In this document: positions 1-64,000 of the stretch, piece by piece
How the letters are laid out: every line of letters begins with the position of its first letter
Numbering within the stretch: the stretch's first letter is position 1
From: Fidelibacterota bacterium
GTDB lineage: Bacteria; Fidelibacterota; UBA8477; JABMPR01
DNA: 64,000 nt
Reading direction: 5' to 3'
NCBI GenBank assembly: GCA_018673925.1
Contig: JABHBL010000043.1
Coordinates: 1-64,000, forward strand
Notes under the pieces: generated by a model
Databases searched by the model: none
What the model saw: the letters and a program-made list of their open reading frames with translations, nothing else
What the model was told of the DNA's origin: nothing
Made by a program: the position numbers and the translations under genes

Positions 1-1
1 C

Positions 2-133
2 TTCACAAGTATCAGTGCGTCGGATGAGATGTTTGTTATGGACAGATTAAATAATAGGCCAAGGAAACGTCTTGGATTTAAAACACCCAATGATGTATTC
101 TTTGGGAAACAAGAAATTGCACTTACTGGTTGA
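2..133 (+). mobile_element. IS30-family transposase, 3' end only (cut by window edge)
   Basis: Frame 2 is open from the left edge to a TGA at 131-133. It encodes about 43 residues ending DRLNNRPRKRLGFKTPNDVFF..., the hallmark C-terminal signature of IS30-family DDE transposases (RLNNRPRK-LGFKTP). The start and the DDE core lie outside the window. The bases around the stop (TTGAATTCAGG) resemble the terminal inverted repeat that overlaps the transposase stop in many IS30 members, so the element probably ends near position 140. That boundary is inferred; the left end is needed to confirm it. Nothing else is seen in 134-210. Confidence 0.85.
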
Positions 134-210
134 ATTCAGGTAATCATATTAAGAGATATTCATGCTTATTTCTTGAGATTCTTCTTTAGATTAGGCACCA
201 ACCTCTGGAG

Positions 211-579
211 ATGCCTTTGAATAGAAAAAGTCCGAGCTGTAATTCCCAAAAAACCGGTCGTCCTTTGATGGAATATGACTCAAAGGCTGAGGCTAATTCT
301 GCTGCAAAGCATGCCAATCTAAACTATGCCGGGAATCACATGGTTCCCTATAAGTGTAATAAATGTGGGTTCTGGCATCTATCACCAGAAGACCGGCAAA
401 CCCCCAGCCAGACCTGTACAACTTGTCGTGGCGCCGATGGCACACTGAAGGCGTCCTATGCTACTGAACGCGACGCTTTAAGACGAGCTGGGCATCTTCG
501 TAAAGAACAGGGTGTAAAGTTAAATGTTTATGAATGCGAACACGGGAACGGTTGGCATTTATCAAAAAATCGAGATTAG
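211..579 (+). CDS. Small Cys/His protein with duplicated Y-x-C-...-GWHLS motif
   Basis: Unrecognised 122-residue protein. It contains two copies of one pattern. The first copy (about residues 22-59) is Y-D-S-K-A-E-A ... Y-K-C-N-K-C-G-F-W-H-L-S-P; the second (about 83-120) is Y-A-T-E-R-D-A ... Y-E-C-E-H-G-N-G-W-H-L-S-K. A C-x2-C pair (CTTC) sits between them. The layout suggests a small zinc-binding, nucleic-acid-associated fold, but no function can be assigned. The start is uncertain: GGAG lies directly against the ATG at 211, and an ATG at 268 is an alternative. It meets the leftward atl gene tail to tail, overlapping 4 bases, and follows the IS30 end, so it could be cargo or simply a neighbour. 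Confidence 0.6.
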   Translation: MPLNRKSPSCNSQKTGRPLMEYDSKAEANSAAKHANLNYAGNHMVPYKCNKCGFWHLSPEDRQTPSQTCTTCRGADGTLKASYATERDALRRAGHLRKEQGVKLNVYECEHGNGWHLSKNRD

Positions 580-908
580 CTTTCCAGGGGATCGATGGTG
601 GGTTGCCATTGATAATGTCTTAATGGAATCACACCTGCCTCGGTAAAAACTACTCCTTCACTTTCCAATAGTTTGCGTTGTACCGCTCCACCCATCTCAA
701 GGTTTAGACTGATCTTACCCTGGGCGTTGATCACTCTGTGCCAGGGGATATCATCTGATGGAACTACATGTAGCGCATATCCTACTTGACGAGCTTGCCG
801 ATAGTAACCCGAAAGGGTAGCAATCTGTCCATAAGTGGCAACCTTGCCTTCAGGAATCTGCTTCACCACGGAATAGATTGTTTCCCACTTATTTAGTTTG
901 TTTCCCAT
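576..908 (-). CDS. Alkyltransferase-like protein (Atl), MGMT fold without the acceptor Cys
   Basis: 110-residue DNA-binding domain of the O6-alkylguanine-DNA alkyltransferase family. The methyl-acceptor motif PCHRV of MGMT is replaced by PWHRV (P55-W56-H57-R58-V59), the defining Atl substitution, so it cannot take up alkyl groups. Known Atl proteins bind O6-alkylguanine and flag it for nucleotide excision repair. The helix-turn-helix (GKVATYGQIA, about 21-30) and the 'arginine finger' segment (QARQVGYAL, R40) are present. I chose ATG 908; a longer reading to 1073 would run into the preceding gene and adds non-homologous residues. It is the last gene of a leftward amidase-Nudix-lipocalin-Atl run. 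uvrA, ruvB, xth and mutM elsewhere in the window give it repair partners. Confidence 0.9.
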   Translation of the reverse strand: MGNKLNKWETIYSVVKQIPEGKVATYGQIATLSGYYRQARQVGYALHVVPSDDIPWHRVINAQGKISLNLEMGGAVQRKLLESEGVVFTEAGVIPLRHYQWQPTIDPLES

Positions 909-933
909 AACACCTTTTATTGATTTGGCCGTA

Positions 934-1371
934 TTACTCCACTCTCTGGAGAGTGAGTATGGTTTTAAATTTGAGATAACCCTCATCTCTGGTACCATCG
1001 TGAGCAATATTATCCAATATCTCCAAACGCATCTCATCACCCTGGATAACACACTGATAAACAGCCTTCCCACCTACAAAAGCGGGGGTCTTTGCAACTT
1101 CAACATAAGTAGTTAATTCTGACTCAGACAATTTATAACGACCCGTGTTGGTTACGATGGAATTGTAACTTTGAACCTTCTCAGCATCATTGGGTTGCCA
1201 TTGATCAGCATAGGTTTCCTGCTGAGCTCTCAGGGGCATCCAGGTCATACTATAATGCTCCTCTGTAAAAATGAATAATCCGGGAAGTGCTGGATCAATT
1301 GTTGTGATATCTGCACCAGATTCATATACGACAGCTAGCAGCTTCCATACACCGACAATAGTGTTCCCCAT
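934..1371 (-). CDS. Lipocalin-like domain protein
   Basis: 145-residue protein that starts MGNTIVGVWKLL, a typical opening of lipocalin-like domains (G-x-W-x-L), and continues as alternating beta strands (FIFTEEHYSMTW, TGRYKLSESELTTYVEVA, MRLEILD). No signal peptide is visible, so it is probably cytoplasmic. The ligand is unknown. I chose the ATG at 1371 because the upstream extension to 1479 lies inside the Nudix gene and is basic, non-homologous sequence. It lies 4 bases downstream of the Nudix stop and 25 bases upstream of atl, so it is probably co-transcribed with both. Confidence 0.7.
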   Translation of the reverse strand: MGNTIVGVWKLLAVVYESGADITTIDPALPGLFIFTEEHYSMTWMPLRAQQETYADQWQPNDAEKVQSYNSIVTNTGRYKLSESELTTYVEVAKTPAFVGGKAVYQCVIQGDEMRLEILDNIAHDGTRDEGYLKFKTILTLQRVE

Positions 1372-1375
1372 ATCT

Positions 1376-1831
1376 CTAGCCCTTTTTCTTCTTTCTGGAC
1401 TTACGCTTCTTCTTCTTAATAATGTGTCTATTCTCATGAAAAAAACTGGCCATAATTTTGGAGACTGCCGCAGGAACAACCTTTTTTATAGCCTGCTTTG
1501 GAGTTAATAATTTTCGCTTTCGAAAATGTTTTTCATCCCATTTGTCTTTGAGTTTGGTGACCTCCATGTAATAGAGACGCACCTTATAGCTGCCACCCAG
1601 TTTTTCGTAGGTATAGGTCCCAATTTCATCAGGGAGAACCTCCCCTTTGATACCCGCCTCTTCCAGAGCCTCTTTGGCTGCAGATTCCTGCGCTGAAAGC
1701 TCCCAATCAATGGAACCCTTAGGAATAATCCAGCGTTTGCTACCTCTGGCCGTGATGACAACCACCTTCCCCTTATAAACAGGGATCACACCAGATTGTT
1801 TAAAGTATTTTAGCTTTATTTTTGACGACAT
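1376..1831 (-). CDS. Nudix hydrolase with Lys-rich C-terminal tail
   Basis: 151 residues. The Nudix box lies at about 38-60 (PKGSIDWELSAQESAAKEAL followed by EEAGI). The catalytic KE-x2-EE-x-G-I core is present, but the usual first Glu of G-x5-E is Leu. This variant is common in the diadenosine/diphosphoinositol polyphosphate hydrolase-like branch, so the protein is likely an active NDP-X hydrolase of unknown substrate. The last 15-20 residues are a Lys/Arg run (KKKKRKSRKKKKG), an odd basic tail that could bind nucleic acid or polyphosphate. It is second in the amidase-Nudix-lipocalin-Atl unit. Confidence 0.88.
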   Translation of the reverse strand: MSSKIKLKYFKQSGVIPVYKGKVVVITARGSKRWIIPKGSIDWELSAQESAAKEALEEAGIKGEVLPDEIGTYTYEKLGGSYKVRLYYMEVTKLKDKWDEKHFRKRKLLTPKQAIKKVVPAAVSKIMASFFHENRHIIKKKKRKSRKKKKG

Positions 1832-1850
1832 TTAATCGAGTGGGGATACG

Positions 1851-2468
1851 TTAAGGTTTTCTTAATTCAGCAACACGCTTGATCAGACTACCGTCTTCCA
1901 GATAGCGATAGAGATCCTTACCTGGACATAAAGTCTCCGTATAGTCCTTGTGGCTTTTTATCAGGTCATTGGCCACCCCATACTTATCCGCCAAGGTTGC
2001 TGTCAGGAGGGCGAGCTGTTCAAACTGGGTTTCACTAAGTATCTGGTTTTCATAATTACCCATGACACAGATAAGAGCGTGTCCTCGTACATCATAATCG
2101 GTATTTGTATCACCTGGATATTCAATAGGACGTGCCTCATAGATTTTCCCCTGGAGATCTATCATATAGTGATAGGGATTGTCGATCCAGTTTTTATCAG
2201 AACGACTCCAGGATTGTAAACCGATCAAATATTTGATGACATCTTTGTCCTCAGGAAAGTCCTCCCCACCGTGGTGGATGGTAATGTATTTGATCTCATG
2301 GGTAGGAATAGTATCGGTGAGGGGCACCCATCCCCAATCGGCACGTGTTACCATCTCTAGCTGAGTTTCAACATGTGGGGTGACAGCTTGTGGCGATGTG
2401 CTTCTACTGGTTATACATGAACTCATCAACAACAGTACAAATCCTACGAAAATCAAATTCAGCTTCAT
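1851..2468 (-). CDS. Lipoprotein N-acetylmuramoyl-L-alanine amidase (Amidase_2/PGRP fold)
   Basis: 205-residue lipoprotein with a signal peptide ending in lipobox LMSSC (Cys18). The Amidase_2 domain covers about 43-200. Zinc ligands expected for the T7-lysozyme/PGRP fold are visible: H65 in YITIHH, H173 in LIKSHKDY and C181 in LCPGK. The enzyme should cut the MurNAc-L-Ala bond of peptidoglycan from the periplasmic face of a membrane, in cell-wall turnover or recycling. It is the first gene of the leftward unit and divergent from xth; the 191-bp gap 2469-2659 presumably holds both promoters. Confidence 0.88.
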   Translation of the reverse strand: MKLNLIFVGFVLLLMSSCITSRSTSPQAVTPHVETQLEMVTRADWGWVPLTDTIPTHEIKYITIHHGGEDFPEDKDVIKYLIGLQSWSRSDKNWIDNPYHYMIDLQGKIYEARPIEYPGDTNTDYDVRGHALICVMGNYENQILSETQFEQLALLTATLADKYGVANDLIKSHKDYTETLCPGKDLYRYLEDGSLIKRVAELRKP

Positions 2469-2659
2469 TTATCTCTCCTAAAAAAAATAAATATAACCGC
2501 TAGCTCTAGTGAGGCAAATAATGGAGTTCCTTTCTTGAGAAATTAATATCCTGGGATGGTCTATATCCACCCAATGAATCAATTTGCGACCACGCCTCTC
2601 ATATTTCAATTCCCCCTGAGCATATTCGGAGTATTTTTATCGCAATATAGGAGTCTTCA

Positions 2660-3424
2660 ATGCGGATAGTTTCATGGAATGTTAACGGTATTCGAGCCGT
2701 CGTCAAAAAAGGTTTTTGGGATTGGTTTAACCTGGATGCACCTGATATCATGTGTTTTCAAGAAACCAAGGCACAACCGGATCAACTCGATGAATCATTG
2801 ACAAGTCCTCTGGGATATCATGCCTATTATCATTCAGCTGAACGCAAAGGCTACAGTAGTGTTGCAACATGGTGTAAAACAGAACCTCTATCTGTGGAAA
2901 CAGCTATTTTGGATGATGCCTTCAATCGCGAGGGTCGCATTGTCCTCACCGAACATGACAAATTCTTTTTATATAATGTCTATTTTCCCAACGGGCAAAA
3001 AGATCAGGATCGTCTCGATTATAAATTACGCTTTTATGGGGCCCTGCAGGAGCATATCAGGGAAAGAGATAAAATTAAACCTGTGATCATCGTGGGAGAT
3101 TTTAATACTGCTCATACTGATATTGACCTGGCCCGACCAAAACCCAACGAAAAGACTTCTGGCTTTCTCCCAGAAGAGCGGGTTTGGGTCGATCGTTATT
3201 TGGATACTGGTTTCGTGGATACTTTTCGTCAGGAGCATCCTGGAGCCAAAGGCTATTATTCCTGGTGGAGCTTCCGTTCCAATGCCCGTGTAAACAATGT
3301 GGGCTGGAGAATTGATTACTTCCTGGTGAGTGAAAAAATATCAGACCTTGTGGAGGCCTCACGGATTCATCCCAATGTTACGGGTTCTGATCACTGTCCC
3401 ATCAGTCTTGTGCTCAAAGATTAA
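2660..3424 (+). CDS. xth: Exodeoxyribonuclease III / AP endonuclease
   Basis: 254 residues, full length for the ExoIII/ExoA family. Motifs in order: MRIVSWNVNGIRA (Asn7), CFQETKAQ (metal-binding Glu), VYFPNG, IIVGDFNTAHTDIDL (catalytic Asp/Asn), NVGWRIDYFL and the terminal GSDHCPISL (catalytic His). It incises abasic sites and trims 3' ends in base-excision repair. A GGAG-type ribosome site lies 6-9 bases before the ATG. mutM starts 17 bases after its stop, so glycosylase and AP endonuclease form a two-gene repair operon. Confidence 0.97.
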   Translation: MRIVSWNVNGIRAVVKKGFWDWFNLDAPDIMCFQETKAQPDQLDESLTSPLGYHAYYHSAERKGYSSVATWCKTEPLSVETAILDDAFNREGRIVLTEHDKFFLYNVYFPNGQKDQDRLDYKLRFYGALQEHIRERDKIKPVIIVGDFNTAHTDIDLARPKPNEKTSGFLPEERVWVDRYLDTGFVDTFRQEHPGAKGYYSWWSFRSNARVNNVGWRIDYFLVSEKISDLVEASRIHPNVTGSDHCPISLVLKD

Positions 3425-3441
3425 TCAGAAATGCCTGAGAA

Positions 3442-4236
3442 GTGCCTGAACTTCCTGAAGTAGAAACCGTCGTACGAGGTCTCCAGAATACTATTGTGGG
3501 TGAATCCATAGCAGATTTGGAAATCCCCTGGGAGAAAGCCCTGGTAGCCGATGATCCCTATGAGTCGATTGTCGGAAAATCAATCTCTCAGGTGCGTCGT
3601 CGAGCCAAATACATCATCATTCATTTCGATATAGGAGCACTTGTTGTTCACCTTCGAATGACAGGTAAGCTTACACCGGTTTTTCCAGAAAAGCATGTCA
3701 CCGTCATACTGCATTTTGAATCTGGAAACAGTTTGTATTTTCAGGATACGCGTAAATTTGGTCGCATGGAATATACTGATGATCCTGAGGAACTCCTGGC
3801 TCACATCGGGCCAGAACCTCTCAGTGAACAATTTACACCTCAGGTATTTCACAAAATGCTGAGGAGTAAAAACCGTCTTCTCAAACCCCTCCTTCTGGAT
3901 CAAACTTTTCTGGCTGGTCTCGGAAATATTTATGTGGATGAGGCTCTCTTTCAAGCGGGTATTCAACCATTGAGTATAGCCTCCTCCATACCCAGGGACC
4001 GGTCAAACCGACTCCATAGTGCTATTCAATCTATCCTTATAGATAGCATTAAAGCTCAAGGGACTACGGTTCTAAATTTTAGTCATGGTGATAACCAAAG
4101 CGGTACCTACCAAGCAGCATTACAAGTCTATGGGAGGAAGGATCAGCCTTGTCTCGTGTGTGATACGCCCATCACCAAGATAAAGGTAGGACAAAGAGGC
4201 ACCCATTTTTGTTCTGAATGCCAGAAACTTTTTTGA
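3442..4236 (+). CDS. mutM: Formamidopyrimidine-DNA glycosylase (GTG start)
   Basis: 264 residues. The processed N-terminus PELPEVE carries the catalytic Pro2/Glu3 pair. The H2TH region and the LDQTFLAGLGNIYVDEALF segment are typical, and the C-terminal zinc finger (C-L-V-C ... HFCSECQ) is complete. It excises oxidised purines such as 8-oxoguanine. The start codon is GTG at 3442: the conserved PELPEVE must follow immediately, and no upstream ATG is in frame. The bases just before (ATGCCTGAGAAGTGCCTGAA) look like a small local duplication of the start region, leaving an out-of-frame ATG decoy at 3431. It ends 8 bases from the convergent regulator. Confidence 0.97.
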   Translation: MPELPEVETVVRGLQNTIVGESIADLEIPWEKALVADDPYESIVGKSISQVRRRAKYIIIHFDIGALVVHLRMTGKLTPVFPEKHVTVILHFESGNSLYFQDTRKFGRMEYTDDPEELLAHIGPEPLSEQFTPQVFHKMLRSKNRLLKPLLLDQTFLAGLGNIYVDEALFQAGIQPLSIASSIPRDRSNRLHSAIQSILIDSIKAQGTTVLNFSHGDNQSGTYQAALQVYGRKDQPCLVCDTPITKIKVGQRGTHFCSECQKLF

Positions 4237-4244
4237 GTGTTTTA

Positions 4245-5126
4245 TCAGGATTGCATGACATCGTTGAAAGTCCATAAGCGATGTAGCTGACTATCATCTT
4301 CAATTTTCAACTGGTTAATCCCGGACCCCCCAACGAATAACGCTGAATTGTTGGTTCGGCACAATTCTAAAAGTTCACTGAATTCTGCTTGAGACTGTTG
4401 TGCATTTTCCACAAAAACAGAGGAAACATACACTCGTTCAGGATGGAAGGACTTAAAAACACTAGAAGTATCTCCCACTGGCGTCCTTTGTCCACTGAAC
4501 AATACTTGAAAACCACGTAATTCAAGAAGGTGCTGAACCATTTTAGCGGGGATATCATGGAGTTCATCGCTGAACGTTAGAACGAAAGCTCTTTCTGTCC
4601 AATTTTCGGGCTTAACAACAATATCCTGCATTTTAATGATGGCATCTCTAATAGTTTGTGAAGCTAGATGCTCCTGGGCAATACTTAGATCGCCTCGTTC
4701 CCACTTGGACCCGATTTCATGTAAAACTGGCGTGATGAGGCCATCATATATAAGAACCAGATCGTGATGAACCATATATAGGCTGTTGAGAATATTTTGG
4801 ATGATGGTTGATTCACAGAGAATGGACTTTTCTAAAAAGAATGGAATCAGTTCTTTAAACTCACCTCGGAGTAGTTCTTCATTTAGATCAAGATTCAATT
4901 CACTACCAAAAGGAATCAATGGGAGATGCTGAGCATACTTCTGATGTTCAATTGCAAAGGCAGCGAGATGTCGCATGAGGAACTTTCTGTGCCCGCCGGC
5001 AGTCTTTACACAATCCAGTTTTCCTGCTTCAGTCCATCGTTTCACTGTTGCCACATTAACATCCAGAATGCGGGCAACATCAACACTGCTAAGATAAGGA
5101 CTGGTCTGTTCTAGGGCATTCATCAT
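4245..5126 (-). CDS. MerR-type regulator with cobalamin-binding domains (CarH/LitR-like)
   Basis: 293 residues. A MerR helix-turn-helix occupies about 11-52 (VNVATVKRWTEAGKL, GGHRKF). A four-helix B12-binding-2 domain (about 85-165) holds the exact W-x9-EH signature (W142, E152, H153) that cups adenosylcobalamin in CarH photoreceptors. The following Rossmann-like B12 domain has E188-L-H190-D-I-P193 where the family has DxHxxG, so the lower axial His is kept. The residue after Trp is Glu143, whereas T. thermophilus CarH uses His132 there to lock the light state. I chose ATG 5126 over GTG 5135 because AAGGTG, a ribosome site, overlaps that GTG. It lies 41 bases downstream of a TonB receptor gene. 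Confidence 0.85.
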   Translation of the reverse strand: MMNALEQTSPYLSSVDVARILDVNVATVKRWTEAGKLDCVKTAGGHRKFLMRHLAAFAIEHQKYAQHLPLIPFGSELNLDLNEELLRGEFKELIPFFLEKSILCESTIIQNILNSLYMVHHDLVLIYDGLITPVLHEIGSKWERGDLSIAQEHLASQTIRDAIIKMQDIVVKPENWTERAFVLTFSDELHDIPAKMVQHLLELRGFQVLFSGQRTPVGDTSSVFKSFHPERVYVSSVFVENAQQSQAEFSELLELCRTNNSALFVGGSGINQLKIEDDSQLHRLWTFNDVMQS

Positions 5127-5139
5127 AAAATTCACCTTT

Positions 5140-5151
5140 TGCGCGTTTTTA
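5140..5151 (-). promoter_or_regulatory. Copy 1 of a shared TAAAAACGCGCA motif, candidate operator
   Basis: On the minus strand the bases TAAAAACGCGCA lie just before the ribosome site of the CarH-like gene, in the 41-bp gap after the TonB receptor. The same 12 bases occur upstream of that receptor (7536-7547). A GC-rich core in an AT-rich context, next to both genes, suggests a binding site for the regulator itself. This is inference from position and identity only. Confidence 0.4.
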
Positions 5152-5167
5152 AGATAATTAGCAAATT

Positions 5168-7435
5168 CTATATTTCAGCACTTATTCCGATAGTAGGCAA
5201 AATTCCAAAGCCTTGATTCTCTCCAACTTCACCGGTATTGGGGTCAAATGATGGTGCAGAAGATGACTTACGGTTATAAACATTCTGAATATCAATGTAG
5301 GTGATCAAGCCCCAGCTATTATTGGTCCAGCGACGATCAAGACGAACATCCAGATTATGGTTGGCATCCAAACGCAGGGCATTATATGATTCTGTTATCT
5401 GCATACCTGCATCATTTAATGGTGTATAGGGCCGACCAGAAGCATAGCGGAACTTGGTACTAAATTCCCATTTTTCATTGAAGACATATCCACCACCCAG
5501 ATTCATGATCCAGGTTTGATCAAAACTTCCTGGACGTTCAACACCATCCAATGCTTTAAACATGGATTGGTTATAACTCATACTGATGGTGCCGTAATAG
5601 GGAACTTCAGACATTTTTTTCTGGACAAATAATTCAAGACCTCTTGCCCAGCCTGTCCCTTCACTACCTAGCGGATCAACACCGAAGGATGCAAAACCCT
5701 CCGTTGAACCACCAAAACCAGCACCAGTATTCACCATGACGAGATAATCTCGCGTTAGACTGACTGGGTACTTGCTATACTGTTTGGTATATGCTTCCAG
5801 TGTGACTTTTGTATCTGAACGCCAGAGATATTCCAATCCTAATACAAGCTGATCAGCTTGTATCGGATCAAGATTGCGGTTTGTCTCATTGGAGACCAGC
5901 CAGATCGTGCTTGGAAACTGGTTGTATCTGCCCACACTGGTTGATACCGAGATATCGCCGGTCAACTTATAGTTCATTGAGAAACGGGGGGAAAGTACTG
6001 GAGCAGCATCTAAAAAAGTAGAATGATCTGCTCTCAAACCTGCGGTGTAATTGAAACGGAAGAAACGCTGGGAAAGTTGTGCATATGCACCTGATTTGTA
6101 ACCAACTTTGGCATACTCCTCTTCAATATTCAGGCTCCCAACACCAGGAACATCGTTTTGATTGAGAACCAGATCTGAGTAAAAGTCAACTCGGTTTAAT
6201 TTTCCCCCTGTACTGAAACGAAGTGATTTGCTCAATTTCCAGGTCAAATCTGATTTGAGGGACGTTTGACGGTCATAGCTGCTATTGCTGAAAATGGGGG
6301 TTAAATCAGCATTTCTCTGGAGAAAATCATATTCGACATTCACCTGGCTCAGACTGGTAGTAAAAATGCCTGAATTCATTAAATGTCTATAATTAATACC
6401 GACCACGATTTGCTGTTGGTCACTTCCTAGAATTTGGCTGTTTGAGTTACGTTGCTTTTCGGTATCATTAAACCATTTCACATTATTCAAGGCAGCGATA
6501 CCCAAGAAGGTAATCTGATCTGTTTGATTTAAATCGAAGGTGGCTTTTGTAAGAAAATCCCAATACTCCGGCACAAAGCCAAAGCCTGCAGCTTTAAACA
6601 GAAAATCCAGATAGCTACGACGTGCTGAGAAAAGAAAATTCCCATTTTTTGGTAAGGCGCCTTCCAGATTAAAGCCAAACTGACTAGCTGAGATGGTTGT
6701 TTTGGAGGCGAGTTGATCGCTGAGACCCTCACGCAATGATATATCCAGGACTGAACTGAGACGATCACCATATTTAGCAGTAAAACCGCCAGTTGAGAAA
6801 GATGTTTCATCCACAAAATCCAGGTTTACATAGCTCTGGGGACCCCCACTGGCACCCTGGGTTCCGAAGTGATTAATATTGGGGACTTCAATATTATCGA
6901 TGATATACAGGTTCTCGCTTGGGGCTCCACCGCGAACAATAAGATCATTTCGGCCTCCATCAGCCTGGGCTACACCAGGGAGTATTGAAATCGCGCGGAC
7001 AACATCTTCAAACCCACCAGGTAATCTTCTGATCTCTTCACTTGACTGTACCTGTGTGCTGGTGGGTGTATCCGGACTCTTTGTAAAATATTCTGCAACC
7101 ACCACAGCAGCCTCTAGCTCTAGGATCGTTTCCTGTAATTCAATATTGATTACAGCAGGCCTGTTAGATTTTACCACAACGTCACTAATGATCCGTGAGG
7201 TATATCCAATGTAGTCTACTCTTAAGCGATAAGTACCGACTGGCATAGACTGGATATAAAAATCGCCCTCTACATCAGTTGCCGAACCGCGATTCACATC
7301 CTCAACAATTACGTTTGCGCCTATAATGGGCTGTTGGGTGGTTTCATCTATGACCTTGCCTTGGATGGAATTGCTCCCCTGCCCCAAAAGGGTAGTAGTG
7401 CTTAATATTATGATGCTCAATACTAGGTTTTTCAT
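5168..7435 (-). CDS. TonB-dependent outer-membrane receptor, SusC-like with carboxypeptidase-regulatory fold
   Basis: 755 residues. It has a Sec signal peptide (about 1-18), a carboxypeptidase-regulatory-like beta sandwich (about 23-100, IQGKVIDETTQQPIIGANV), a plug (about 115-230, with DLIVRGGAPSENLYIIDNIEVPN) and then a long run of amphipathic strands to the C-terminal GISAEI barrel end. It imports an unknown ligand using TonB energy. I chose ATG 7435 (MKNLVLS) because it begins a proper signal peptide; a reading from 7522 adds 29 polar residues. The coupling to a B12-type regulator hints at a corrinoid or regulator-related substrate, but nothing in the barrel proves it. Confidence 0.85.
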   Translation of the reverse strand: MKNLVLSIIILSTTTLLGQGSNSIQGKVIDETTQQPIIGANVIVEDVNRGSATDVEGDFYIQSMPVGTYRLRVDYIGYTSRIISDVVVKSNRPAVINIELQETILELEAAVVVAEYFTKSPDTPTSTQVQSSEEIRRLPGGFEDVVRAISILPGVAQADGGRNDLIVRGGAPSENLYIIDNIEVPNINHFGTQGASGGPQSYVNLDFVDETSFSTGGFTAKYGDRLSSVLDISLREGLSDQLASKTTISASQFGFNLEGALPKNGNFLFSARRSYLDFLFKAAGFGFVPEYWDFLTKATFDLNQTDQITFLGIAALNNVKWFNDTEKQRNSNSQILGSDQQQIVVGINYRHLMNSGIFTTSLSQVNVEYDFLQRNADLTPIFSNSSYDRQTSLKSDLTWKLSKSLRFSTGGKLNRVDFYSDLVLNQNDVPGVGSLNIEEEYAKVGYKSGAYAQLSQRFFRFNYTAGLRADHSTFLDAAPVLSPRFSMNYKLTGDISVSTSVGRYNQFPSTIWLVSNETNRNLDPIQADQLVLGLEYLWRSDTKVTLEAYTKQYSKYPVSLTRDYLVMVNTGAGFGGSTEGFASFGVDPLGSEGTGWARGLELFVQKKMSEVPYYGTISMSYNQSMFKALDGVERPGSFDQTWIMNLGGGYVFNEKWEFSTKFRYASGRPYTPLNDAGMQITESYNALRLDANHNLDVRLDRRWTNNSWGLITYIDIQNVYNRKSSSAPSFDPNTGEVGENQGFGILPTIGISAEI

Positions 7436-7491
7436 TTTCAAACTCCGATATTCATTGTCAAATCTGTCAGTTGTTCTCTTTATACATGACG

Positions 7492-7519
7492 AATATAGCC
7501 ACGAATCATCTCGAAGCAA
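7492..7519 (-). promoter_or_regulatory. Candidate promoter of the TonB receptor
   Basis: On the minus strand, TTGCTT (7519-7514) and TATATT (7497-7492) are separated by 16 bases, a reasonable sigma-70 type pair about 57 bases before the ATG at 7435. The GC-rich direct repeats at 7527-7547 end 7 bases upstream of the -35, a position suited to a MerR-family activator or repressor. The promoter is a by-eye match only. Confidence 0.35.
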
Positions 7520-7526
7520 CACAAAA

Positions 7527-7547
7527 TGCGCGTTATGCGCGTTTTTA
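7527..7547 (-). promoter_or_regulatory. Tandem AACGCGCAT repeats, candidate operator
   Basis: The minus strand reads TAAAAACGCGCAT followed directly by AACGCGCAT, two 9-base direct repeats in a 21-base block upstream of the TonB receptor. The upper half is identical over 12 bases to 5140-5151 before the regulator gene. CarH-type proteins bind direct repeats as multimers, so this is a plausible operator; no experimental support can be read from sequence. Confidence 0.45.
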
Positions 7548-7605
7548 TATTTAAAACAAGAAATTCACCTGTTTCTAAACTTTACCTTGATCGTGAAACG
7601 TGGGA

Positions 7606-8877
7606 TTAGGTAATCACTGGTGCTTTGACTTTGTAGATAAAAACAAACAAGCCGAGAAGCACAAACCCCAGACTTAGAGTGTAGAGAAATGTGGTCCCCA
7701 GGGTTTCGACAATCAAACCAGCAATTGATATATATATAATAATAAAGGGTGCAATGGCGGTATCCAGAGCTGCGTAATAGAATTTCCGGTCACCCCCTTC
7801 TCCGGCAAACTCGTAGACAAAAACCATAAAAGATGACTGTCCTGCTCCAAAACCCATCCCGATAAAAAGAAACACCAGATAAGCCATCCAGGGTTCAGTG
7901 GCCAGGATGGCAGTCAAACCTGCCAGAAAATGACCAACAAAAAATCCGCTGATGGCAATCTTACGACCGAAGATGTCTCCGAGATAACCAAAAACGATAT
8001 TGAAAATAGCCTGTCCTACAACCAGGAAGAAGGTGAATGTCCCAGCAGAGCTCAGGGGTAGATCAAAGCGATCCTGTAGATCGACTCCGTAGAATGCCAA
8101 AGGCATCATCGTGGCAGCTGCCAGTGCTCGGCTATATATGTAATGACGAAAATTCTTATCATCCCGGTAAATGGCTTTCAAACGCCGCCACCATCTCTCA
8201 ACTTTTTCTGTATTAATAGTGGGAAGATGAATAACCCGCATGAAAATAAAGAAGACATTTCCCACTAGAATCGCCACTGTCATAATCAAAAATGCTGTGC
8301 CAAAATTTCTCGGAAAGCTCAAGGTCTCGATGGCTAATACTTCCTTAAGAACATAGCCTCCCAACATTCCACAAATGGCATTCACTGTGAATGTAATTCC
8401 AAAAAATCTTCCCCGACGGCCTGCAACAGTAACTGAAGCTAGAAAATCAGCCCAAACAGGTACCAAAAAACCTACACCCAGAGACCATATCACCCAGAGG
8501 ATCAAATAAACCATGATCCCTGTTTGGCCGATAAATTCAAAGTGGTAAAAAGCCAGACCAATCATGAACGCGATGGGTGCCATACCGAAATGTAGGCCAA
8601 CATTCCATTCCTTTACGTGGGGAGAATTCCGAAAAAGTGTGGCAGAGAGTAATTGTGGAATAGCCACCAGCAGAATGAATCCACCTGGAATGAGACCAAT
8701 AATAAACGCAGAAGCCCCCAATTGAGCCAAAAACATGGGGATGACTGAATTCATATTGTGGAAAGCCATGGCGAAACCCCACAAGCCCTCGCCGGTTGCA
8801 TTGAGTATGGTATTGCGTGTATGAATCTGCTGTGGATTTGAACTCTGCATGCCTGGAATGTAATCCGTGGCTGGCAT
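7606..8877 (-). CDS. Major facilitator superfamily transporter
   Basis: About 424 residues with 12 hydrophobic segments; the loop GYLGDIFGRKIA fits the MFS cytosolic motif A region of the second half. The protein is an inner-membrane secondary carrier of unknown substrate. The start is uncertain: ATG 8877, ATG 8850 and a TTG at 8925 are all in frame, none with a convincing ribosome site. I chose 8877 because it leaves a 90-bp gap to the divergent aldolase gene for two promoters. No partner gene indicates what it carries. Confidence 0.8.
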   Translation of the reverse strand: MPATDYIPGMQSSNPQQIHTRNTILNATGEGLWGFAMAFHNMNSVIPMFLAQLGASAFIIGLIPGGFILLVAIPQLLSATLFRNSPHVKEWNVGLHFGMAPIAFMIGLAFYHFEFIGQTGIMVYLILWVIWSLGVGFLVPVWADFLASVTVAGRRGRFFGITFTVNAICGMLGGYVLKEVLAIETLSFPRNFGTAFLIMTVAILVGNVFFIFMRVIHLPTINTEKVERWWRRLKAIYRDDKNFRHYIYSRALAAATMMPLAFYGVDLQDRFDLPLSSAGTFTFFLVVGQAIFNIVFGYLGDIFGRKIAISGFFVGHFLAGLTAILATEPWMAYLVFLFIGMGFGAGQSSFMVFVYEFAGEGGDRKFYYAALDTAIAPFIIIYISIAGLIVETLGTTFLYTLSLGFVLLGLFVFIYKVKAPVIT

Positions 8878-8967
8878 CAAATAATATTTTGATTTGGTGC
8901 TCTGAAATGAAAGATTGGGACACAACTACGGCGTCAAAGGTAGTAAAAAGAGGCGGAGAGAAGAGAT

Positions 8968-9609
8968 ATGTCCATTTTCATTGATTCAGCAAATATTTCA
9001 GAGGTTAAAACAGCCCTGGAACTGGGATGGGTTCAAGGAATTACAACCAACCCATTGCTACTGGCCCAGTCTGATCTGGGGCCTTCAGCATTATTGGTTT
9101 CACTTCGAAAGTTGAGTGGTGGACCCATCTTTTATCAATTGACTTCAAACAGCTTTGAAACATCCATCGCCGAAGCCCACCAAGCTCTGGAACTCCTTGA
9201 GAAGCAACTGGTGATTAAATTACCACCCACTGAATTAGGATTTAAATTGTGCGCAGAACTGTCTTCTCGCATCCCCTGTTGCCCCACAGCCATCTATTCA
9301 CCTGCTCAAGCCCTGGTAGCCAGAGAAGCTGGTGCACAATACCTGGCTGTTTATGTGAATAGAGCCACAAGACTCATGGGGGACGGATTAAAATTGGTTG
9401 AGGATATTGCTACAGTCTTGGAGGGCAGTCAAACCAAGCTTTTAGCCGCCAGTTTGAAATCACCCGACGAGGCCACCCTGGCATTTTTAGCAGGAGCACA
9501 ACATCTCACCTTACCTTATTCAACCCTGAAGGAAATGTCCAGACATCCCTTAAGTGATGAAGCGATCCAACAATTCAATTTTGAGGGGAAAGGGTTAAAC
9601 CAGGCCTAA
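8968..9609 (+). CDS. Transaldolase / fructose-6-phosphate aldolase family protein
   Basis: 213 residues, the size of the short TalC/FSA class (canonical transaldolase is above 300). Conserved features: FIDSANISEVKTALELGWVQGITTNP at the start and the Schiff-base lysine K84 in VIKLPPTELGF. It would catalyse transfer or cleavage of a dihydroxyacetone unit on sugar phosphates in the cytosol. A purine-rich ribosome site (GGAGAGAAG) precedes the ATG. Its 3' end overlaps the convergent ptb-like gene by 15 bases. Transaldolase and FSA activities cannot be separated from sequence here. Confidence 0.85.
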   Translation: MSIFIDSANISEVKTALELGWVQGITTNPLLLAQSDLGPSALLVSLRKLSGGPIFYQLTSNSFETSIAEAHQALELLEKQLVIKLPPTELGFKLCAELSSRIPCCPTAIYSPAQALVAREAGAQYLAVYVNRATRLMGDGLKLVEDIATVLEGSQTKLLAASLKSPDEATLAFLAGAQHLTLPYSTLKEMSRHPLSDEAIQQFNFEGKGLNQA

Positions 9610-10455
9610 CAGGATTGAGCGATATTTCGTCTCAGCATCGTCAGAACGACTTAAAAGAATAACCGGAACACTGGCGCCAACAATTACTCCACCAACCTTG
9701 CATCCCCCAAGAGCTGATAGCCCCTTCACAAGATGATTGGCCGCCGTGGTACTGGGCATAAGAAAAACATCAATTTCACCTGCAATTTCAGACTCCAAAC
9801 CCTTTTTTGTGGCCGCCTCACGGGACAGTGCCACATCGGGTGCAATGGGTCCTTCAATGGAAACCTTTTTTGACAAGACTTTAACTACTTTTTGGGCAAT
9901 AATGGTCTCAGGAATTTTCTTACTCACTGTCTCAACCAGAGTCATCATTCCAAAATGGGGACTTTCAATACCTAACAATTTGAGATATTGAGTAATATTC
10001 ACGACCATTTGCTGGTATACATTTTCATCGAGATGAAGATTTATGCCTCCGTCACTGATAAAGAGTAATTTGTGATAATGGGGAGACTCGATGACTGCGA
10101 TATGATTTAGAAGTTCACCTTGGCGCAAACCCGTATCCCTATTCAGAATAGCCCGCAGAAGATCTCCGGTCTGGATTTTCCCCTTCATAAGTAAATCAGC
10201 TTTATCGGCATGGATGTAATTAATGGCATCGATTGCAGGATTTTGGCTATCCACGATTTCAAAGCTAGAGGCGTCAGGGGGATTGAGTGATTCAATTTTC
10301 CGGGAATTTCCAAACAGGATAAAGCGGGCAAGCCCCTCTTCCTGAGCTCTCTTAGCCGCTTCAATAAGAACAGGGTCCTCAGCGGCAACGAGAGCCACCC
10401 GTTTAGGCTGGGAATCCTTGACCATTTGATGAAGTTCGTTGAAGCTAGATATCAT
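9595..10455 (-). CDS. ptb: Phosphate acetyl/butyryltransferase family enzyme (Ptb-like)
   Basis: 286 residues, close to phosphate butyryltransferase (about 300) and shorter than Pta. Family features include KADLLMKGKIQTGDLLRAIL, the DGGINLHLD loop, EGPIAPDVALS and the C-terminal VGGVIVGASVPVILLSRSD. The reaction is acyl-CoA + Pi to acyl-phosphate + CoA. No butyrate/acetate kinase follows, so it may work in acyl-phosphate supply rather than energy-yielding fermentation. Its leader (10456-10556) carries two competing inverted repeats. Chain-length preference is not readable from sequence. Confidence 0.85.
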   Translation of the reverse strand: MISSFNELHQMVKDSQPKRVALVAAEDPVLIEAAKRAQEEGLARFILFGNSRKIESLNPPDASSFEIVDSQNPAIDAINYIHADKADLLMKGKIQTGDLLRAILNRDTGLRQGELLNHIAVIESPHYHKLLFISDGGINLHLDENVYQQMVVNITQYLKLLGIESPHFGMMTLVETVSKKIPETIIAQKVVKVLSKKVSIEGPIAPDVALSREAATKKGLESEIAGEIDVFLMPSTTAANHLVKGLSALGGCKVGGVIVGASVPVILLSRSDDAETKYRSILLGLV

Positions 10456-10475
10456 TTCTAATCCCCGTAACTAAT

Positions 10476-10541
10476 AAAAAGAGCTGGAGACCTCGACAAG
10501 CTCAGTCATCAGCTCTTTCCTGGACGTTGAGCCTGTCGAAA
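10476..10541 (-). terminator. Terminator-like hairpin interlocked with a second inverted repeat, ptb leader
   Basis: In transcript order on the minus strand: TCGACAGGCTCA (10539-10528), AAAGAGCTG (10518-10510), TGAGCTTGTCGA (10504-10493), CAGCTCTTT (10486-10478), then U-rich TTATTAG. The second and fourth arms pair perfectly over 9 bp and with the U tract form an intrinsic terminator. The first and third pair over 12 bp with one mismatch. The A-B-A'-B' order makes the two helices mutually exclusive or a pseudoknot. It ends 21 bases before the ptb start. It may also just be the terminator of the upstream barrel gene. Confidence 0.55.
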
Positions 10542-10556
10542 TGTCAATTAACTATT

Positions 10557-11150
10557 TTATTCTCCCAGAAAGGATCTAATTCCAAATTTTATCAGTAGCT
10601 GTTGGGTATCAATATCGGCTGCATCCGTACCCTTTTCAAAATTGTATTCGGCTTCAACGGTAAGACCCACATTTTTCGCTAAATTCAAAAGGAGACCTGC
10701 GCTGGCAACGAGACCTAATTCAGATTCATCTCTATATAATTCATCATCATTATAGAGTGTTTTATTCACAAGATAGTTGGCTCCACCCTTTATAAAGGGA
10801 GTTAACTCACTCTTCTTGCCACCAAAAAAGAAATAGACCCTTGGTCCCAGTGACATGGTGACACCTTCCAGAACATCTGGATCGTCTTCATCACCACTCT
10901 CTTGCATGGATTTTACGTAACCAAGATCAATTCCAGCTGCAAACTGTGGAAACAGGAATAGAGCAAGGTCCGTATTAATACCCCAGACGGAAGCTCTCAA
11001 ATCTTGACTCAGGTCAGTCTGGTAGGTTCCAGATCCTGAAATCATGATGGTTCCCGATGCCCTTGATGTGGAATAAGTGCTCTGCCCGTATGCTATATTT
11101 AGCATCCCCATGAGCCCCAAAGCAACAAGCAGTGTCATTAATTTTCTCAT
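10557..11150 (-). CDS. Predicted small outer-membrane beta-barrel protein
   Basis: 197 residues beginning MRKLMTLLVALGLMG, a Sec signal peptide cleaved near AYGQ. The mature part is rich in alternating beta strands with glycine/aromatic residues (VTMSLGPRVYFFFGG, ELTPFIKGGANYLV, VGLTVEAEYNF) and ends LLIKFGIRSFLGE, like 8-stranded barrels of the OmpW/OmpA-like porin fold group. The function is unknown. I chose ATG 11150, preceded by GGAGATAAAC; a longer reading from 11174 overlaps the previous stop. It follows the DUF190 gene by 20 bases and may be co-transcribed. Confidence 0.7.
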   Translation of the reverse strand: MRKLMTLLVALGLMGMLNIAYGQSTYSTSRASGTIMISGSGTYQTDLSQDLRASVWGINTDLALFLFPQFAAGIDLGYVKSMQESGDEDDPDVLEGVTMSLGPRVYFFFGGKKSELTPFIKGGANYLVNKTLYNDDELYRDESELGLVASAGLLLNLAKNVGLTVEAEYNFEKGTDAADIDTQQLLIKFGIRSFLGE

Positions 11151-11170
11151 GTTTATCTCCTTAAGTTTAC

Positions 11171-12427
11171 TCACTTTTTAAAAAGCGATGAAAAATAGTC
11201 CTTCATATCATCTTCTGTGTGATTCTTATCATAATTCTTTGACTTTGGCTGGGGAGCTTCATCCGCTTCATCAGCCGGCGATTCCTCATGCTCTTTATCA
11301 GCTGTTTTTTCATTCTCAGAGTCTAAATCGACATCAACCTCACTAGCTTCACCGGCTTGTTTTAGCATATCGTCAAAGTTGCTTTCAAAATTCTTATTAG
11401 TCTTGTCAAATAACTCATCAAGTTCGTCATCCGTCTGCGATTCTGCAAATTCAGTTTTATCAGATGTATCTTCATCGGATTCGTGGAGATCATCCATGTC
11501 TAGATTTTTCTCATCACCATCTTCATCCTGGGTTTCACTCAGATCTCCCAATTGTAAAACAGGAGCATCCTCTTCATCTTCTTCAATAAATGGGTCACTT
11601 TCGATTTCAATAACTTCTTCTTCAGCATTATCCACGTTTTGATCATCGTCCAGAAGCTCAAAATCTGGAGTTTCCGACTTGTCTCCCTCCCCTTCAACCA
11701 AGGAGTCTCCTTCAATGTGGAGATCAGGGGTTTCGTTTTCCTCATCTTCAGAGCTTTTCTCCGGGTCTGTTCCTGAAGGTTCAGTAGTGTCTACAACATC
11801 ATCATCAAAAGATGGCGTCTCAAGATCGGGAGTATCATCAATGTCCACTTCCATTTTTTGATGCTCATCTGGCTCAAGAAACTCTGAGTTCAATGGTTCA
11901 TTATCTTCGGGCGTACTGGTTGCTTCGTCATGCACATCATAATCAGAGGTGACAGAATCATCTGCATCATCATCCATAGTCTCATCAGCGTATTCCTGTT
12001 TTGATTCTGGCGTATTTGACACGGGATTATCTTCATCAAATATTTTTGACTGATCCTCGTTCTTTTGATCCTCAAAATTATCAGCGTCATCATCTGTGGC
12101 GTTGAATTTGGTAATCCGGACATCGGTTCTAGTAAGCAGTCCGTCTTTTATCATGGGGCGAATACGTTCGATATACCTGTCAATTCGATTTCCTCTGCCT
12201 TGAAATTCTAATACAACTGGCAAGTTTTCAGAAGACCGAAGAATCTTTAGCTTTGTGGATTCATCTTGAGCGCCAAAGAAACCTTTGTCCCCAATGGTGA
12301 CGGTTCCACCAGATAGGCGACTGTTGAAGGCAATCTCCAAAAGCAGCTCATATAGGACTATCCCTTCATACTTATCGTTTTTACTGATAAATATGCAGAG
12401 TTTTTGTCCTAAGTAATCTTCATCCAT
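11171..12427 (-). CDS. DUF190-type protein with about 300-residue acidic tail
   Basis: 418 residues in two very different parts. Residues 1-105 (DEDYLGQKLCIFISKNDKY ... YIERIRPMIKDGLLTRTDVRI) match the DUF190 fold, a small ferredoxin-like domain often encoded beside crcB. From about 108 to 400 the sequence is almost entirely Asp, Glu, Ser, Thr and Asn, low in complexity and surely disordered. The last 20 residues become basic/aromatic again (DDMKDYFSSLFKK). DUF190 proteins are normally about 100-120 residues. It sits 18 bases downstream of crcB. The tail may chelate cations or be a real giant linker; its role is unknown. Confidence 0.75.
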   Translation of the reverse strand: MDEDYLGQKLCIFISKNDKYEGIVLYELLLEIAFNSRLSGGTVTIGDKGFFGAQDESTKLKILRSSENLPVVLEFQGRGNRIDRYIERIRPMIKDGLLTRTDVRITKFNATDDDADNFEDQKNEDQSKIFDEDNPVSNTPESKQEYADETMDDDADDSVTSDYDVHDEATSTPEDNEPLNSEFLEPDEHQKMEVDIDDTPDLETPSFDDDVVDTTEPSGTDPEKSSEDEENETPDLHIEGDSLVEGEGDKSETPDFELLDDDQNVDNAEEEVIEIESDPFIEEDEEDAPVLQLGDLSETQDEDGDEKNLDMDDLHESDEDTSDKTEFAESQTDDELDELFDKTNKNFESNFDDMLKQAGEASEVDVDLDSENEKTADKEHEESPADEADEAPQPKSKNYDKNHTEDDMKDYFSSLFKK

Positions 12428-12445
12428 AAATTCTTCCCGTTTCTA

Positions 12446-12844
12446 TCACCACAATTTAGCGATGCTAACCCCAGCCCAAACAGCAATAAGTGTCCCCATA
12501 ACGTTAGCCAGAATATTTAATCCAGCAAACATCCATTCTCCATCTCGAGCAAGATTTAACGTCTCCAATGAGAAGGTTGAATAGGTGGTAAATGCCCCAA
12601 GCAAACCAACCAGTAAAAACAGTCTCATTTCCTGACTTACGATCATCTTTTCTATGAAGAGGGTAGCCAGTAAACCCAAAATGAAACTCCCCAATATGTT
12701 TACTGATAGGGTCCCATAGGGGAACCGGTCACCTAGACGTTGAGCAAGTCCACTGAGCCAAAATCGTCCAATCGCCCCGATAAAGCCACCCGTTCCAACG
12801 GCCAGTATTTTACTAAAATCTAGCATCCTAGTGTTCCACTTCAT
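12446..12844 (-). CDS. crcB: Fluoride exporter CrcB/Fluc
   Basis: 132 residues, four transmembrane helices, the usual size for a Fluc subunit. Diagnostic motifs are GGFIGAIGRFWLS, YGTLSVNILGSFILG (pore Asn) and the TTYSTFSLE phenylalanine-box loop. Two antiparallel subunits form a fluoride channel in the inner membrane. The start is either ATG 12844, overlapping the upstream CPBP gene by 17 bases, or ATG 12826; neither has a clear ribosome site, so translational coupling is likely. No fluoride riboswitch is seen upstream. The DUF190 partner follows. Confidence 0.93.
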   Translation of the reverse strand: MKWNTRMLDFSKILAVGTGGFIGAIGRFWLSGLAQRLGDRFPYGTLSVNILGSFILGLLATLFIEKMIVSQEMRLFLLVGLLGAFTTYSTFSLETLNLARDGEWMFAGLNILANVMGTLIAVWAGVSIAKLW

Positions 12845-13682
12845 GGGGTAGTGGAATCAAATAGACTTCCTCGCAAACCACGGTTTTCATGCTTTTAAAA
12901 TAATTCCAGCCCACAACGAAAAGGACTGCGGAAACGATGATCCAGGTCCACCCCAGATCAGCGAGAGTAGATGTCTCTTCATCCAGGCTCAGAAATAGTC
13001 CTGAAAATGCTGAAAAATTAAACAAGGCATGTGTGAGTATGGGGATAAGTATATTACCTGTTTTAGCCATGAACCATGCCAGTAGCAGTCCCAGGGAAAT
13101 GAGTTCCACCATAGCTGGAAAGTAGAAGAGATAGCCCACATGGAAGAGGGCGAAAATAATGGTTGGTATGATCATGGCGGGAACCACGGATCCAAAATGA
13201 TAAAACAGACTTTGCTGAAGGAGACCTCTAAACAAAAATTCTTCGACAATGGGAGCCACAAGGACAGCTGCAGATATCAGGATTACGTTAGCCAGAATGC
13301 CACCATCAAAAAGGGTCTCATCCATTTGCTGGAGAAAATCTGGTATTGGAAAATAGGGTAAAATGAGAACCTCAAACACTGAGACCAAACCGATCACTCC
13401 AGCAATGAACAGAACCGACATGCCAACAGTAACTGGTGATACCTTTTGGAGAGGTAATACATCGAGGAGGGCAATTTTTCGCTGGTTTAGGATGAATAGG
13501 GGTGGGGCAAGGATAGCCACTTCACCTAGAAACATGATTAGCCGATCGAGTAAGGCGGTATTCTCCATTCCAGATATCATACTCTGGAGACTCAGTCCTA
13601 CAAACAAGCCAATAAACATGCTTGAGGCTACCATAAAGTAGGCTTCTCGTGTACTAAAAATATGAAATGAAAATCGTCTCAA
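12828..13682 (-). CDS. CPBP-family intramembrane metalloprotease
   Basis: 284 residues with about eight hydrophobic segments. The CPBP (Rce1-like) motifs are complete: E147-E148-F-L-F-R152 (EExxxR), H181 in IFALFH and H218 in THALFN. Family members are membrane proteases of prenyl-CAAX or bacteriocin-related substrates, but many bacterial copies have no known target. It is the first gene of a leftward run CPBP-crcB-DUF190-barrel, with the rplI terminator behind it (13722-13772), so its promoter must lie in 13683-13721 or within that terminator region. Confidence 0.88.
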   Translation of the reverse strand: MRRFSFHIFSTREAYFMVASSMFIGLFVGLSLQSMISGMENTALLDRLIMFLGEVAILAPPLFILNQRKIALLDVLPLQKVSPVTVGMSVLFIAGVIGLVSVFEVLILPYFPIPDFLQQMDETLFDGGILANVILISAAVLVAPIVEEFLFRGLLQQSLFYHFGSVVPAMIIPTIIFALFHVGYLFYFPAMVELISLGLLLAWFMAKTGNILIPILTHALFNFSAFSGLFLSLDEETSTLADLGWTWIIVSAVLFVVGWNYFKSMKTVVCEEVYLIPLPHEVEH

Positions 13683-13721
13683 TGGGTGCCATCTTTTTTA
13701 TCAAATTGCAGTATCTAAAAA

Positions 13722-13772
13722 CAAAAACGGGGTGAAAATGAAAGTTGAGACAACAACCATCACTTTCACCCC
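13722..13772 (-). terminator. Intrinsic terminator after rplI
   Basis: On the minus strand GGGGTGAAA (13772-13764) pairs with TTTCACCCC (13737-13729) and is followed by GTTTTTGTTTTT. It lies 25 bases beyond the rplI stop and ends the ribosomal protein transcription unit. Confidence 0.85.
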
Positions 13773-13796
13773 ATTAATAACAGTCAGGGAGTCAGG

Positions 13797-14240
13797 CTAT
13801 TCTTTGATAACCCAGACTTTGACTTCAGCTTTGATATCAGTAGCAACCTTTATTGGGACATTATAGATGCCCAGGGCCTTGAGAGGTTCCTCAAGCAGGA
13901 TGTCACGTTTGTCAATCTCATAGCCTTTGCCGGCCAGAAGTTCTGCTATATCAGCGGCAGTTACGGCACCAAAGACCTTATCTTCCTCGCCAACCTTCAC
14001 TGAGGTTTCCAGAGAAAGGTTTCCAAGCTTGGCAGCCAGTTGCTCAGCCTGTGCTGTAGCACGAGCGTTGCGATTATCCTTTAATTTCTTCTCTTCTTCA
14101 AACACACGAGAGAAACTGCGGGTCGCTGGATAAGCCAGTTTTTGGGGAATAAGATAATTGCGGGCAAATCCATCTTTTACATTGACGGTTTCGCCAGCCA
14201 GACCCAGGGATTCGACATCTTCACGTAGAATTATTTTCAT
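13797..14240 (-). CDS. rplI: 50S ribosomal protein L9
   Basis: 147 residues, standard length. The N-terminal domain (MKIILREDVESLGLAGETVNVKDGFARNYLIP, the first part of which is diagnostic) is joined by the long helix (FEEEKKLKDNRNARATAQAEQLAAKL) to the C-terminal domain with VFGAVTAADIAELL. It binds 23S rRNA near the L1 stalk and helps maintain frame. Last gene of rpsF-rpsR-rplI, ending at a clear terminator. Confidence 0.98.
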   Translation of the reverse strand: MKIILREDVESLGLAGETVNVKDGFARNYLIPQKLAYPATRSFSRVFEEEKKLKDNRNARATAQAEQLAAKLGNLSLETSVKVGEEDKVFGAVTAADIAELLAGKGYEIDKRDILLEEPLKALGIYNVPIKVATDIKAEVKVWVIKE

Positions 14241-14256
14241 GATCAGATCCTCTCTC

Positions 14257-14490
14257 TTAGGCGTTCTTTACGTCATTGGTATATGGCAATAAAGCAATAT
14301 TCCGTGCACGCTTGATAGCTGTTACCAGTCCCCTTTGATGTAGAGCGCAAGTACCTGTGATACGACGAGGTAAAATTTTGCCCTGCTCTGTCACGAAGCG
14401 ACGTAGCATAGAGGGGTTTTTGTAATCAATTTCCATTTTCTTGTTTTCACAGAATTTGCAAATCTTTTTTCTATAGGTGAACATTTTCAT
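14257..14490 (-). CDS. rpsR: 30S ribosomal protein S18
   Basis: 77 residues. The core [20 protein letters not shown] is diagnostic. It carries four potential zinc ligands (C11, C14, C48, H51: KKICKFC and TCALH), the zinc-binding form of S18. It pairs with S6 on the 30S platform. It lies 31 bases after rpsF and 16 before rplI. Confidence 0.97.
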
Positions 14491-14521
14491 ATAGAATACT
14501 CTCTTTCTCTAATCCGGCCGA

Positions 14522-15205
14522 TTACTCTGCGTCCGCAGGCTTTTCAGCTTCTTCTTCAGGTGTTTCGTCAGCGGATTCTTCAACTTCTGCTTCAGGAGTT
14601 GCAGGCTCTTCGGCCACTTCAACTTCCTCAACAACTTCTTCAGCTGCTTCCTCTGTGACTTCAACCGGTGTCTCTTCACTCACTTCGGCTGTTTCAGTTT
14701 TTTCCTCAGTTGCTTCAGCTGCAACTTCAGCCACTCCAGTGTCTTCCTCAACTACTTCATCAGAAGTTTCAGCTGCCGGTGCAGGTGCTGCTTCTTCCTG
14801 ATTTTCATAGCGTCTGGGTCTGTGACCGTCCCTTGAATCTCTAGAATCTCTGCCACCAGGACGTCTTCCGCGTTCAGCTTCAAAAGCCTGTGGAACAGCC
14901 AAAGTCTCAAAATCAGGAAATTCATCTAGACGGATTGTCATGTAATGAAGTACACCTGATTCAATTTCAAACTCACGTGCCAGCTCTGAGATATCTGGGT
15001 TTTCGCCTTGAAAATGCATTAAGATATAATTTCCATAGCGTTCTTTATCGATAGCGTAGGCCAGTTTGCGTTTGCCCCAATGTTGGGTATTTGCAAGCTC
15101 ACCGCCTACGTTCTTTAGGACTTCTTCCACTCTTGCAACAACGGCGGAGATTCCTTCACTATCAAAGTTGATATTTACAATATAAAGGCACTCATACTTT
15201 TTCAA
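14522..15205 (-). CDS. rpsF: 30S ribosomal protein S6 with long acidic C-terminal extension
   Basis: 227 residues, about twice the usual 95-135. Residues 1-105 are a normal S6 domain ([45 protein letters not shown]). After a short Arg/Gly/Asp linker ([15 protein letters not shown]) comes a tail of about 95 residues made mostly of Glu, Ala, Val, Thr and Pro. S6 in some bacteria carries a poly-Glu tail, added by RimK; here a much longer acidic tail is encoded in the gene. ssb, which often lies between rpsF and rpsR, is absent. Confidence 0.96.
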
Positions 15206-15217
15206 GAGCGAACCTCC

Positions 15218-17380
15218 TTATAGACCTATGGTTGCAATCAGTGGTGCAATAACCAGTGATACAACCGACATTAATTTTATCAATATATTCAGTGATGGTC
15301 CTGAGGTATCCTTGAAGGGATCACCTACGGTATCACCGACAACGGCAGCTTTATGAACTTCGGAACCTTTACCATACTTAATTCCGCTAATTTCAACTCC
15401 GTCCTCTACCATTTTCTTTGCATTGTCCCAGGCACCACCAGCATTTGACTGGAAAATGGCCATAAGAACACCTGTTACTGTCACACCAGCTAATAGACCG
15501 CCTAGAGCTTCAGCACCAAATACGTATCCAACGACGACGGGTGTCAGAATGGCTAACAGACCCGGCAGCATCATTTCTTTAATAGCAGCCTCAGTGGAAA
15601 TGGTTACACATTTTCCATATTCGGCTTTTCCATCGGCGGCATCAAAAGTCTTCTGATCTTCTGAAGACATTTCTGCACCTTCCTCATACTTGTTCATCAC
15701 AACCAGGGCTGCGGCAAGTTCAGGAATGGTTTTGAACTGTCGACGTACTTCTTCGATCATGGCCATTGCAGCTCGACCAACAGCACCCATAGCCATGGAT
15801 GAAAAGACAAAGGGCAACATACCACCTACAAACAAACCAGCCATAACTGTAGGATCAGTAATACTGATATTCATGGGGTCTCCACCGCGAATAACTTCGA
15901 CTGTCGTCCGAAAGGCTGCAAAAAGAGCCAGGGCTGTCAAAGCAGCAGATCCGATTGCAAAACCTTTACCTACAGCTGCTGTGGTGTTACCTACTGCATC
16001 CAGCTTATCAGTCCGTTTGCGTACTTCTGGTGGTAATTGAGCCATTTCAGCAATACCACCGGCATTATCAGAGATAGGACCATAGGCATCGATGGCTAAT
16101 TGCATTCCAGTATTGGCAAGCATTCCAAGAGCTGCCATGGCAATACCATAGAGTCCTGCAAATTCAAAAGCTGCCATAATACTGGCTGCGATAATCAATA
16201 CGGGAATGGCTGTTGATTGCATTCCAACGCCAAGACCGGCAATCAGATTTGTGGCGGCACCAGTGGCTGACTGATTCACGATGGAGTTTACTGGACCTGT
16301 ATTGGTTCCAGTATAATGCTCAGTAATAAATCCAATCCCAAGACCAGCGGCCAGACCAATAGTACTAGCCCAAAATACACCCATACTGGTATATTCAGAA
16401 CCACCCAGGGTAAACGTAGCAGGCAGCATCATGGTGATCATGAAAAACATCACCACAACCATGATACCGGATGAACCAAATTCACCAATATTGAGACCCT
16501 TCTGCGGATCACCACCCTCTTTCACTGAGACCATAAAGGTTCCAATGATAGAGACAATGATTCCTGCTGCTGCAATGAGCAAGGGCAAAAACACAAATTC
16601 AGGGGCCAGGGCACCACTCACCATAATGGTGGCTCCCAAAACCATGGAACCAACAATTGAACCCACATAGGATTCAAAAAGATCAGCACCCATACCAGCA
16701 ACGTCACCAACGTTGTCACCAACATTATCAGCAATGGTTGCAGGATTCAGAGGATGATCCTCAGGGATACCGGCTTCAACTTTTCCAACCAGATCAGCAC
16801 CAACATCAGCAGCTTTGGTATAGATTCCGCCACCGACACGGGCAAATAAGGCAATGGAACTGGCTCCCAGTGAAAAACCTGAAAGCACAGACATCACCAT
16901 GTTTAGGTCAGTAAATATCTCGCGATAGACTAAAAATAATCCACCGAGTCCAATAACACCAAGGCCCACAACACTCAAACCCATAACAGAGCCACCAGCA
17001 AAGGCAACTCCCAGAGCTTTAGCCAGACCTGTACGGGCTGCTTGTGATGTGCGATAATTGGCTTTGGTGGCCACACGCATTCCCAGAAAGCCAGCCAGAC
17101 CTGATGCCAGGGCTCCAACAACAAATGATGCAGCTACAAGAGGACTTTTCCCCTCGCCGCTATTAGCAACACCCAATAGAATGGCCACAGCAACAATGAA
17201 GATCGCCAAAACGCGATACTCTGCTTTCAGGAAGGCCATGGCACCATCAGCAATGTGCTTGCCGATAGCTTTCATTTTATCAGAACCTTCATCCTGCTTA
17301 CTGACCCAGCCTGTTTTCCAAAACGCAAACGCCAAGGCAACAAATCCCGATACGGGGACCCAGATCATCATTTCACTCAT
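15218..17380 (-). CDS. hppA: Membrane-bound cation-pumping pyrophosphatase (K+-dependent type)
   Basis: 720 residues, about 16 transmembrane helices. The PPi-binding loop [19 protein letters not shown] and the [20 protein letters not shown] block are complete. The segment [11 protein letters not shown] has Ala where K+-independent enzymes have Lys, which marks the K+-stimulated class; these pump Na+ or H+. Choosing between the two ions needs a close look at the semiconserved gate Glu and a phylogeny. It uses the energy of pyrophosphate to charge the inner membrane. It begins 2 bases after the pth stop. Confidence 0.96.
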
Positions 17381-17381
17381 A

Positions 17382-17981
17382 TTAATTTTCCTCCTCTAAA
17401 TCCTCAGCCTGAGCTTTGCGGGGCTTGATATTGAAGCGATTCATTGTGTTATCAATATCGTCCTTCAGCCAATATTCAAGTGCATCAGCTGCTTTACCCA
17501 ACTGCTCGGGGAGAACATTTAAATCATCTTTAGAATAATTCTCCAATACAAAATCTTCAGAAAGTCGCCGACCCTGATCTCCACCGATCCCCATACGAGT
17601 GCGGGGGAAGTTGGTTTCATTCAAGTGTTGGATGACCGATTGCATACCTCTGTGTGTTCCTGCACCACCCTGCTTACGCAGACGCAGTTCCGGGAAGAGA
17701 ATATCAAGATCATCAAAAACGATCATGCAGTCTTCTACTTCGATTTTGAAATAATCTGTCAAATGACGTACGGCCTGACCACTATTATTCATGTACGTGG
17801 TTGGCTTCATCAGGATTGCATCCCGGGTTGCGCTTTTGGCAAAGACATAATTGCCCTTGCCTGGTTTAAAGCTGACCTGCCACCGTTGGGCAAGTTCATC
17901 AATAACCATGAATCCAGCATTGTGTCGGGTTTTAACATACCGACTCCCTGGGTTTCCAAGACCAATGATTGCTCTTAACAC
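17382..17981 (-). CDS. pth: Peptidyl-tRNA hydrolase
   Basis: 199 residues. Signature motifs are [18 protein letters not shown] (catalytic H20), [13 protein letters not shown] and FDDLDI (catalytic Asp). It frees tRNA from aborted peptidyl-tRNA. The order rplY-pth downstream of prs is widespread in bacteria. It is followed directly by hppA. Confidence 0.97.
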
Positions 17982-18002
17982 AATACGTCTTCTTGATACC
18001 GA

Positions 18003-18683
18003 TTATTTTTCTTCGCTATCTGCTTCAGCTTCTTTTTTCTCACCGTCTTCTGATTCTGATCCTTCTTCATCCTCGAATTCCAGATCGTCTTCATCAACCT
18101 CAACAACAGGTTCTTCCATTTTCTGTGGAATAACGACTGAGATGATGGTGATATCTTCAGCGAGGAGCACTTCATAGACATCACTCTGGATGTCACTGGC
18201 GTGGATACCGTCACCGATATTTAGTTCGGATACATCGACTTCAATTGAGTCAGGCACATCTTCACCCTTACAGCGAACCACGACTTCGTGGATTGGCTGT
18301 TGGAGGACACCACCTTCCTGGACTCCGATTGCGAGACCGTTGGCAATGATAGCTACAGGAATTTCAATGATGTCACGAAGACGGACACCGAAGAAATCCA
18401 TATGCAGGATTTTGTCGGTTACTGGATGCCACTGGACATCTTTCACCATAGCTCGGCGTTGTTCGCCGTCAATAGTGATGTTAAAAATTTGTTCTCCAGA
18501 ATGCATAGCATCGCGCAGATGTGTTTCGGTCATGACATAGGACTGTGCTTCTTCACCACCAGAATAGAAATTCACGGGGACAAAGCCATTCCTGCGGAGT
18601 GCTTTTGCAGCTTTCCGACCAAATTCACTTCTCTGCTCAATCTGCAATTCGAAACGTTCTTTTGTTTTTTTTGCTTGAGCCAT
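18003..18683 (-). CDS. rplY: 50S ribosomal protein L25 (CTC/TL5 long form) with acidic tail
   Basis: 226 residues: an N-terminal 5S-rRNA-binding L25 domain (about 8-98, RSEFGRKAAKALRRNGFVPVNFYSGG) plus the beta-barrel domain of the CTC/TL5 form (about 99-190). The last 35 residues are an acidic tail (EVDEDDLEFEDEEGSESEDG). It binds 5S rRNA. It is 24 bases downstream of prs and 21 upstream of pth. Confidence 0.95.
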   Translation of the reverse strand: MAQAKKTKERFELQIEQRSEFGRKAAKALRRNGFVPVNFYSGGEEAQSYVMTETHLRDAMHSGEQIFNITIDGEQRRAMVKDVQWHPVTDKILHMDFFGVRLRDIIEIPVAIIANGLAIGVQEGGVLQQPIHEVVVRCKGEDVPDSIEVDVSELNIGDGIHASDIQSDVYEVLLAEDITIISVVIPQKMEEPVVEVDEDDLEFEDEEGSESEDGEKKEAEADSEEK

Positions 18684-18707
18684 TTTTACTTCCTTTATCT
18701 CTTTTTA

Positions 18708-19640
18708 CTAAACATCAAATAAAACACTGATTGATTCTTCGTTATGAATCCTCTGTATCGCCTCACCAAACACTGGAGCCACACTAATGGACTTCAGTTT
18801 TTCTATACGCTTTTTGGGATCGATATTGATAGTGTCCGTTACCAGGATACGATCAATGGGCGCCTTACTTAAGCGTCTGATGGCTGGGCCCGAAAGAACA
18901 CCATGTGTCACTGCAGCATTCACTGAAAGTGCTCCCATGGCGCGAGCCTTTTTTGCCGCTGCAACCATGGTCCCGGCTGTATCCACCATATCATCCATGA
19001 TGAGTACATTTTTAGCACCGACCTTACCAATCAAATGCATGACCTCAGCCTTGTTGTGTTCTGGTCGACGTTTGTCAATAATCGCCAGGCTGGCATCGAG
19101 TAGTTTTGCATAGGAGCGTGACATGGGTACAGAACCAATATCTGGTGCCAATACCACCATATTATCCAGACCAAGATCCTTAATCGCGCCAACTAAAACC
19201 TTTTTGGAATAGAGGTGATCAAAAGGGATGTTGAAATAGCCCTGGATCTGACTACTGTGTAAATCCATCGAGACCACACGGTCTGCTCCCGCAGTTTGAA
19301 TGAGATCAGCAAACAATTTGGCGCTGATGGGAACACGCGGCTGATCTTTACGATCCTGTCTCGCATAACCATAATATGGGATCACAGCAGTGACGCGTCG
19401 AGCAGATGCCCGCTTGGCTGCATCCATCATTAACAACAACTCAATCATGTTGGTATCTGGCGGATTGGTGCTTTGAATAATGAAGACATCCTCACCGCGA
19501 ATATTCTCATCAAAGCGAATCCACAACTCACCATCACTAAATGGCTTGATTGTCATTTTCCCTAATTCAATATCCAGATACTTGGCGACAGCCTGTCCAA
19601 ACGCTGGGTTTGACCGGCCACAAAAAAATTTTGGTTTCAT
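18708..19640 (-). CDS. prs: Ribose-phosphate pyrophosphokinase
   Basis: 310 residues, standard class I PRPP synthetase. Motifs: FCGRSNPAFGQ at the start (FxGxxNPxLA-like), the ATP flexible loop YGYARQDRKDQPR, MDLHSSQIQGYF, and the PRPP-binding loop LIMDDMVDTAGT. It makes PRPP for nucleotide, His and Trp synthesis. Lies between tRNA-Gln and rplY in the conserved ispE-tRNA-prs-rplY-pth arrangement. Confidence 0.98.
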   Translation of the reverse strand: MKPKFFCGRSNPAFGQAVAKYLDIELGKMTIKPFSDGELWIRFDENIRGEDVFIIQSTNPPDTNMIELLLMMDAAKRASARRVTAVIPYYGYARQDRKDQPRVPISAKLFADLIQTAGADRVVSMDLHSSQIQGYFNIPFDHLYSKKVLVGAIKDLGLDNMVVLAPDIGSVPMSRSYAKLLDASLAIIDKRRPEHNKAEVMHLIGKVGAKNVLIMDDMVDTAGTMVAAAKKARAMGALSVNAAVTHGVLSGPAIRRLSKAPIDRILVTDTINIDPKKRIEKLKSISVAPVFGEAIQRIHNEESISVLFDV

Positions 19641-19750
19641 TCGCTCGATTTCCGTTTGTTGGTTTGCGTTTTGGGTAAGTAACTATCCAAGTCGTCCCAG
19701 TTCTGACTTTTGTCAGAGACCAGGTACATGTTGACTTGAAATAGAAAGTG

Positions 19751-19821
19751 TTCCGGGAGGAGGATTCGAACCCCCATATTCGGCACCAAAAGCCGAGGTC
19801 CTACCATTGAACGATCCCGGA
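19751..19821 (-). tRNA. tRNA-Gln (anticodon UUG)
   Basis: The minus strand folds as a full cloverleaf: acceptor TCCGGGA/TCCCGGA with discriminator A, D arm with TTCAATGGTAGGA, anticodon stem TCGGC/GCCGA around TTTTGGT (anticodon TTG), and T arm GGGGG-TTCGAAT-CCTCC. The 3' CCA is not encoded. It sits between ispE and prs, a conserved position. Confidence 0.96.
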
Positions 19822-19830
19822 AGGCAATAT

Positions 19831-20673
19831 TTAGATGACGGGGAGGGTGATCTGGGTATGGTAACGGTTTATAAAAAACAATTGAGCAGCCTTTGCTTGA
19901 TCAAGGTTGTCAAAGATGCCATACACAGTCGAGCCACTTCCCGACAAACTGGCAAAATATGCTCCCTGATTCAGGAGCTCGCTTTTAAGCGCGCCAATTT
20001 CTGGATGTATATGAAAAACTACAGATTCAAATTCGTTATCAAAAAACCGTACCAGTGTTGCCTTCTCTAAAAGGCGGCCAAAAGTAAACGGAGCTTTAGG
20101 GGGTGTCAATGGTATTTTTAGTGCTTCAAATGCCTGTTTTGTAGAGACATGAATAGGTGGAATAATGAGCAGGATGAAGCCCTCAAAGCCCAACTTCAGC
20201 TTCTCCAGTTTCTCTCCAACACCTTGACCATGCTGTAGGCCCCCCTCAATAAAGAAAGGCACATCAGCACCTAACTCCAAAGCCAGCTCCAGCAAACGTT
20301 GCGTAGACAGTGGCACATGAGCAATACGATTCAAGCCCTTGAGTACAGCAGCTCCATCTGCGCTACCCCCACCTATCCCGGAGCCAGGTGGAACTTTTTT
20401 CTCCAATAATATCTTTACAGGAAGTACCTCACCAGTGGCTTCTCTGAATAGTTGCTCGGCATGGCGACAAATGTTGTTCCCGCCATCGTCAAAGCTCAGA
20501 CCAGTCATGGTAAAGCTAAATTCACTTGATGGCTCAAAATGGAGGATATCTCCCCAGTCCAACTCTTGAAATACGGTATCCAAATTGTGATATCCGTCAG
20601 GACGTTTGCCTGTGATACGTAGAGCCAGATTCACCTTAGTATGAGCTTCAATTGAAAAGGGTAAAAAGGTCAT
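19831..20673 (-). CDS. ispE: 4-diphosphocytidyl-2-C-methyl-D-erythritol kinase
   Basis: 280 residues of the GHMP kinase fold. Motifs: AHTKVNLALRITGKRPDGYHNL (substrate/ATP side), the ATP loop PPGSGIGGGSADGAAVL, and the C-terminal ASLSGSGSTVYGIF. It phosphorylates CDP-methylerythritol in the MEP isoprenoid route. ispF at 32634-33128 is a second enzyme of the same route, which makes the HMG-CoA-reductase homologue at 53112 noteworthy. Confidence 0.97.
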   Translation of the reverse strand: MTFLPFSIEAHTKVNLALRITGKRPDGYHNLDTVFQELDWGDILHFEPSSEFSFTMTGLSFDDGGNNICRHAEQLFREATGEVLPVKILLEKKVPPGSGIGGGSADGAAVLKGLNRIAHVPLSTQRLLELALELGADVPFFIEGGLQHGQGVGEKLEKLKLGFEGFILLIIPPIHVSTKQAFEALKIPLTPPKAPFTFGRLLEKATLVRFFDNEFESVVFHIHPEIGALKSELLNQGAYFASLSGSGSTVYGIFDNLDQAKAAQLFFINRYHTQITLPVI

Positions 20674-20794
20674 GCGCCAAATTTGGTTTTGGATTTTAGA
20701 AACACTACCCTTTTATCGTCTATATGTCCCTGTACTGTTTTATACAAACGTTCCTTCTAAGATTGGAGGGTGTCCATTCTTGAGCCAGGGCAAA

Positions 20795-23032
20795 CTATTG
20801 ACCCAGTATCCCATTATTCAAGGTCAAGGATATAAATCCGCTCCTGCCAGGCCGATAAACATCACCCCAATCGAGATGCTCATAATAAAGCTGGTTGGTC
20901 AAATTGTTTACACCAAGATTCAGTTTCAACCCAGATAGAACGTCAACCTCACCCTTGAGGTTAATAACTAAAAATGCAGGCGTCGAATTCTCACCACTCA
21001 CTATTGAGTTGTCTGTCTGTGCAGCAGCAGCGCGGGTGTCCAGCTGAAGCCAAAAACGTTTATCCTCATAAGTCAACGAACCATGAAACTCCAATGGAGG
21101 AATGAGGGGAAGGCAGTCATCATAATCGTCCAGTCGACTCTTTTCATAGTTCACACCACCCTGAAACATGAAGTGACTGGAAAGCCGATGCAAAACAGAC
21201 CATTCTAGACCAAAAATTCGAGCTGCACCACCATCAATATATTTCTTCCAACCATTAGCATAGCTAAAGGCATCTTCACTCATGACCTGGCCAAAGATAT
21301 AGTGGTTAAATTTGTAAAAATACAGATTTAAACTCATGCGTCCCTGGGAAGATGTCAGGCTATTCTGCCATTCAACCTGCCGACTGGTTTCAATGGGCAA
21401 ATCTGGGTTTCCAAGATACAGATATCCATCGACTGGATTGTACAGATAATATCCATAAGCCTCAGAAACAGTGGGCATGCGCTGGCCTGAAGCAAATGAC
21501 AATAATGAGTTCCAATTATCCGTCATATTATAAGAGAGATGGGCATTGGCACTTAGTAGATGGTCTAGTCTTTCCAGGTCATTATCGGGGTAAAATATAT
21601 GCAGCTCATCTTGACCCATTTCATTGGTTGCCATAGAATGGAATAAATCATATCGCATAGACAGATTGATGTTCATATCAGGCTTAATTATAGACTGATA
21701 TTCCACGAACTGACCCATGTTCCAGCGTTCTACTCCAGGCCAGGTTACCATTTCCATAGGACTTGAATCCTGGGGATACATGACCATATCGGCATAGCTG
21801 GAGGTCCAATAAAAATCACTTTTTAATTTGAGCAAACTTTGAGCACTTTTCCCAAGAAGTAGGTCAATAAAGGAACCTGCTGTTCGGGTAAATCCTGGCA
21901 TATCCATATGCATGTCCATGAAAAGAACGTCACGTTTGCTGTCATCCATCCAGTGATCAATGGCATTACCATAGACCTTCCACTCCGCATTTAAAAGATG
22001 AGGACTAATTCCTTTGGTCCTAAGAGTAAGACCTAACATTCTCAGGCGGGCATACCCAACATCCATAGGCAAGGCTGAATAACCCACATCGTAGGCATCA
22101 TCACTAACCAACTCGAACAGGAGTTGGCTTTTCTGGTTAAGACGTTTCTTATACCCAAAATTCAGGTTCATTTTTTCAAAACCCGTAAAAGCTATAATCT
22201 GTTTATCAGCCGCAGTATAATCCCCCGCTTTTCGGTAGGCCCCGCTTAATGATAATCCACTCCCTGGAGTTTTCCTTTTCCACGAAAAAGAGAACTTACG
22301 TTCTTCTGATCCTGAGTCAAAACCACCTTTGATATGCCATTGCCACAATTTCTTTAGGGCATACTCAGGCTGATTCATGGTCAAGTTCAAGGATCCACCA
22401 ACAGTGGAGCCATTTTGAATGGATAGTGCACCTTTTCCGATTTCAATGGAATTGAGTGCATCGGCCTCGACATAGGAAGTGATAGGATCCATGCGATCTG
22501 TACAAGCACCAAAACTTTTCATACCATTTATAGTAACATTCATCCGCCCCCCGGACATGCCACGTATACTTGGTTCCTGGGCATAACTCCCCCTGGCGAT
22601 CAAGCTGACTCCTTCTATCATTGAAATCAAATTCTCTGTAGTTGATAGATTGGTCTGCTGGAGATGTCCCAGCATATGCCCTGAGGTTTTTTCCCCTTGA
22701 ACCGTGACGAAATGCTTGGATTCAATGGTAACCGGCTCCAATTCAAATGTGAGGTCGATAGTTTGCCCGGCAATAACGGAAACAGGGTGTGTAACTGGGG
22801 CATACCCAATCATAGAGCAGGAGAGAATGTAGTTACCCTCGGCTAGCATGATGAAGAATAGCCCATCCAGGTCAGCCGCGGTTCCCAGATTCGAGTCCTG
22901 AACCATAATGTTTGCACCAACGAGAGGCAAGCCAGTCGAATGATCTGTCGCTTTTCCTCCAACCATCCCGGTCTGGGCGACAAGATTGCCGCCCAGGATC
23001 AGGATAATGAAGGATTTAGAAATTAACTGCAT
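20795..23032 (-). CDS. TonB-dependent receptor, OprC/NosA-like (probable copper receptor)
   Basis: 745 residues. Signal peptide 1-19, carboxypeptidase-regulatory fold (about 24-105), plug (about 115-215) with EPSIRGMSGGRMNVTINGMK and the CTDRMDPITSYVE segment, which resembles the conserved Cys/Met-Asp-Pro region of OprC/NosA copper receptors, then the barrel. The barrel has unusual Met clusters (LFMDMHMDMPGF, ADMVMYP, PMEMV), fitting Cu(I) or Cu(II) ligands. It ends the leftward nos locus and overlaps the FixH-like lipoprotein gene by 17 bases, so it likely brings copper across the outer membrane for NosZ. Ligand inferred from context and Met content. Confidence 0.82.
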   Translation of the reverse strand: MQLISKSFIILILGGNLVAQTGMVGGKATDHSTGLPLVGANIMVQDSNLGTAADLDGLFFIMLAEGNYILSCSMIGYAPVTHPVSVIAGQTIDLTFELEPVTIESKHFVTVQGEKTSGHMLGHLQQTNLSTTENLISMIEGVSLIARGSYAQEPSIRGMSGGRMNVTINGMKSFGACTDRMDPITSYVEADALNSIEIGKGALSIQNGSTVGGSLNLTMNQPEYALKKLWQWHIKGGFDSGSEERKFSFSWKRKTPGSGLSLSGAYRKAGDYTAADKQIIAFTGFEKMNLNFGYKKRLNQKSQLLFELVSDDAYDVGYSALPMDVGYARLRMLGLTLRTKGISPHLLNAEWKVYGNAIDHWMDDSKRDVLFMDMHMDMPGFTRTAGSFIDLLLGKSAQSLLKLKSDFYWTSSYADMVMYPQDSSPMEMVTWPGVERWNMGQFVEYQSIIKPDMNINLSMRYDLFHSMATNEMGQDELHIFYPDNDLERLDHLLSANAHLSYNMTDNWNSLLSFASGQRMPTVSEAYGYYLYNPVDGYLYLGNPDLPIETSRQVEWQNSLTSSQGRMSLNLYFYKFNHYIFGQVMSEDAFSYANGWKKYIDGGAARIFGLEWSVLHRLSSHFMFQGGVNYEKSRLDDYDDCLPLIPPLEFHGSLTYEDKRFWLQLDTRAAAAQTDNSIVSGENSTPAFLVINLKGEVDVLSGLKLNLGVNNLTNQLYYEHLDWGDVYRPGRSGFISLTLNNGILGQ

Positions 23033-23822
23033 ACTGAACCGTACCCAGCTCCTCAGCCCCCTGGGAAATTGTAAAGTCGATAGTCCAATAGCCAGTCATG
23101 CTAAAGGCAACACCACCTTCATACTTGCCATTTTCTGTGTAGACTGGATCAACATTTCCTTCAGAACCATGACCCATGTCGGGCATTTGAGGATTAATTG
23201 AAACAGTCAAATTGGCTACCTCGGGGAAACTCATCATGGTCTGCTTTTTGTGAATCGTCAGGACCAGATCATTTAAACCAACTTTTGGATCTTCCAGCCC
23301 ATTGAGCGTGACGATATAAATCACCTGATTTGAATCAGCATCCACGAAGACCAAATTCTTCTTCATGTCAGTTTCCTGGACTGTGAGATTTTCAAAAACA
23401 ACTATATGCGATGTGTTGGCATCCTGATTCTCAACGAAGACGGTATCATCCCAGGTCCCCATCATACCACTCGCCATGATGAAGACGACTTCACTTTCGA
23501 ATAGTCCATCAGAATTGGATGTACCTTCTGGTCCAGCAACTGGACAAGAGTGATTCATGGTCTCCATATGCATGATTGGTTTTTGTGTGATTTGTGCATC
23601 AGTAACTTGATCTTCGGATGCATCAGTCAATTCAAAATAAAGTTTATTTAAACCGACCTTTAGTTCCTCATCGGAATACAGATCGACAGTTAGTCCATTA
23701 TCTATGGCACTACCAATGAGGACCAGATCCTCCGTAGCATCTATATCTTTCTCGCTATCTTCACACCCCAGGATCATAAATAATGATCCCACCAGCGCGA
23801 TAAGCAATATACGCAGCTTCAT
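23016..23822 (-). CDS. Lipoprotein with two FixH/YtkA-like domains, Met/His-rich
   Basis: 268 residues. Signal peptide with lipobox MILGC (Cys20). Two similar beta domains follow: each has a V-G-L-N-(K/D)-L strand (about residues 55 and 186), then a Met/His patch (PIMHMETMNHSCP in the first, NPQMPDMGHGSEG in the second) and a G-x-W strand near the end (GMMGTWDDT, MTGYWTIDF). The shape recalls FixH/YtkA periplasmic domains; Met/His patches suggest copper binding. I chose ATG 23822, with an excellent GGAGG ribosome site, over 23900. It is translationally coupled to the copper receptor. Copper handling is inferred. Confidence 0.65.
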   Translation of the reverse strand: MKLRILLIALVGSLFMILGCEDSEKDIDATEDLVLIGSAIDNGLTVDLYSDEELKVGLNKLYFELTDASEDQVTDAQITQKPIMHMETMNHSCPVAGPEGTSNSDGLFESEVVFIMASGMMGTWDDTVFVENQDANTSHIVVFENLTVQETDMKKNLVFVDADSNQVIYIVTLNGLEDPKVGLNDLVLTIHKKQTMMSFPEVANLTVSINPQMPDMGHGSEGNVDPVYTENGKYEGGVAFSMTGYWTIDFTISQGAEELGTVQYAVNF

Positions 23823-23877
23823 TTTACCTCCTGCAAATTGTGTTAATATTTTTTCTTCAACTGGTTCAAAGAACCTA

Positions 23878-24264
23878 TTAACACTCGGGAGGTTGGCCAA
23901 CTTTCTCTAAAATTATGTTTGTATAGGGGATGTTTTTTGTGAGGAATAATTCTGAATATTTGAAGCTGAGCGGTGTGCTGGCTTCAATGGAAAAGTGGGG
24001 ATCTATTCCCAGGTTTACTACGACAATATTTGAACCTGCTTGAGTGGTTTCAGGAGCAGCCTGCTTGGTAACTTGTTTCGCAAGGTAACATTTCCCATTA
24101 CACTCCAATTCAACAACAGCGACGTTCTCGCATTTTTCTGCAACAATCCGCTTATAGTCAATAGCGTATTCTATGAGGGGCAGGAAAACAGAACTTAAAC
24201 CAATGCAGTATGCAACCAGTACAAAGAGGGTTAGATATGTTGTCAGTGGTTTATTCTGTTTCAT
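23878..24264 (-). CDS. Small membrane-anchored protein with CNGKCYL motif
   Basis: 128 residues. One N-terminal transmembrane helix (about 9-32), then C-E-N ... E-L-E-C-N-G-K-C-Y-L-A-K at about 45-65, a three/four-Cys cluster on the periplasmic side. Small proteins with CNGKCYL-type motifs recur in FCB genomes, but I do not know a proven role. Two Cys separated by three residues could bind Cu(I) or form a redox pair. It lies between the fasciclin lipoprotein and the FixH-like lipoprotein in the nos/copper locus. Confidence 0.6.
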   Translation of the reverse strand: MKQNKPLTTYLTLFVLVAYCIGLSSVFLPLIEYAIDYKRIVAEKCENVAVVELECNGKCYLAKQVTKQAAPETTQAGSNIVVVNLGIDPHFSIEASTPLSFKYSELFLTKNIPYTNIILEKVGQPPEC

Positions 24265-24279
24265 TGTCCGGAAATCCCC

Positions 24280-24305
24280 GAGCCACAGTGTTCTGACTGT
24301 GGCTC
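24280..24305 (-). repeat. Perfect 10-bp intercistronic hairpin in the nos locus
   Basis: GAGCCACAGT (24280-24289) and ACTGTGGCTC (24296-24305) pair perfectly across a 6-base loop in the 67-bp gap after the fasciclin gene. There is no U tract on the minus strand, so it is more likely an mRNA stabiliser or processing site than a terminator. Confidence 0.6.
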
Positions 24306-24331
24306 AGGTTTGCCTTAAGTTTTTGTAAACT

Positions 24332-24889
24332 TTATCCGGCGGCGATCAAAAAGACATCGTCGATAACATGAACGACGCCATTTACAGCATCCACAGTACC
24401 CAGGATTTTACTTCCATTGACGAAAGTGCCTTCTTCAGTCACCTTCACATCAACATAATGACCGGTGGCCATATACAGTTGATCACCATCCTTCAAGCCA
24501 TCGCCTGCATAGGTACCTGGAGAAGCATGAGAAGTTATAATGGCGGCCAGTTTTGATTTGTTTTCTGGTTTCAACAAGGTTTCCAAGGTGCCTTCTGGAA
24601 GCTTGTCAAAAGCGGCATTTGTGGGAGCAAAGACCGTCAGTGGACCAGCCCCGACCAGCACATTCTCAAGTTGAGTTGCCACGACCCCTGCCACCAGAGT
24701 GGTATGATCAGGACTACCCAGAGCTATCTGGAGAATGTTTGGATCGGAGACATCATCTTTGACGCCTGCCTGGTTATGATCTTTAGCGAAACTCTCAGTT
24801 TTCGCTGTTGCAGTATCTTCGCTCGTTGAACAGGCAAAAAAGACCATCACAACAAGACTTAATACCAGCATGATTTTTACGTTTTTCAT
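24332..24889 (-). CDS. Fasciclin (FAS1) domain lipoprotein
   Basis: 185 residues. Lipobox VFFAC (Cys20). One FAS1 domain covers about 48-183, with the H1 motif TVFAPTNAAFDKLP and the H2-like NGVVHVIDDVFL. FAS1 domains mediate adhesion or small-molecule binding; inside the nos locus it may serve the periplasmic copper or redox apparatus, but that is only positional. Starts 44 bases after the Rrf2 gene; ribosome site AGGAGG is just before the ATG. Confidence 0.88.
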   Translation of the reverse strand: MKNVKIMLVLSLVVMVFFACSTSEDTATAKTESFAKDHNQAGVKDDVSDPNILQIALGSPDHTTLVAGVVATQLENVLVGAGPLTVFAPTNAAFDKLPEGTLETLLKPENKSKLAAIITSHASPGTYAGDGLKDGDQLYMATGHYVDVKVTEEGTFVNGSKILGTVDAVNGVVHVIDDVFLIAAG

Positions 24890-24932
24890 TTTATTCCTCC
24901 TACTTGATTAATGTTTCTAACACTACAGATAT

Positions 24933-25367
24933 TTATTCCACTTTCTTAAAAATTGGGATCAACGCATCTGTCTTCAAATCACCCAGAGTTTTATCAAAAA
25001 ATGTGGTTTTCAGTTCGCTCCGTGTGGTTCCCCAAACTGTATGGATGGGACATGGATTTTCATTTGAGCATTCGTGGAGTCCCAGGATACAACGATCAAA
25101 AATGTCATCGTCACCAAAAATTTCAAGCACCACGGAGAGAGGTAGGCTATTGGCGTGGTCACATAGATCTATACCACCTGTTGGACCCGTGCTCGATTTG
25201 AGAATCTCATTCGTGATGAGGGCATTAGCCACTTTGGCGAGCTGGTAATAGGAAACATCCAAGTCGGTTGCCACATCCTTAATGCGAACATATTGGGGCA
25301 ATGGTTGACGATCACTAAGATAGAAAATGAGTCTGATGGCATATTCTGTTGATCGAGATAAAATCAT
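24933..25367 (-). CDS. Rrf2-family Fe-S regulator, NsrR-like
   Basis: 144 residues. Winged helix at the N-terminus (MILSRSTEYAIRLIFYLSD; recognition helix around LDVSYYQLAKVANAL). The cluster-binding loop has three Cys: C93, C100, C106 in DRCILGLHECSNENPCPIH, i.e. C-x6-C-x5-C. NsrR uses C-x4..7-C-x5..7-C to hold a NO-sensitive Fe-S cluster, so this is probably a NO or redox sensor for the surrounding nos genes. It is encoded within the operon, 12 bases after nosY. Target sites are not identified. Confidence 0.85.
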   Translation of the reverse strand: MILSRSTEYAIRLIFYLSDRQPLPQYVRIKDVATDLDVSYYQLAKVANALITNEILKSSTGPTGGIDLCDHANSLPLSVVLEIFGDDDIFDRCILGLHECSNENPCPIHTVWGTTRSELKTTFFDKTLGDLKTDALIPIFKKVE

Positions 25368-25379
25368 CGCTCATTCACC

Positions 25380-26162
25380 CTAAAAATCTTTTCTTGAAAA
25401 TGCCCGATAACCCAACCATACCGGGGTTGCAACCCAGGTCCACAAAGCCAATACAGCCACAGCAGATCCGAACATATTTCCATAAAATTTTGAGAAAAGC
25501 GCACCGGTGTAACCCATGAGAGCAGCAATATCAAACTGTAGCAACATCAATATTCTCCCAAGATCAATGGGGTTAAACAGGGATAAAATTAGAGTCAGTT
25601 TTTCCAGGGGATACTCTTCCAGTGCAAACAAAATAAATAGGATAATACCATCATATAGAATGGCGAAAAACAGCCAGAGCACGATGGTCATCCCAATACC
25701 CTTTACTCGCTGTTCTGATAAAACTGCGATGAAAAAAGCAAGGGCGGTGAAAACCCAGGTTAGCGAAACACCGACCAGAAGCAGTATCCAATAGCCACCC
25801 GTCATTATCCCGGCGTGATACATAAAAGGAATACCCACACCGATGAGATAGACGGCTGAAAGGGGGAGTGTGAGACCAAGATACAGACCCAAAAACAAAG
25901 CGACTCTGCTAATGGGCTGAGATAAAAGTAGCTCCATGAACTCTCTAGAGTTGTAAAAAAACATGGTGCCAAAAACGATACTCACCAGTGGAATGATAAA
26001 AAGAACTACATTCATGAGACTCAGGGACACCTGACCTGGATCTCCTCCAAAACGAAACAGTCCGTCTGTGAGCAAAAAGAAAACAGCAGTGTAAATGATG
26101 AACCATTTGCCCCTGAGAAGGTCGTGTAGTTGATACTTAATAATTTTGAGTAAGGTAGTCAT
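25380..26162 (-). CDS. nosY: NosY-type ABC transporter permease
   Basis: 260 residues with six hydrophobic segments, ABC-2 type. It has the M-F-F-Y-N-S-R-E-F-M-E-L-L-L-S-Q-P-I-S-R element typical of NosY. With NosF it forms the inner-membrane transporter of the NosDFY system, needed to assemble the CuZ sulfide cluster of N2O reductase. Its start lies 4 bases after the nosF stop. Confidence 0.93.
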   Translation of the reverse strand: MTTLLKIIKYQLHDLLRGKWFIIYTAVFFLLTDGLFRFGGDPGQVSLSLMNVVLFIIPLVSIVFGTMFFYNSREFMELLLSQPISRVALFLGLYLGLTLPLSAVYLIGVGIPFMYHAGIMTGGYWILLLVGVSLTWVFTALAFFIAVLSEQRVKGIGMTIVLWLFFAILYDGIILFILFALEEYPLEKLTLILSLFNPIDLGRILMLLQFDIAALMGYTGALFSKFYGNMFGSAVAVLALWTWVATPVWLGYRAFSRKDF

Positions 26163-26166
26163 GGCA

Positions 26167-26865
26167 TCAAGACATCATTTTTGCAATGGCACGTTCAAGG
26201 TTCTTTTCGCCTGTTTGTTCAATCAATTCATTGACAGGACCATCAAAAAATATTTTTCCATCCAACAAATAGAGAATAGTGTCAGCCAGCTCCTGAATCT
26301 CACTCATGATGTGGGAAGTAATAATAACTGTCTTGCCGGCAGCCTTTTCAGCATGGATCTTATCTTTCAAAAGACTACTGGAAACTGGATCAAGACCTGC
26401 TGTGGGTTCATCCAGAATCAGGATGTCAGGGTTGAACATGAGGGAGACAATGGCATTTACTTTCTGCCGTGTTCCACCAGAAAGTGTTTTCAGGGGTTTT
26501 TCCATTTCTCCGGAGAGTCTGAAATAACTAATCAGTTCTTCTGCCTGGGTGGCTGATCCTGTCCTTAAGTCTGAGATCATGGTAATTACTTCAGAGGCTG
26601 TGAGATTTTCAGGAAAACGGGCGATCTGCGGCATATACCCAATCTGGTTCCGATAACTCCAGTCACCATTGAGCTTAAAATCCTTGATAGTAATGTCACC
26701 GCTATCGTATTTATCCAGCCCAAGAAGACATTTAATCAAAGTGGTTTTACCTGAACCGTTGTGTCCCACAATGGCAGTAATTTTGTTTTCCTGGACCTCG
26801 GCATCGAGTTCCTTGAGAACCTCCAGACGACCAAAACATTTTTGCAAGCCCCTGATCTTGATCAT
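26167..26865 (-). CDS. nosF: NosF ABC transporter ATPase
   Basis: 232 residues. Walker A GHNGSGKTT (about 34-42), Q-loop IGYMPQ, signature LSGGTRQK, Walker B ILILDEPTAGLDP, and the switch ITSHIMSEI. It powers NosDFY. The start codon overlaps the end of nosD by 4 bases, and nosY follows by 4 bases. Confidence 0.95.
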   Translation of the reverse strand: MIKIRGLQKCFGRLEVLKELDAEVQENKITAIVGHNGSGKTTLIKCLLGLDKYDSGDITIKDFKLNGDWSYRNQIGYMPQIARFPENLTASEVITMISDLRTGSATQAEELISYFRLSGEMEKPLKTLSGGTRQKVNAIVSLMFNPDILILDEPTAGLDPVSSSLLKDKIHAEKAAGKTVIITSHIMSEIQELADTILYLLDGKIFFDGPVNELIEQTGEKNLERAIAKMMS

Positions 26866-28094
26866 TGATTCATCCTCATAAGAGGTTCTTCATCAATGAG
26901 GGTTGCCGGGGTCAAAATGGGTAAATAGCTTTCCGCCAAATCCATTATCTCCACAAAAATGCTACGCATGAGCATGAGGGCAGGCTCGTTTTTCTCAGTC
27001 AAAAGAGAGAATAGCTTAACCGGGCGAAAGGGCACATCTCCAATGCCGTCTTTATCCATATCATAACCTCGATACCTGTTCCAGTAGTTTTGACTAAAGG
27101 CATTAAAGTTTTGACGGCTGTTGGTTGCAATATCAAACGTGTTGGCGAGAAAGTTATTGCGAGTAAAAACATTGTCCATTGAATTGGCCATGATCTTTAC
27201 GGCCCACCCATTATTCTCAAAATCGTTTTCCTCAACCTGAATTCTATTACAGGCCTCAGAGTAGAGTCCAACTGTATTACGGCTAAATTGGTTGTCGCTA
27301 ATATTGCTATCATAAATATCTTTGAGAAGTAGTCCATAGGCTGAGCTACCCCAGTTATCAGCAAACACATTATTGTGCATGTCAACGTGACGTGAATACA
27401 TCACAGCCACACCCGCACCATTCATATCGAATTGGTTGTTATTGTATTCATTATGATTCGAAAACATGAAGTGCAAACCATAGCGTAGATTTTTAGTGCT
27501 GTGGTTGGTGGTGACCACGCATTGCTCTACAAATTCCAGATATATGCCATCCCGATGGCCAGAGATGTAGTTACCCCGTATAGTTACATCCTTACTATAC
27601 CAGAGATGTATGCCGTTCCCAGAACGAGATTCTGTCTTAGCTTGACCCTTAATAATATTGTTTTCAATAAGACATTTTTCTGATTGAGAGATATAGACAG
27701 CAAAAAAGTTGTCTTCAAATATATTATTGCTAACCCTTCCACCCTGCGTCTCTTCAAATCTAATGGCAGCGTTCTCATCAAGATGACTTAAGCCGGAGCC
27801 TTTAAAAGTAATTCCTTCAATTGTCACGTTGTCAGCAGTTACGGTAAGAATTTCACCTTCAAAATTTCCATCGATGACAGGATTATTCTGGCCGATCAAG
27901 GTGAGCTGGTGTGGAACAACCAAAGCTCTCTCCCTATAGGTCCCCGAGTGGACCATGAGGGTATCACCAGGGGTAGATACCTCTAACCCCTGCGAGATTG
28001 TCGTTTGAGGATAGTTTGCACCAACCTGTACAAGTCCAGCGTGCAATCCAGAACTCATCATTGAGATGATCAGTATGACTCGAATGATCGACAT
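26862..28094 (-). CDS. nosD: NosD periplasmic copper-cluster assembly protein
   Basis: 410 residues. Signal peptide (about 1-19), then a right-handed parallel beta-helix with repeated N-x-F/I-x-x-N coils (for example NNIFEDNFFAVYIS, NYISGHRDGIYLE, NNQFDMNGAGVAVMYS), as in NosD and other periplasmic copper-binding beta-helix proteins. It docks on NosFY and delivers material for CuZ maturation. Starts 1 base after the nosL stop. Confidence 0.95.
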   Translation of the reverse strand: MSIIRVILIISMMSSGLHAGLVQVGANYPQTTISQGLEVSTPGDTLMVHSGTYRERALVVPHQLTLIGQNNPVIDGNFEGEILTVTADNVTIEGITFKGSGLSHLDENAAIRFEETQGGRVSNNIFEDNFFAVYISQSEKCLIENNIIKGQAKTESRSGNGIHLWYSKDVTIRGNYISGHRDGIYLEFVEQCVVTTNHSTKNLRYGLHFMFSNHNEYNNNQFDMNGAGVAVMYSRHVDMHNNVFADNWGSSAYGLLLKDIYDSNISDNQFSRNTVGLYSEACNRIQVEENDFENNGWAVKIMANSMDNVFTRNNFLANTFDIATNSRQNFNAFSQNYWNRYRGYDMDKDGIGDVPFRPVKLFSLLTEKNEPALMLMRSIFVEIMDLAESYLPILTPATLIDEEPLMRMNQ

Positions 28095-28553
28095 CTATTT
28101 TAACCAGGAAGTTTCCACGAATGCTTGGACCTGCTCCCAGCTCATCGTCTCACCGAAATAGAGTAGCGCGACATCGTCAGCGACTTTCTGATTACGATAT
28201 CCAGACAGATTCAAGCCCATGGGGCTCTTGAGCTTCTTGGTCTGAACGAAGATCATCTCGCCCAGTGGATACAGGTTTCCGGCGTCTTCAAAATCAGTAA
28301 AATATAACTCATGGATGTATTCACGCTTCACCTCGTCTTTGATGACAAAGGCTGCAAGACATTCGATTGAGTCAAATTTATAAGCTTTGCCCTTGGTGGT
28401 GAGCAGTTCTGAACCGTAATGCTCTTCCACGATGGTCATGCGGCAATAGTCACAGCCATCCTGGCCATAATTAATTGTGCGAACCGTAGGCTCACAGCTG
28501 ATCATAAAAACAGCCGTGAGAAGTATAGCAATTGATGTGAACCGCTTGATCAT
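28095..28553 (-). CDS. nosL: NosL copper chaperone lipoprotein
   Basis: 152 residues. Lipobox MISC (Cys20), then the NosL copper site G-C-D-Y-C-R-M (C34, C37, M39) and the FDSIEC segment. NosL supplies Cu(I) for NosZ maturation through NosDFY. I chose ATG 28553, which begins the signal peptide and overlaps the preceding stop by 4 bases; a reading from 28634 is spurious. Confidence 0.94.
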   Translation of the reverse strand: MIKRFTSIAILLTAVFMISCEPTVRTINYGQDGCDYCRMTIVEEHYGSELLTTKGKAYKFDSIECLAAFVIKDEVKREYIHELYFTDFEDAGNLYPLGEMIFVQTKKLKSPMGLNLSGYRNQKVADDVALLYFGETMSWEQVQAFVETSWLK

Positions 28554-29134
28554 TGGGTTTGCTTTTCTCTCCAGGTTAGAAAGGCGGCCAAATAGCCCAT
28601 AAAGATGGAAATAAAAGCAGCAATGCCACCCCATGATGGCAAAGATGTCGTCACAAAGTTCAACATGGTTTTCGTGCCGAAGAGAGGTGGTTGGTAAGTC
28701 ATCCCCTCGATTTGAATGGCAGCATGTTCCGTATCGAGATTATGACCAAAATCGTAATTCCAGAGGTAAAAGTCGATTAATCCTATCAATGCGAGAAGAG
28801 AAAAGAAAGCCAGCCAGACATATAGAGTTTTCTTGCCACCCTTCCAAGCAACCAGCAGTCCCGAGACAATCAGAAAGCCTACAATAGGAGGCATATATTT
28901 TAACTCTGGTATAGATTCTGGAACGATCTCTTTCATACCAATGTAATGGTTGACAAGATTTAAATTTTTCAGGTCATTTTTTGCATGACCATCTACAGTG
29001 TTGATGCGAATATAGATTCCCAAACCTTCTGGGTATTGAGGAGCTTCCACAGTAATGGACCAAAGAGGGAAGATGTATGTTCCTATTAAGAGTAAGGCGC
29101 CCACCGCAAGTATCCACCTTGATTTTTTGTTCAT
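28550..29134 (-). CDS. nos-locus membrane protein with NHYIGM motif
   Basis: About 194 residues with four transmembrane segments (about 8-28, 84-104, 111-131, 168-188). The periplasmic loop contains LKNLNLVNHYIGMKEI; an N-H-Y-I-G-M element is recurrent in membrane proteins encoded between nosZ and nosL in FCB-type nos loci, from my memory of such loci. The role is unknown; His/Met in the loop fit copper or quinol contact. Start is ATG 29134 or 29149; neither has a clear ribosome site. The stop overlaps the nosL start by 4 bases. Confidence 0.75.
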   Translation of the reverse strand: MNKKSRWILAVGALLLIGTYIFPLWSITVEAPQYPEGLGIYIRINTVDGHAKNDLKNLNLVNHYIGMKEIVPESIPELKYMPPIVGFLIVSGLLVAWKGGKKTLYVWLAFFSLLALIGLIDFYLWNYDFGHNLDTEHAAIQIEGMTYQPPLFGTKTMLNFVTTSLPSWGGIAAFISIFMGYLAAFLTWREKQTQ

Positions 29135-29159
29135 TACAAACCAATCCATTCATGTAAGA

Positions 29160-29188
29160 AAAGCTGGGGACCTAGGGCCCCCAGCTTT
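29160..29188 (-). repeat. Perfect 10-bp hairpin after nosZ
   Basis: AAAGCTGGGG (29160-29169) and CCCCAGCTTT (29179-29188) pair perfectly. On the minus strand the stem is followed by TCTTAC, only a weak U tract. It lies 15 bases after the nosZ stop, before the membrane protein gene, so it may partly terminate transcription or protect the nosZ message 3' end. Confidence 0.65.
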
Positions 29189-29202
29189 CAGATTTTATTA
29201 TT

Positions 29203-31152
29203 TTAGTTAAAGGAGATGGGGACTTTTGATCCCTTGGGTGACACTCTCACATAACCTTGCATTTCCTGATGGAGCGCTGAACAGAAATCTGTACAATAGA
29301 AGGGAAATACACCAACTTTTTTAGGTTCCCAGCGCAGTGTGTTTGTTGCTCCAGGCATAACAAGCAGCTCAGAATTTCTGGCTCCCTGTATGGCAAAACC
29401 GTGTGGGATGTCCCAATCTTGTTCAAGATTCGTTACATGGAAATAAACAACGTCGCCCACCTTGACACCTTCAATATTATCTGGTTTGAAGTGTGTACGG
29501 ATGGTGGTCATGTAGACATGAACTTCATTGCCCTTACGTTCAACGCGAGCTTCTTTCTCGCTGAGAGCGCGGTAGGGGTGTTCATTGTGTTCGAGCTCAT
29601 AGATCTTGGTTGTATTCGGGTGTACCAGATCAGCTGGAATTCCTTGAGCATAGTGAGGTTCACCAACGGTTGGGAAATCCAAGAGCAGCTTCATCTTTTC
29701 ACCGGAAATATCGATTAACTGAGCAGCATGGGCCAACTCTGGTCCTGTGGAAAGATAGCGATCTTTAGTCATCTTATTAAGAGCAACAAGATATTTGCCC
29801 CATGGCTTCATAGATCCGCCACCAGGAATCATCAAGTGTCCGATTGAGTAGTAGGAAGGAATTCGATCAACGATTTCCCATGTACCCAGCTTCCACTTAA
29901 CAACTTCAGAGGTAATAAAGGCTGAAGTATAAGCATAGCCTTTCCCATCAAACTCTGTATGCAGTGGGCCAAGACCAACATTGGTAACTTCACCAGCGAT
30001 GGTTGCGTCATAATCCAGAATAGGTATACCGCCTGCTTCACCGATGACCTTGTTGTCTTCAATGGCTTTGATCATTTTTGAAAAGGAGTGTACAGAGAGG
30101 ACAGCGGCCAGTTTACCACCACCAACGATATACTCACCTGTTGGGTCAACATCGACACCATGTGGAGATTTTGGTGTAGGTAGATAGTAAATCAAACCGG
30201 GACAATCAGCTGGATCTAGCACGGTTACTGTCTTATTGAGGGTTGATTCTGCTGAATGAGTTTTGTGGTTCATTCGATTCACATAGTGTTCACCGGGGCG
30301 TGTCTTGCCCTTGCCCTCAGCCAGATATTTCTCTGCCAGCTTCCAGTTTACAGCAGCAATGAAATCTTTATCATTCTTTGAGGCGTTAACCTCCAGAAGG
30401 GTATTGGCTTGTTCAGTATTGTAACTTGTAAAGAATGCCCAACCATGTGAAGGACCTTTTCCACCACTTGCAAGATCATAGTCAAACCCGGGTACGAGGA
30501 TCTGGAACTCAATGTTCATGTGACCGTCATCTGGATTGACTTTGATAAAGGAAAGCGTTCCGTTAAAGTTTTCCTTGTAAGTATCGATCGGCACATCGGC
30601 CTGTGGAATGGGAACACTAAAACGCGTGGATGCCACAACATACTCAGTGTTTTGAGTCGTAAATGGCGAACCGTGATTTCCACCTGAATTGGGAATTTCG
30701 ATAATTTCTGCTGTTTCAAAATTCTTCAGATCAATACGGGCAATACGGGGTGTATTGTTACCGTTGATGAAGATCCAACGGCCATCAGTCACACCCTCTG
30801 TCTGTGATAGTTCAGGGTGGTGGGAATCATCCCAGGGAATATGACCAAAGGATGTTTTGAGCATATCTTTGGTTTCTTCGTTAAATCCATAACCATTTTC
30901 AGGATCTAATGAAAAGACAGGAATTTCTTTAAAAAGACGTCCTGAGGGTAATCCATAAACACCCAGCTGACCACTAAAGCCACCTGATGTAAAGGCGTAA
31001 AATTCATCATAGTCTCCAGGGGCAACATATACTGCTGATGCTGCATCACCTGAGCCCAGGATTGGCTTCTCTTTTTTTGCACATTCTGAAATGAGCAGAA
31101 AGGTTGCAATTACCAGAATTACTCCCACTACTCTCATCATCGTTTTGTTCAT
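29203..31152 (-). CDS. nosZ: Nitrous oxide reductase, clade II (Sec type)
   Basis: 649 residues. The N-terminus is a Sec-type hydrophobic signal without twin Arg (MNKTMMRVVGVILVIATF), as in clade II enzymes. The seven-bladed propeller holds the CuZ histidines (DDSHHPE, GGNHGSPF, GPSHGWAFF, SPHGVDV, GPLHTEF, IGHLMIPGG, EPHYAQ). The C-terminal cupredoxin carries the CuA site CTDFCSALHQEM (C-x3-C-x3-H-x2-M). It reduces N2O to N2 in the periplasm as a terminal electron acceptor. AGGAGG precedes the ATG. A Cys follows the signal (ISECAKK) but with Glu at -1, a poor lipobox. Confidence 0.98.
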   Translation of the reverse strand: MNKTMMRVVGVILVIATFLLISECAKKEKPILGSGDAASAVYVAPGDYDEFYAFTSGGFSGQLGVYGLPSGRLFKEIPVFSLDPENGYGFNEETKDMLKTSFGHIPWDDSHHPELSQTEGVTDGRWIFINGNNTPRIARIDLKNFETAEIIEIPNSGGNHGSPFTTQNTEYVVASTRFSVPIPQADVPIDTYKENFNGTLSFIKVNPDDGHMNIEFQILVPGFDYDLASGGKGPSHGWAFFTSYNTEQANTLLEVNASKNDKDFIAAVNWKLAEKYLAEGKGKTRPGEHYVNRMNHKTHSAESTLNKTVTVLDPADCPGLIYYLPTPKSPHGVDVDPTGEYIVGGGKLAAVLSVHSFSKMIKAIEDNKVIGEAGGIPILDYDATIAGEVTNVGLGPLHTEFDGKGYAYTSAFITSEVVKWKLGTWEIVDRIPSYYSIGHLMIPGGGSMKPWGKYLVALNKMTKDRYLSTGPELAHAAQLIDISGEKMKLLLDFPTVGEPHYAQGIPADLVHPNTTKIYELEHNEHPYRALSEKEARVERKGNEVHVYMTTIRTHFKPDNIEGVKVGDVVYFHVTNLEQDWDIPHGFAIQGARNSELLVMPGATNTLRWEPKKVGVFPFYCTDFCSALHQEMQGYVRVSPKGSKVPISFN

Positions 31153-31190
31153 ACGCTTTCCTCCTACGTATTGTTTATTAATGCTCTTGT

Positions 31191-31209
31191 AAAAACCCTT
31201 CTGGGTTTT
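31191..31209 (-). terminator. Short terminator-like hairpin between cytochrome c gene and nosZ
   Basis: On the minus strand AAAACCC-AGAA-GGGTTTTT forms a 7-bp stem with tetraloop ending in a U run, 4 bases after the cytochrome stop. It could end most transcripts there and leave nosZ to read-through or to its own start site, though only about 40 bases remain before the nosZ ribosome site. Confidence 0.55.
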
Positions 31210-31212
31210 GTT

Positions 31213-31665
31213 TTAGAGTGTTCTCAAATATTCAAGAATGGCGCGAGCGTCATCTTCGGTCACATTCTGAAATGTCATTGGTACGTAAAACTCCGCCAAC
31301 ATGGCTTTCACTTCAGGGTGTTTCTTGACCATTTCATCAGGATTTAGAATCATATTCATGATGAATGCTGGTGAGCGTTTTGTTGTAATGCCAGCTAGTG
31401 GTGGACCAACCAGACGTTCATTTATTTTATGACAAGCCACACACTTCAGCTCGAAAACTTCTGCTCCCTTGGCTGCCAACACTTCGTCCTGTGGACCGAG
31501 AGTAAGTACGCCAATGGGACCGATGCCATGTTTGAGCTGTTCTTGAGTGAGTCCATCAGGGCTCAGTTTTGGAGCGGCAGCTTCCTTGGTCGCTTCAGTA
31601 TCCCCTCCACCACAGTTCATAAGTATTAATGCTGCAATAAGGATCATCCCCGTTTTCTTAATCAT
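31213..31665 (-). CDS. c-type cytochrome lipoprotein of the nos locus
   Basis: 150 residues. Lipobox LMNC (Cys18), linker, then one haem site C75-V-A-C78-H79 and a probable axial Met in FYVPMTFQNV near residue 132. Monohaem cytochromes c encoded next to clade II nosZ are thought to carry electrons to NosZ. It is the first gene of the leftward locus, with a 329-bp leader upstream. Confidence 0.92.
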   Translation of the reverse strand: MIKKTGMILIAALILMNCGGGDTEATKEAAAPKLSPDGLTQEQLKHGIGPIGVLTLGPQDEVLAAKGAEVFELKCVACHKINERLVGPPLAGITTKRSPAFIMNMILNPDEMVKKHPEVKAMLAEFYVPMTFQNVTEDDARAILEYLRTL

Positions 31666-31994
31666 TTTTCTTTAACTCCTTTGTAATGTGTAACTTTATG
31701 AGAGGTTTATTGTCACAATTCATGAGAAATAATAGCGTTTACTTGCTCGTAGTTAAGGCTCAAAAGCTATTTATGACCTATGGCGCATAAATTGATTCGG
31801 CAATGATGTTTTAGCAAGACGTATGTTGCTAATATGAAATATTTTTAATGTTAATTTTTATCTGCTTATACTGTTGGCAGTGATCAATAATCGAATGGAT
31901 GAATGGTGGTCCTCAGAATGCGATTAAAACAAAGCGGCTACTACTTTACAGCATGGAAATACTTCGAATATGAAAATCGTAATGGAATGATGAA
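31666..31994. promoter_or_regulatory. 329-bp region upstream of the nos locus
   Basis: No credible gene. It separates the nos locus from the dedA gene, which is transcribed toward it, so it should hold the main nos promoter. The only FNR/CRP-like trace is TTGGCAGTGATCAA at 31874-31887, where just one half-site (ATCAA) fits the FNR consensus. No NsrR-type palindrome was recognised. Confidence 0.35.
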
Positions 31995-32618
31995 TTAGAT
32001 ATCTTTTTCAGCCAGGTTCTCTTTGACTATCACGTAGCGATGAATCAAGAATCCACCTACCACAATAACGATAAGGATTGTAACCGTTGTGTTGTAGCGT
32101 TTCAAATAGACGCCAATCTGCTCCCAGTTTTCACCTATTGTACTCCCCAACCAGATCAATGTACCATTCCACAGGAGACTGGATATTGTAGATAGGGTGA
32201 TAACCTTCCAGATATTGAGTTTTCCAATCCCTGAAAACAGACCTATCACACTTCTCAATCCCGCCAGAAAGCGGTTGATGAGTACGACACCGTAACCCCA
32301 CTTCTCAAATAAGACTTCAACACGTTGGATACTGTTTGGTGAAAACCAGGTCTGTTGTTTGGAGTAGAAAAAGCCACGGCCATACTTGAATCCCGCCACA
32401 TATAAAGTGAGAAAACCAAGGACACTTCCTAGCAGTGTTGTGATCATGGCTGTGGTGAAGGAAAGGTCTCCCCGACCCACCAAATAGGCTCCAAATATCA
32501 GGATGGTATCTCCTGGTATCGGTGGAAAAATATTTTCTATATATGATGCTAAAAAGACTGTGACAAAAACCATCCAGGGAGGCGCTTGCTCAATAAAACT
32601 AAAAAGGGATTCCAGCAC
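31995..32618 (-). CDS. DedA-family membrane protein
   Basis: 207 residues with about five hydrophobic segments. DedA features: ENIFPPIPGDTILIFGAY, and the conserved F-x-R-F/G-R-S-V element NRFLAGLRSVIGLFSG. DedA proteins include undecaprenyl-phosphate and phospholipid scramblases/flippases of the inner membrane. Ends the leftward run that begins at uvrA; ispF lies 15 bases upstream. Confidence 0.9.
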   Translation of the reverse strand: MLESLFSFIEQAPPWMVFVTVFLASYIENIFPPIPGDTILIFGAYLVGRGDLSFTTAMITTLLGSVLGFLTLYVAGFKYGRGFFYSKQQTWFSPNSIQRVEVLFEKWGYGVVLINRFLAGLRSVIGLFSGIGKLNIWKVITLSTISSLLWNGTLIWLGSTIGENWEQIGVYLKRYNTTVTILIVIVVGGFLIHRYVIVKENLAEKDI

Positions 32619-32633
32619 GTTAGGACAACTGTA

Positions 32634-33128
32634 CTAAATTTTTGAAAGGAGACAAACAGCCTGGGCAGCTACAGCATCTCCATTACCCGTCATACCCATA
32701 CCTTCTGTCGTCGTAGCTTTTACTGATACCTGGTCGATTGAAACCTCAAGGGCTTCAGCTAGAATCTGACGCATCTCAGGTAAGAATGTCATCACTTTGG
32801 GACGTTGGAGGATGAGGGTGGCATCCACATTGGAAACCACAAACCCCTTGCCCTTGATCAGAGACACTACATGTTTGAGAAGATCAATGGAATAAACCCC
32901 TTCGAACTCCGGAGCGGTATCGGGAAAATGCTGGCCTATATCACCTAATGCCAGGGCACCTAGAATAGCATCAGCAATAGCATGTGTTAGTGCATCTCCA
33001 TCTGAGTGTCCCAGAGTACCTTTTTCAAACGGAATTTTAACACCACCCAGAACCAGATCGCGATCTTCCACCAGACGATGGACATCATAACCAGTTCCTA
33101 TTCTGAATAATGGTGTGCTGTTTGGCAT
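32634..33128 (-). CDS. ispF: 2-C-methyl-D-erythritol 2,4-cyclodiphosphate synthase
   Basis: 164 residues. The zinc site G-Y-D-V-H-R and the LGHSDGDALTHAIADAILGALALGDIG core (its first 13 residues are diagnostic), KATTTEGMGMTG near the end. It cyclises CDP-ME-2-phosphate in the MEP pathway. With ispE it shows that this genome uses MEP for isoprenoids. Confidence 0.98.
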   Translation of the reverse strand: MPNSTPLFRIGTGYDVHRLVEDRDLVLGGVKIPFEKGTLGHSDGDALTHAIADAILGALALGDIGQHFPDTAPEFEGVYSIDLLKHVVSLIKGKGFVVSNVDATLILQRPKVMTFLPEMRQILAEALEVSIDQVSVKATTTEGMGMTGNGDAVAAQAVCLLSKI

Positions 33129-33201
33129 TTTTATATTTTCTTATCTTTCCTCTTGATGTGTTCGACTTAGAGAACCTCAGCCAAACACATCCTCATTTCG
33201 A

Positions 33202-34257
33202 TCAAGAAATGAACATGGCGTCGCCATAACTGAAAAAGCGATACTTCTTTTCAACGGCCACATTGTAAGCTTTTAGAATTTTCTCTTTTGATGAAAAGGC
33301 TGAAACCAACATGAGTAGGGTTGACTTTGGTTGATGAAAATTGGTGATGATGCCATCTACCACTCTAAAAATGTAAGGTGGGTAGATAAACTTGTTTGTC
33401 CAGCCATCACCAGGTTCCAACTCGCGAGGATACATCACCGCTGATTCAAGGGCACGTACCACAGTTGTTCCAACACCAATGACCCGTCGACCTTCTTCTT
33501 TAGCCTTTTTAATCGCAGTAACAGTCTCTTCGGGTACATTAAAATACTCAGCATCCATCTGATGCTTTGTGATGTCCTCAACATTTACGGGTCTAAACGT
33601 TCCCAGACCAACATGTAGCGTCACATATTGAATTTCTACACCTTTGGCCTTGGCTTTTTTCAGCAGGGCTTCAGTGAAATGCAACCCTGCAGTAGGGGCT
33701 GCAACTGCTCCACGATGTTCGGCATAAACAGTTTGATAACGATCCTTATCCTTGTCATCAGCCTCTCTAAGGATGTATGGAGGAAGCGGCCACTTACCGA
33801 CTTCATCAAGAATGGAGTAGAAATCGCCCCCGTTTTTATCAAAGCGGACGACCCGTCCACCGGAAACGGTATTATCTACCACATCACAGGTAATCTTGTC
33901 TTCGATAACCAGCTTGTTTCCTACACGAACCTTGCGGGCAGGTTTCACAAGGGTTTCCCAGAGATTATTACCCAGTTCACGGAGTAAAAATAACTCTATC
34001 TCTGTATCTGTCTTATCCTTGCGGGCAAATAGTCTTGAAGGGAAAACCTTTGTATTGTTAAGGACGAGAACATCTCCTGATTTCAAGGAATCTACCACAT
34101 TTGAAAACTTGCTATGCTCAACATCACCTGACTGGGCATCCATGACAAGTAATTTGGATCCATCACGTTTTGCAGTGGGATGTTGTGCTATTAGCTCTTC
34201 TGGCAATTCATAATCGAAATCAGAGAGGGTCAGTGCTTTTGCGCGATCAAACAGCAT
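33202..34257 (-). CDS. queA: S-adenosylmethionine:tRNA ribosyltransferase-isomerase
   Basis: 351 residues, full length. Motifs: LSDFDYELPEELIAQHP, RDGSKLLVMD, APTAGLHFTEALL, HVGLGTFRPV, FSYGDAMFI. It makes epoxyqueuosine in tRNA. Begins 3 bases after ruvB, a common queA-ruvB pairing. Confidence 0.98.
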   Translation of the reverse strand: MLFDRAKALTLSDFDYELPEELIAQHPTAKRDGSKLLVMDAQSGDVEHSKFSNVVDSLKSGDVLVLNNTKVFPSRLFARKDKTDTEIELFLLRELGNNLWETLVKPARKVRVGNKLVIEDKITCDVVDNTVSGGRVVRFDKNGGDFYSILDEVGKWPLPPYILREADDKDKDRYQTVYAEHRGAVAAPTAGLHFTEALLKKAKAKGVEIQYVTLHVGLGTFRPVNVEDITKHQMDAEYFNVPEETVTAIKKAKEEGRRVIGVGTTVVRALESAVMYPRELEPGDGWTNKFIYPPYIFRVVDGIITNFHQPKSTLLMLVSAFSSKEKILKAYNVAVEKKYRFFSYGDAMFIS

Positions 34258-34260
34258 ATA

Positions 34261-35295
34261 TCATTCTTTCTTTCTTTGGAACATGTTGGTTTGGGATAAC
34301 TCGGCTTTTAATACAAAGCCTAAATGTCTGTATGCTTGAGGGGTAGCCTGTCTACCACGGGCTGTCCTTACCAGAAAGCCTTCCATGATGAGAAAAGGTT
34401 CATAAACTTCTTCCAGGGTATTGGCTTCCTCGCCAACAGCCACCGAAAGGGAATTAAGACCCACAGGGCCACCTTCAAATTTTTCTATAAGCGCTTTGAG
34501 AATGCGTTTATCCATATCATCGAGACCGTACTCATCGACATTTAACATTCCAAGCGCATCATCAGCAATTTGTTTATCTATGGAGCCATTGCCTTTGACC
34601 TGAGCAAAGTCACGGGTCCTTCTCAAAAGTCTATTGGCAATACGTGGTGTGCCTCGACTACGACGGGCTAACTCCAGTGCACCTTCATCATCTATAGGAA
34701 CATTCAAGATGTTTGCTGAACGTTTTACAATAAGCTGCAATTGTTCGGCTTCGTAGAAATCCATCCGAAGCACCACTCCAAAACGAGCTCGCATGGGTGG
34801 CGTCAACAGCCCTGCCCGCGTGGTAGCGCCTACCAGAGTAAAGGGTTCCAGATTCAACTGCACGCTTCGGGCACTTGGACCTTTGTCAATCATGATGTCT
34901 ATCCGATAATCTTCCATGGCTGAATACAGGTACTCTTCAACGACATGATTCAAGCGATGGACTTCATCTATGAAGAAGACATCTCTGTCTTCAAGATTGG
35001 TCAAGAGACCGGCCAGATCAGCAGCCTTATCCAGAACAGGGCCAGAAGTGATTTTGATATTCACACCAAGTTCTTTAGCAACCAGCATAGCCAGAGTCGT
35101 TTTGCCCAGACCAGGAGGTCCGAAAAGAAGGACGTGATCGAGAGCTTCATTGCGCTGTTTAGCAGCTTCAATAAATATCTTTAGCTGAGCAACAACATCT
35201 TCTTGACCCACGAAATCTTCAAGGCTCTGAGGTCTTAGAGCACGATCAAATTCCTGTTCTTCGGTCAATAATTGTGGTTGTGTTAAATCACTCAT
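34261..35295 (-). CDS. ruvB: Holliday junction branch-migration ATPase RuvB
   Basis: 344 residues. Starts with [12 protein letters not shown], Walker [12 protein letters not shown], Walker B FIDEVHRL, sensor ATTRAG, and the winged helix with TPQAYRHLG near the C-terminus. It drives branch migration with RuvA, which is not encoded in this window. Confidence 0.98.
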
Positions 35296-35439
35296 CTAAT
35301 CAATCTTCGCTTGTCTCTCTTTAAATTTTGGTCTCTTGAACTTCTTCTCAAAATGTGCCGGCAAATATAGTCGGTGAGGTAGGCTGTTTCCAAGTGAAGC
35401 CTTGATGGGGCAAGAGGACGATCATGTTGTGCAGCTCAA

Positions 35440-35826
35440 TTATTTAATCGATTCTGCAAAGGCAAGGACATGTCGATCCGGATCCAGGCAATAACCAACA
35501 CGATCACCCCAGTCTCGCATTGAAACTTTCTGTATATGTTCCGCCCCATTTTGGATTGCCCGATCAAGGAACTGCTGGGCATTTCTAACATGGAGATACA
35601 ACTCAACACGAGGGCTCTTTTCATCTACATCTAGGAATATGTCCTTTCCCAAGAGCCGTTTTATTCCGTCCAGAGGCATCAACCCCAGAACAAAACCACT
35701 CTCCAGACGAAACTCTGTCATACCAGGCACATCCAGAGATGGTTGAACTTGAAGTGCGGACTGATAGAATATCTTTGAAGCCTCCTGGTCAGATACATAA
35801 AGGATGGTCATGCCTTGCTCTATCAT
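35440..35826 (-). CDS. Glyoxalase/VOC-fold protein
   Basis: 128 residues of the vicinal-oxygen-chelate fold: two beta-alpha-beta-beta-beta halves (ILYVSDQEASKIFYQSALQ and VRNAQQFLDRAIQNGAEHI). The last strand D-W-G-D-R-V-G-Y-C-L-D-P-D-R-H-V-L is typical of bleomycin-resistance/glyoxalase-like members. Metal ligands cannot be settled by eye and the substrate is unknown. It lies 10 bases downstream of the uvrA stop. Confidence 0.8.
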   Translation of the reverse strand: MIEQGMTILYVSDQEASKIFYQSALQVQPSLDVPGMTEFRLESGFVLGLMPLDGIKRLLGKDIFLDVDEKSPRVELYLHVRNAQQFLDRAIQNGAEHIQKVSMRDWGDRVGYCLDPDRHVLAFAESIK

Positions 35827-35836
35827 TATATCATCC

Positions 35837-38659
35837 CTACTTAGCCAGCATTTCTTTCAGATAATACCCAGTATAGGATCTTTCCTCCCTGGATACTTCT
35901 TCGGGAGTGCCAGAAGCTAGGAGCTCGCCACCCCCATCGCCACCCTCTGGCCCGAGATCTATGACATGATCGGCGGATTTGATGACATCAAGATTGTGCT
36001 CAATGACCAACACAGTATTGCCCTTGTCAACCAGGCGATTTAAGACAGACAACAACATGTTTACATCTTCGAAATGCAGACCGGTTGTTGGTTCATCAAG
36101 GATGTAAAAGGTACGACCTGTCCCGACCTTACTAAGCTCGCTGGCCAACTTAACTCGCTGGGCTTCTCCACCTGATAAGGTTGTAGCTTGTTGACCTAAC
36201 TTGATATAACCAAGACCTACATCTACCAGAGTTTTAAGCTTTCGATTCAAGGCAGGAATTGCCTTAAAGAAACCCAGACCTTCCTCAACAGACATATCTA
36301 ATATCTCAGAAATATTTTTCTTCTTATACTGAATTTGGAGGGTTTCCCTGTTATAGCGTTTTCCCTTACAGTCTTCACACTGAACATAGACATCAGGTAA
36401 AAAGTGCATCTCGATCTTACGGATACCATCACCCTGGCAGCTTTCACAGCGACCTCCCTTGACGTTAAATGAAAACCTTCCGGGCTTATAGCCACGCAAC
36501 TTTGCCTCGGGCAATTGTGAAAAAAGATCTCTGATAAATGTGAATGAGCCCGTGTATGTGGCTGGGTTGGACCGCGGGGTGCGTCCAATGGCAGATTGAT
36601 CAATATTGATAACCTTATCGATATAAGCCAGCCCTTCAACGCGATCAAAGGGTAGTGTCGTTATCTTTGTATTATAGATGGATCTGGCCATTGCAGGATA
36701 AAGGGTCTGGTTTATGAGTGATGATTTACCAGAACCTGAGACACCGGTTACACATATGAATTTTCCCAGTGGAAAATCTATACTGAGTTTTTGCAGATTA
36801 TTACCCCGAGCACCAATTAAAGATATTTTGCTGTTCTTACCTTCTCTCCTTTGCATTGGAACAGGGATTGATAACTCACCTGTTAAATACTTAGCTGTGA
36901 GAGACTTTTTATTTTTCAGAAATGATTTTGGTGGACCAAAGGCAACAATCTCTCCACCGTGTTCTCCTGCACCGGGACCCATATCAACCAGGATGTCTGC
37001 TTCTTCCATGGTTTCTTGATCATGCTCAATAACGATAACTGTATTTCCCAGATCACGTAGATGTTTCAAAGTTTCAATAAGTCTTCGGTTATCTCTTTGA
37101 TGGAGACCAATTGATGGTTCATCTAAAATGTATAGAACTCCCACAAGCTGGGAGCCAATCTGTGTTGCTAGTCTTATGCGCTGGGCTTCTCCACCAGATA
37201 AAGTTCCTGCTGTTCTGAATAAGTTTAAATAATCTAAACCCACATTTACTAGAAAACTTAATCTCTCTTTAACTTCTTTTAAGATTTGCTTTCCTATCTG
37301 TTCTTCTGTCTCTGTGAGTTTTAATTCATTAAAGAATGTTTGCAGTTCTTTTATGGGCAAATAGCTCAGGTCAGTTATACTTTTCTTTCCAAGGAGAATA
37401 TGATTTGCCTCGATACGAAGTCGCGAGCCACCACAGGTTTCGCAAGGCAGGGAACTCATATAGCCTTCGATCCACTTTCTTACACCTGGAGAAGTGGTTT
37501 GTTTATATCGGCGTTCGAGATTTGGGATGACGCCCTCAAAACCGCCCTCGTACTCACCTTTCCAGCGATCAGACTCATAGGCCATCTTAATCTTCTTGTC
37601 GCCAGTTCCACGAATAACGGCCTCCTTGGCCTCATCGCTAATACTGCTCCAGGGTTGTGTGAACTTGAAATTATAATGTGATGCTAGACTTTTAAGAATA
37701 GCTGCATACCAATTACCACGGGGTTGTTCACCAAGTGGAGCTATTGCTCCTTGTAACAGTGATTTTCTTTTATCGGGAACAATGAGATTAATATCCATAC
37801 TGGTTTGCATACCGAGACCATCACAGCTTGGGCATGCACCATAGGGACCATTAAAAGAAAACAAACGTGGTTCGAGATCGGGATAGCTTATCTCACAATA
37901 TGGACAAGCATAGTGCTCTGAGAAAACATGTTCATCCTCACCCACGACATCAATAATAACCATGCCGGTTCCATGTTTTAATGCCAGCTCAACTGAGTCT
38001 GTTAATCTATCTTTGAACTCTTCATTGATTACAAGACGATCTATAACGATCTCTATTTTATGTTTTTTATTTTTATCCAGAGATATCGATCTACCTACTT
38101 CTTGAATTTTACCATCTACACGAACTCGTACAAAGCCTTCTCTCTTAATCTCTTTAAATATTTCTTTAAACTCGCCTTTTCGACTCTGTACAATGGGTGC
38201 AAGAATTTGAATATGTGCATCAGCTTTAAGATTTAAGATGGAATCTACAACTTGTTGTACTGTTTGTCGAGTTATAGGTCGACCACAATTGTAACATTCA
38301 GGTTTTGCTATGCGCGCAAATAACAGTCTGAGATAATCGTGAATTTCTGTTACGGTACCCACAGTTGATCTGGGATTTCTACCAGCTGATTTTTGCTCTA
38401 TGGAAATTGCTGGAGACAGACCATCTATATAATCAACATCTGGTTTTTCCATGAGCCCAAGAAATTGACGTGCATATGCAGATAATGATTCAACATACCG
38501 TCGTTGTCCTTCGGCATAGATAGTATCAAAGGCCAGGGAAGTTTTGCCTGAACCAGATAGACCAGTTATTACTATAAATTTATCTCTGGGGAGTTCTATA
38601 TTTACATTTTTTAGGTTGTGCTCACGGGCACCATGTACTACTAATTTTTCGCTGCGCAT
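35837..38659 (-). CDS. uvrA: Excinuclease ABC subunit A
   Basis: 940 residues, full length. Starts VVHGAREHNLKNVN; two Walker A sites (GLSGSGKTSLAFDT and GVSGSGKSSL), two LSGGEAQR signatures, zinc modules (CPYCEISYP, CETCGG, CESCQGDG, CEDCKGKRY). It recognises bulky DNA damage for UvrBC. The Atl protein at 576-908 belongs to a family that feeds this pathway. Divergent from the ABC exporter across a 986-bp gap. Confidence 0.99.
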   Translation of the reverse strand: MRSEKLVVHGAREHNLKNVNIELPRDKFIVITGLSGSGKTSLAFDTIYAEGQRRYVESLSAYARQFLGLMEKPDVDYIDGLSPAISIEQKSAGRNPRSTVGTVTEIHDYLRLLFARIAKPECYNCGRPITRQTVQQVVDSILNLKADAHIQILAPIVQSRKGEFKEIFKEIKREGFVRVRVDGKIQEVGRSISLDKNKKHKIEIVIDRLVINEEFKDRLTDSVELALKHGTGMVIIDVVGEDEHVFSEHYACPYCEISYPDLEPRLFSFNGPYGACPSCDGLGMQTSMDINLIVPDKRKSLLQGAIAPLGEQPRGNWYAAILKSLASHYNFKFTQPWSSISDEAKEAVIRGTGDKKIKMAYESDRWKGEYEGGFEGVIPNLERRYKQTTSPGVRKWIEGYMSSLPCETCGGSRLRIEANHILLGKKSITDLSYLPIKELQTFFNELKLTETEEQIGKQILKEVKERLSFLVNVGLDYLNLFRTAGTLSGGEAQRIRLATQIGSQLVGVLYILDEPSIGLHQRDNRRLIETLKHLRDLGNTVIVIEHDQETMEEADILVDMGPGAGEHGGEIVAFGPPKSFLKNKKSLTAKYLTGELSIPVPMQRREGKNSKISLIGARGNNLQKLSIDFPLGKFICVTGVSGSGKSSLINQTLYPAMARSIYNTKITTLPFDRVEGLAYIDKVINIDQSAIGRTPRSNPATYTGSFTFIRDLFSQLPEAKLRGYKPGRFSFNVKGGRCESCQGDGIRKIEMHFLPDVYVQCEDCKGKRYNRETLQIQYKKKNISEILDMSVEEGLGFFKAIPALNRKLKTLVDVGLGYIKLGQQATTLSGGEAQRVKLASELSKVGTGRTFYILDEPTTGLHFEDVNMLLSVLNRLVDKGNTVLVIEHNLDVIKSADHVIDLGPEGGDGGGELLASGTPEEVSREERSYTGYYLKEMLAK

Positions 38660-39645
38660 AAAATCCTCAATTCAAACTTTGAAGATATTTGAAGGACTGG
38701 CCGGGTGGAAGAACAATTTGCATTTTCTAGAATATTCATTGGTTTTCTATCTCCTCCACTAGATAAGTCCCTATTTTGGACTTCTTCAATATTTATATGC
38801 CCATATATGCACCTCACGCCTCACGGTCGTTCTCAACACTTACGATGAGTCTTTTGGTGGCTGAACTGCCAAAAAAGGATTACCACTCAACCCTTTTGAC
38901 TAAAGACACTTATCGAGAAATAGTTATCAACACTTTTTTGATTGCTGGCGTGGTTTTCAAGAATCCAATATTATCCTACCCTTTCTTCATATATGAAGTT
39001 ACAGATTCCATTAAGTGATATAGTTTTTAGATGATTATGAGAGATCTGGCAACAATCTTATCATATCTGGATTCACCTTGCCACATAGCAAAATATATCG
39101 AAATATGACTCGCTGGTCGGGGTTCTATGGTTTTTCCCAATTTTGGTCGATCTCAACAAGGGTTCCAATTAATGGCAAATATGCTGCTTCGAAACGCTAC
39201 AATATGTCCTTTTGCCGGTTTGTGCACCACCGAATTTCGCATAGTATGTCATCAGGTTAAATTTAATGAAATGAACCATTATTTATCAGATTCCTGTCAA
39301 TTCCACACATCATCCTGGTAGGTGGGTTGATTTTTTCTCCATTCTACTACTCAGGCGAGACCCCACGAATAATTCAAATCAAAATCGATTGGTTATCAGT
39401 TAAAAATGTAACGAGTTTGCATATCGATTACCTGGAGTTTTAATTACTTTAATTAAAACTCCAGGTAAATATACTGGTAGTTTCTGCAGCCTCACTTATC
39501 CCAGTTCACTGAGTTTACCACATCTAGCGAATAGCTATGCCGTCTAGCGTTAATATTTTCAACTCAACGAAAATATCCCCCCTGCTAAGCATGTCGCTTA
39601 TATTCATTCGACCTGACAAAGTATTTATATATAAGGATTCACTGC
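38660..39645. other. 986-bp gap between uvrA and an ABC exporter, no credible gene
   Basis: This is the longest gene-free stretch in the window. Short open frames exist (for example 38776-39018), but they lack ribosome sites and recognisable sequence. The region is more AT-rich than its surroundings. Apart from the palindrome at 39428-39468, nothing was recognised: no tRNA and no terminators, as expected for divergent genes. It could be a decayed gene or mobile element, or carry a small RNA. Confidence 0.5.
39428..39468. repeat. Perfect inverted repeat, 19-bp arms, 3-base spacer
   Basis: TTACCTGGAGTTTTAATTA (39428-39446) and TAATTAAAACTCCAGGTAA (39450-39468) are exact reverse complements around CTT. 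There is no U tract on either side, and both flanking genes point away, so it is not an ordinary terminator. It may be a cruciform, a dimeric-protein site, a small-RNA stem or an element end. Confidence 0.9.
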
Positions 39646-40551
39646 ATGAATGCATTGACGCTCAACAATATTACCAAAACCTTTAACGAATTTACAGCAG
39701 TGGACATGCTGTCACTTGATGTTCCTGAAGGCAGTATATACGGGTTCATAGGTCCCAATGGCTCTGGCAAAACCACTACCATCCGTATGATTATGAACAT
39801 TCTACATCCAGATTCAGGCGATATTCAAATACTCGGTTCCCCCAGGGGTTCAATAGACAACGACATGGTTGGCTATTTACCCGAAGAACGTGGTCTATAT
39901 AAAAAAATGAAGATCCGTGAACTTCTTCAATTCTATGGACAACTAAAAACTGGTCATGGCGTTTTAACTGATGTTGACTTTTGGCTTGAAAAGCTTGATC
40001 TCACAGACTGGGGCAACAAGAAGGTCGAAGCCTTGAGCAAGGGAATGAGTCAGAAGGTTCAATTTATTGCTACTGTCGTCTCACATCCCAAACTTGTTAT
40101 CCTGGATGAACCCTTTAGTGGACTCGACCCAGTAAATACGGATGTGCTTCTGCAGGCCATGCTGGAACTTCAAAAGAATGGCTCCACCGTGATTTTCAGC
40201 ACTCACGATATGGCCACTGCTGAGAAGGTCTGCGATTATGTTTTCATGATTCATAAAGGTAAAAAAGTCCTAGATGGTACTTTACATGACATTCAGGATA
40301 AATATGGAAGCGATACACTGCGCATTCGATGTGATAATAAGCCTTCAGGGTTAGATCGCATTGCAGGTGTAGATAAGGTTCATGATTTTGGTCAATCACA
40401 GGAATTGAGAATTGCCCCTGGATCCAACCCTCAGGAAATTCTAAAGAACTTAATGAAAGACAATACCGTGCTTAGTTTTGAACTCATGAAACCTTCTCTG
40501 CATGATATCTTTGTTCGAATAGCTGGCGCTGAGGAGGTTGATCATGTATAA
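39646..40551 (+). CDS. ABC transporter ATPase (NatA/CcmA-like exporter)
   Basis: 301 residues. Walker A GPNGSGKTTTIRM (about 33-45), Q-loop VGYLPEERGLY, signature LSKGMSQK (SKGM variant typical of this class), Walker B LVILDEPFSGLDPV, switch STHDM. The extra C-terminal domain (about 215-301) is common in NatA-like ATPases. It overlaps the permease gene by 14 bases. Probably exports Na+, a drug or a lipid; substrate unknown. Confidence 0.93.
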   Translation: MNALTLNNITKTFNEFTAVDMLSLDVPEGSIYGFIGPNGSGKTTTIRMIMNILHPDSGDIQILGSPRGSIDNDMVGYLPEERGLYKKMKIRELLQFYGQLKTGHGVLTDVDFWLEKLDLTDWGNKKVEALSKGMSQKVQFIATVVSHPKLVILDEPFSGLDPVNTDVLLQAMLELQKNGSTVIFSTHDMATAEKVCDYVFMIHKGKKVLDGTLHDIQDKYGSDTLRIRCDNKPSGLDRIAGVDKVHDFGQSQELRIAPGSNPQEILKNLMKDNTVLSFELMKPSLHDIFVRIAGAEEVDHV

Positions 40552-41857
40552 GGTCATACGACTCGCCCTCAGAGAATACTACGCAGCTGTCCGCACCAAG
40601 GGATTCATTATTGGTCTCATCATGCTGCCTGTTTTTATGAGTGGTAGCATTATTGCCATGGCTCTCTTGAAGGATCACGTCGATATCCGTGAGCGCCACA
40701 TCGTCGTGGTTGATGAAGCTGGTCAATTTAGCGAGATGCTCCAGGAAGCTGCCTCCATTCGCAATACCCAACACATCTTTGACGAGGAAGACAGCTCTCA
40801 AGTGAAGCCAGTATATAGTATTGAGTTTGTGGAAGTGGATACTGCTAATATCATCATACAACTCGGTGCTCTATCAGATCGCGTTCGAGAAGGTGAAATT
40901 CATGCCATTCTACACATTGGATCATCATTAGTCCATCCCGGTGAAGACCCCAACAATGCCTTTGTGAATTATCATGCAGAAAGTGCAGCACTGGATGATA
41001 TTCGCGGTTGGTTGCGTGACCCCATAAACAATCACCTCCGTCGCTTGAGGCTTGAACAGGCCGGTATTGATGAAGCTGATATTCCAGATCTGTTTCATTG
41101 GTCCTGGGTTAATGCCAAAGGACTACTCACAGTTGATGATGAGGGTAATGTTACTGATGCTGGTGCCAGCAATGAAATCCGCGCCATCGCTGTCCCATTG
41201 GTTATGATGATGCTCATGTTTATGATGTCCATGATGGGTGCCACGCCTCAACTCAGTGCGGTCATGGAAGAGAAGACCCAAAGAATTGTTGAAGTCATCC
41301 TGGGCTCCATCACCCCATTTCAGTTTATGCTGGGGAAAATTCTTGGTGGTCTTGCAGTGGCTCTCACCAGTACCCTGGTCTATCTGGGCGGCGGTACAGC
41401 CTTTATGCAGTGGCGTGGTTTTGAAGCCTACATTCCTTATGACATCCTCCCCTGGTTTGTGGTGAACCTGGTCGTTCTCCTGTTTATGCTGGGAGCACTT
41501 ATGACCAGTCTGGGATCTGTTGCGAATGATGCCAAAGATGCACAGTCGCTATCCTTCCCGGCAATGTTTCCCATGATGATTCCCATGTTTATTATGATGC
41601 CTGTTTTGAAAGAGCCACTATCAACTTTTGCCACTGTCATGTCATTGATTCCTCCGTTTACCCCCATGGTGATGACCTTGAGAATGGCATCGCCTGTCAC
41701 CATTCCAGCCTGGCAACCCTGGGCAGGTCTTGCTGGTGTTATAATCTTTACACTGTTTGTTGTCTGGGGTGGAGCACGCATCTTCCGCACAGCCATTCTC
41801 ATGCAGGGTGTTCCACTTAAATTTTCAAACATTATGCGTTGGATGACCAAAGGATAA
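40538..41857 (+). CDS. ABC-2 family permease (NatB-like)
   Basis: 439 residues. One N-terminal helix (about 22-44), a large extracytoplasmic domain (about 45-215) and five or six C-terminal helices starting with AIAVPLVMMMLMFMMSMMG. The sequence EEKTQRIVEVILGSITPFQFMLGKI is the coupling element of NatB-type permeases. Works with the preceding ATPase. The downstream gene starts 10 bases after its stop. Confidence 0.9.
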   Translation: MIMYKVIRLALREYYAAVRTKGFIIGLIMLPVFMSGSIIAMALLKDHVDIRERHIVVVDEAGQFSEMLQEAASIRNTQHIFDEEDSSQVKPVYSIEFVEVDTANIIIQLGALSDRVREGEIHAILHIGSSLVHPGEDPNNAFVNYHAESAALDDIRGWLRDPINNHLRRLRLEQAGIDEADIPDLFHWSWVNAKGLLTVDDEGNVTDAGASNEIRAIAVPLVMMMLMFMMSMMGATPQLSAVMEEKTQRIVEVILGSITPFQFMLGKILGGLAVALTSTLVYLGGGTAFMQWRGFEAYIPYDILPWFVVNLVVLLFMLGALMTSLGSVANDAKDAQSLSFPAMFPMMIPMFIMMPVLKEPLSTFATVMSLIPPFTPMVMTLRMASPVTIPAWQPWAGLAGVIIFTLFVVWGGARIFRTAILMQGVPLKFSNIMRWMTKG

Positions 41858-41867
41858 AGGAGGCGTT

Positions 41868-42404
41868 ATGGCCGAGAATAAAGTTTATACCTGGACAAAA
41901 GATCGCTCAATTGCAAGGAGCTATCATTTTCAACTCAGCCCTAAGCTCCAGGGAAAAATCACACGCAAGGGTCTCTGGAGTCCAGATGGGTTTGGCGAAA
42001 TGGGTGAGCGCATGTTACGGTTCAGTTCAAATGGGAAAGCCAACATGAGCTTAAAGGTTATTGAGGGTTCTTCACAGGAACAGGTGGGAAAATTTAACTT
42101 TTACTGGAAGGACTTTCAGAAGAGTAAGCTTGAGCTGAGCAATGGTAGCATCTACTATTTTCGTTCTTTTAATTTGCTGAGAGGTGTCTGGAGTTGGATC
42201 AAGAAAGATGCAGCAAAAGAACAGTTCATCTTCACGGTAGATAGTCCATTTCATCGCTCCGGGACCATAGAAAGTCCAGCAAAAGATTTACCCGCACTAG
42301 AGCGTGATATATTGCTGCTCCTTGGTCTACACCTACAGCACTATATCAATATTTGGCTGATCACGATTATTGTCGTGATAATCGCTGTAGTTTCAGGAAA
42401 CTAA
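41868..42404 (+). CDS. Unknown protein with C-terminal membrane anchor, linked to ABC exporter
   Basis: 178 residues, not recognised. The body (1-155) is rich in beta strands and basic/aromatic residues (LQGKITRKGLWSPDGFGEMG, KFNFYWKDFQKSKLELSNG). The end is a single transmembrane helix (YINIWLITIIVVIIAVVSGN), suggesting a tail-anchored inner-membrane protein facing the cytoplasm. Repeated pattern K-x-x-x-x-G/S-P hints at an LURP/scramblase-like barrel, but this is a guess. Co-transcribed with the ABC genes; overlaps the convergent symporter by 4 bases. Confidence 0.65.
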   Translation: MAENKVYTWTKDRSIARSYHFQLSPKLQGKITRKGLWSPDGFGEMGERMLRFSSNGKANMSLKVIEGSSQEQVGKFNFYWKDFQKSKLELSNGSIYYFRSFNLLRGVWSWIKKDAAKEQFIFTVDSPFHRSGTIESPAKDLPALERDILLLLGLHLQHYINIWLITIIVVIIAVVSGN

Positions 42405-43807
42405 TCTGATTTAGTGCGCAAATTTACCAGGGCATCGACCAGATAGACAACAATCAGGTTTGTCAAAACAGAAAAGCCAATAAACCAGGTCCAGGCTAAA
42501 CCCTGACTCTTCATCAGAAAGACAATGAGCATGGATGCCACAAGTCCACAAATCAGACTTATCTGAGAAAAGTCTCTGTCAATTTTTGTAAGCAGGAAAA
42601 GACCCAGCAACCCACCATAGGTGAATGAGGCAATCTCCAGCCCCATGACCACAATTGCTTTGTCAGATTCATCAAAAACCAGGGCAATACCAATCAGAAC
42701 GATGGCCCAGACGAAGCTGATTATACGTGATGTCTTGATGGAAGCCTTTTTGCCCATCCAGTCTGTTGTCGTGGATGAGGCCAGTGAGTTAATTGACGAA
42801 CTCAGGGTAGACATGGCGGCGGACAACACACCTGCGAGCAACAACCCCTTTAGACCAACAGGAAGCTCACTTACAATAAAAGTTGAAAATTCTCTGTCCT
42901 TCTCCAGCTCAATTCCACCGAGATAAATGTATATGAGAGAGCCTGCCAACAAGAATACTGAGAACTGAATGAATACAAAGATACCACTTCCTATCATGGC
43001 TTTTCGAGCGCCAGTCAGGTTACGCACTGACAAAACCCTTTGAACCATCATGTAATCAGCACCATGTGATGCAAAGGACAGCAGCATACCACCAAACACT
43101 GCAGAGATGAACAGCCAGGGATTTGAAAATAGATCCCAACCCCAACGGACAATATCCAACTTGCCCTGATCATTCAATTGCGTCATCATAGTACCAAGGC
43201 TGGCATCGCTATGCATGAGGATATAAATGATGGCGATGAGACCACCACCGATATAGAGTACAAATTGAAAACTGTCTACCCAGACCACCGTGCGTATGCC
43301 ACCCATGAGGGTATAAACTATGGTCACAGCACCAATAATCAACACAGCCACAGGCAGGGACCAACCAGTCACAACCTGGACAATTACTGCAGTCGCCAGG
43401 AACCTGATTCCATCAGCCAGGATACGGGTTATCAGAAAGACACCGGAGGCTGTTTTCTGAATTTTTATTCCAAATCGATCTCCCAGTACTTCATAGATGG
43501 ATGTGATTCCACCCTTGAAATAGGCGGGTAGTAAAAAGATGCTCACCAGGATACGACCCAGGATGTAACCAAGTGCCAACTGTAGAAAGAACCAATTGTC
43601 TCGATATGCAAGGCCAGGAATGCTGATAAAGGTTAATACCGAGGTTTCCGTGGCCACAATAGAGAGCATGGCTGCCCACCAGGGCATATCCCGCCCGGCT
43701 AAAAAATAATCTTCCGATGTCTTGTTGAAGCGACTGTTATATATTCCGTAAGCAGAAATACCGACTAGAAAAAGAATGATGATGCTGAAGTCGAGGGTGG
43801 AGAGCAT
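42401..43807 (-). CDS. Sodium:solute symporter (SSS family)
   Basis: 468 residues with about 13 transmembrane helices, LeuT fold. N-terminal SEDYFLAGRDMPWWAAMLSIVATETS, which includes the SSS signature region, and the later AAMSTLSSSINSLASSTTTDW (TM8 Na+ site; Ser/Thr-rich). It imports an unknown solute with Na+, in line with a possible Na+-pumping pyrophosphatase in this genome. Lies downstream of aroQ with an inverted repeat between them. Confidence 0.93.
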   Translation of the reverse strand: MLSTLDFSIIILFLVGISAYGIYNSRFNKTSEDYFLAGRDMPWWAAMLSIVATETSVLTFISIPGLAYRDNWFFLQLALGYILGRILVSIFLLPAYFKGGITSIYEVLGDRFGIKIQKTASGVFLITRILADGIRFLATAVIVQVVTGWSLPVAVLIIGAVTIVYTLMGGIRTVVWVDSFQFVLYIGGGLIAIIYILMHSDASLGTMMTQLNDQGKLDIVRWGWDLFSNPWLFISAVFGGMLLSFASHGADYMMVQRVLSVRNLTGARKAMIGSGIFVFIQFSVFLLAGSLIYIYLGGIELEKDREFSTFIVSELPVGLKGLLLAGVLSAAMSTLSSSINSLASSTTTDWMGKKASIKTSRIISFVWAIVLIGIALVFDESDKAIVVMGLEIASFTYGGLLGLFLLTKIDRDFSQISLICGLVASMLIVFLMKSQGLAWTWFIGFSVLTNLIVVYLVDALVNLRTKSD

Positions 43808-43850
43808 GATGTGTCCTTAATTAATAGTAAATCAAAATGACTAGAATTTC

Positions 43851-43927
43851 GTCACCCCGAGCGGAGTCGAGGGGTACTGGTTTTAAGAAAAGATAGATCA
43901 TTATCCCTCGACTCCGCTCGGGATGAC
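43851..43927. repeat. Near-perfect inverted repeat, 23-bp arms, between aroQ and the symporter
   Basis: The arm at 43851-43873 (starting GTCACCCCGAGCGG) and the arm at 43905-43927 (ending GCTCGGGATGAC) are reverse complements with one mismatch in 23, around a 31-base loop. The sequence family (CCGAGCGGAGTCGAGGG) recurs as intergenic palindromes in many bacterial genomes, so this is likely a dispersed REP-like element rather than a terminator; no U tract follows. Confidence 0.85.
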
Positions 43928-43940
43928 AATCCACAATTAA

Positions 43941-44399
43941 CTAACCCTTCAGGTGGTTGCTTAAATATTCCAGCGCTTCCAGGTAAGATTCCACTTTTTT
44001 TCCATAAAACTGGGCTGCGCAAACGTCTTTGGTTACAGAGATTTTGCGAAAGTCTTCCCGCTCATAAATATTTGAAAGATGAGCCTCTACCACAGGGATT
44101 TGAATGCCTTCAATGGCATCACGTATGGCATAGGAATAATGTGTGAATGCACCTGGATTAATAATCACGCCATCAGCCCATTTCCGTCGACGATGCAGGA
44201 GGTCAATAATGCGACCCTCATGATTGGTCTGAATGATACGGGTCTCCACATCAAGCTCACGGGCTTTTTTGCGAATCGCAGTGTTGACCTTATCCAGGGT
44301 TAATGTTCCATATTGATCCGGGTCCCTTGTCCCCAGGAGATTCAAGTTGGGACCGTGAATAATGAAGATTCGTTTCTTTTCAGTTGTGAGCTTTGCCAT
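43941..44399 (-). CDS. aroQ: Type II 3-dehydroquinate dehydratase
   Basis: 152 residues. Motifs: IIHGPNLNLLGTRDPDQYG, TNHEGRIIDLLH, INPGAFTHYSYAIRDAI, EAHLSNIYEREDFR. It dehydrates 3-dehydroquinate in the shikimate pathway. Single gene, with the symporter beyond the repeat element downstream. Confidence 0.97.
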   Translation of the reverse strand: MAKLTTEKKRIFIIHGPNLNLLGTRDPDQYGTLTLDKVNTAIRKKARELDVETRIIQTNHEGRIIDLLHRRRKWADGVIINPGAFTHYSYAIRDAIEGIQIPVVEAHLSNIYEREDFRKISVTKDVCAAQFYGKKVESYLEALEYLSNHLKG

Positions 44400-44530
44400 G
44401 GGGTGAATCTAATTAGGAATGGCCAATATAGAAATGGAACCCTGAAACTGTCGAAGGGCACACTTAGTTAAACGGAATCTTGGGGATGAATTAAGAAAAG
44501 GGCGAGATCATCACTCGGCTTTTTGGGCAC

Positions 44531-44561
44531 AAAAAAAGGCGAGGTTTCCCTCGCCCTTTTT
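44531..44561 (-). terminator. Intrinsic terminator after the OB-fold lipoprotein gene
   Basis: GGCGAGG (44538-44544), loop TTTC, CCTCGCC (44549-44555), with seven T on the minus strand after the stem. It lies about 20 bases past the stop at 44582. Confidence 0.9.
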
Positions 44562-44581
44562 GAATTCAAGATTTGGAAGGT

Positions 44582-45307
44582 TTAGCTCTCTGCAGAGAGA
44601 TCAGCCTCTTCAATGATAAGATTGTACATGTACCCTGCTCCAAAATCTTTATCCAGAGCGACTTTACCGCTAAAGACGACAACATCATCTTTACTGACAA
44701 CAGCTTGAGTCGTAATAGTAACATCAAAGGCATCCCCAGATTTTGTACCATCCTGGAGGTGAACCCAATTGCGGCCCATGATACCGGCATTGAACTTGGT
44801 AACCTGACCTCGCACAGTGACAACCTTACCTTCATAGTCTGCTTTGTTGGAATAAAGCTCTGATATGCTGATACTGCCGGCAACTTTTTCAATAGATATC
44901 TCTTTGGCTGGCTCCATGGGTTTTTTTCCACTCATAGCACTGGCAGCAGCACTGGATGTACCGCGCATCTGACCCACAAAGAAAATACTATCAAAGGTTC
45001 TATCAACTTCCTTGCTGGTGAAATCCTTCATTTCCAGACCCTGATCATAGTGCAGAGTCATACCCACTTCTAAAGGTTGCTTGGCCGTGGCTATCCAATA
45101 TTCCTTGTCGCCTTCTGCAACAAACAGGTAAGTATAGCTCTTGGCTTGCAGGACTTCTTTTACCAGAATAGTGTGTGCATTACCCAAAGACTGCTGAGGT
45201 GCTACAGCTTGTGGATTGTGGGCGGGAGCCTTGACTCTCTCCTTTGAATCACAGGCAACAATTACCATCACTGCCATCATAATTATTACAAATAGTTTGA
45301 AACGCAT
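44582..45307 (-). CDS. Lipoprotein with OB-fold nucleotide-binding-like domain
   Basis: 241 residues. Signal peptide with lipobox VIVAC (Cys19). Two modules: residues about 40-105 (ILVKEVLQAKSYTYLFVAEGDKEYWIAT ... a GW-type strand set) and an OB-fold at about 145-240 with the diagnostic NWVHLQDGT and FGAGYMYNLIIEEA strands, as in NrfJ-like periplasmic OB proteins. Possible metal or haem-related role in the periplasm, not provable here. I chose ATG 45307 (ribosome site GGGA) over the longer reading from 45442. Confidence 0.72.
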   Translation of the reverse strand: MRFKLFVIIMMAVMVIVACDSKERVKAPAHNPQAVAPQQSLGNAHTILVKEVLQAKSYTYLFVAEGDKEYWIATAKQPLEVGMTLHYDQGLEMKDFTSKEVDRTFDSIFFVGQMRGTSSAAASAMSGKKPMEPAKEISIEKVAGSISISELYSNKADYEGKVVTVRGQVTKFNAGIMGRNWVHLQDGTKSGDAFDVTITTQAVVSKDDVVVFSGKVALDKDFGAGYMYNLIIEEADLSAES

Positions 45308-45401
45308 TTTATTCCCTTTCAATAAATTTTTTAGCCGGGAGATTATAGAATAAAACAGCTCGCATATCATGGATTTATTTGACGATACGATTAATAACTT
45401 T

Positions 45402-46013
45402 TCATCTTTTAAAATGTGAATTACTTGAAAGTTGGGCTTCACCCAGGTTGATATGTTGCAGCAGCTCAGGGAAAAACTTCAAGAATCCAGATTCTATGGC
45501 TTTGTAATTATGGTGCACTTCCTCAATGGAGCCGTGAAAATCGTGTTTCAGCTTCAGGCGGCCGGCCAGTCCATCCAATGCTCGTCCCACATGGTCCAGC
45601 TCGGCATATGATCTGATCCAATCTCGCTTGATCATCCAACCCACCACCATCTCCATGCGCGGCGGCATGAGTTCACGATGCTGCCAGAGGTCCTCATAAC
45701 AATGGTCTACAAAAACATGAAATTCGTTTGATGAATATTGCTCCCAATATTTGATAAGAAAGTGATCAAAAACCACATCTAAAACGATGCCGGAAAATCT
45801 CCTTTTTGCAGGACTGAAGTGCTTGCGCAAATCCTTAACCACTTCATGGGAATCTGTAAAGCTGTCAACTGATCGGTGTAGCTGAATCCCCTCCCAAACC
45901 TTATCAGGCAAGGTCTCCTGGTCAACATCTCGCATGAAGTCGGCCATGATATTTCCTAATCGCGATAAGCCATCATCAGGAGAGATCAATAAATGAGCTA
46001 GATAATTCACCAC
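45402..46013 (-). CDS. acpH: Acyl carrier protein phosphodiesterase-like (AcpH)
   Basis: 203 residues. Starts MVNYLAHLLISPDDGLSRLGNIMADF and has HRSVDSFTDSH and IVLDVVFDHFLIKYW with the HD-like metal ligands of AcpH. In E. coli AcpH removes phosphopantetheine from ACP. The phosphodiesterase activity of bacterial homologues has been debated, so the call is family-level. Confidence 0.9.
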   Translation of the reverse strand: MVNYLAHLLISPDDGLSRLGNIMADFMRDVDQETLPDKVWEGIQLHRSVDSFTDSHEVVKDLRKHFSPAKRRFSGIVLDVVFDHFLIKYWEQYSSNEFHVFVDHCYEDLWQHRELMPPRMEMVVGWMIKRDWIRSYAELDHVGRALDGLAGRLKLKHDFHGSIEEVHHNYKAIESGFLKFFPELLQHINLGEAQLSSNSHFKR

Positions 46014-46038
46014 CCAGTCTAATACGAATTTTCTCCGT

Positions 46039-48426
46039 TTAAAACTCTATCTTGTAACTGAGAGATGGAACAACGATCACTTCTTCAACCAATTGAACCT
46101 GATCTGATTCATAGTCAAATTCATAATATGAGGCAGTTGGACTACCCAGAGCATTCATCAGTTGCAAGGCCCAGACACTCGAATGTTTCGCTTTATTCTT
46201 ACGGTAGGTGACACTGATGTCCAGCATGGCCTTGTCACCATCCTGTTCTTCAAATGCCCGGGATTCATCTGGGATGATCTCTTGGGCGGCAATCGTTTTT
46301 GCGATATCAGCAGGTGATCTTCTGGCACCCCCTGCAACTTTCAGTTTAAAATTAAGACCCAAAATGTTTTCCTTCGTTTTGCCCAACAGGTATTCTTTCC
46401 CCATTAATCCATTCACCACATATTTGGTGGCATATCGGGTTTCACGTTCTATTCCGTCACCCCCCGTGTATTTAGATTCAAACATTGAGGCAGTAACTAG
46501 AAAATACATATTGTTGCTCAGGTATCGTTCCAGGGTTACATCCAAACCATAATTATGGCCACGCCCGTCATTCACCAGAGGACTATTAAAACTGAGATCC
46601 TGTGTAAAATTCAACATTGAGAAAGAGCTGTCCTGAATAACTGGTACGTTATAAGCGAGTTGAATATATGGCTCGACTTTAATGATTGTGTTCAGAGACA
46701 GTTTCTGCTGGTAGGCCAAAATAAGGTGGTGAGCTTTTGAAAGACCCAAATTCTGATTGGGTCTTGTGATTCCGCTATTCCCGAGTTGCTCAATAAAATA
46801 GACTCGCAGCTCCTCCATTTGACTGTGATCACCGTATCCCACACTCAGAAAACGAGTGGGGTCAATCTTCCAGGTCAAACCCAACCTGGGTTCTACTGTA
46901 ATTTCATCATTTACACTAAAGTGTTGGATGTGAACTCCAGTATTGAGTTCAAGTTTTGGACTCAACCCAAAGCGAGATTGAGAATATGCCTGGGTCAAAT
47001 TGGCCACATCATTTTGATCCACCAGCCTTGTTAACGGCAAGGTATTGTTCAGAGCAGCTTGCTGGTCAAAATGGAAATTCAATCGGTCAAAAATCACACC
47101 TGTGCGATTGGTGTGTCTCCGGCTGAATCGTGTGTTGAGATAGGACGATAAGGTTACCGTCCCCGATTTGTTCTCCGCCAAATAATTATCCTGAAGGATC
47201 AATGCATCATCAAGCCGATACATATTCATGGAGGAGTGTTGCTCAGTCCGTACTACACTTGTCTTTAAATAAGTGTTTTGGGTTGCCAGATATTTGTGAG
47301 TAAGACCTAGAACATTCATTCCCATCTCAAGATCATAAGCCACTCTATCCCACGGAACTGTCCATAAACTTGAGTCAGCCTCCTCCGGTTCAACATTTAA
47401 ATCACTCGAACCAATACCCCATATTGAGAACTTACCAAGTTTCCTTGTGGGGAGGGCTATCTTGAAAGCATAGTCAGTATATTCTGGAATCTGTTCTGAA
47501 GGTATCAAGCTCTTTATCAATGCAAAAGTTGAATAGCGGTAATTGAAAAGGTAGGATGAATTCTCAATACCAGGGAGGGGTCCTTCAGCGGCAACATCTA
47601 TACCTAGGAGACCAGCTTGAAATGTATACTCCCTCATTTCTGTGTTCCCCTCTCGTAACTTCATGTCAAACACACCAGCCAGTGCATTTCCATACTCGGC
47701 TGGAAACGCTCCAGTATAAAAATCTGAATTACCCAGAACATGACTACTCAAAACAGAAACGAACCCGCCACCAGCTACATTTATATCAGGGAAATGATTG
47801 GGACTGGGAACACGAACACCCTCTACCTGCCACAACAATCCCTTGGCAGAATTTCCTCTTACTATAATGGCATTGTCCTGGGCAGCTCCTGTAGAAACGC
47901 CTGCAAAAGAAGATGCCAGGCGGGCTGGGTCATCCATCCCCCCAGCATATCTGCGGGCCTCCTCAACGGTAAATGTCCTGGCACTCACCACAGCCATTGA
48001 GTTTTGAGGGATCTCCTTGCTACTTGCGCCTTCAACGATAACCTGCTCAGTTTCTAAAACAGATTGAACCAGTTGAAAGGTTACCACAACTTCTTTGGCG
48101 GAACTTACCAGTAATTCGGGTAAGACCTGTGGTTCAAAACCAATATAGCTGGTTTTTAAATCATATCGACCTACCGGGATTCTATCTATCCAGAAAAGTC
48201 CATTATGATCAGTTGTCGCCCCTCTCACTGGCTCAATCCCGAGAACCATCACATTTGCTCCGATCAATGGTTCTTGAGTGTCTTGATCTAACACTTTTCC
48301 TTTGATAGTTTGAGTAAGAGGTTGAGCCCATAGCATACTGCAGCTTAGCAGTAAAAATAGCATGGAAATAGAAGATCGTTTTGTGTACGTGAAATTGATA
48401 GGTCTGCTTGAGTGTCGGTTTGTCAT
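46039..48426 (-). CDS. TonB-dependent receptor with carboxypeptidase-regulatory domain
   Basis: 795 residues. A long basic n-region and signal peptide (cleavage near MLWAQ, about 35), carboxypeptidase-regulatory fold (about 40-125, IKGKVLDQDTQEPLIGANV), plug (about 145-250, NAIIVRGNSAKGLLWQVEGVRVPSPNHF) and beta barrel to the C-terminal LSYKIEF. It is similar in layout to the receptor at 5168-7435, including the RGG/N-x-AP-x-N-x-L plug motif. Ligand unknown; no SusD or extracytoplasmic sigma/anti-sigma pair beside it. Confidence 0.85.
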   Translation of the reverse strand: MTNRHSSRPINFTYTKRSSISMLFLLLSCSMLWAQPLTQTIKGKVLDQDTQEPLIGANVMVLGIEPVRGATTDHNGLFWIDRIPVGRYDLKTSYIGFEPQVLPELLVSSAKEVVVTFQLVQSVLETEQVIVEGASSKEIPQNSMAVVSARTFTVEEARRYAGGMDDPARLASSFAGVSTGAAQDNAIIVRGNSAKGLLWQVEGVRVPSPNHFPDINVAGGGFVSVLSSHVLGNSDFYTGAFPAEYGNALAGVFDMKLREGNTEMREYTFQAGLLGIDVAAEGPLPGIENSSYLFNYRYSTFALIKSLIPSEQIPEYTDYAFKIALPTRKLGKFSIWGIGSSDLNVEPEEADSSLWTVPWDRVAYDLEMGMNVLGLTHKYLATQNTYLKTSVVRTEQHSSMNMYRLDDALILQDNYLAENKSGTVTLSSYLNTRFSRRHTNRTGVIFDRLNFHFDQQAALNNTLPLTRLVDQNDVANLTQAYSQSRFGLSPKLELNTGVHIQHFSVNDEITVEPRLGLTWKIDPTRFLSVGYGDHSQMEELRVYFIEQLGNSGITRPNQNLGLSKAHHLILAYQQKLSLNTIIKVEPYIQLAYNVPVIQDSSFSMLNFTQDLSFNSPLVNDGRGHNYGLDVTLERYLSNNMYFLVTASMFESKYTGGDGIERETRYATKYVVNGLMGKEYLLGKTKENILGLNFKLKVAGGARRSPADIAKTIAAQEIIPDESRAFEEQDGDKAMLDISVTYRKNKAKHSSVWALQLMNALGSPTASYYEFDYESDQVQLVEEVIVVPSLSYKIEF

Positions 48427-48581
48427 TTTGGCCCCTTCAGCTTTAGGGCCTTCAGACTTTCAAACTCCAGGCCATCATCAGAAATGACCGTGAACACGCA
48501 GTTCTCAACTACGAAACAGGTTGAACTATATCTATATGATATAAAACCTCACTGCTATGGTATGGAATCCTATATTTTGTT

Positions 48582-50792
48582 TTAGAGTCCCAGATCCTTA
48601 TCAATGATAATCTTGGTCACAGCCAGAATTTCAGCTGTTTCAACCCGCAGCAATTTGAGAAAGAGATCATATCCCTCTTCCTTCTCATATAGTTCACCTG
48701 CCAGTAGAAGCTCTGCCCCTAATAACTCACCAATTCTGGTTGTCTGTGCCTCTGTCAGAAGTCCTGACAACTGAAGTTTCTGTTCTTCTAGAACGGCCTG
48801 TAGGTCCTTGCGGGCAATCAGGACGAACTGATGGTTTTGTGCCACAGATAACTGAACCTGTTCCTGGAAGTATTCAGCACTCAGGCCAGAATGTTCAGTT
48901 TTTGCATGAATTGGGAGGACTCCCAATCTTCTGGAATCCTCAATCTTGAGTGTAGAGTAGTCGATAAGATTGGAAATAGCTTCTTTGAAGAGCTTGGACA
49001 GGGTTTCCTCTTTGGATTCATGGTCCACTTTTTCAGCTTCAAAATATCCCTCATCAATTTCCAGGGGTTCATCTGTAAAGTTGGAGATTTCCTCCTTCGC
49101 CAGTCGCATGATAATGGCTTCCAGTTTATCGGTCTGATAATTGGAACCTGTATGATGACTCACACTACCTGTCACGCCGCCGGTGTTTTCACCTGTCTCT
49201 TTGCCATAGGTTAAAAACAGATATTTGGCATAAGTAAGTTGAGAAATCTGTCGCAATACATACTCGCCACGCAGACCAAGACCCCCGGTTCCCACTGTGA
49301 ATAATTTGAGGCCCTTCTTTTTGGCTTCCAGGGCCGCCGTGATGTAAGTATATCTTTGTCCATAGTCCAGGTGGGCTGAGGCATCTGTAATGACAAATCC
49401 CAGACGCAGACCATCCTCATTCCAGTCCACATTTCGTATGGCCTTATGTAAGGCTGCCTGCAAATCTTCTGGGGTATCACCGCCACCGCCCGCTCTCACC
49501 TCTTCCAGGGCTGTACGGAATTCATCAATATCAGCAGTAAGAGGCACCACACTTGTACGGTATTTATCATCCTTATCTCGATAGAGAACCATCCCAAATC
49601 GAATCAATGCCTTGCTCGAAAGTGCTGACAGATTCATATGAATCAAATCTATGGTAGCGATGAGACGTTTGATTTCCTCCCCCATGCTTCCAGTGGTATC
49701 CAGGATAAAAACAATATCTACCGGTACACGTGGTTGCACGTCTCGTGTTTTTTCTGCCTGAATAGTAATCTTACGAGGACCATAGCGCTTTACTAACACG
49801 GTCCGATAAACATCATCCAGGGTGTAGCCGACATAGAAGGTTTTGTCTTTTGCAGCAACTTCAGAGGGATAGAAAAAGTATGAACCATCCGCATAAGTTT
49901 TACCCTCATCCAGCAGTCGACTCTCTTTGCCATCAAAAATCTTTACATCCACATTAGGGAGACTCTTGCCATCTTTGTCTTCCAACATCAAATGGATACG
50001 CTCACTGATGTCATAGCCATAACTATTCACTGATGACCGGTATTGATTTAAAAAGTTTAGAAAATAATTGAATTGCTGGTTGTCATCGGCAAACCCGGCC
50101 TTCAAACCTCCGGATTTCGGAGGAGCGGGTTTTCTGGTGAGGCCTTTCTCTGAGGGAGAAGTTTTATCCAATGCATTTTTGTCAGTATCATTAATTGGTG
50201 CTGGAGCTTTAACCCAATCTGATCCTAATTCACCGACGGGATTGTCAACCCATTCATCCTCAAGACTTTCCGTGTTCTCGCTTTCGGCGGGTAACGTCGG
50301 TCGAGGTCTTGTCAACCTCCCCGGTTCTGGTGGTGGTGTATTTTCACGATCTTTTTTCGCTGGTTTTTTGCCTGAAGAGCTACCCCCCATCACCTTTGGT
50401 GATGTTTCTGAGCTTTTTGATGAAGTACTTCCCTTGGCAACCAGTGGTCTCGAGGCTGTGACAGTGACCGATTCTCCTTTAATTTTTTGAGGCTTCAGCT
50501 GAAAATTGACTTTCTTTATTTTTCCGGCTTTTACTTTTACCTTCTTAACTGACTCAGGGGTATAACCAATCATGGTGGCCTTCAGTGTATATACCCCTTC
50601 AGGAACATTGAATATTTTATAATTACCCTTAAGGTCTGTTGCAGCACCCATATTATGCTTTTCAATGATCACATTTACTCCAGCGAGGGGCTCACCGGTC
50701 TTGTCATCGGTTACACGGCCCTTAATGCCGCCGGTTGAAGCTGACATGAGTGGCATGACAAAAACTAGAAGTGCTAGAAGTAGACGTTTCAT
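48582..50792 (-). CDS. Periplasmic/secreted protein: carboxypeptidase-regulatory fold, vWA domain, CsgG-like C-terminus
   Basis: 736 residues. Signal peptide (about 1-20); carboxypeptidase-regulatory domain (about 22-110); low-complexity Pro/Ser/Lys linker (about 115-225, TPPPEPGRLTRPRPTLP); a second surface domain; von Willebrand A domain from about 355 with MIDAS DTTGSMGEE (D-x-T-x-S variant); and a C-terminal part (about 625-736, VLIARKDLQAVLEEQKLQLSGL ... LGAELLLAGELYEKE) resembling CsgG/FlgO lipoprotein-like repeats. Likely a cell-surface adhesion or assembly factor. Such a combination is unusual. Confidence 0.72.
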   Translation of the reverse strand: MKRLLLALLVFVMPLMSASTGGIKGRVTDDKTGEPLAGVNVIIEKHNMGAATDLKGNYKIFNVPEGVYTLKATMIGYTPESVKKVKVKAGKIKKVNFQLKPQKIKGESVTVTASRPLVAKGSTSSKSSETSPKVMGGSSSGKKPAKKDRENTPPPEPGRLTRPRPTLPAESENTESLEDEWVDNPVGELGSDWVKAPAPINDTDKNALDKTSPSEKGLTRKPAPPKSGGLKAGFADDNQQFNYFLNFLNQYRSSVNSYGYDISERIHLMLEDKDGKSLPNVDVKIFDGKESRLLDEGKTYADGSYFFYPSEVAAKDKTFYVGYTLDDVYRTVLVKRYGPRKITIQAEKTRDVQPRVPVDIVFILDTTGSMGEEIKRLIATIDLIHMNLSALSSKALIRFGMVLYRDKDDKYRTSVVPLTADIDEFRTALEEVRAGGGGDTPEDLQAALHKAIRNVDWNEDGLRLGFVITDASAHLDYGQRYTYITAALEAKKKGLKLFTVGTGGLGLRGEYVLRQISQLTYAKYLFLTYGKETGENTGGVTGSVSHHTGSNYQTDKLEAIIMRLAKEEISNFTDEPLEIDEGYFEAEKVDHESKEETLSKLFKEAISNLIDYSTLKIEDSRRLGVLPIHAKTEHSGLSAEYFQEQVQLSVAQNHQFVLIARKDLQAVLEEQKLQLSGLLTEAQTTRIGELLGAELLLAGELYEKEEGYDLFLKLLRVETAEILAVTKIIIDKDLGL

Positions 50793-50874
50793 TCTGATCC
50801 CCCGTCTTGAATTTTGGAACCAATTTTTACAATCATAACTGGCATATTATACTGAAAATACACCCTAATGTTTC

Positions 50875-51513
50875 TTATGGGGTTCTGCATACCCATAATT
50901 GGATGGTGCCCTTACCTGTAATTTGGGTTTCAACCACATCAAGCCCAAGGGTCTTTATCAGTGCCGGCATACCACCCTGCCTCATGAACGATCGAAAACC
51001 AGCATAGTGCGCTTTGCCAGCTATTCGTTCAACCAGGTGAGTACTGAACTTCTTCATCAGGGGAGGCTGGGGATAAATCCAATCCACTAGAATGAGTTGC
51101 TTCCCGATCCGCATCATCTCTTTGAGCACGGGCATGCGCACCTCCTCGGGCATTTCATGGATAACCATGCTCGTCATGGTGTAGTCAAAAGTTTGGTTCT
51201 CCATATTTGTCAGGTTACTGGCATCTGCTAACAAAAATTCGCAGTTTGTGATTTCCCTTTTGCGAGCCTGCTCCTGGCAGGTGTTGATCATGGCTTCAGA
51301 CAATTCTACACCCAGTCCAGATTTTATTTGTTTTGAGATGAAAAATAATTGATCACCGGTTCCACAACCCACATCAAGCACAGTACTGTTTTCGGGGATG
51401 AGTCGAGAAATTCTTATTCGAATACCCCTGAGAGAAGGATCCAAAAGGTTTCTGTAAATCCAACCATCATAAAAATGATTTTGTGCCTGAGTTTCCACTG
51501 GCAGTTTATCCAA
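50875..51513 (-). CDS. Class I SAM-dependent methyltransferase
   Basis: 212 residues. SAM-binding motif I LDVGCGTGDQLFF (about 46-58), motif II-like ELSEAM, motif III NCEFLLADASNL. Acceptor substrate unknown; the size and C-terminal GFRSFMRQGGMPALIKTLGL are common in UbiE-like small-molecule methyltransferases. Divergent from rpoD. Confidence 0.87.
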   Translation of the reverse strand: MDKLPVETQAQNHFYDGWIYRNLLDPSLRGIRIRISRLIPENSTVLDVGCGTGDQLFFISKQIKSGLGVELSEAMINTCQEQARKREITNCEFLLADASNLTNMENQTFDYTMTSMVIHEMPEEVRMPVLKEMMRIGKQLILVDWIYPQPPLMKKFSTHLVERIAGKAHYAGFRSFMRQGGMPALIKTLGLDVVETQITGKGTIQLWVCRTP

Positions 51514-51838
51514 TTGTGTGACTCCTCTACCCCCCTAAGCCTTTACATGTGCTTTTTCAAGGGAAAGCTATAATTATGTTTGACTAAAATCCATACGTTG
51601 AATGATCTTTCGACAATCTCGAAACTCTGCCAATCTTATACTAGTAGGAGGGTAAAATTAACATTCCTAAGCCATTTACCCAGAATTGAGATAATAAACT
51701 TAAATCATAATATTTTGTCACTTTAACTCCTTTTTTTAATCTAATTAAAGCTTCCTTATCCCTTGACAGGTGTAGGGGTTAAAATTAATTTCGCTGGCTT
51801 TGTATCAATTGCGGTCAAAGCAGTAACGGAAGGAGCCT
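51514..51838. promoter_or_regulatory. Divergent gap with candidate rpoD promoter
   Basis: 325 bp without a gene. TTGACA at 51763-51768, a 17-base spacer, and TAATTT at 51786-51791 make a fair sigma-70 promoter 48 bases before the rpoD start. The left part should hold the methyltransferase promoter. No other structure was seen. Confidence 0.5.
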
Positions 51839-52696
51839 ATGGCTAAAAAAGTTAAACGGATCGGTGGAGACACAAATCGCAGCCTCAGTAAGTACCTTGA
51901 GGAAATTGGTCAATATGAACCGCTTGATCCAAAAGATGAGATCTCGCTGGCCCAGAGGGTCAAGCAGGGTGACCGTCTTGCTCTGAAAAAATTAACTGAA
52001 GCCAACCTCCGTTTTGTAGTCTCTGTAGCTAAAGATTATCAGGGCCAAGGCTTGCCTTTGACTGACCTCATCAATGAGGGAAATCTTGGTTTGATCAAGG
52101 CCGCTGAGCGTTTCGATGAGACACGTGGTTTCAAGTTTATTTCCTACGCTGTCTGGTGGATTCGTCAATCTATTCTCCAGGCTCTGGCCGAGCATTCACG
52201 TATTGTTCGTTTACCACTCAACCGGGTTGGTACCATTTCCAAAATCTCCAAGACTTCAGATCGTTTGGAGCAAAAACTGGAAAGAACACCTACAGAACGT
52301 GAGATCGCCAAAGAGCTTGATATGGCCCCAGAAGAAGTAGCTGACGCAATACGTATTTCCAAGCGTCATCACTCATTGGATGCCCCCTTTCAGGAAGAAG
52401 AAAAAAATTCACTCATGGATGTGATTGAGGATGAGCATCAAGATGCTCCCGATTTCGATCTCATGTCTGATTCATTAAAAAAAGAAATTCGATCAGCCCT
52501 GGACACTCTAAAAGATAGAGAGCGGGAAGTAATCCGCATGTATTTCGGTATTGATCGTGAATATGCTTTAACCCTCAATGAAATTGGGGAAGAATTCAAC
52601 CTGACGCGGGAACGTGTTCGTCAGATCAAGGAGAAAGCTATCAAGCGTCTCCAGCATAAATCCCGCAGTCGCAAACTGCAGACCTATTTAGGTTAA
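51839..52696 (+). CDS. rpoD: Primary sigma factor, short FCB-type RpoD
   Basis: 285 residues. Region 1.2 [20 protein letters not shown]; region 2 with [57 protein letters not shown] (-10 recognition and melting); region 3; region 4.2 [24 protein letters not shown] (-35). It lacks region 1.1 and the non-conserved insert of proteobacterial RpoD, as in Bacteroidetes-type housekeeping sigma. Ribosome site AAGGAG precedes the ATG. Followed by rpsU. Confidence 0.95.
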
Positions 52697-52720
52697 TTTA
52701 GAAGGAGGTGAGATCGCACT

Positions 52721-52912
52721 ATGTCAGTAATGGTTACCGTAAAACGGGATGAACCCTTTGAAAAAGCGCTAAGGCGTTTCAAGAAGAAATACGAGAAAGC
52801 CGGCATTCTTAAAGATGTTAAGAAGAACTCCTTCTATTTAAAGCCATCAGAAGACCGCCGTCTGCGTCGGGCTAAAGCCGCCAAGCGTAGTCGTCAGACC
52901 AGCCGCTATTAA
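52721..52912 (+). CDS. rpsU: 30S ribosomal protein S21
   Basis: 63 residues: VTVKRDEPFEKALRRFKKKYEKAG, basic C-terminus KAAKRSRQTSRY. An unusually strong Shine-Dalgarno (GAAGGAGGTGA) lies upstream of the ATG. In Bacteroidetes S21 is linked to loss of ribosome-binding-site use; here the SD remains intact. Follows rpoD by 24 bases and ends at a terminator. Confidence 0.97.
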   Translation: MSVMVTVKRDEPFEKALRRFKKKYEKAGILKDVKKNSFYLKPSEDRRLRRAKAAKRSRQTSRY

Positions 52913-52934
52913 TCAATAGCCTGATCTAAGATTA

Positions 52935-52965
52935 AAAACCCGGGGTCTTCTCCGGGTTTTTTTTG
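52935..52965 (+). terminator. Intrinsic terminator after rpsU
   Basis: AAAACCCGG (52935-52943) pairs with CCGGGTTTT (52952-52960), a GC-rich stem followed by TTTTG. It separates rpoD-rpsU from the lipid operon. Confidence 0.92.
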
Positions 52966-53008
52966 TTTTAGAAAGATTAATTTTCTTACCCAAGACTCTC
53001 TACTACCC

Positions 53009-53026
53009 TATAATAGCTTATATAAT
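53009..53026 (+). promoter_or_regulatory. AT-rich zone with two TATAAT boxes upstream of the HMGR-like operon
   Basis: Exact TATAAT occurs at 53009-53014 and 53021-53026, between the rpsU terminator and the HMGR-like start at 53112. No good -35 is positioned for either, so the exact promoter is not fixed, but the operon must start in this gap. Confidence 0.3.
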
Positions 53027-53111
53027 GATGATTGTTTTTATCCTGTTCAGTATTATATAAGTGCCCTAAAGGTAAGAATACCATTTATTTATCATTTTTA
53101 AGGGGTGATTT

Positions 53112-54272
53112 ATGTCTGAAATAAACAATGGACGCAATTCTTTTCTTCCGCGGGGCTACAGCACTGAAGACTCTCAGGCGCGGAGGGATTGGGTCAAAAA
53201 CTTTACTGGTGTCGATATAGATGATACCCTGACAGATGATGTAGAAGATCTCAAGGGCATCATTGAAAACCATGTGGGTAGCATGAAAATACCCATGGCT
53301 GTCGTAGGACCTCTGAACATCAATGGTACCTATGCAAATGGTGACTTCATGATACCACTTTGTACTTTGGAAGGAACTTTGGCAGCCTCTATGAATCGGG
53401 GTATCTATGCCTCCACCCTCAGTGGTGGAACCACAGTACGCCATTTCCGACAGGAACTTTCACGGGCACCTGTATTCATTTTTGACAACATCATTGAGAG
53501 TGCTGAATTTCAGAAATGGGTATCAAAAAACGAAGCCAAGATCATGGAAGTGGCTGAAAGTACAACCAAACACGGTAAGGTTCTGAGAATTGATCAAATT
53601 ACCGTCCAAAACTATGTTGTTCTCGATCTGGTGTTGGACACCAAGAACGCCGCAGGACAAAATATGGTGACCCTGGCTGCCCAGGTTGCTTGTGAATACA
53701 TTCAGGCTGAAACAGGCCATAACTATTTTCTGGAATCCAACTTTAATAGTGATAAAAAAGCTTCAGGGCGAAATATGCTGCTGGGCCGTGGTCATGCTGT
53801 TCATGCTGAAACCACAATCAAGAATAGTGTCCTAAAAAGAATCCTCAAAATGGATCCCGATATCTTGTTTGATTCATGGAACTTTTTCCCAACAGTGTCA
53901 AGCCTGGCGGGCACCCATGGAAATGGATTGCATGTCTCAAACGCAATCACGGCAATTTATCTTGCCACTGGTCAGGATACGGCTTGTGCTGCTGAAAACA
54001 GTATTGCACATCTCGGGCTGGAAAAACAAGAAGATGGTCTCAAATTTAAATTGACGCTTCCATCCCTCACCGTGGGAACTGTTGGTGGTGGTACACGCCT
54101 GAAAATGCAGCAGAGAAACTTGGAAGTGCTGGGTTGTGCAGAAGGTGAAAACTCATCCAGAAAACTGGCAGAAATTATTGCTGCAGCTACCCTTGCTCTA
54201 GAAATATCGCTCATCTGTGCCATTGGTTCTCATACCTGGAATGATGCACACATGAAATATGGTAGAAAATAG
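53112..54272 (+). CDS. HMG-CoA-reductase-like protein with divergent cofactor motif
   Basis: 386 residues, class I-like HMGR fold. The catalytic set appears present: E87 in TLEGTLAAS, K215/K216 in SDKKASGR, D289 in ATGQDTA, H380 in DAHMKYGRK; also ENHVGSMKIPMAVVGPL and VGTVGGGTRL. But the nucleotide motif DAMGMNM reads NAAGQNM (N179 for the Asp), so cofactor use or activity may differ. HMGR makes mevalonate; ispE and ispF in this window show a MEP pathway, so this protein may serve another purpose. First gene of a tight four-gene operon; the acyltransferase starts 8 bases after it. Ribosome site AAGGGGTGA. Confidence 0.82.
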   Translation: MSEINNGRNSFLPRGYSTEDSQARRDWVKNFTGVDIDDTLTDDVEDLKGIIENHVGSMKIPMAVVGPLNINGTYANGDFMIPLCTLEGTLAASMNRGIYASTLSGGTTVRHFRQELSRAPVFIFDNIIESAEFQKWVSKNEAKIMEVAESTTKHGKVLRIDQITVQNYVVLDLVLDTKNAAGQNMVTLAAQVACEYIQAETGHNYFLESNFNSDKKASGRNMLLGRGHAVHAETTIKNSVLKRILKMDPDILFDSWNFFPTVSSLAGTHGNGLHVSNAITAIYLATGQDTACAAENSIAHLGLEKQEDGLKFKLTLPSLTVGTVGGGTRLKMQQRNLEVLGCAEGENSSRKLAEIIAAATLALEISLICAIGSHTWNDAHMKYGRK

Positions 54273-54280
54273 AGTCCATT

Positions 54281-55012
54281 ATGGATGTGCTAGACAATCC
54301 GAAATACACCTATCTCGTAGGTAAACAGCCTTTTTACTATAAAATCTGGAAAACCTTATTTTATTACTATAGTAAAACTGTATTTACATTTTACACACCC
54401 CTGAAGGTTCATGGTCGCGAAAATATTCCTGATTCATCATTTATCTTTTGCAGTAATCACAATAGCCATATGGATGTAGCGCTTCTTTCTGCAGCCGCCC
54501 AAAAAAGTTTTAATCATTTTGGTATGATGGCAGCAAAAGACTACTGGTTTGATAGCTGGACAAGACGAACCTTGATAAATACTGTCATGAACTTGATTCC
54601 CATTGATCGCAAAGTGAATGGGGTGAGCCAGTTTTCAATCAAAGACACCATTAAATTGTGCAAATCCTTTATGAATTATAAGCAACGCAGTTTGATCTTT
54701 TTTCCTGAGGGCACCCGAGGAACTCCAGGTAAGATATTACCCTTTAAAAAAGGGGCTGCCCGTTTTTCTTTGGATTTAAAGGCACCAATTTTACCGGCAG
54801 TAATACATGGTTCCCATAAAGCCTGGCCACGAGGTAATTTTTTAATGCGCCCGACTGGCATTGCTGTCTATATTCTTGAACCAATTTATCCTGAATCTTT
54901 TATGGAAAATGATAATCCCAGCGAAGATGATTTGAGAAACGCTTCAAAAAAAATGATATCAGCGTTGGAACAAGCCATTACAAAAAAGGCCACAGAACTT
55001 TATGACGAATAA
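54281..55012 (+). CDS. PlsC-type acyltransferase (LPLAT family), DHAP/G3P-acyltransferase candidate
   Basis: 243 residues. The LPLAT motifs are complete: NHNSHMD (H60 and D65 of H-x4-D), FFPEGTRG (140-146) and a following PFKKGAARF. Hydrophobic segment near 23-40 suggests membrane association. Family members acylate lysophosphatidate, glycerol-3-phosphate or DHAP. Placed directly before an AGPS homologue (11-base overlap), it is a candidate for the DHAP-acylating step (the GNPAT role) of ether-lipid synthesis, but a plain LPA acyltransferase cannot be excluded. Confidence 0.88.
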   Translation: MDVLDNPKYTYLVGKQPFYYKIWKTLFYYYSKTVFTFYTPLKVHGRENIPDSSFIFCSNHNSHMDVALLSAAAQKSFNHFGMMAAKDYWFDSWTRRTLINTVMNLIPIDRKVNGVSQFSIKDTIKLCKSFMNYKQRSLIFFPEGTRGTPGKILPFKKGAARFSLDLKAPILPAVIHGSHKAWPRGNFLMRPTGIAVYILEPIYPESFMENDNPSEDDLRNASKKMISALEQAITKKATELYDE

Positions 55013-56771
55013 AAAAAATTCAGTGGAGAAAAAATTCTTTGCTGTAAACAATGATAACTGGGGACACAAATGGGGATACCGAGATTCAGAATTTCTGCTG
55101 AATAAAGACGGAAGCGTCAGCATGACCGGTAATCGATATGAGCTGTGTGGTTTCGATATGCCGGATTTTATTCCCTATGTTGAAGAGATGTTGGATATGA
55201 CTGTGGATGTCGATGATGTGTTGCCTGAGGTTGACAACAAACCTGTTGTGGAAGCTCAAATTAACCAGGCTTTTACAGATGCCATCAAGGCCACATTCGC
55301 TGAGGACCGCTATTCCTTTGGTGATGCAGAACGACTCATGCACAGTGCGGGACAGACCACTGATGAAATTTATAACGTTGTCTTTGCAAAAATTGACAAA
55401 GTAGCAGATATGGCATTCTACATTGAGTCCGAAGACGAAGCCAAAAAATTGATCGAACTGGCCATTGAACATGATGTGTGTCTCATCCCATATGGCGGTG
55501 GTACAAGTGTAAGTAATGCCCTGCAAATTCCTCAATTTGAAACAAGGATGGTTGTAGCAGTAGACACTCGACGAATGGATAAAATCGAATCAATTGATGT
55601 GGAAAACCGTCGCGTGGTAGTCCAGGCCGGAATCCTGGGCGGCAAGCTGGAAGAACTCTTGGAAGCCGAAGGACTCACTGTCGGACATGAACCTGACAGT
55701 ATTGAGTTGTCAACTCTGGGAGGTTGGATTTCAACCAACGCCAGCGGGATGAAAAAAAATCGATACGGAAATATTGAAGATATCGTTGAGAATGTAACCA
55801 TGATTACTCCCAATGGTGTTGTGGAGCAGGTAAATCCGATTACAAGAGCTTCTATTGGTGTTAGTTCACAAAACATGTTATTAGGTTCTGAAGGTAATTT
55901 TGGAATCATCACCAAAGCCACTTTAAAGGTGCATACGCTCCCGGAATCATCTGATTATAATTCTGCCCTGTTTCACGACTGGGAGACCGGTGTAGCCTTT
56001 ATGTATGAATTGTCGAAAAGTGGTGCGGTACCCGCCAGTGCACGTCTCATGGATAACGCGCAATTCCGCTTTGGACAGGCTTTGAATGCCAAGCCTAGTG
56101 GACTAAAGGTATGGATAAAAAAACTGGAAAAGTTTGTCGTTCTAAATGTTAAAAAGTTTGATCCATACAAAATGGTGGTGACTTCATTCAAATTAGAGGG
56201 TTCCAAGGACGAAGTTGATCTGCAACAGAAAACCATAAAGCGGTTAACCAACAAATATAATGGCATGGTTGGCGGTTCAGAAAATGGAAAAAAGGGTTAT
56301 AACCTGACTTTTGCTATCGCTTATATCAGAGATTTTATGACGAGATATCGGATTATTGGTGAAACCATGGAAACATCGGTTCCCTGGAGCAAAGTGCATG
56401 AGGTTTGCGAAGCTGCTACCAATAAAATTAACGAGCTTCACAAAAAGCATAATATCCCGGGGAAACCCTATATCTCCTATCGTGTGCCACAGATCTACCA
56501 TACAGGAGTCTGTATCTATTTTATGTTTGCCATGAGTATCAAAGGGGTAAAGAATCCTATTGAGGTTTTTAATTCAATTGAATATGCCATGAGAGAAGCA
56601 ATCATGGAAGCTGGTGGTTCCATATCCCATCATCATGGTGTTGGAAAACTGCGTAAAGATTTTATGAAGGGAACCCTTTCCCCTGCAAGTATCGAAATGC
56701 TAAAACAGGTGAAAACGGGGCATGATCCTAAAAACATTTTTGGCGTTGCTAACAACGTCTTCTTTGAGTAA
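55002..56771 (+). CDS. agpS: Alkylglycerone-phosphate synthase (AGPS) homologue, ether-lipid FAD enzyme
   Basis: 589 residues, close in length to mature animal AGPS. FAD-binding PCMH domain (about 130-320) with IPYGGGTSVS and GHEPDSIELSTLGGW; then ASGMKKNRYGNIED, ASARLMDNAQFRFGQAL, GYNLTFAIAYIRDF, GETMETSVPW, HTGVCIYFMFAM and the active-site SHHHGVGKLRK, and DPKNIFG. These match, nearly residue for residue as I recall it, human/guinea-pig AGPS rather than GlcD/D-lactate dehydrogenase relatives, including the N-terminal WGYRDSEFLLNKDG segment. AGPS swaps the acyl chain of acyl-DHAP for a fatty alcohol. The 11-base overlap with the acyltransferase gene suggests coupled translation. Confidence 0.92.
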   Translation: MTNKKNSVEKKFFAVNNDNWGHKWGYRDSEFLLNKDGSVSMTGNRYELCGFDMPDFIPYVEEMLDMTVDVDDVLPEVDNKPVVEAQINQAFTDAIKATFAEDRYSFGDAERLMHSAGQTTDEIYNVVFAKIDKVADMAFYIESEDEAKKLIELAIEHDVCLIPYGGGTSVSNALQIPQFETRMVVAVDTRRMDKIESIDVENRRVVVQAGILGGKLEELLEAEGLTVGHEPDSIELSTLGGWISTNASGMKKNRYGNIEDIVENVTMITPNGVVEQVNPITRASIGVSSQNMLLGSEGNFGIITKATLKVHTLPESSDYNSALFHDWETGVAFMYELSKSGAVPASARLMDNAQFRFGQALNAKPSGLKVWIKKLEKFVVLNVKKFDPYKMVVTSFKLEGSKDEVDLQQKTIKRLTNKYNGMVGGSENGKKGYNLTFAIAYIRDFMTRYRIIGETMETSVPWSKVHEVCEAATNKINELHKKHNIPGKPYISYRVPQIYHTGVCIYFMFAMSIKGVKNPIEVFNSIEYAMREAIMEAGGSISHHHGVGKLRKDFMKGTLSPASIEMLKQVKTGHDPKNIFGVANNVFFE

Positions 56772-56796
56772 GCGAAACATAATTCAAGGTTAAAAA

Positions 56797-57603
56797 ATGA
56801 TTATTGCTGGAAAGGTCTTCATAATAACCGGAGCGTCATCTGGTATTGGTGAAGAATTATCTCGTGTGCTCGCTCAACGGGGCGCCAGGGTTGTCTGTGC
56901 AGCGCGGAGAGCGGATGAACTCAAGCGGGTGTGTGATTCCATCAACGCTTCAGGTGGATCGGCTCTGGCTGTGCAAACCGATATCACCAATTTAGACGCT
57001 TGCCATAACATGGTCCAAGAAACCCTTAAAGCTTATGGTCAATTGGATGGTCTTATCCTGAATGCTGGTATCAGTATGTGGAGTCGTTTTGAAGATATTT
57101 CTGATATATCATTTTTCCAGGATTTGATGGATGTGAATTATCATGGTGCGGTAAACTGTTGTCATGCTGCCCTGCCCCATTTGAAACAGACGCAGGGAAA
57201 AATCGTAAGCTGTTCAACAGCTCAAGCTATTATGGGTTTTCCCAATCACTCCGGCTATGTTGCTTCAAAGCATGCCCTGCATGGTTTTTTAGAAACTCTG
57301 GATATGGAGCTACGAGGTGAAATTACCATTCTCGAAGCGGTGTTGAGCTGGATCAGGGGCACCAATCTCAGGGGAAACGCCTTTGGCGCAGATGGAAAAA
57401 AACATGAGCATTCTGCCCGAAAGCATACCAGCGAATCTGTAAGTCTTGAAGACTGCGTCGCCCAAATTATCCAGGCCATTGAAAGAGATAAAAAAACTGT
57501 CTACATCCCAGGCAAACTTGGCCTGGTTCCTTTTCTGAACACATTTTTTAAGGGCTTTCTTCAGCGCAAAGTCATGAGGGCGATTGACAAAAACGAAACC
57601 TAG
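56797..57603 (+). CDS. Short-chain dehydrogenase/reductase, candidate acyl/alkyl-DHAP reductase
   Basis: 268 residues. Classical SDR: cofactor loop TGASSGIGEE (11-20), A-R-R (36-38) favouring NADPH, NAGIS (N89 region), catalytic S140, Y154 and K158 (YVASK). A hydrophobic C-terminal stretch (LGLVPFLNTFFKGFLQR) suggests membrane attachment. Following AGPS by 25 bases, it is a good candidate for reduction of alkyl-DHAP to alkyl-glycerol-3-phosphate; DHRS7B does this in mammals. Substrate is inferred from context. Confidence 0.85.
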   Translation: MIIAGKVFIITGASSGIGEELSRVLAQRGARVVCAARRADELKRVCDSINASGGSALAVQTDITNLDACHNMVQETLKAYGQLDGLILNAGISMWSRFEDISDISFFQDLMDVNYHGAVNCCHAALPHLKQTQGKIVSCSTAQAIMGFPNHSGYVASKHALHGFLETLDMELRGEITILEAVLSWIRGTNLRGNAFGADGKKHEHSARKHTSESVSLEDCVAQIIQAIERDKKTVYIPGKLGLVPFLNTFFKGFLQRKVMRAIDKNET

Positions 57604-57648
57604 ACTGGTTTTGAAACTTTTTAAAGCACGACCCCGCTTCTGTTTATC

Positions 57649-59688
57649 CTATCGCAAGTAAACCATCTTAATCGTCTTTGAATGACCACCAGCCTGGAGT
57701 CGACATAAATACACGCCTGTACTCACCTGAGTTCCTGACTGATCCACCCCATTCCATTGAAATTCATAATTGCCCTGAGATTTTACTTCATCCTGGAGGT
57801 TCATGATTTCTTGACCTCGAATATCAAATACCGTCAGCTTGACAGAGGATTGCTCTGGAAGTGAGTAGATGATGGTTGTGGTTGGGTTGAAGGGGTTGGG
57901 GTAGACATTCAACAGCAACTGTGATTCGGGAAGCGAGAATTTGTCAGAACCATCATAGGATGTAAAAACGTGGTTGGTACCCATACTCCAGGTGGTTTCA
58001 GATAACTGAATGTCGGCATCACCCACAAGGTCTTCAACAATTGAACCTGTCCCCTGGTTCATATCCCAGGCTGCAAGTAAACCCACACCAGCTGCATTAA
58101 TTCCCTGATACATGATGGTCTGGACTGCTGATTCATCCAGAACGACCTCCCACAGAGATACTTCATCCAGTACACCATGAAAACTGCGAGTATTCTCGAT
58201 TGAACCAATTGTTATAGGATTCATTGACATATCCGCCAGGGGTCCACTGCCAGAACCTACAGATGTAACTTCAACCGGGCTGCCATTCACATACATCTTC
58301 ACCTCACTGGAATTCGCATCGTAGCTCATGGCCACATGCATCCAGTTGTCCAGCCAGATGGCATTTATGGAAGCCTGATGATAGCTTGGGGGACCACTTT
58401 CGTGAAAGAGTTGCAGGAATAGGGTGTGCTGATCCTGACTTGTGGCATTTTTGCTAATGGAGAACCAGAATGCTCCCTTTGATATGATGCCACCTCCATA
58501 AACCTGGTCGCTGCCCCACCCTAAAGGATATATCCATGCTGTCACGCCCAATGCATTCTGTGGATTTAAATTCATCGCGGTATCGCTGATGGAATAGCTG
58601 GTTCGTCCATTAAAAAAGAGACCTGTCTCACCAGGATCATGGACATGGATCATGTCCTCCTCCATATGATCACTGCTTCGATTTGAATTATCGACGTTTA
58701 CAGAGACAGAATAAATGCCGGGAGATGTATAGGTTCCTATTGGTGTTGGACCATTCAGATCAACTTCCCCATCTGAGTCAATATCCCAATTCCAGTTTTC
58801 AAGTGGGGGAGCTGCATAGGAATGATCACTGAATTGGACCTGAAGTGGGGTTTCCCCCTCTCTAGGTTCTGCATGGAAACGGATTCCGATATAGTCATCC
58901 GGGAGTGGTGTGATGAGAATCGTATCTTCGTCAAAGAAGGGCAAGGCCAATAAGGTATCCCTCTCGATTATTGAGATATTTGCAGCCCCTGAGCCATTGT
59001 TAAAAACGGTGACTGGAGGATGGACAAACTCATCATTGTACATGTGGATAGCGCCCGTTGACCAGCTGGAAATATACAGATTCCCCTGATGGTCCATCGC
59101 CATGCCATCGAACCCTCCTATTTCGGTATCAATGATGGGCGAAACGCTTGAATCCGCCTTTTGAATGCTCCATAAAGTTTTACTGCCATTATAGGTACAC
59201 AGGATCATTCTGTCATTCATAGGGTCAAAAATGATATCCTGGGGTTGTCCTGGAAATGCACCCTGGACCCAGGTCCAGTAAGTCTCATCTGAAAGACGTA
59301 TTTTGTATACTGTACTGTTGGTCCCCAGGGCATACAGGTGGTCCTCATGGTACAGAAGACCATCTAACCCAACAGATCCGGGAATCGTAATGGTTGAGAT
59401 TGTTGCCGCAGTGTTCAGGTTCAAAATGGTAACCGAGGTCCCTGTAGAGATAAACAGGCTATCCCCATGAATATCAAAACTCAAACTTTGGTTCAATCCT
59501 GATTTGAAAACAGTCTGATTCCCATCCATATCCAAACTGACGATGGTACCATTATAATAGTTTGAGATCAAATATCTATCACGTGCTTCATCCAGCATGA
59601 TGCACTCTGGTCCTGAGAAAAGATTTTGTGCCAATGTGCTACCGCTTATGATGATAGAAAAGAATACGACTTTTAGAACCGTTGTCAT
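57649..59688 (-). CDS. Secreted NHL/PKD/LamG protein with C-terminal sorting domain
   Basis: 679 residues. Signal peptide (about 1-20). Residues 25-265: NHL/SMP-30-like beta propeller repeats (GNQTVFKSGLNQSLSFDIHG, GFDGMAMDHQGNLYISS). About 270-355: PKD domain (GETPLQVQFSDHS, WNWDIDSDGE, YTSPGIYSVSV). About 362-545: LamG/concanavalin-like domain (FNGRTSYSI, WMHVAMSYD). About 590-679: sorting/FlgD-like domain with NVYPNPFNPTTTIIYSLP and a final KTIKMVYLR, the T9SS-type C-terminal signal family typical of Calditrichota/Marinimicrobia. Likely exported to the surface; function unknown. Confidence 0.85.
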   Translation of the reverse strand: MTTVLKVVFFSIIISGSTLAQNLFSGPECIMLDEARDRYLISNYYNGTIVSLDMDGNQTVFKSGLNQSLSFDIHGDSLFISTGTSVTILNLNTAATISTITIPGSVGLDGLLYHEDHLYALGTNSTVYKIRLSDETYWTWVQGAFPGQPQDIIFDPMNDRMILCTYNGSKTLWSIQKADSSVSPIIDTEIGGFDGMAMDHQGNLYISSWSTGAIHMYNDEFVHPPVTVFNNGSGAANISIIERDTLLALPFFDEDTILITPLPDDYIGIRFHAEPREGETPLQVQFSDHSYAAPPLENWNWDIDSDGEVDLNGPTPIGTYTSPGIYSVSVNVDNSNRSSDHMEEDMIHVHDPGETGLFFNGRTSYSISDTAMNLNPQNALGVTAWIYPLGWGSDQVYGGGIISKGAFWFSISKNATSQDQHTLFLQLFHESGPPSYHQASINAIWLDNWMHVAMSYDANSSEVKMYVNGSPVEVTSVGSGSGPLADMSMNPITIGSIENTRSFHGVLDEVSLWEVVLDESAVQTIMYQGINAAGVGLLAAWDMNQGTGSIVEDLVGDADIQLSETTWSMGTNHVFTSYDGSDKFSLPESQLLLNVYPNPFNPTTTIIYSLPEQSSVKLTVFDIRGQEIMNLQDEVKSQGNYEFQWNGVDQSGTQVSTGVYLCRLQAGGHSKTIKMVYLR

Positions 59689-60028
59689 GATACCTCCAAT
59701 TTGTCTGACAGAGGAAAATAATGCGTGTGAGGAGGACTCATATCTTGAATCAATGAGTAAACCCTATGCCTTGTTTAGCGGATGCTTGATTCCGTAAACG
59801 GTAATTGGCTGCATTTTGGACCTGTAACCAGAATTCATCTAAACCCTGTGCGCAATCATATATCAAGAGGGTGGAGCGTCCCCTTGGACAAGTTTAGAGA
59901 CCCTCGCCTCTACGGTGCCAAAGGCAGGGATTATCGAACCTTGGAGCTATCAAATAAATTACTCGTTTGATATCACCTGAGATTTGTTTCTATTTATGAA
60001 TAGTTAAATATTGAATGAGGGAGATATC
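59689..60028. other. 340-bp divergent gap, nothing recognised
   Basis: No supported gene. A segment near 59875-59945 has short GC-rich repeats (GCGTCCCCTTGG, CCTCGCCTC) and a TTCGA-like element, but it does not fold as a tRNA. A small open frame (59782-59970) has no ribosome site. It should contain promoters for both flanking genes. Confidence 0.4.
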
Positions 60029-60448
60029 ATGAAAATAATGGCCACCATTCTTGCAGTAATGACACTAAGCCTGTTATCCTGTGGACTTGAAGATGAATTA
60101 GATAAGGCAATCATCGATATATCTGGTGAAGTAAGCCACGATGGCAATGGTGTAGCTGGAGTATTAGTCCTTTTAGTTGAGGGGACGACCATTGCTGATG
60201 GGTTCAACCTATCAAATGGAAGCATTACAGATAATAGCGGTCGCTACACGATTTTGGGCGTGGAAGCTGGTGAGTATTATCTGCTGGCAGTAGATGACAG
60301 CAACAGCAATCTAGAATTTGATGCTGATACCGATCGGTTGGGTTTTCATGGAGTCAATACCCAAAACCTGGATTTGGAACCCGATCTAATTACAGTTGCT
60401 GACTCTGATGTTGAGAATATTAATGTAATCAGCCTGTATTCATTATAG
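60029..60448 (+). CDS. Small lipoprotein with carboxypeptidase-regulatory/SdrD-like beta domain
   Basis: 139 residues. Signal peptide with lipobox LLSC (Cys18). One beta-sandwich follows: ISGEVSHDGNGVAGVLVLLVEG, TDNSGRYTILGVEAGEYYLLAVDDSNSNLEFD, the pattern of a Cna-B/carboxypeptidase-regulatory fold with acidic, calcium-like loops. Possibly a surface or periplasmic structural protein. I chose ATG 60029 with AGGGAG before it, six codons downstream of an earlier ATG. Confidence 0.75.
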   Translation: MKIMATILAVMTLSLLSCGLEDELDKAIIDISGEVSHDGNGVAGVLVLLVEGTTIADGFNLSNGSITDNSGRYTILGVEAGEYYLLAVDDSNSNLEFDADTDRLGFHGVNTQNLDLEPDLITVADSDVENINVISLYSL

Positions 60449-60493
60449 TTGTTACAAAAGTAGCGCTGTTCGTTTAAAAGTGCTATTTAAGCG

Positions 60494-62296
60494 TTACTCC
60501 TCATCCTTCGTGTCCGCCTCCCAGGGCACTCCCAACCACTTCTCAAAAACCAGTTTCTGGTGCTCATCTGGTTCCTTGATCTGTTTTAGTTCTGCAATTG
60601 TGGTGGGTTCAAATCCAACAGTGAGATGAATATCTACGAGAATACCATTGCGACTCACTGTACAAATGATCCTGTCACCTGGAACCTTTTCTCTGAAGTA
60701 ATCTGGTTTTGCACTTTTTACTCTAAACCCATCAATGGCTACCAGTTCATCATGGACATTGAGACCGGCATCCCAGGCCGGGGAATTCTCCAACACTGAG
60801 GTGATCATGATACGACCACTTCTTTCTCGTAAAGTGGTTCCGAGAGAGGAACTCTTCTCAGTTGTGGAGTCTAAATCCAGACCGGACAAAGCAAAAACAT
60901 CATCATAGGGTAGAGGCTCTACACCAAACACAAAATCGTCGAAAAACTGTGATAATTTCAACCCGCTCACAGCTTCGCAGACCCTACGGACATCATCACT
61001 GGTATAGCTTTTCTGTTTCTGGGCAAAATCGCGATTCAGCCTGAACATGACCTCATCCAAGTTTGAATTTCCATCGGTTGCTGCAATAATCTTGATGTCC
61101 AAAAGCAGTCCCAGTAAGTGACCCTTGTTGTAATAAGATATGGTTGAGTTGCTGGAGTGTTCATTGGATCTATAATATTTGATCCAAGCATCGAAACTGG
61201 CTTCTGTTACGGATTGGTGATTTCGCCCAGGACGACTTTCCAGAGTATTGATCTCATCTCTCAATACCTCCAGATAGGTTTTCCTATCAACATGTCCTAT
61301 ACGTTGTAAAATGAGCTCATCGTAATAGCTGGTAAATCCCTCTGCCATCCATAGCTCATCTAGATAGTTTTCATTGTTATAGTCAAAACTGGCCACGCCC
61401 TTTGGTACGATACGTTTCACATTCCAGGTATGGAAAAATTCATGGGATACCAAGGACAGAAGGCTTTTATAGCGTTTCTCATCATTAAATGACCAGCGTC
61501 TAATAAAGTTGACGGAGGAATTAGCGTGTTCCAGACCACCACGCCCTTCTTCCACATGAAAAATGAAACTATAATGATCATAGGGTAAACTGCCGAAGAT
61601 TTTTGTTTCAGCTTCAATAATTTTTGTAAAGTCACTCACCAGCACTGAATCATCATAATTGCTGGCTCCGTACAGAGCCATGACATGGGGTTTTCCCAAA
61701 ACTTCAAAATTCACCACATGCTGGTTACTCAGCTCAAGAGGAGAGTCCACCAATTCATCATAATCCTTTGCAATGAAATCCACATTACCTGGTTTATTAA
61801 ACGGTTCCAGGGCTGTTGTGATCTCAGACCAATTCTCAGGCATATTGATGTGAAGTTGGTGATTTCGCTGCTGGTTTTTCTGCCAGTACATAAGGACACT
61901 GGCAGGTACGACCAGAGCATGGTCCGCATTGAGATAGCTGGTTCGTACACTATGCTCATAAGCATAGACTCGATAGGAAACAATGATATCCTGGCGACCC
62001 TTGCCTTTGACCTGCCAATGATTCTTGTCAATCTTCTTGATCTTTAATACAGTATCATCTTCACTGCGGGCACTGATATCCTGTACATTCCTTGCATATT
62101 CTCTCACGAGATAGGAGCCTGGTGTCCAGACAGGGAGTGCCACCACTTCCGTTCCTCGGGCTCCATCAAGCCGCATCTCAACTTCAAAGAGATGGGTGTG
62201 GGGCTCCGACATGGAAAGGGTGTATTGAACACTTTTTCCCCACAAACTTGTTGAGATCAGAACTAGAAGATATATAGATCTTACCGTAAAACGCAT
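60494..62296 (-). CDS. M61-family aminopeptidase with PDZ domain
   Basis: 600 residues. Signal peptide (about 1-19). N-terminal M61 domain, then the catalytic zinc site HEFFHTWNVKR at about 285 and the third ligand Glu in WMAEGFTSYY. A PDZ domain with a degenerate core (about 505-575, ENSPAWDAGLNVHDELVAIDG) follows. M61 glycyl aminopeptidases are periplasmic or outer-surface enzymes. I chose ATG 62296 with GGAG at good spacing; a reading from 62326 adds ten codons. Confidence 0.92.
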   Translation of the reverse strand: MRFTVRSIYLLVLISTSLWGKSVQYTLSMSEPHTHLFEVEMRLDGARGTEVVALPVWTPGSYLVREYARNVQDISARSEDDTVLKIKKIDKNHWQVKGKGRQDIIVSYRVYAYEHSVRTSYLNADHALVVPASVLMYWQKNQQRNHQLHINMPENWSEITTALEPFNKPGNVDFIAKDYDELVDSPLELSNQHVVNFEVLGKPHVMALYGASNYDDSVLVSDFTKIIEAETKIFGSLPYDHYSFIFHVEEGRGGLEHANSSVNFIRRWSFNDEKRYKSLLSLVSHEFFHTWNVKRIVPKGVASFDYNNENYLDELWMAEGFTSYYDELILQRIGHVDRKTYLEVLRDEINTLESRPGRNHQSVTEASFDAWIKYYRSNEHSSNSTISYYNKGHLLGLLLDIKIIAATDGNSNLDEVMFRLNRDFAQKQKSYTSDDVRRVCEAVSGLKLSQFFDDFVFGVEPLPYDDVFALSGLDLDSTTEKSSSLGTTLRERSGRIMITSVLENSPAWDAGLNVHDELVAIDGFRVKSAKPDYFREKVPGDRIICTVSRNGILVDIHLTVGFEPTTIAELKQIKEPDEHQKLVFEKWLGVPWEADTKDEE

Positions 62297-62378
62297 GGTG
62301 CTCTCCTGAATAAAATTTATCCTCAAAATATGCTCAGAAATAAAATCGTGGCAAGGGTTGTTGTGCCTATTTTACCAT

Positions 62379-62462
62379 GTTGGGATCGTGGTATACCGGG
62401 TCGGGATTGTGATATACCAGGTTGGAGTTGCAATATGCCAGGCTGGGATTCGAATCCCAGCC
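62379..62462. repeat. Four 21-bp tandem units ending in a perfect 22-bp palindrome, left of the RAYT
   Basis: Units at 62379-62399, 62400-62420, 62421-62441 and 62442-62462 share G-Y-Y-GG-R-TY-G-TG-N-TAT-RCC-R-G. The last unit is also a perfect palindrome at 62441-62462: GGCTGGGATTC followed by its reverse complement. Palindromes of the same family lie inside the RAYT gene and right of it, marking these as its REP sequences. Confidence 0.9.
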
Positions 62463-62518
62463 GAGGACTTGCACCAATCCATTTTATTTTACCCCAACCC
62501 CAATAAAAAGGATTCACC

Positions 62519-63016
62519 ATGCGACATCGCAACACACGGCGACGACCCTATCGTCGTTTTGGATATTATTTCATAACCACAAACGTGAGCGAGGGATTTT
62601 CCATTCTCGATCAGTATGAATATGGACATCTGTTGGAACATATTATTTTTTATGCGGCCAGTATTCACTCTGTTCAGGTGATTGCCTTTAAACTCAATCC
62701 AGATCATGTCCATCTCGTAGCTCAAATCGGAAAGATTGGGACCATCTCTGACTATATGGCATCCTGGAAGCGACAGTTTTCAAGACAGGTGAATGTTCTT
62801 CTACATCATCGATATTCCCCAGGTCGGGATTCGAAGCCCGACCTCGAAAAGATCAATAAATTCCGATGGCAGCCCTCGTATCACTCCCACCTCATCACAA
62901 GCAAACCGGACTTTGACAATCACATCAACTATATCATCAATCAGAAAAAGCATCACAATTTGGGGGAAAACAAATTTTGTTTTGTTGACCATAAACATGT
63001 TTTCAACTTTAAATAA
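62519..63016 (+). CDS. REP-associated tyrosine transposase (RAYT, Y1/HUH family)
   Basis: 165 residues. The N-terminal Y1 strand FGYYFITTNV, the HUH motif H63-V64-H65 in AFKLNPDHVHLVAQIG, and the catalytic Tyr near Y138 (NHINYIINQKK) with the preceding WQPSYHSH are RAYT features. RAYTs cut and paste single-stranded REP hairpins, as TnpA does for IS200. An in-frame palindrome at 62821-62844 encodes residues 101-109 (PGRDSKPDL), a position between the HUH core and Tyr helix, so the gene holds its own substrate-like hairpin. AAAAGGA precedes the ATG. Flanked by 21-bp arrays. Confidence 0.88.
   Translation: MRHRNTRRRPYRRFGYYFITTNVSEGFSILDQYEYGHLLEHIIFYAASIHSVQVIAFKLNPDHVHLVAQIGKIGTISDYMASWKRQFSRQVNVLLHHRYSPGRDSKPDLEKINKFRWQPSYHSHLITSKPDFDNHINYIINQKKHHNLGENKFCFVDHKHVFNFK
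62821..62844. repeat. REP-like palindrome inside the RAYT gene
   Basis: AGGTCGGGATTC (62821-62832) and GAAGCCCGACCT (62833-62844) are reverse complements save one base. It matches the flanking palindromes in the core GGGATTC. It reads in frame as part of residues 101-109 and does not break the protein. Confidence 0.85.
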
Positions 63017-63024
63017 TCGGTCAG

Positions 63025-63069
63025 ATCAGGATTGTGCAAATCAAGGCTGGGATTCAAATCCCAGCCTTG
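63025..63069. repeat. Two 21-bp units and a 13-bp-arm palindrome, right of the RAYT
   Basis: Units at 63025-63045 and 63046-63066. The second is inside a palindrome: CAAGGCTGGGATT (63042-63054), two unpaired bases, AATCCCAGCCTTG (63057-63069). It is nearly the left palindrome extended by three bases each side. It starts 9 bases after the RAYT stop. Confidence 0.88.
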
Positions 63070-63095
63070 TCCATAGAATTCCTACACCTTCCGAT

Positions 63096-63125
63096 ATAAA
63101 AAAGGGCCGGCGAACCGACCCTTTT
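63096..63125 (-). terminator. Intrinsic terminator after sodB
   Basis: On the minus strand AAGGGTCGG-TTCG-CCGGCCCTT is a 9-bp stem with one G-U pair, followed by TTTTTTAT. It lies about 22 bases past the sodB stop. It may also act weakly for the RAYT on the plus strand. Confidence 0.88.
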
Positions 63126-63146
63126 AATTAATCTGTTGAACAATTA

Positions 63147-63731
63147 CTATTTAGCGAACTGCTCAGCTACAAAATCCCAGTTGAAAATCTTCCAGATTTC
63201 TTCCAGATATTTTGGACGCGCATTACGATAATCCACGTAATAAGCATGTTCCCACACATCAACCGTGAGGAGGGCAGTCTGACCATTGGTCATTGGTGTG
63301 CCAGCATTTGAAGTAGAGGCAATTGCCAGAGAACCGTCAGCATTCTTAACCAACCAGGTCCAACCAGCACCAAAATTGGTAGCAGCAGCCTTGGTAAACT
63401 CGGCTTTGAAATTGTCAAATGAACCAAAGGCTGAATCAATAGCAGAAGCCAGGGCTCCTGATGGAACGCCGCCACCATTTGGTGAGAGACAGTTCCAGTA
63501 GAAGGTGTGATTCCAGACCTGGGCAGCATTATTGAAAACACCACCAGAAGCTTTCATAATAATTTCTTCCAGACTTGAGTTTTCAAACTCAGTTCCAGGG
63601 ACCAGATTGTTCAAGTTTGTAACATAGGCATTGTGGTGCTTGCCATAGTGGTAATCAAGTGTCTCAGCTGAAATAACTGGAGCTAAGGCGTCCTGAGCAA
63701 ATGGCAGAGCTGGTAATTCATGTTTCATCAT
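63147..63731 (-). CDS. sodB: Superoxide dismutase, iron type
   Basis: 194 residues (193 from the second ATG, 63728). [17 protein letters not shown], metal ligands H27-ish in [34 protein letters not shown]; the FeSOD markers [11 protein letters not shown] and FGAGWTWLV favour iron over manganese. It dismutates superoxide in the cytosol, of value for an organism that uses N2O and probably meets oxygen. Ribosome site AAGGAG is 4 bases from the first ATG and 7 from the second, so the second is slightly better placed. Confidence 0.97.
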
Positions 63732-64000
63732 TTATCTCCTTAAATTTAAGGGCTTAACATTACGTATTTTATCATCTTTACAGTATAAACGGAGAAACCC
63801 CCTTGTAAAGCGACAACTTTGTGAGAAAAGTCCCGCTAAAATAGCAGGTAAATCCATCCTCATGAAGGGAAATAAATAATTATAGACTCTCATGGTTCAG
63901 GTCTTGAAGCAATTAAATTTGTTAGATAATGCCAGTATCCATCCTGCTATTAATTGCTTAATTTTAAAGCCTTGTGAACAATATCAAACGACATCCAATT
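63732..64000. other. Right-edge region upstream of sodB
   Basis: 269 bases to the window edge, AT-rich, containing the sodB ribosome site and presumably its promoter. No gene, repeat or terminator was recognised. Confidence 0.5.

Follow-up and report, generated by a model that had tools for sequence, protein, structure and literature searches.

Four consecutive genes in the window (the whole 64,000-nucleotide stretch of DNA that was analysed) very probably form a self-contained operon for the synthesis of 1-O-alkyl-glycerol-3-phosphate. In the proposed pathway, FcrA (gene 1), a four-electron reductase derived from HMG-CoA reductase (HMGR), would convert long-chain acyl-CoA to a fatty alcohol with NADPH, and a PlsC-family acyltransferase (gene 2, ACT) would acylate DHAP. 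AGPS (gene 3) would then, via its flavin, put the fatty alcohol in place of the acyl group, giving alkyl-DHAP, which the SDR (gene 4) would reduce to alkyl-G3P, and this product could enter normal phospholipid synthesis.

The operon itself is real, far beyond chance. The four open reading frames lie on the forward strand with gaps of 8, −11 and 25 bases (Table 1), and the preliminary description of a four-gene unit bounded by the rpsU hairpin and a convergent gene was confirmed. A terminator scan found no forward-strand terminator-like site in the gaps between the genes. The four-gene order was whole in 12 of 20 fetched stretches, the window's own counted among the 12. The other eight comprised a FAR-type operon (L066), a locus cut by a contig end (L069), a mevalonate locus lacking AGPS (L067), four AGPS-like loci (L077-L080), and L073, whose acyltransferase is present by tblastn (same contig as L149).

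Table 1. Features of the operon and its surroundings (window coordinates).
Feature	Coordinates	Strand	Evidence
Gene 1, fcrA-like, class-I HMGR homologue	53112..54272	+	PF00368 E 1.3e-101
Gene 2, PlsC-family acyltransferase (ACT), proposed DHAP 1-O-acyltransferase	54281..55012	+	PF01553 E 2e-23
Gene 3, AGPS-type alkylglycerone-phosphate synthase	55002..56771	+	phmmer E 1.5e-139 to 4bby
Gene 4, SDR, proposed alkyl-DHAP reductase (PexRAP/DHRS7B role)	56797..57603	+	PF00106 E 7.7e-47
rpsU	52721-52912		PF01165
rpsU intrinsic-terminator-like hairpin, upstream operon bound	52934..52961	+	12 pairs
Weak terminator-like hairpin, at/after SDR gene end	57594..57613	+	7 pairs, 3 G-C; consensus match only
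Convergent gene downstream of operon	57649-59688	-	

By its sequence, gene 3 encodes a true AGPS-type enzyme and not a GlcD/DLD-type protein, and alkyl-for-acyl exchange is its predicted activity. With phmmer, the solved mammalian AGPS 4bby was matched at 469 bits over 563 residues, against 96 bits for LctD; profile comparison gave 645 bits to mammalian AGPS, 387 to a second AGPS (2uuu) and 115 to LctD. The phylogeny that had been proposed as a check, here a tree of 39 rows with eight GlcD-type sequences from the same phylum and no DLD reference, placed gene 3 with AGPS in a 100/100 split from the GlcD-type rows, which ruled out GlcD as its identity. The active-site blocks on which the first assignment relied (RLMDN and SHHHGVGKLRK) are in the sequence. 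Residues H229, R348, R443, Y506 and H543-545 are invariant in 13/13 AGPS rows and align with H300, R419, R515, Y578 and H615-617, which we take to be the catalytic residues of AGPS; in the alignments, chains 4bc7 and 4bca carry other residues at R419 and Y578.

We examined how genes 1 and 3 are distributed in 245 genomes of the phylum. Both HMGR/FcrA and AGPS occur in 52 of them, AGPS only in two, HMGR only in one and neither in 190, counts that ignore shared ancestry. The 54 AGPS genomes exclude four (G158, G025, G001 and G004) with AGPS-like proteins of 27-31% identity and no HMGR. In 52/52 genomes the two genes are 713-892 bp apart on the same contig and strand, the linkage in G118, G145, G189 and G224 being scored from a gene truncated at the edge of its contig. 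One of the two AGPS-only genomes has its locus cut by a contig end; the other, G194, has the order FAR-ACT-AGPS-SDR, with a classical FAR in the slot of gene 1. The AGPS of G194 is sister (100/99) to that of the FcrA-bearing G190, an apparent swap of reductases in one slot as judged from sequence.

A neighbourhood survey covered 80 AGPS loci (AGPS was found in 80/80), of which 32 belong to the phylum, overlapping with the genomes counted above, and 48 are from elsewhere, as assigned by hand from record descriptions and matching contig coordinates. Outside the phylum, FAR was near AGPS in 11/48 loci and FcrA in 2/48; neither reductase was within 6 kb of AGPS in 35/48, a figure obtained with one FAR query and with several short flanks. 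FAR and FcrA occurred together at 0/80 AGPS loci. In L165, a gammaproteobacterial MAG, AGPS and an ACT homologue form a single fusion protein.

The acyltransferase and SDR of the ether-lipid operon originally described were matched to their families (Table 1). ACT carries the HX4D and FPEGTR motifs, and the domain scan found PF01553 only, with no PF19277 (GPAT_C). It could be that the operon is as described except that ACT acylates the sn-2 position of alkyl-G3P and another enzyme acylates DHAP: ACT scores 67 bits with TIGR00530, a lysophosphatidate acyltransferase model whose cut-off of 103 it does not reach, and contig C88 of the same genome encodes a PF01553 plus PF19277 protein, PlsB/GNPAT-like, which is another candidate DHAP acyltransferase. 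We consider this assignment unlikely, though still a serious competitor. PF19277 is present in just 9/54 AGPS genomes, which makes such a protein improbable as the general DHAP acyltransferase, whereas ACT precedes AGPS in 32/32 phylum loci and the L165 fusion joins its homologue to AGPS. Moreover, FAR-type operons have another acyltransferase-like protein in this slot, although its structural model is weak. This protein of about 650 aa had no Pfam hit (two members), no NCBIfam hit (three members) and no significant PDB sequence hit (one member; best E 1.1), and by profile it resembled ACT only weakly (72% probability). A structural search with its model (mean pLDDT 60.5) brought up nothing that reached E 0.001; acyltransferases headed the list (1k30, E 2.7e-3; 5kym, E 9.4e-3) with probability 1.00 and TM-scores by query length of 0.21-0.24. 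We retain ACT as the putative DHAP acyltransferase. Gene 4 scored 247.6 bits with NF004825, over the cut-off of 215, and an SDR lies downstream of AGPS in 31/32 phylum loci and 20/48 others; being generic in sequence, it is a candidate for the PexRAP/DHRS7B role by its conserved place.

A further question concerns the final lipid. The preliminary description had added that the products were perhaps plasmalogen-like, a step that the operon does not encode. A plasmalogen (vinyl ether) could nevertheless arise through a desaturase of the PEDS1/CarF type encoded outside the operon, since the genome has a PF10520 desaturase-family protein (47.5 bits) elsewhere that, judged by eye, keeps the eight-His plus Asp pattern taken from PMC8960569; the PF10520 protein of G194 scores 152 bits. 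This end product seems doubtful to us: PF10520 also covers plant FAD4, it occurs in only 8/54 AGPS genomes, and its presence within the genus does not follow that of AGPS (G228 and G229 carry AGPS but no PF10520, and G226 and G230 the reverse, as does G223 of the same family). An alkyl-ether lipid is the probable end product.

The fatty-alcohol-forming reductase, which the preliminary description expected to lie elsewhere, is most likely gene 1. FcrA is an HMGR-derived fatty acyl-CoA reductase that was assayed in 2025 and described in Natronomonas pharaonis and Ca. Promineifilum breve (Grossi et al. 2025, ISME J, PMC11948995). Gene 1 keeps the catalytic E87/K215/D289/H380 and lacks the HMG-pocket residues Ser684, Lys735 and Leu862 of class-I HMGR, showing instead the FcrA substitutions E208 (human S684 column) and W376 (L862 column) and no Lys at the K735 column. 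Among 41 FcrA-type rows, which come from 32 of the 52 genomes (nine rows repeat a genome, and L082, with ambiguous bases, was omitted), the catalytic Glu, Lys, Asp and His are each kept in 41/41, the S684 column has E in 35 and D in 6, the L862 column W in 17 and F in 24, and the K735 column Lys in none. In a tree with only two canonical class-I rows (6hr7 and 8ecg), gene 1 grouped apart from them, with the Promineifilum protein L116 and with L165, at 93/99, just short of the program's star. Its identity to L116 (40.0%) is no higher than that to the archaeal HMGR 6hr7 (40.6%), and the assignment to FcrA, which is the most likely one, rests on the diagnostic residues, the tree and the context. 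Its predicted reaction forms fatty alcohol from long-chain acyl-CoA (or acyl-ACP).

The only FcrA assayed, that of P. breve, has an N-terminal domain, seen as PF25653 in its relative L116; gene 1 encodes 386 aa, in which the domain scan did not find PF25653. This domain does not define the FcrA family, because it is restricted to certain FcrA (PMC11948995). Within DAMGMN, the operon proteins carry Asn (35) or Glu (6) at the position of the NADPH-site Asp, which L116 has. Gene 1 had no match in the phage collection.

That gene 1 is a genuine isoprenoid HMG-CoA reductase that happens to precede ether-lipid genes is very improbable. Its full-length PF00368 match, its catalytic residues and its identity to 6hr7 fit such an enzyme, but it scores 285 bits with TIGR00533, under the cut-off of 441.8, and the changes at the S684, L862 and K735 columns are of the FcrA type. 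The genome, 90% complete, has DXR of the MEP route, as do 230/245 phylum genomes and 51/54 AGPS genomes, and a profile search gave no match to HMG-CoA synthase (PF01154) in it and none over the cut-off in the 54 AGPS genomes. Furthermore, 52/53 phylum genomes with HMGR carry AGPS beside it, and the HMGR of the exception, G023, carries fused kinase domains, lies in a mevalonate cluster and is 23-25% identical to gene 1. On residues and genome content we reject gene 1 as a mevalonate enzyme.

The proposed genome search for a fatty acyl-CoA reductase outside the operon, carried out here for the PF07993 type (LuxC, AdhE and Acr1 types and PF03015 by itself fall outside it), did not find such an enzyme: four weak matches of 19-39 bits, against 168-246 bits for FARs, read like extended SDR epimerase-type proteins. 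Least probable of all is that wax esters are the main destination of the fatty alcohol made by gene 1, with AGPS a side user, as FcrA was characterised in wax-ester makers (PMC11948995), since the strict linkage is to AGPS and a profile search led us to reject this route, wax synthase WS/DGAT (PF03007) being found in 0/245 phylum genomes and, as positive control, in 3/6 outside genomes, both Promineifilum among them. A first wax-synthase search was by itself uninformative because its control genomes gave no match.

We compared the operon with known systems. The ether-lipid role of FcrA was already suggested in PMC11948995, where an AGPS gene lies nine genes after Pb-fcrA; gene 1 shares the catalytic residues and three described substitutions of that FcrA but lacks the N-terminal extension, heads a compact operon that includes AGPS, and belongs to a phylum in which wax synthase was not found (245 genomes). 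The same four reactions are predicted as in the mammalian peroxisomal pathway (FAR1, GNPAT, AGPS, PexRAP/DHRS7B), and AGPS is homologous over the 563 residues; here, however, FcrA would replace FAR1, a short PlsC-family protein would replace GNPAT, and a single bacterial operon without a peroxisome is involved. The Myxococcus xanthus operon MXAN_1676-1674, which encodes AGPS, a FAR1-like plus GNPAT-like fusion and an NAD-dependent enzyme, likewise combines AGPS, a fatty-acyl reductase, an acyltransferase and an NAD(P) enzyme, but its classical FAR domain is fused to the acyltransferase whereas FcrA is free here; disrupting MXAN_1676 had little effect in M. xanthus, whose main route depends on ElbD (PMC9131029). 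In the same phylum, AGPS homologues were already counted in 49/134 Black Sea Marinisomatota MAGs (PMC11868695), a single-gene screening whose accessible text mentions neither an operon nor an HMGR-type reductase. In the published literature, where it was already suggested that FcrA may feed AGPS, we came across neither the operon nor its conservation nor the FAR/FcrA swap.

Many bacterial 'HMG-CoA reductases' occur in genomes without a mevalonate pathway (PMC11948995), and the operon would give one such protein a clear partner and product. It supports the ether-lipid role of FcrA, previously only suggested, in genomes without detectable wax synthase, and it offers a testable four-gene cassette for alkyl-ether lipid synthesis. 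FcrA adjoining AGPS may serve as a marker for bacterial sources of alkyl glycerol ethers, and annotating gene 1 as HMGR, or taking it as evidence of the mevalonate route in the phylum, should be avoided. We lean, by a modest margin, towards a broader joint proposal: that FcrA is a dedicated FAR substitute for the AGPS operon across this marine phylum, that the short PlsC-family protein is a new kind of DHAP acyltransferase, that FcrA and FAR are interchangeable in the slot, and that non-isoprenoid alkyl-glycerol ethers in oxygen-poor seas have a so far unrecognised source in Neomarinimicrobiota.

Four forward-strand terminator-like sites fall inside the operon genes, at 53672, 56742, 57271 and 57508, and the second (56742-56759) lies just ahead of the gene 3 stop. 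The scan returned 12 sites on both strands against 6.1 (sd 2.3) expected, and partial termination inside the operon may occur, being compatible with these intragenic sites.

The four open reading frames, the gaps between them (8, -11 and 25 bases) and both operon borders are as the preliminary description read them from the sequence, and the products carry, in gene order, the Pfam domains HMG-CoA_red, Acyltransferase, FAD_binding_4 with FAD-oxidase_C, and adh_short. Gene 3 aligned with solved mammalian AGPS over 563 residues (E 1.5e-139), and a profile of 13 relatives scored 645 bits with mammalian AGPS, 387 with AGPS 2uuu and 115 with the best D-lactate-type dehydrogenase. In a tree of 39 rows, a 100/100 split placed gene 3 with AGPS and apart from eight GlcD-type proteins that belong to its phylum. 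The residues matching H300, R419, R515, Y578 and H615-617 (numbering taken from alignments to solved AGPS), presumably the catalytic residues, are invariant in 13 of 13 rows; R419 and Y578 are the positions altered in the aligned chains 4bc7 and 4bca. By sequence, gene 3 is thus an AGPS-type enzyme, as had been proposed.

The fatty-alcohol-forming reductase had been presumed to lie elsewhere. A search for the classical fatty acyl reductase (FAR, PF07993 type) found none in the own genome (3.41 Mb, 113 contigs, 90% complete; the window is on contig C69); gene 1 itself is most likely the missing enzyme. HMGR reduces an acyl-CoA to a primary alcohol in a four-electron reaction, the same chemistry that a fatty alcohol requires. 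Grossi et al. (2025, PMC11948995) describe FcrA, a class-I HMGR homologue shown by expression and assay to convert long-chain acyl-CoA to fatty alcohol, inactive in vitro on chains shorter than 14 carbons and not using HMG-CoA; its pocket differs at three positions: Glu replaces Ser684, a bulky residue replaces Leu862, and a conserved Lys numbered 795, which we took to be K735, is lost. These positions were compared across 41 operon proteins, which come from 32 of the 52 genomes with both FcrA and AGPS. All 41 retain the catalytic Glu, Lys, Asp and His; the Ser684 column holds Glu (35) or Asp (6), the Leu862 column Trp (17) or Phe (24), and the K735 column never Lys, while two canonical class-I HMGRs have Ser, Leu and Lys there. 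In a tree with only two canonical class-I rows, gene 1 grouped (93/99) with FcrA-type proteins of Promineifilum and gammaproteobacterial origin. Against this assignment, gene 1 is as close to an archaeal HMGR (40.6% identity) as to the Promineifilum protein (40.0%). Also against it, the operon proteins have Asn or Glu in place of the NADPH-site Asp of DAMGMN, which the Promineifilum protein keeps.

Genome content agrees with gene 1 as an alcohol-forming reductase and not a mevalonate enzyme. It is the only HMGR-family gene of its genome, which encodes DXR of the MEP route, as do 230 of the 245 phylum genomes and 51 of the 54 with AGPS. A profile search for HMG-CoA synthase gave no match in this genome; across the 245 it matched 42 (best 36.7 bits), with seven over the cut-off, none of them among the 54 AGPS genomes, 15 of which had weaker matches. 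Because nearly all matches were in frames of 326-404 amino acids and E. coli was also matched, we read them as ketoacyl-synthase cross-hits. In the sole genome with HMGR and without AGPS (G023), the HMGR shares just 23-25% identity with gene 1, is fused to GHMP kinase domains and adjoins a mevalonate diphosphate decarboxylase. This genome also has DXR.

With AGPS counted at 50% identity or more, 54 of the 245 genomes had it and 53 had HMGR (both 52, AGPS only 2, HMGR only 1, neither 190; Fisher p 1e-49, ignoring relatedness). In all 52, the two genes are on the same contig and strand, separated by 713-892 bp, roughly what the acyltransferase gene would occupy; one of them is cut by a contig end in G118, G145, G189 and G224, and the AGPS frame of G088 has one stop. 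One AGPS-only genome (G141) has merely a fragment at a contig end. In the other, G194, the genes run FAR-ACT-AGPS-SDR, the FAR being of the classical type (PF07993 219 bits, PF03015 54 bits; PDB FAR 7eoz, E 2.4e-75). In the tree, the AGPS of G194 pairs as sister (100/99) with the one from G190, a member of the same family that carries FcrA. This looks like replacement in place, in either direction; no other result here argues as strongly for FcrA doing the job of FAR. Another sign that operon parts reassorted is G070, which has FcrA and an AGPS grouping with the Latescibacterota type (99/91). Both genes occur in 9 of the 19 genomes from the window's genus (G000, G224-G241) and neither in the remaining 10; this patchiness suggests loss or transfer. 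Public records of the relatives are, among the matches listed, mostly named Candidatus Neomarinimicrobiota. Four genomes without HMGR/FcrA encode AGPS-like proteins with 27-31% identity; behind each comes a protein of 526-529 amino acids with a GGGITGA FAD-type motif, presumably GlpD-like.

Part of this is known: PMC11868695 counts AGPS in 49 of 134 Black Sea MAGs of this phylum, and PMC11948995 already suggests that FcrA may feed AGPS. The M. xanthus operon MXAN_1676-1674 likewise contains AGPS, but with FAR fused to an acyltransferase (PMC9131029). The FcrA-acyltransferase-AGPS-SDR operon, its conservation and the FcrA/FAR swap are apparently new, since we found no description in openly licensed PMC papers.

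The second gene, ACT, is the better general candidate for DHAP acylation than the PlsB/GNPAT-like PF19277 protein, because PF19277 occurs in only 9 of the 54 AGPS genomes (21 of 245). The own genome has PlsY and six PF01553 proteins, one with PF19277. A profile search for wax synthase (PF03007) matched none of the 245 genomes; it matched three of six other genomes, including both Promineifilum, while the initial built-in controls were silent.

The lipids had also been described as perhaps plasmalogen-like. The own-genome PF10520 protein keeps, by eye, the eight-histidine and aspartate pattern given for such desaturases in PMC8960569, with one His pair one column out of step in the alignment. 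The family is present in only 8 of the 54 AGPS genomes and in three genomes that lack AGPS (11 of 245). Vinyl ethers from this bacterium would be possible, but are not indicated.

A contig scan gave at least 80 AGPS loci (among matches listed, 32 of the phylum, overlapping the 245-genome set, and 48 others), with same-strand neighbors up to 6 kb away sought by tblastn. The 32 have ACT (32), FcrA (31), FAR (1) and SDR (31, the last at a contig end); the 48 have FAR (11), FcrA (2), neither (35, several with short flanks) and SDR (20). Among those scored as neither, the Nostoc locus L127 does encode a PF07993 protein, two genes upstream of AGPS. The two FcrA loci listed outside the phylum are that of a Promineifilum relative (L116), with an opposite-strand gene between, and that of a gammaproteobacterial MAG (L165), in which a DegT-family gene separates an upstream FcrA-type gene from an ACT::AGPS fusion; the fusion suggests consecutive action by ACT and AGPS. 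Four loci, with Latescibacterota and Gemmatimonadota among the hosts, and L155 more loosely, have the order FAR, a protein of about 650 amino acids, AGPS, SDR. In the members tested, this protein matched nothing in Pfam or NCBIfam and had no significant PDB sequence match; HX4D-like and VPIAFRG..WP motifs are in its C-terminal half. Since the first matches of a low-confidence model were plant GPAT and PlsC, the second slot of FAR-type operons also appears to hold an acyltransferase, apparently of an unrecognised family. In Actinomycetota (L145, L140, L144, L154), a FAR-like gene is downstream of AGPS, fused in L145 to a HAD hydrolase. Near Chloroflexota AGPS genes (L107, L120, L129) are proteins whose FAD-type motif reads G(G/A)GHNGL; L107 and L120 have one on each side.

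Coordinates of the operon genes and of related features in other loci
Feature	Location	Remark
Gene 1, FcrA-like	window:53112-54272 (+)	
Gene 2, ACT (PlsC family)	window:54281-55012 (+)	
Gene 3, AGPS type	window:55002-56771 (+)	
Gene 4, SDR	window:56797-57603 (+)	
PF10520 lipid-desaturase-family protein	L188:8825-9505	own genome, C88; eight-His + Asp by eye
PF10520 lipid-desaturase-family protein	L189:5658-6473	G194; eight-His + Asp by eye
PF01553 + PF19277 acyltransferase	L188:14166-15572	own genome, C88; ~5 kb from PF10520 gene
HMGR-GHMP kinase fusion	L067:5722-7998	G023; mevalonate cluster
AGPS-like proteins	L077:4902-8145, L078:6086-9290, L079:2926-5878, L080:1410-4879 (each with the GGGITGA protein that follows)	
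~650-aa protein between FAR and AGPS	L141:5829-7787, L146:5842-7863, L163:5712-7748, L166:2098-4038, L155:4039-6096	
ACT::AGPS fusion	L165:7239-9707	822 aa
FAR + HAD-hydrolase fusion	L145:9991-12912	973 aa
G(G/A)GHNGL proteins	L107:6357-7940, 10882-12447; L120:6368-7948, 9926-11503; L129:214-1794	521-527 aa
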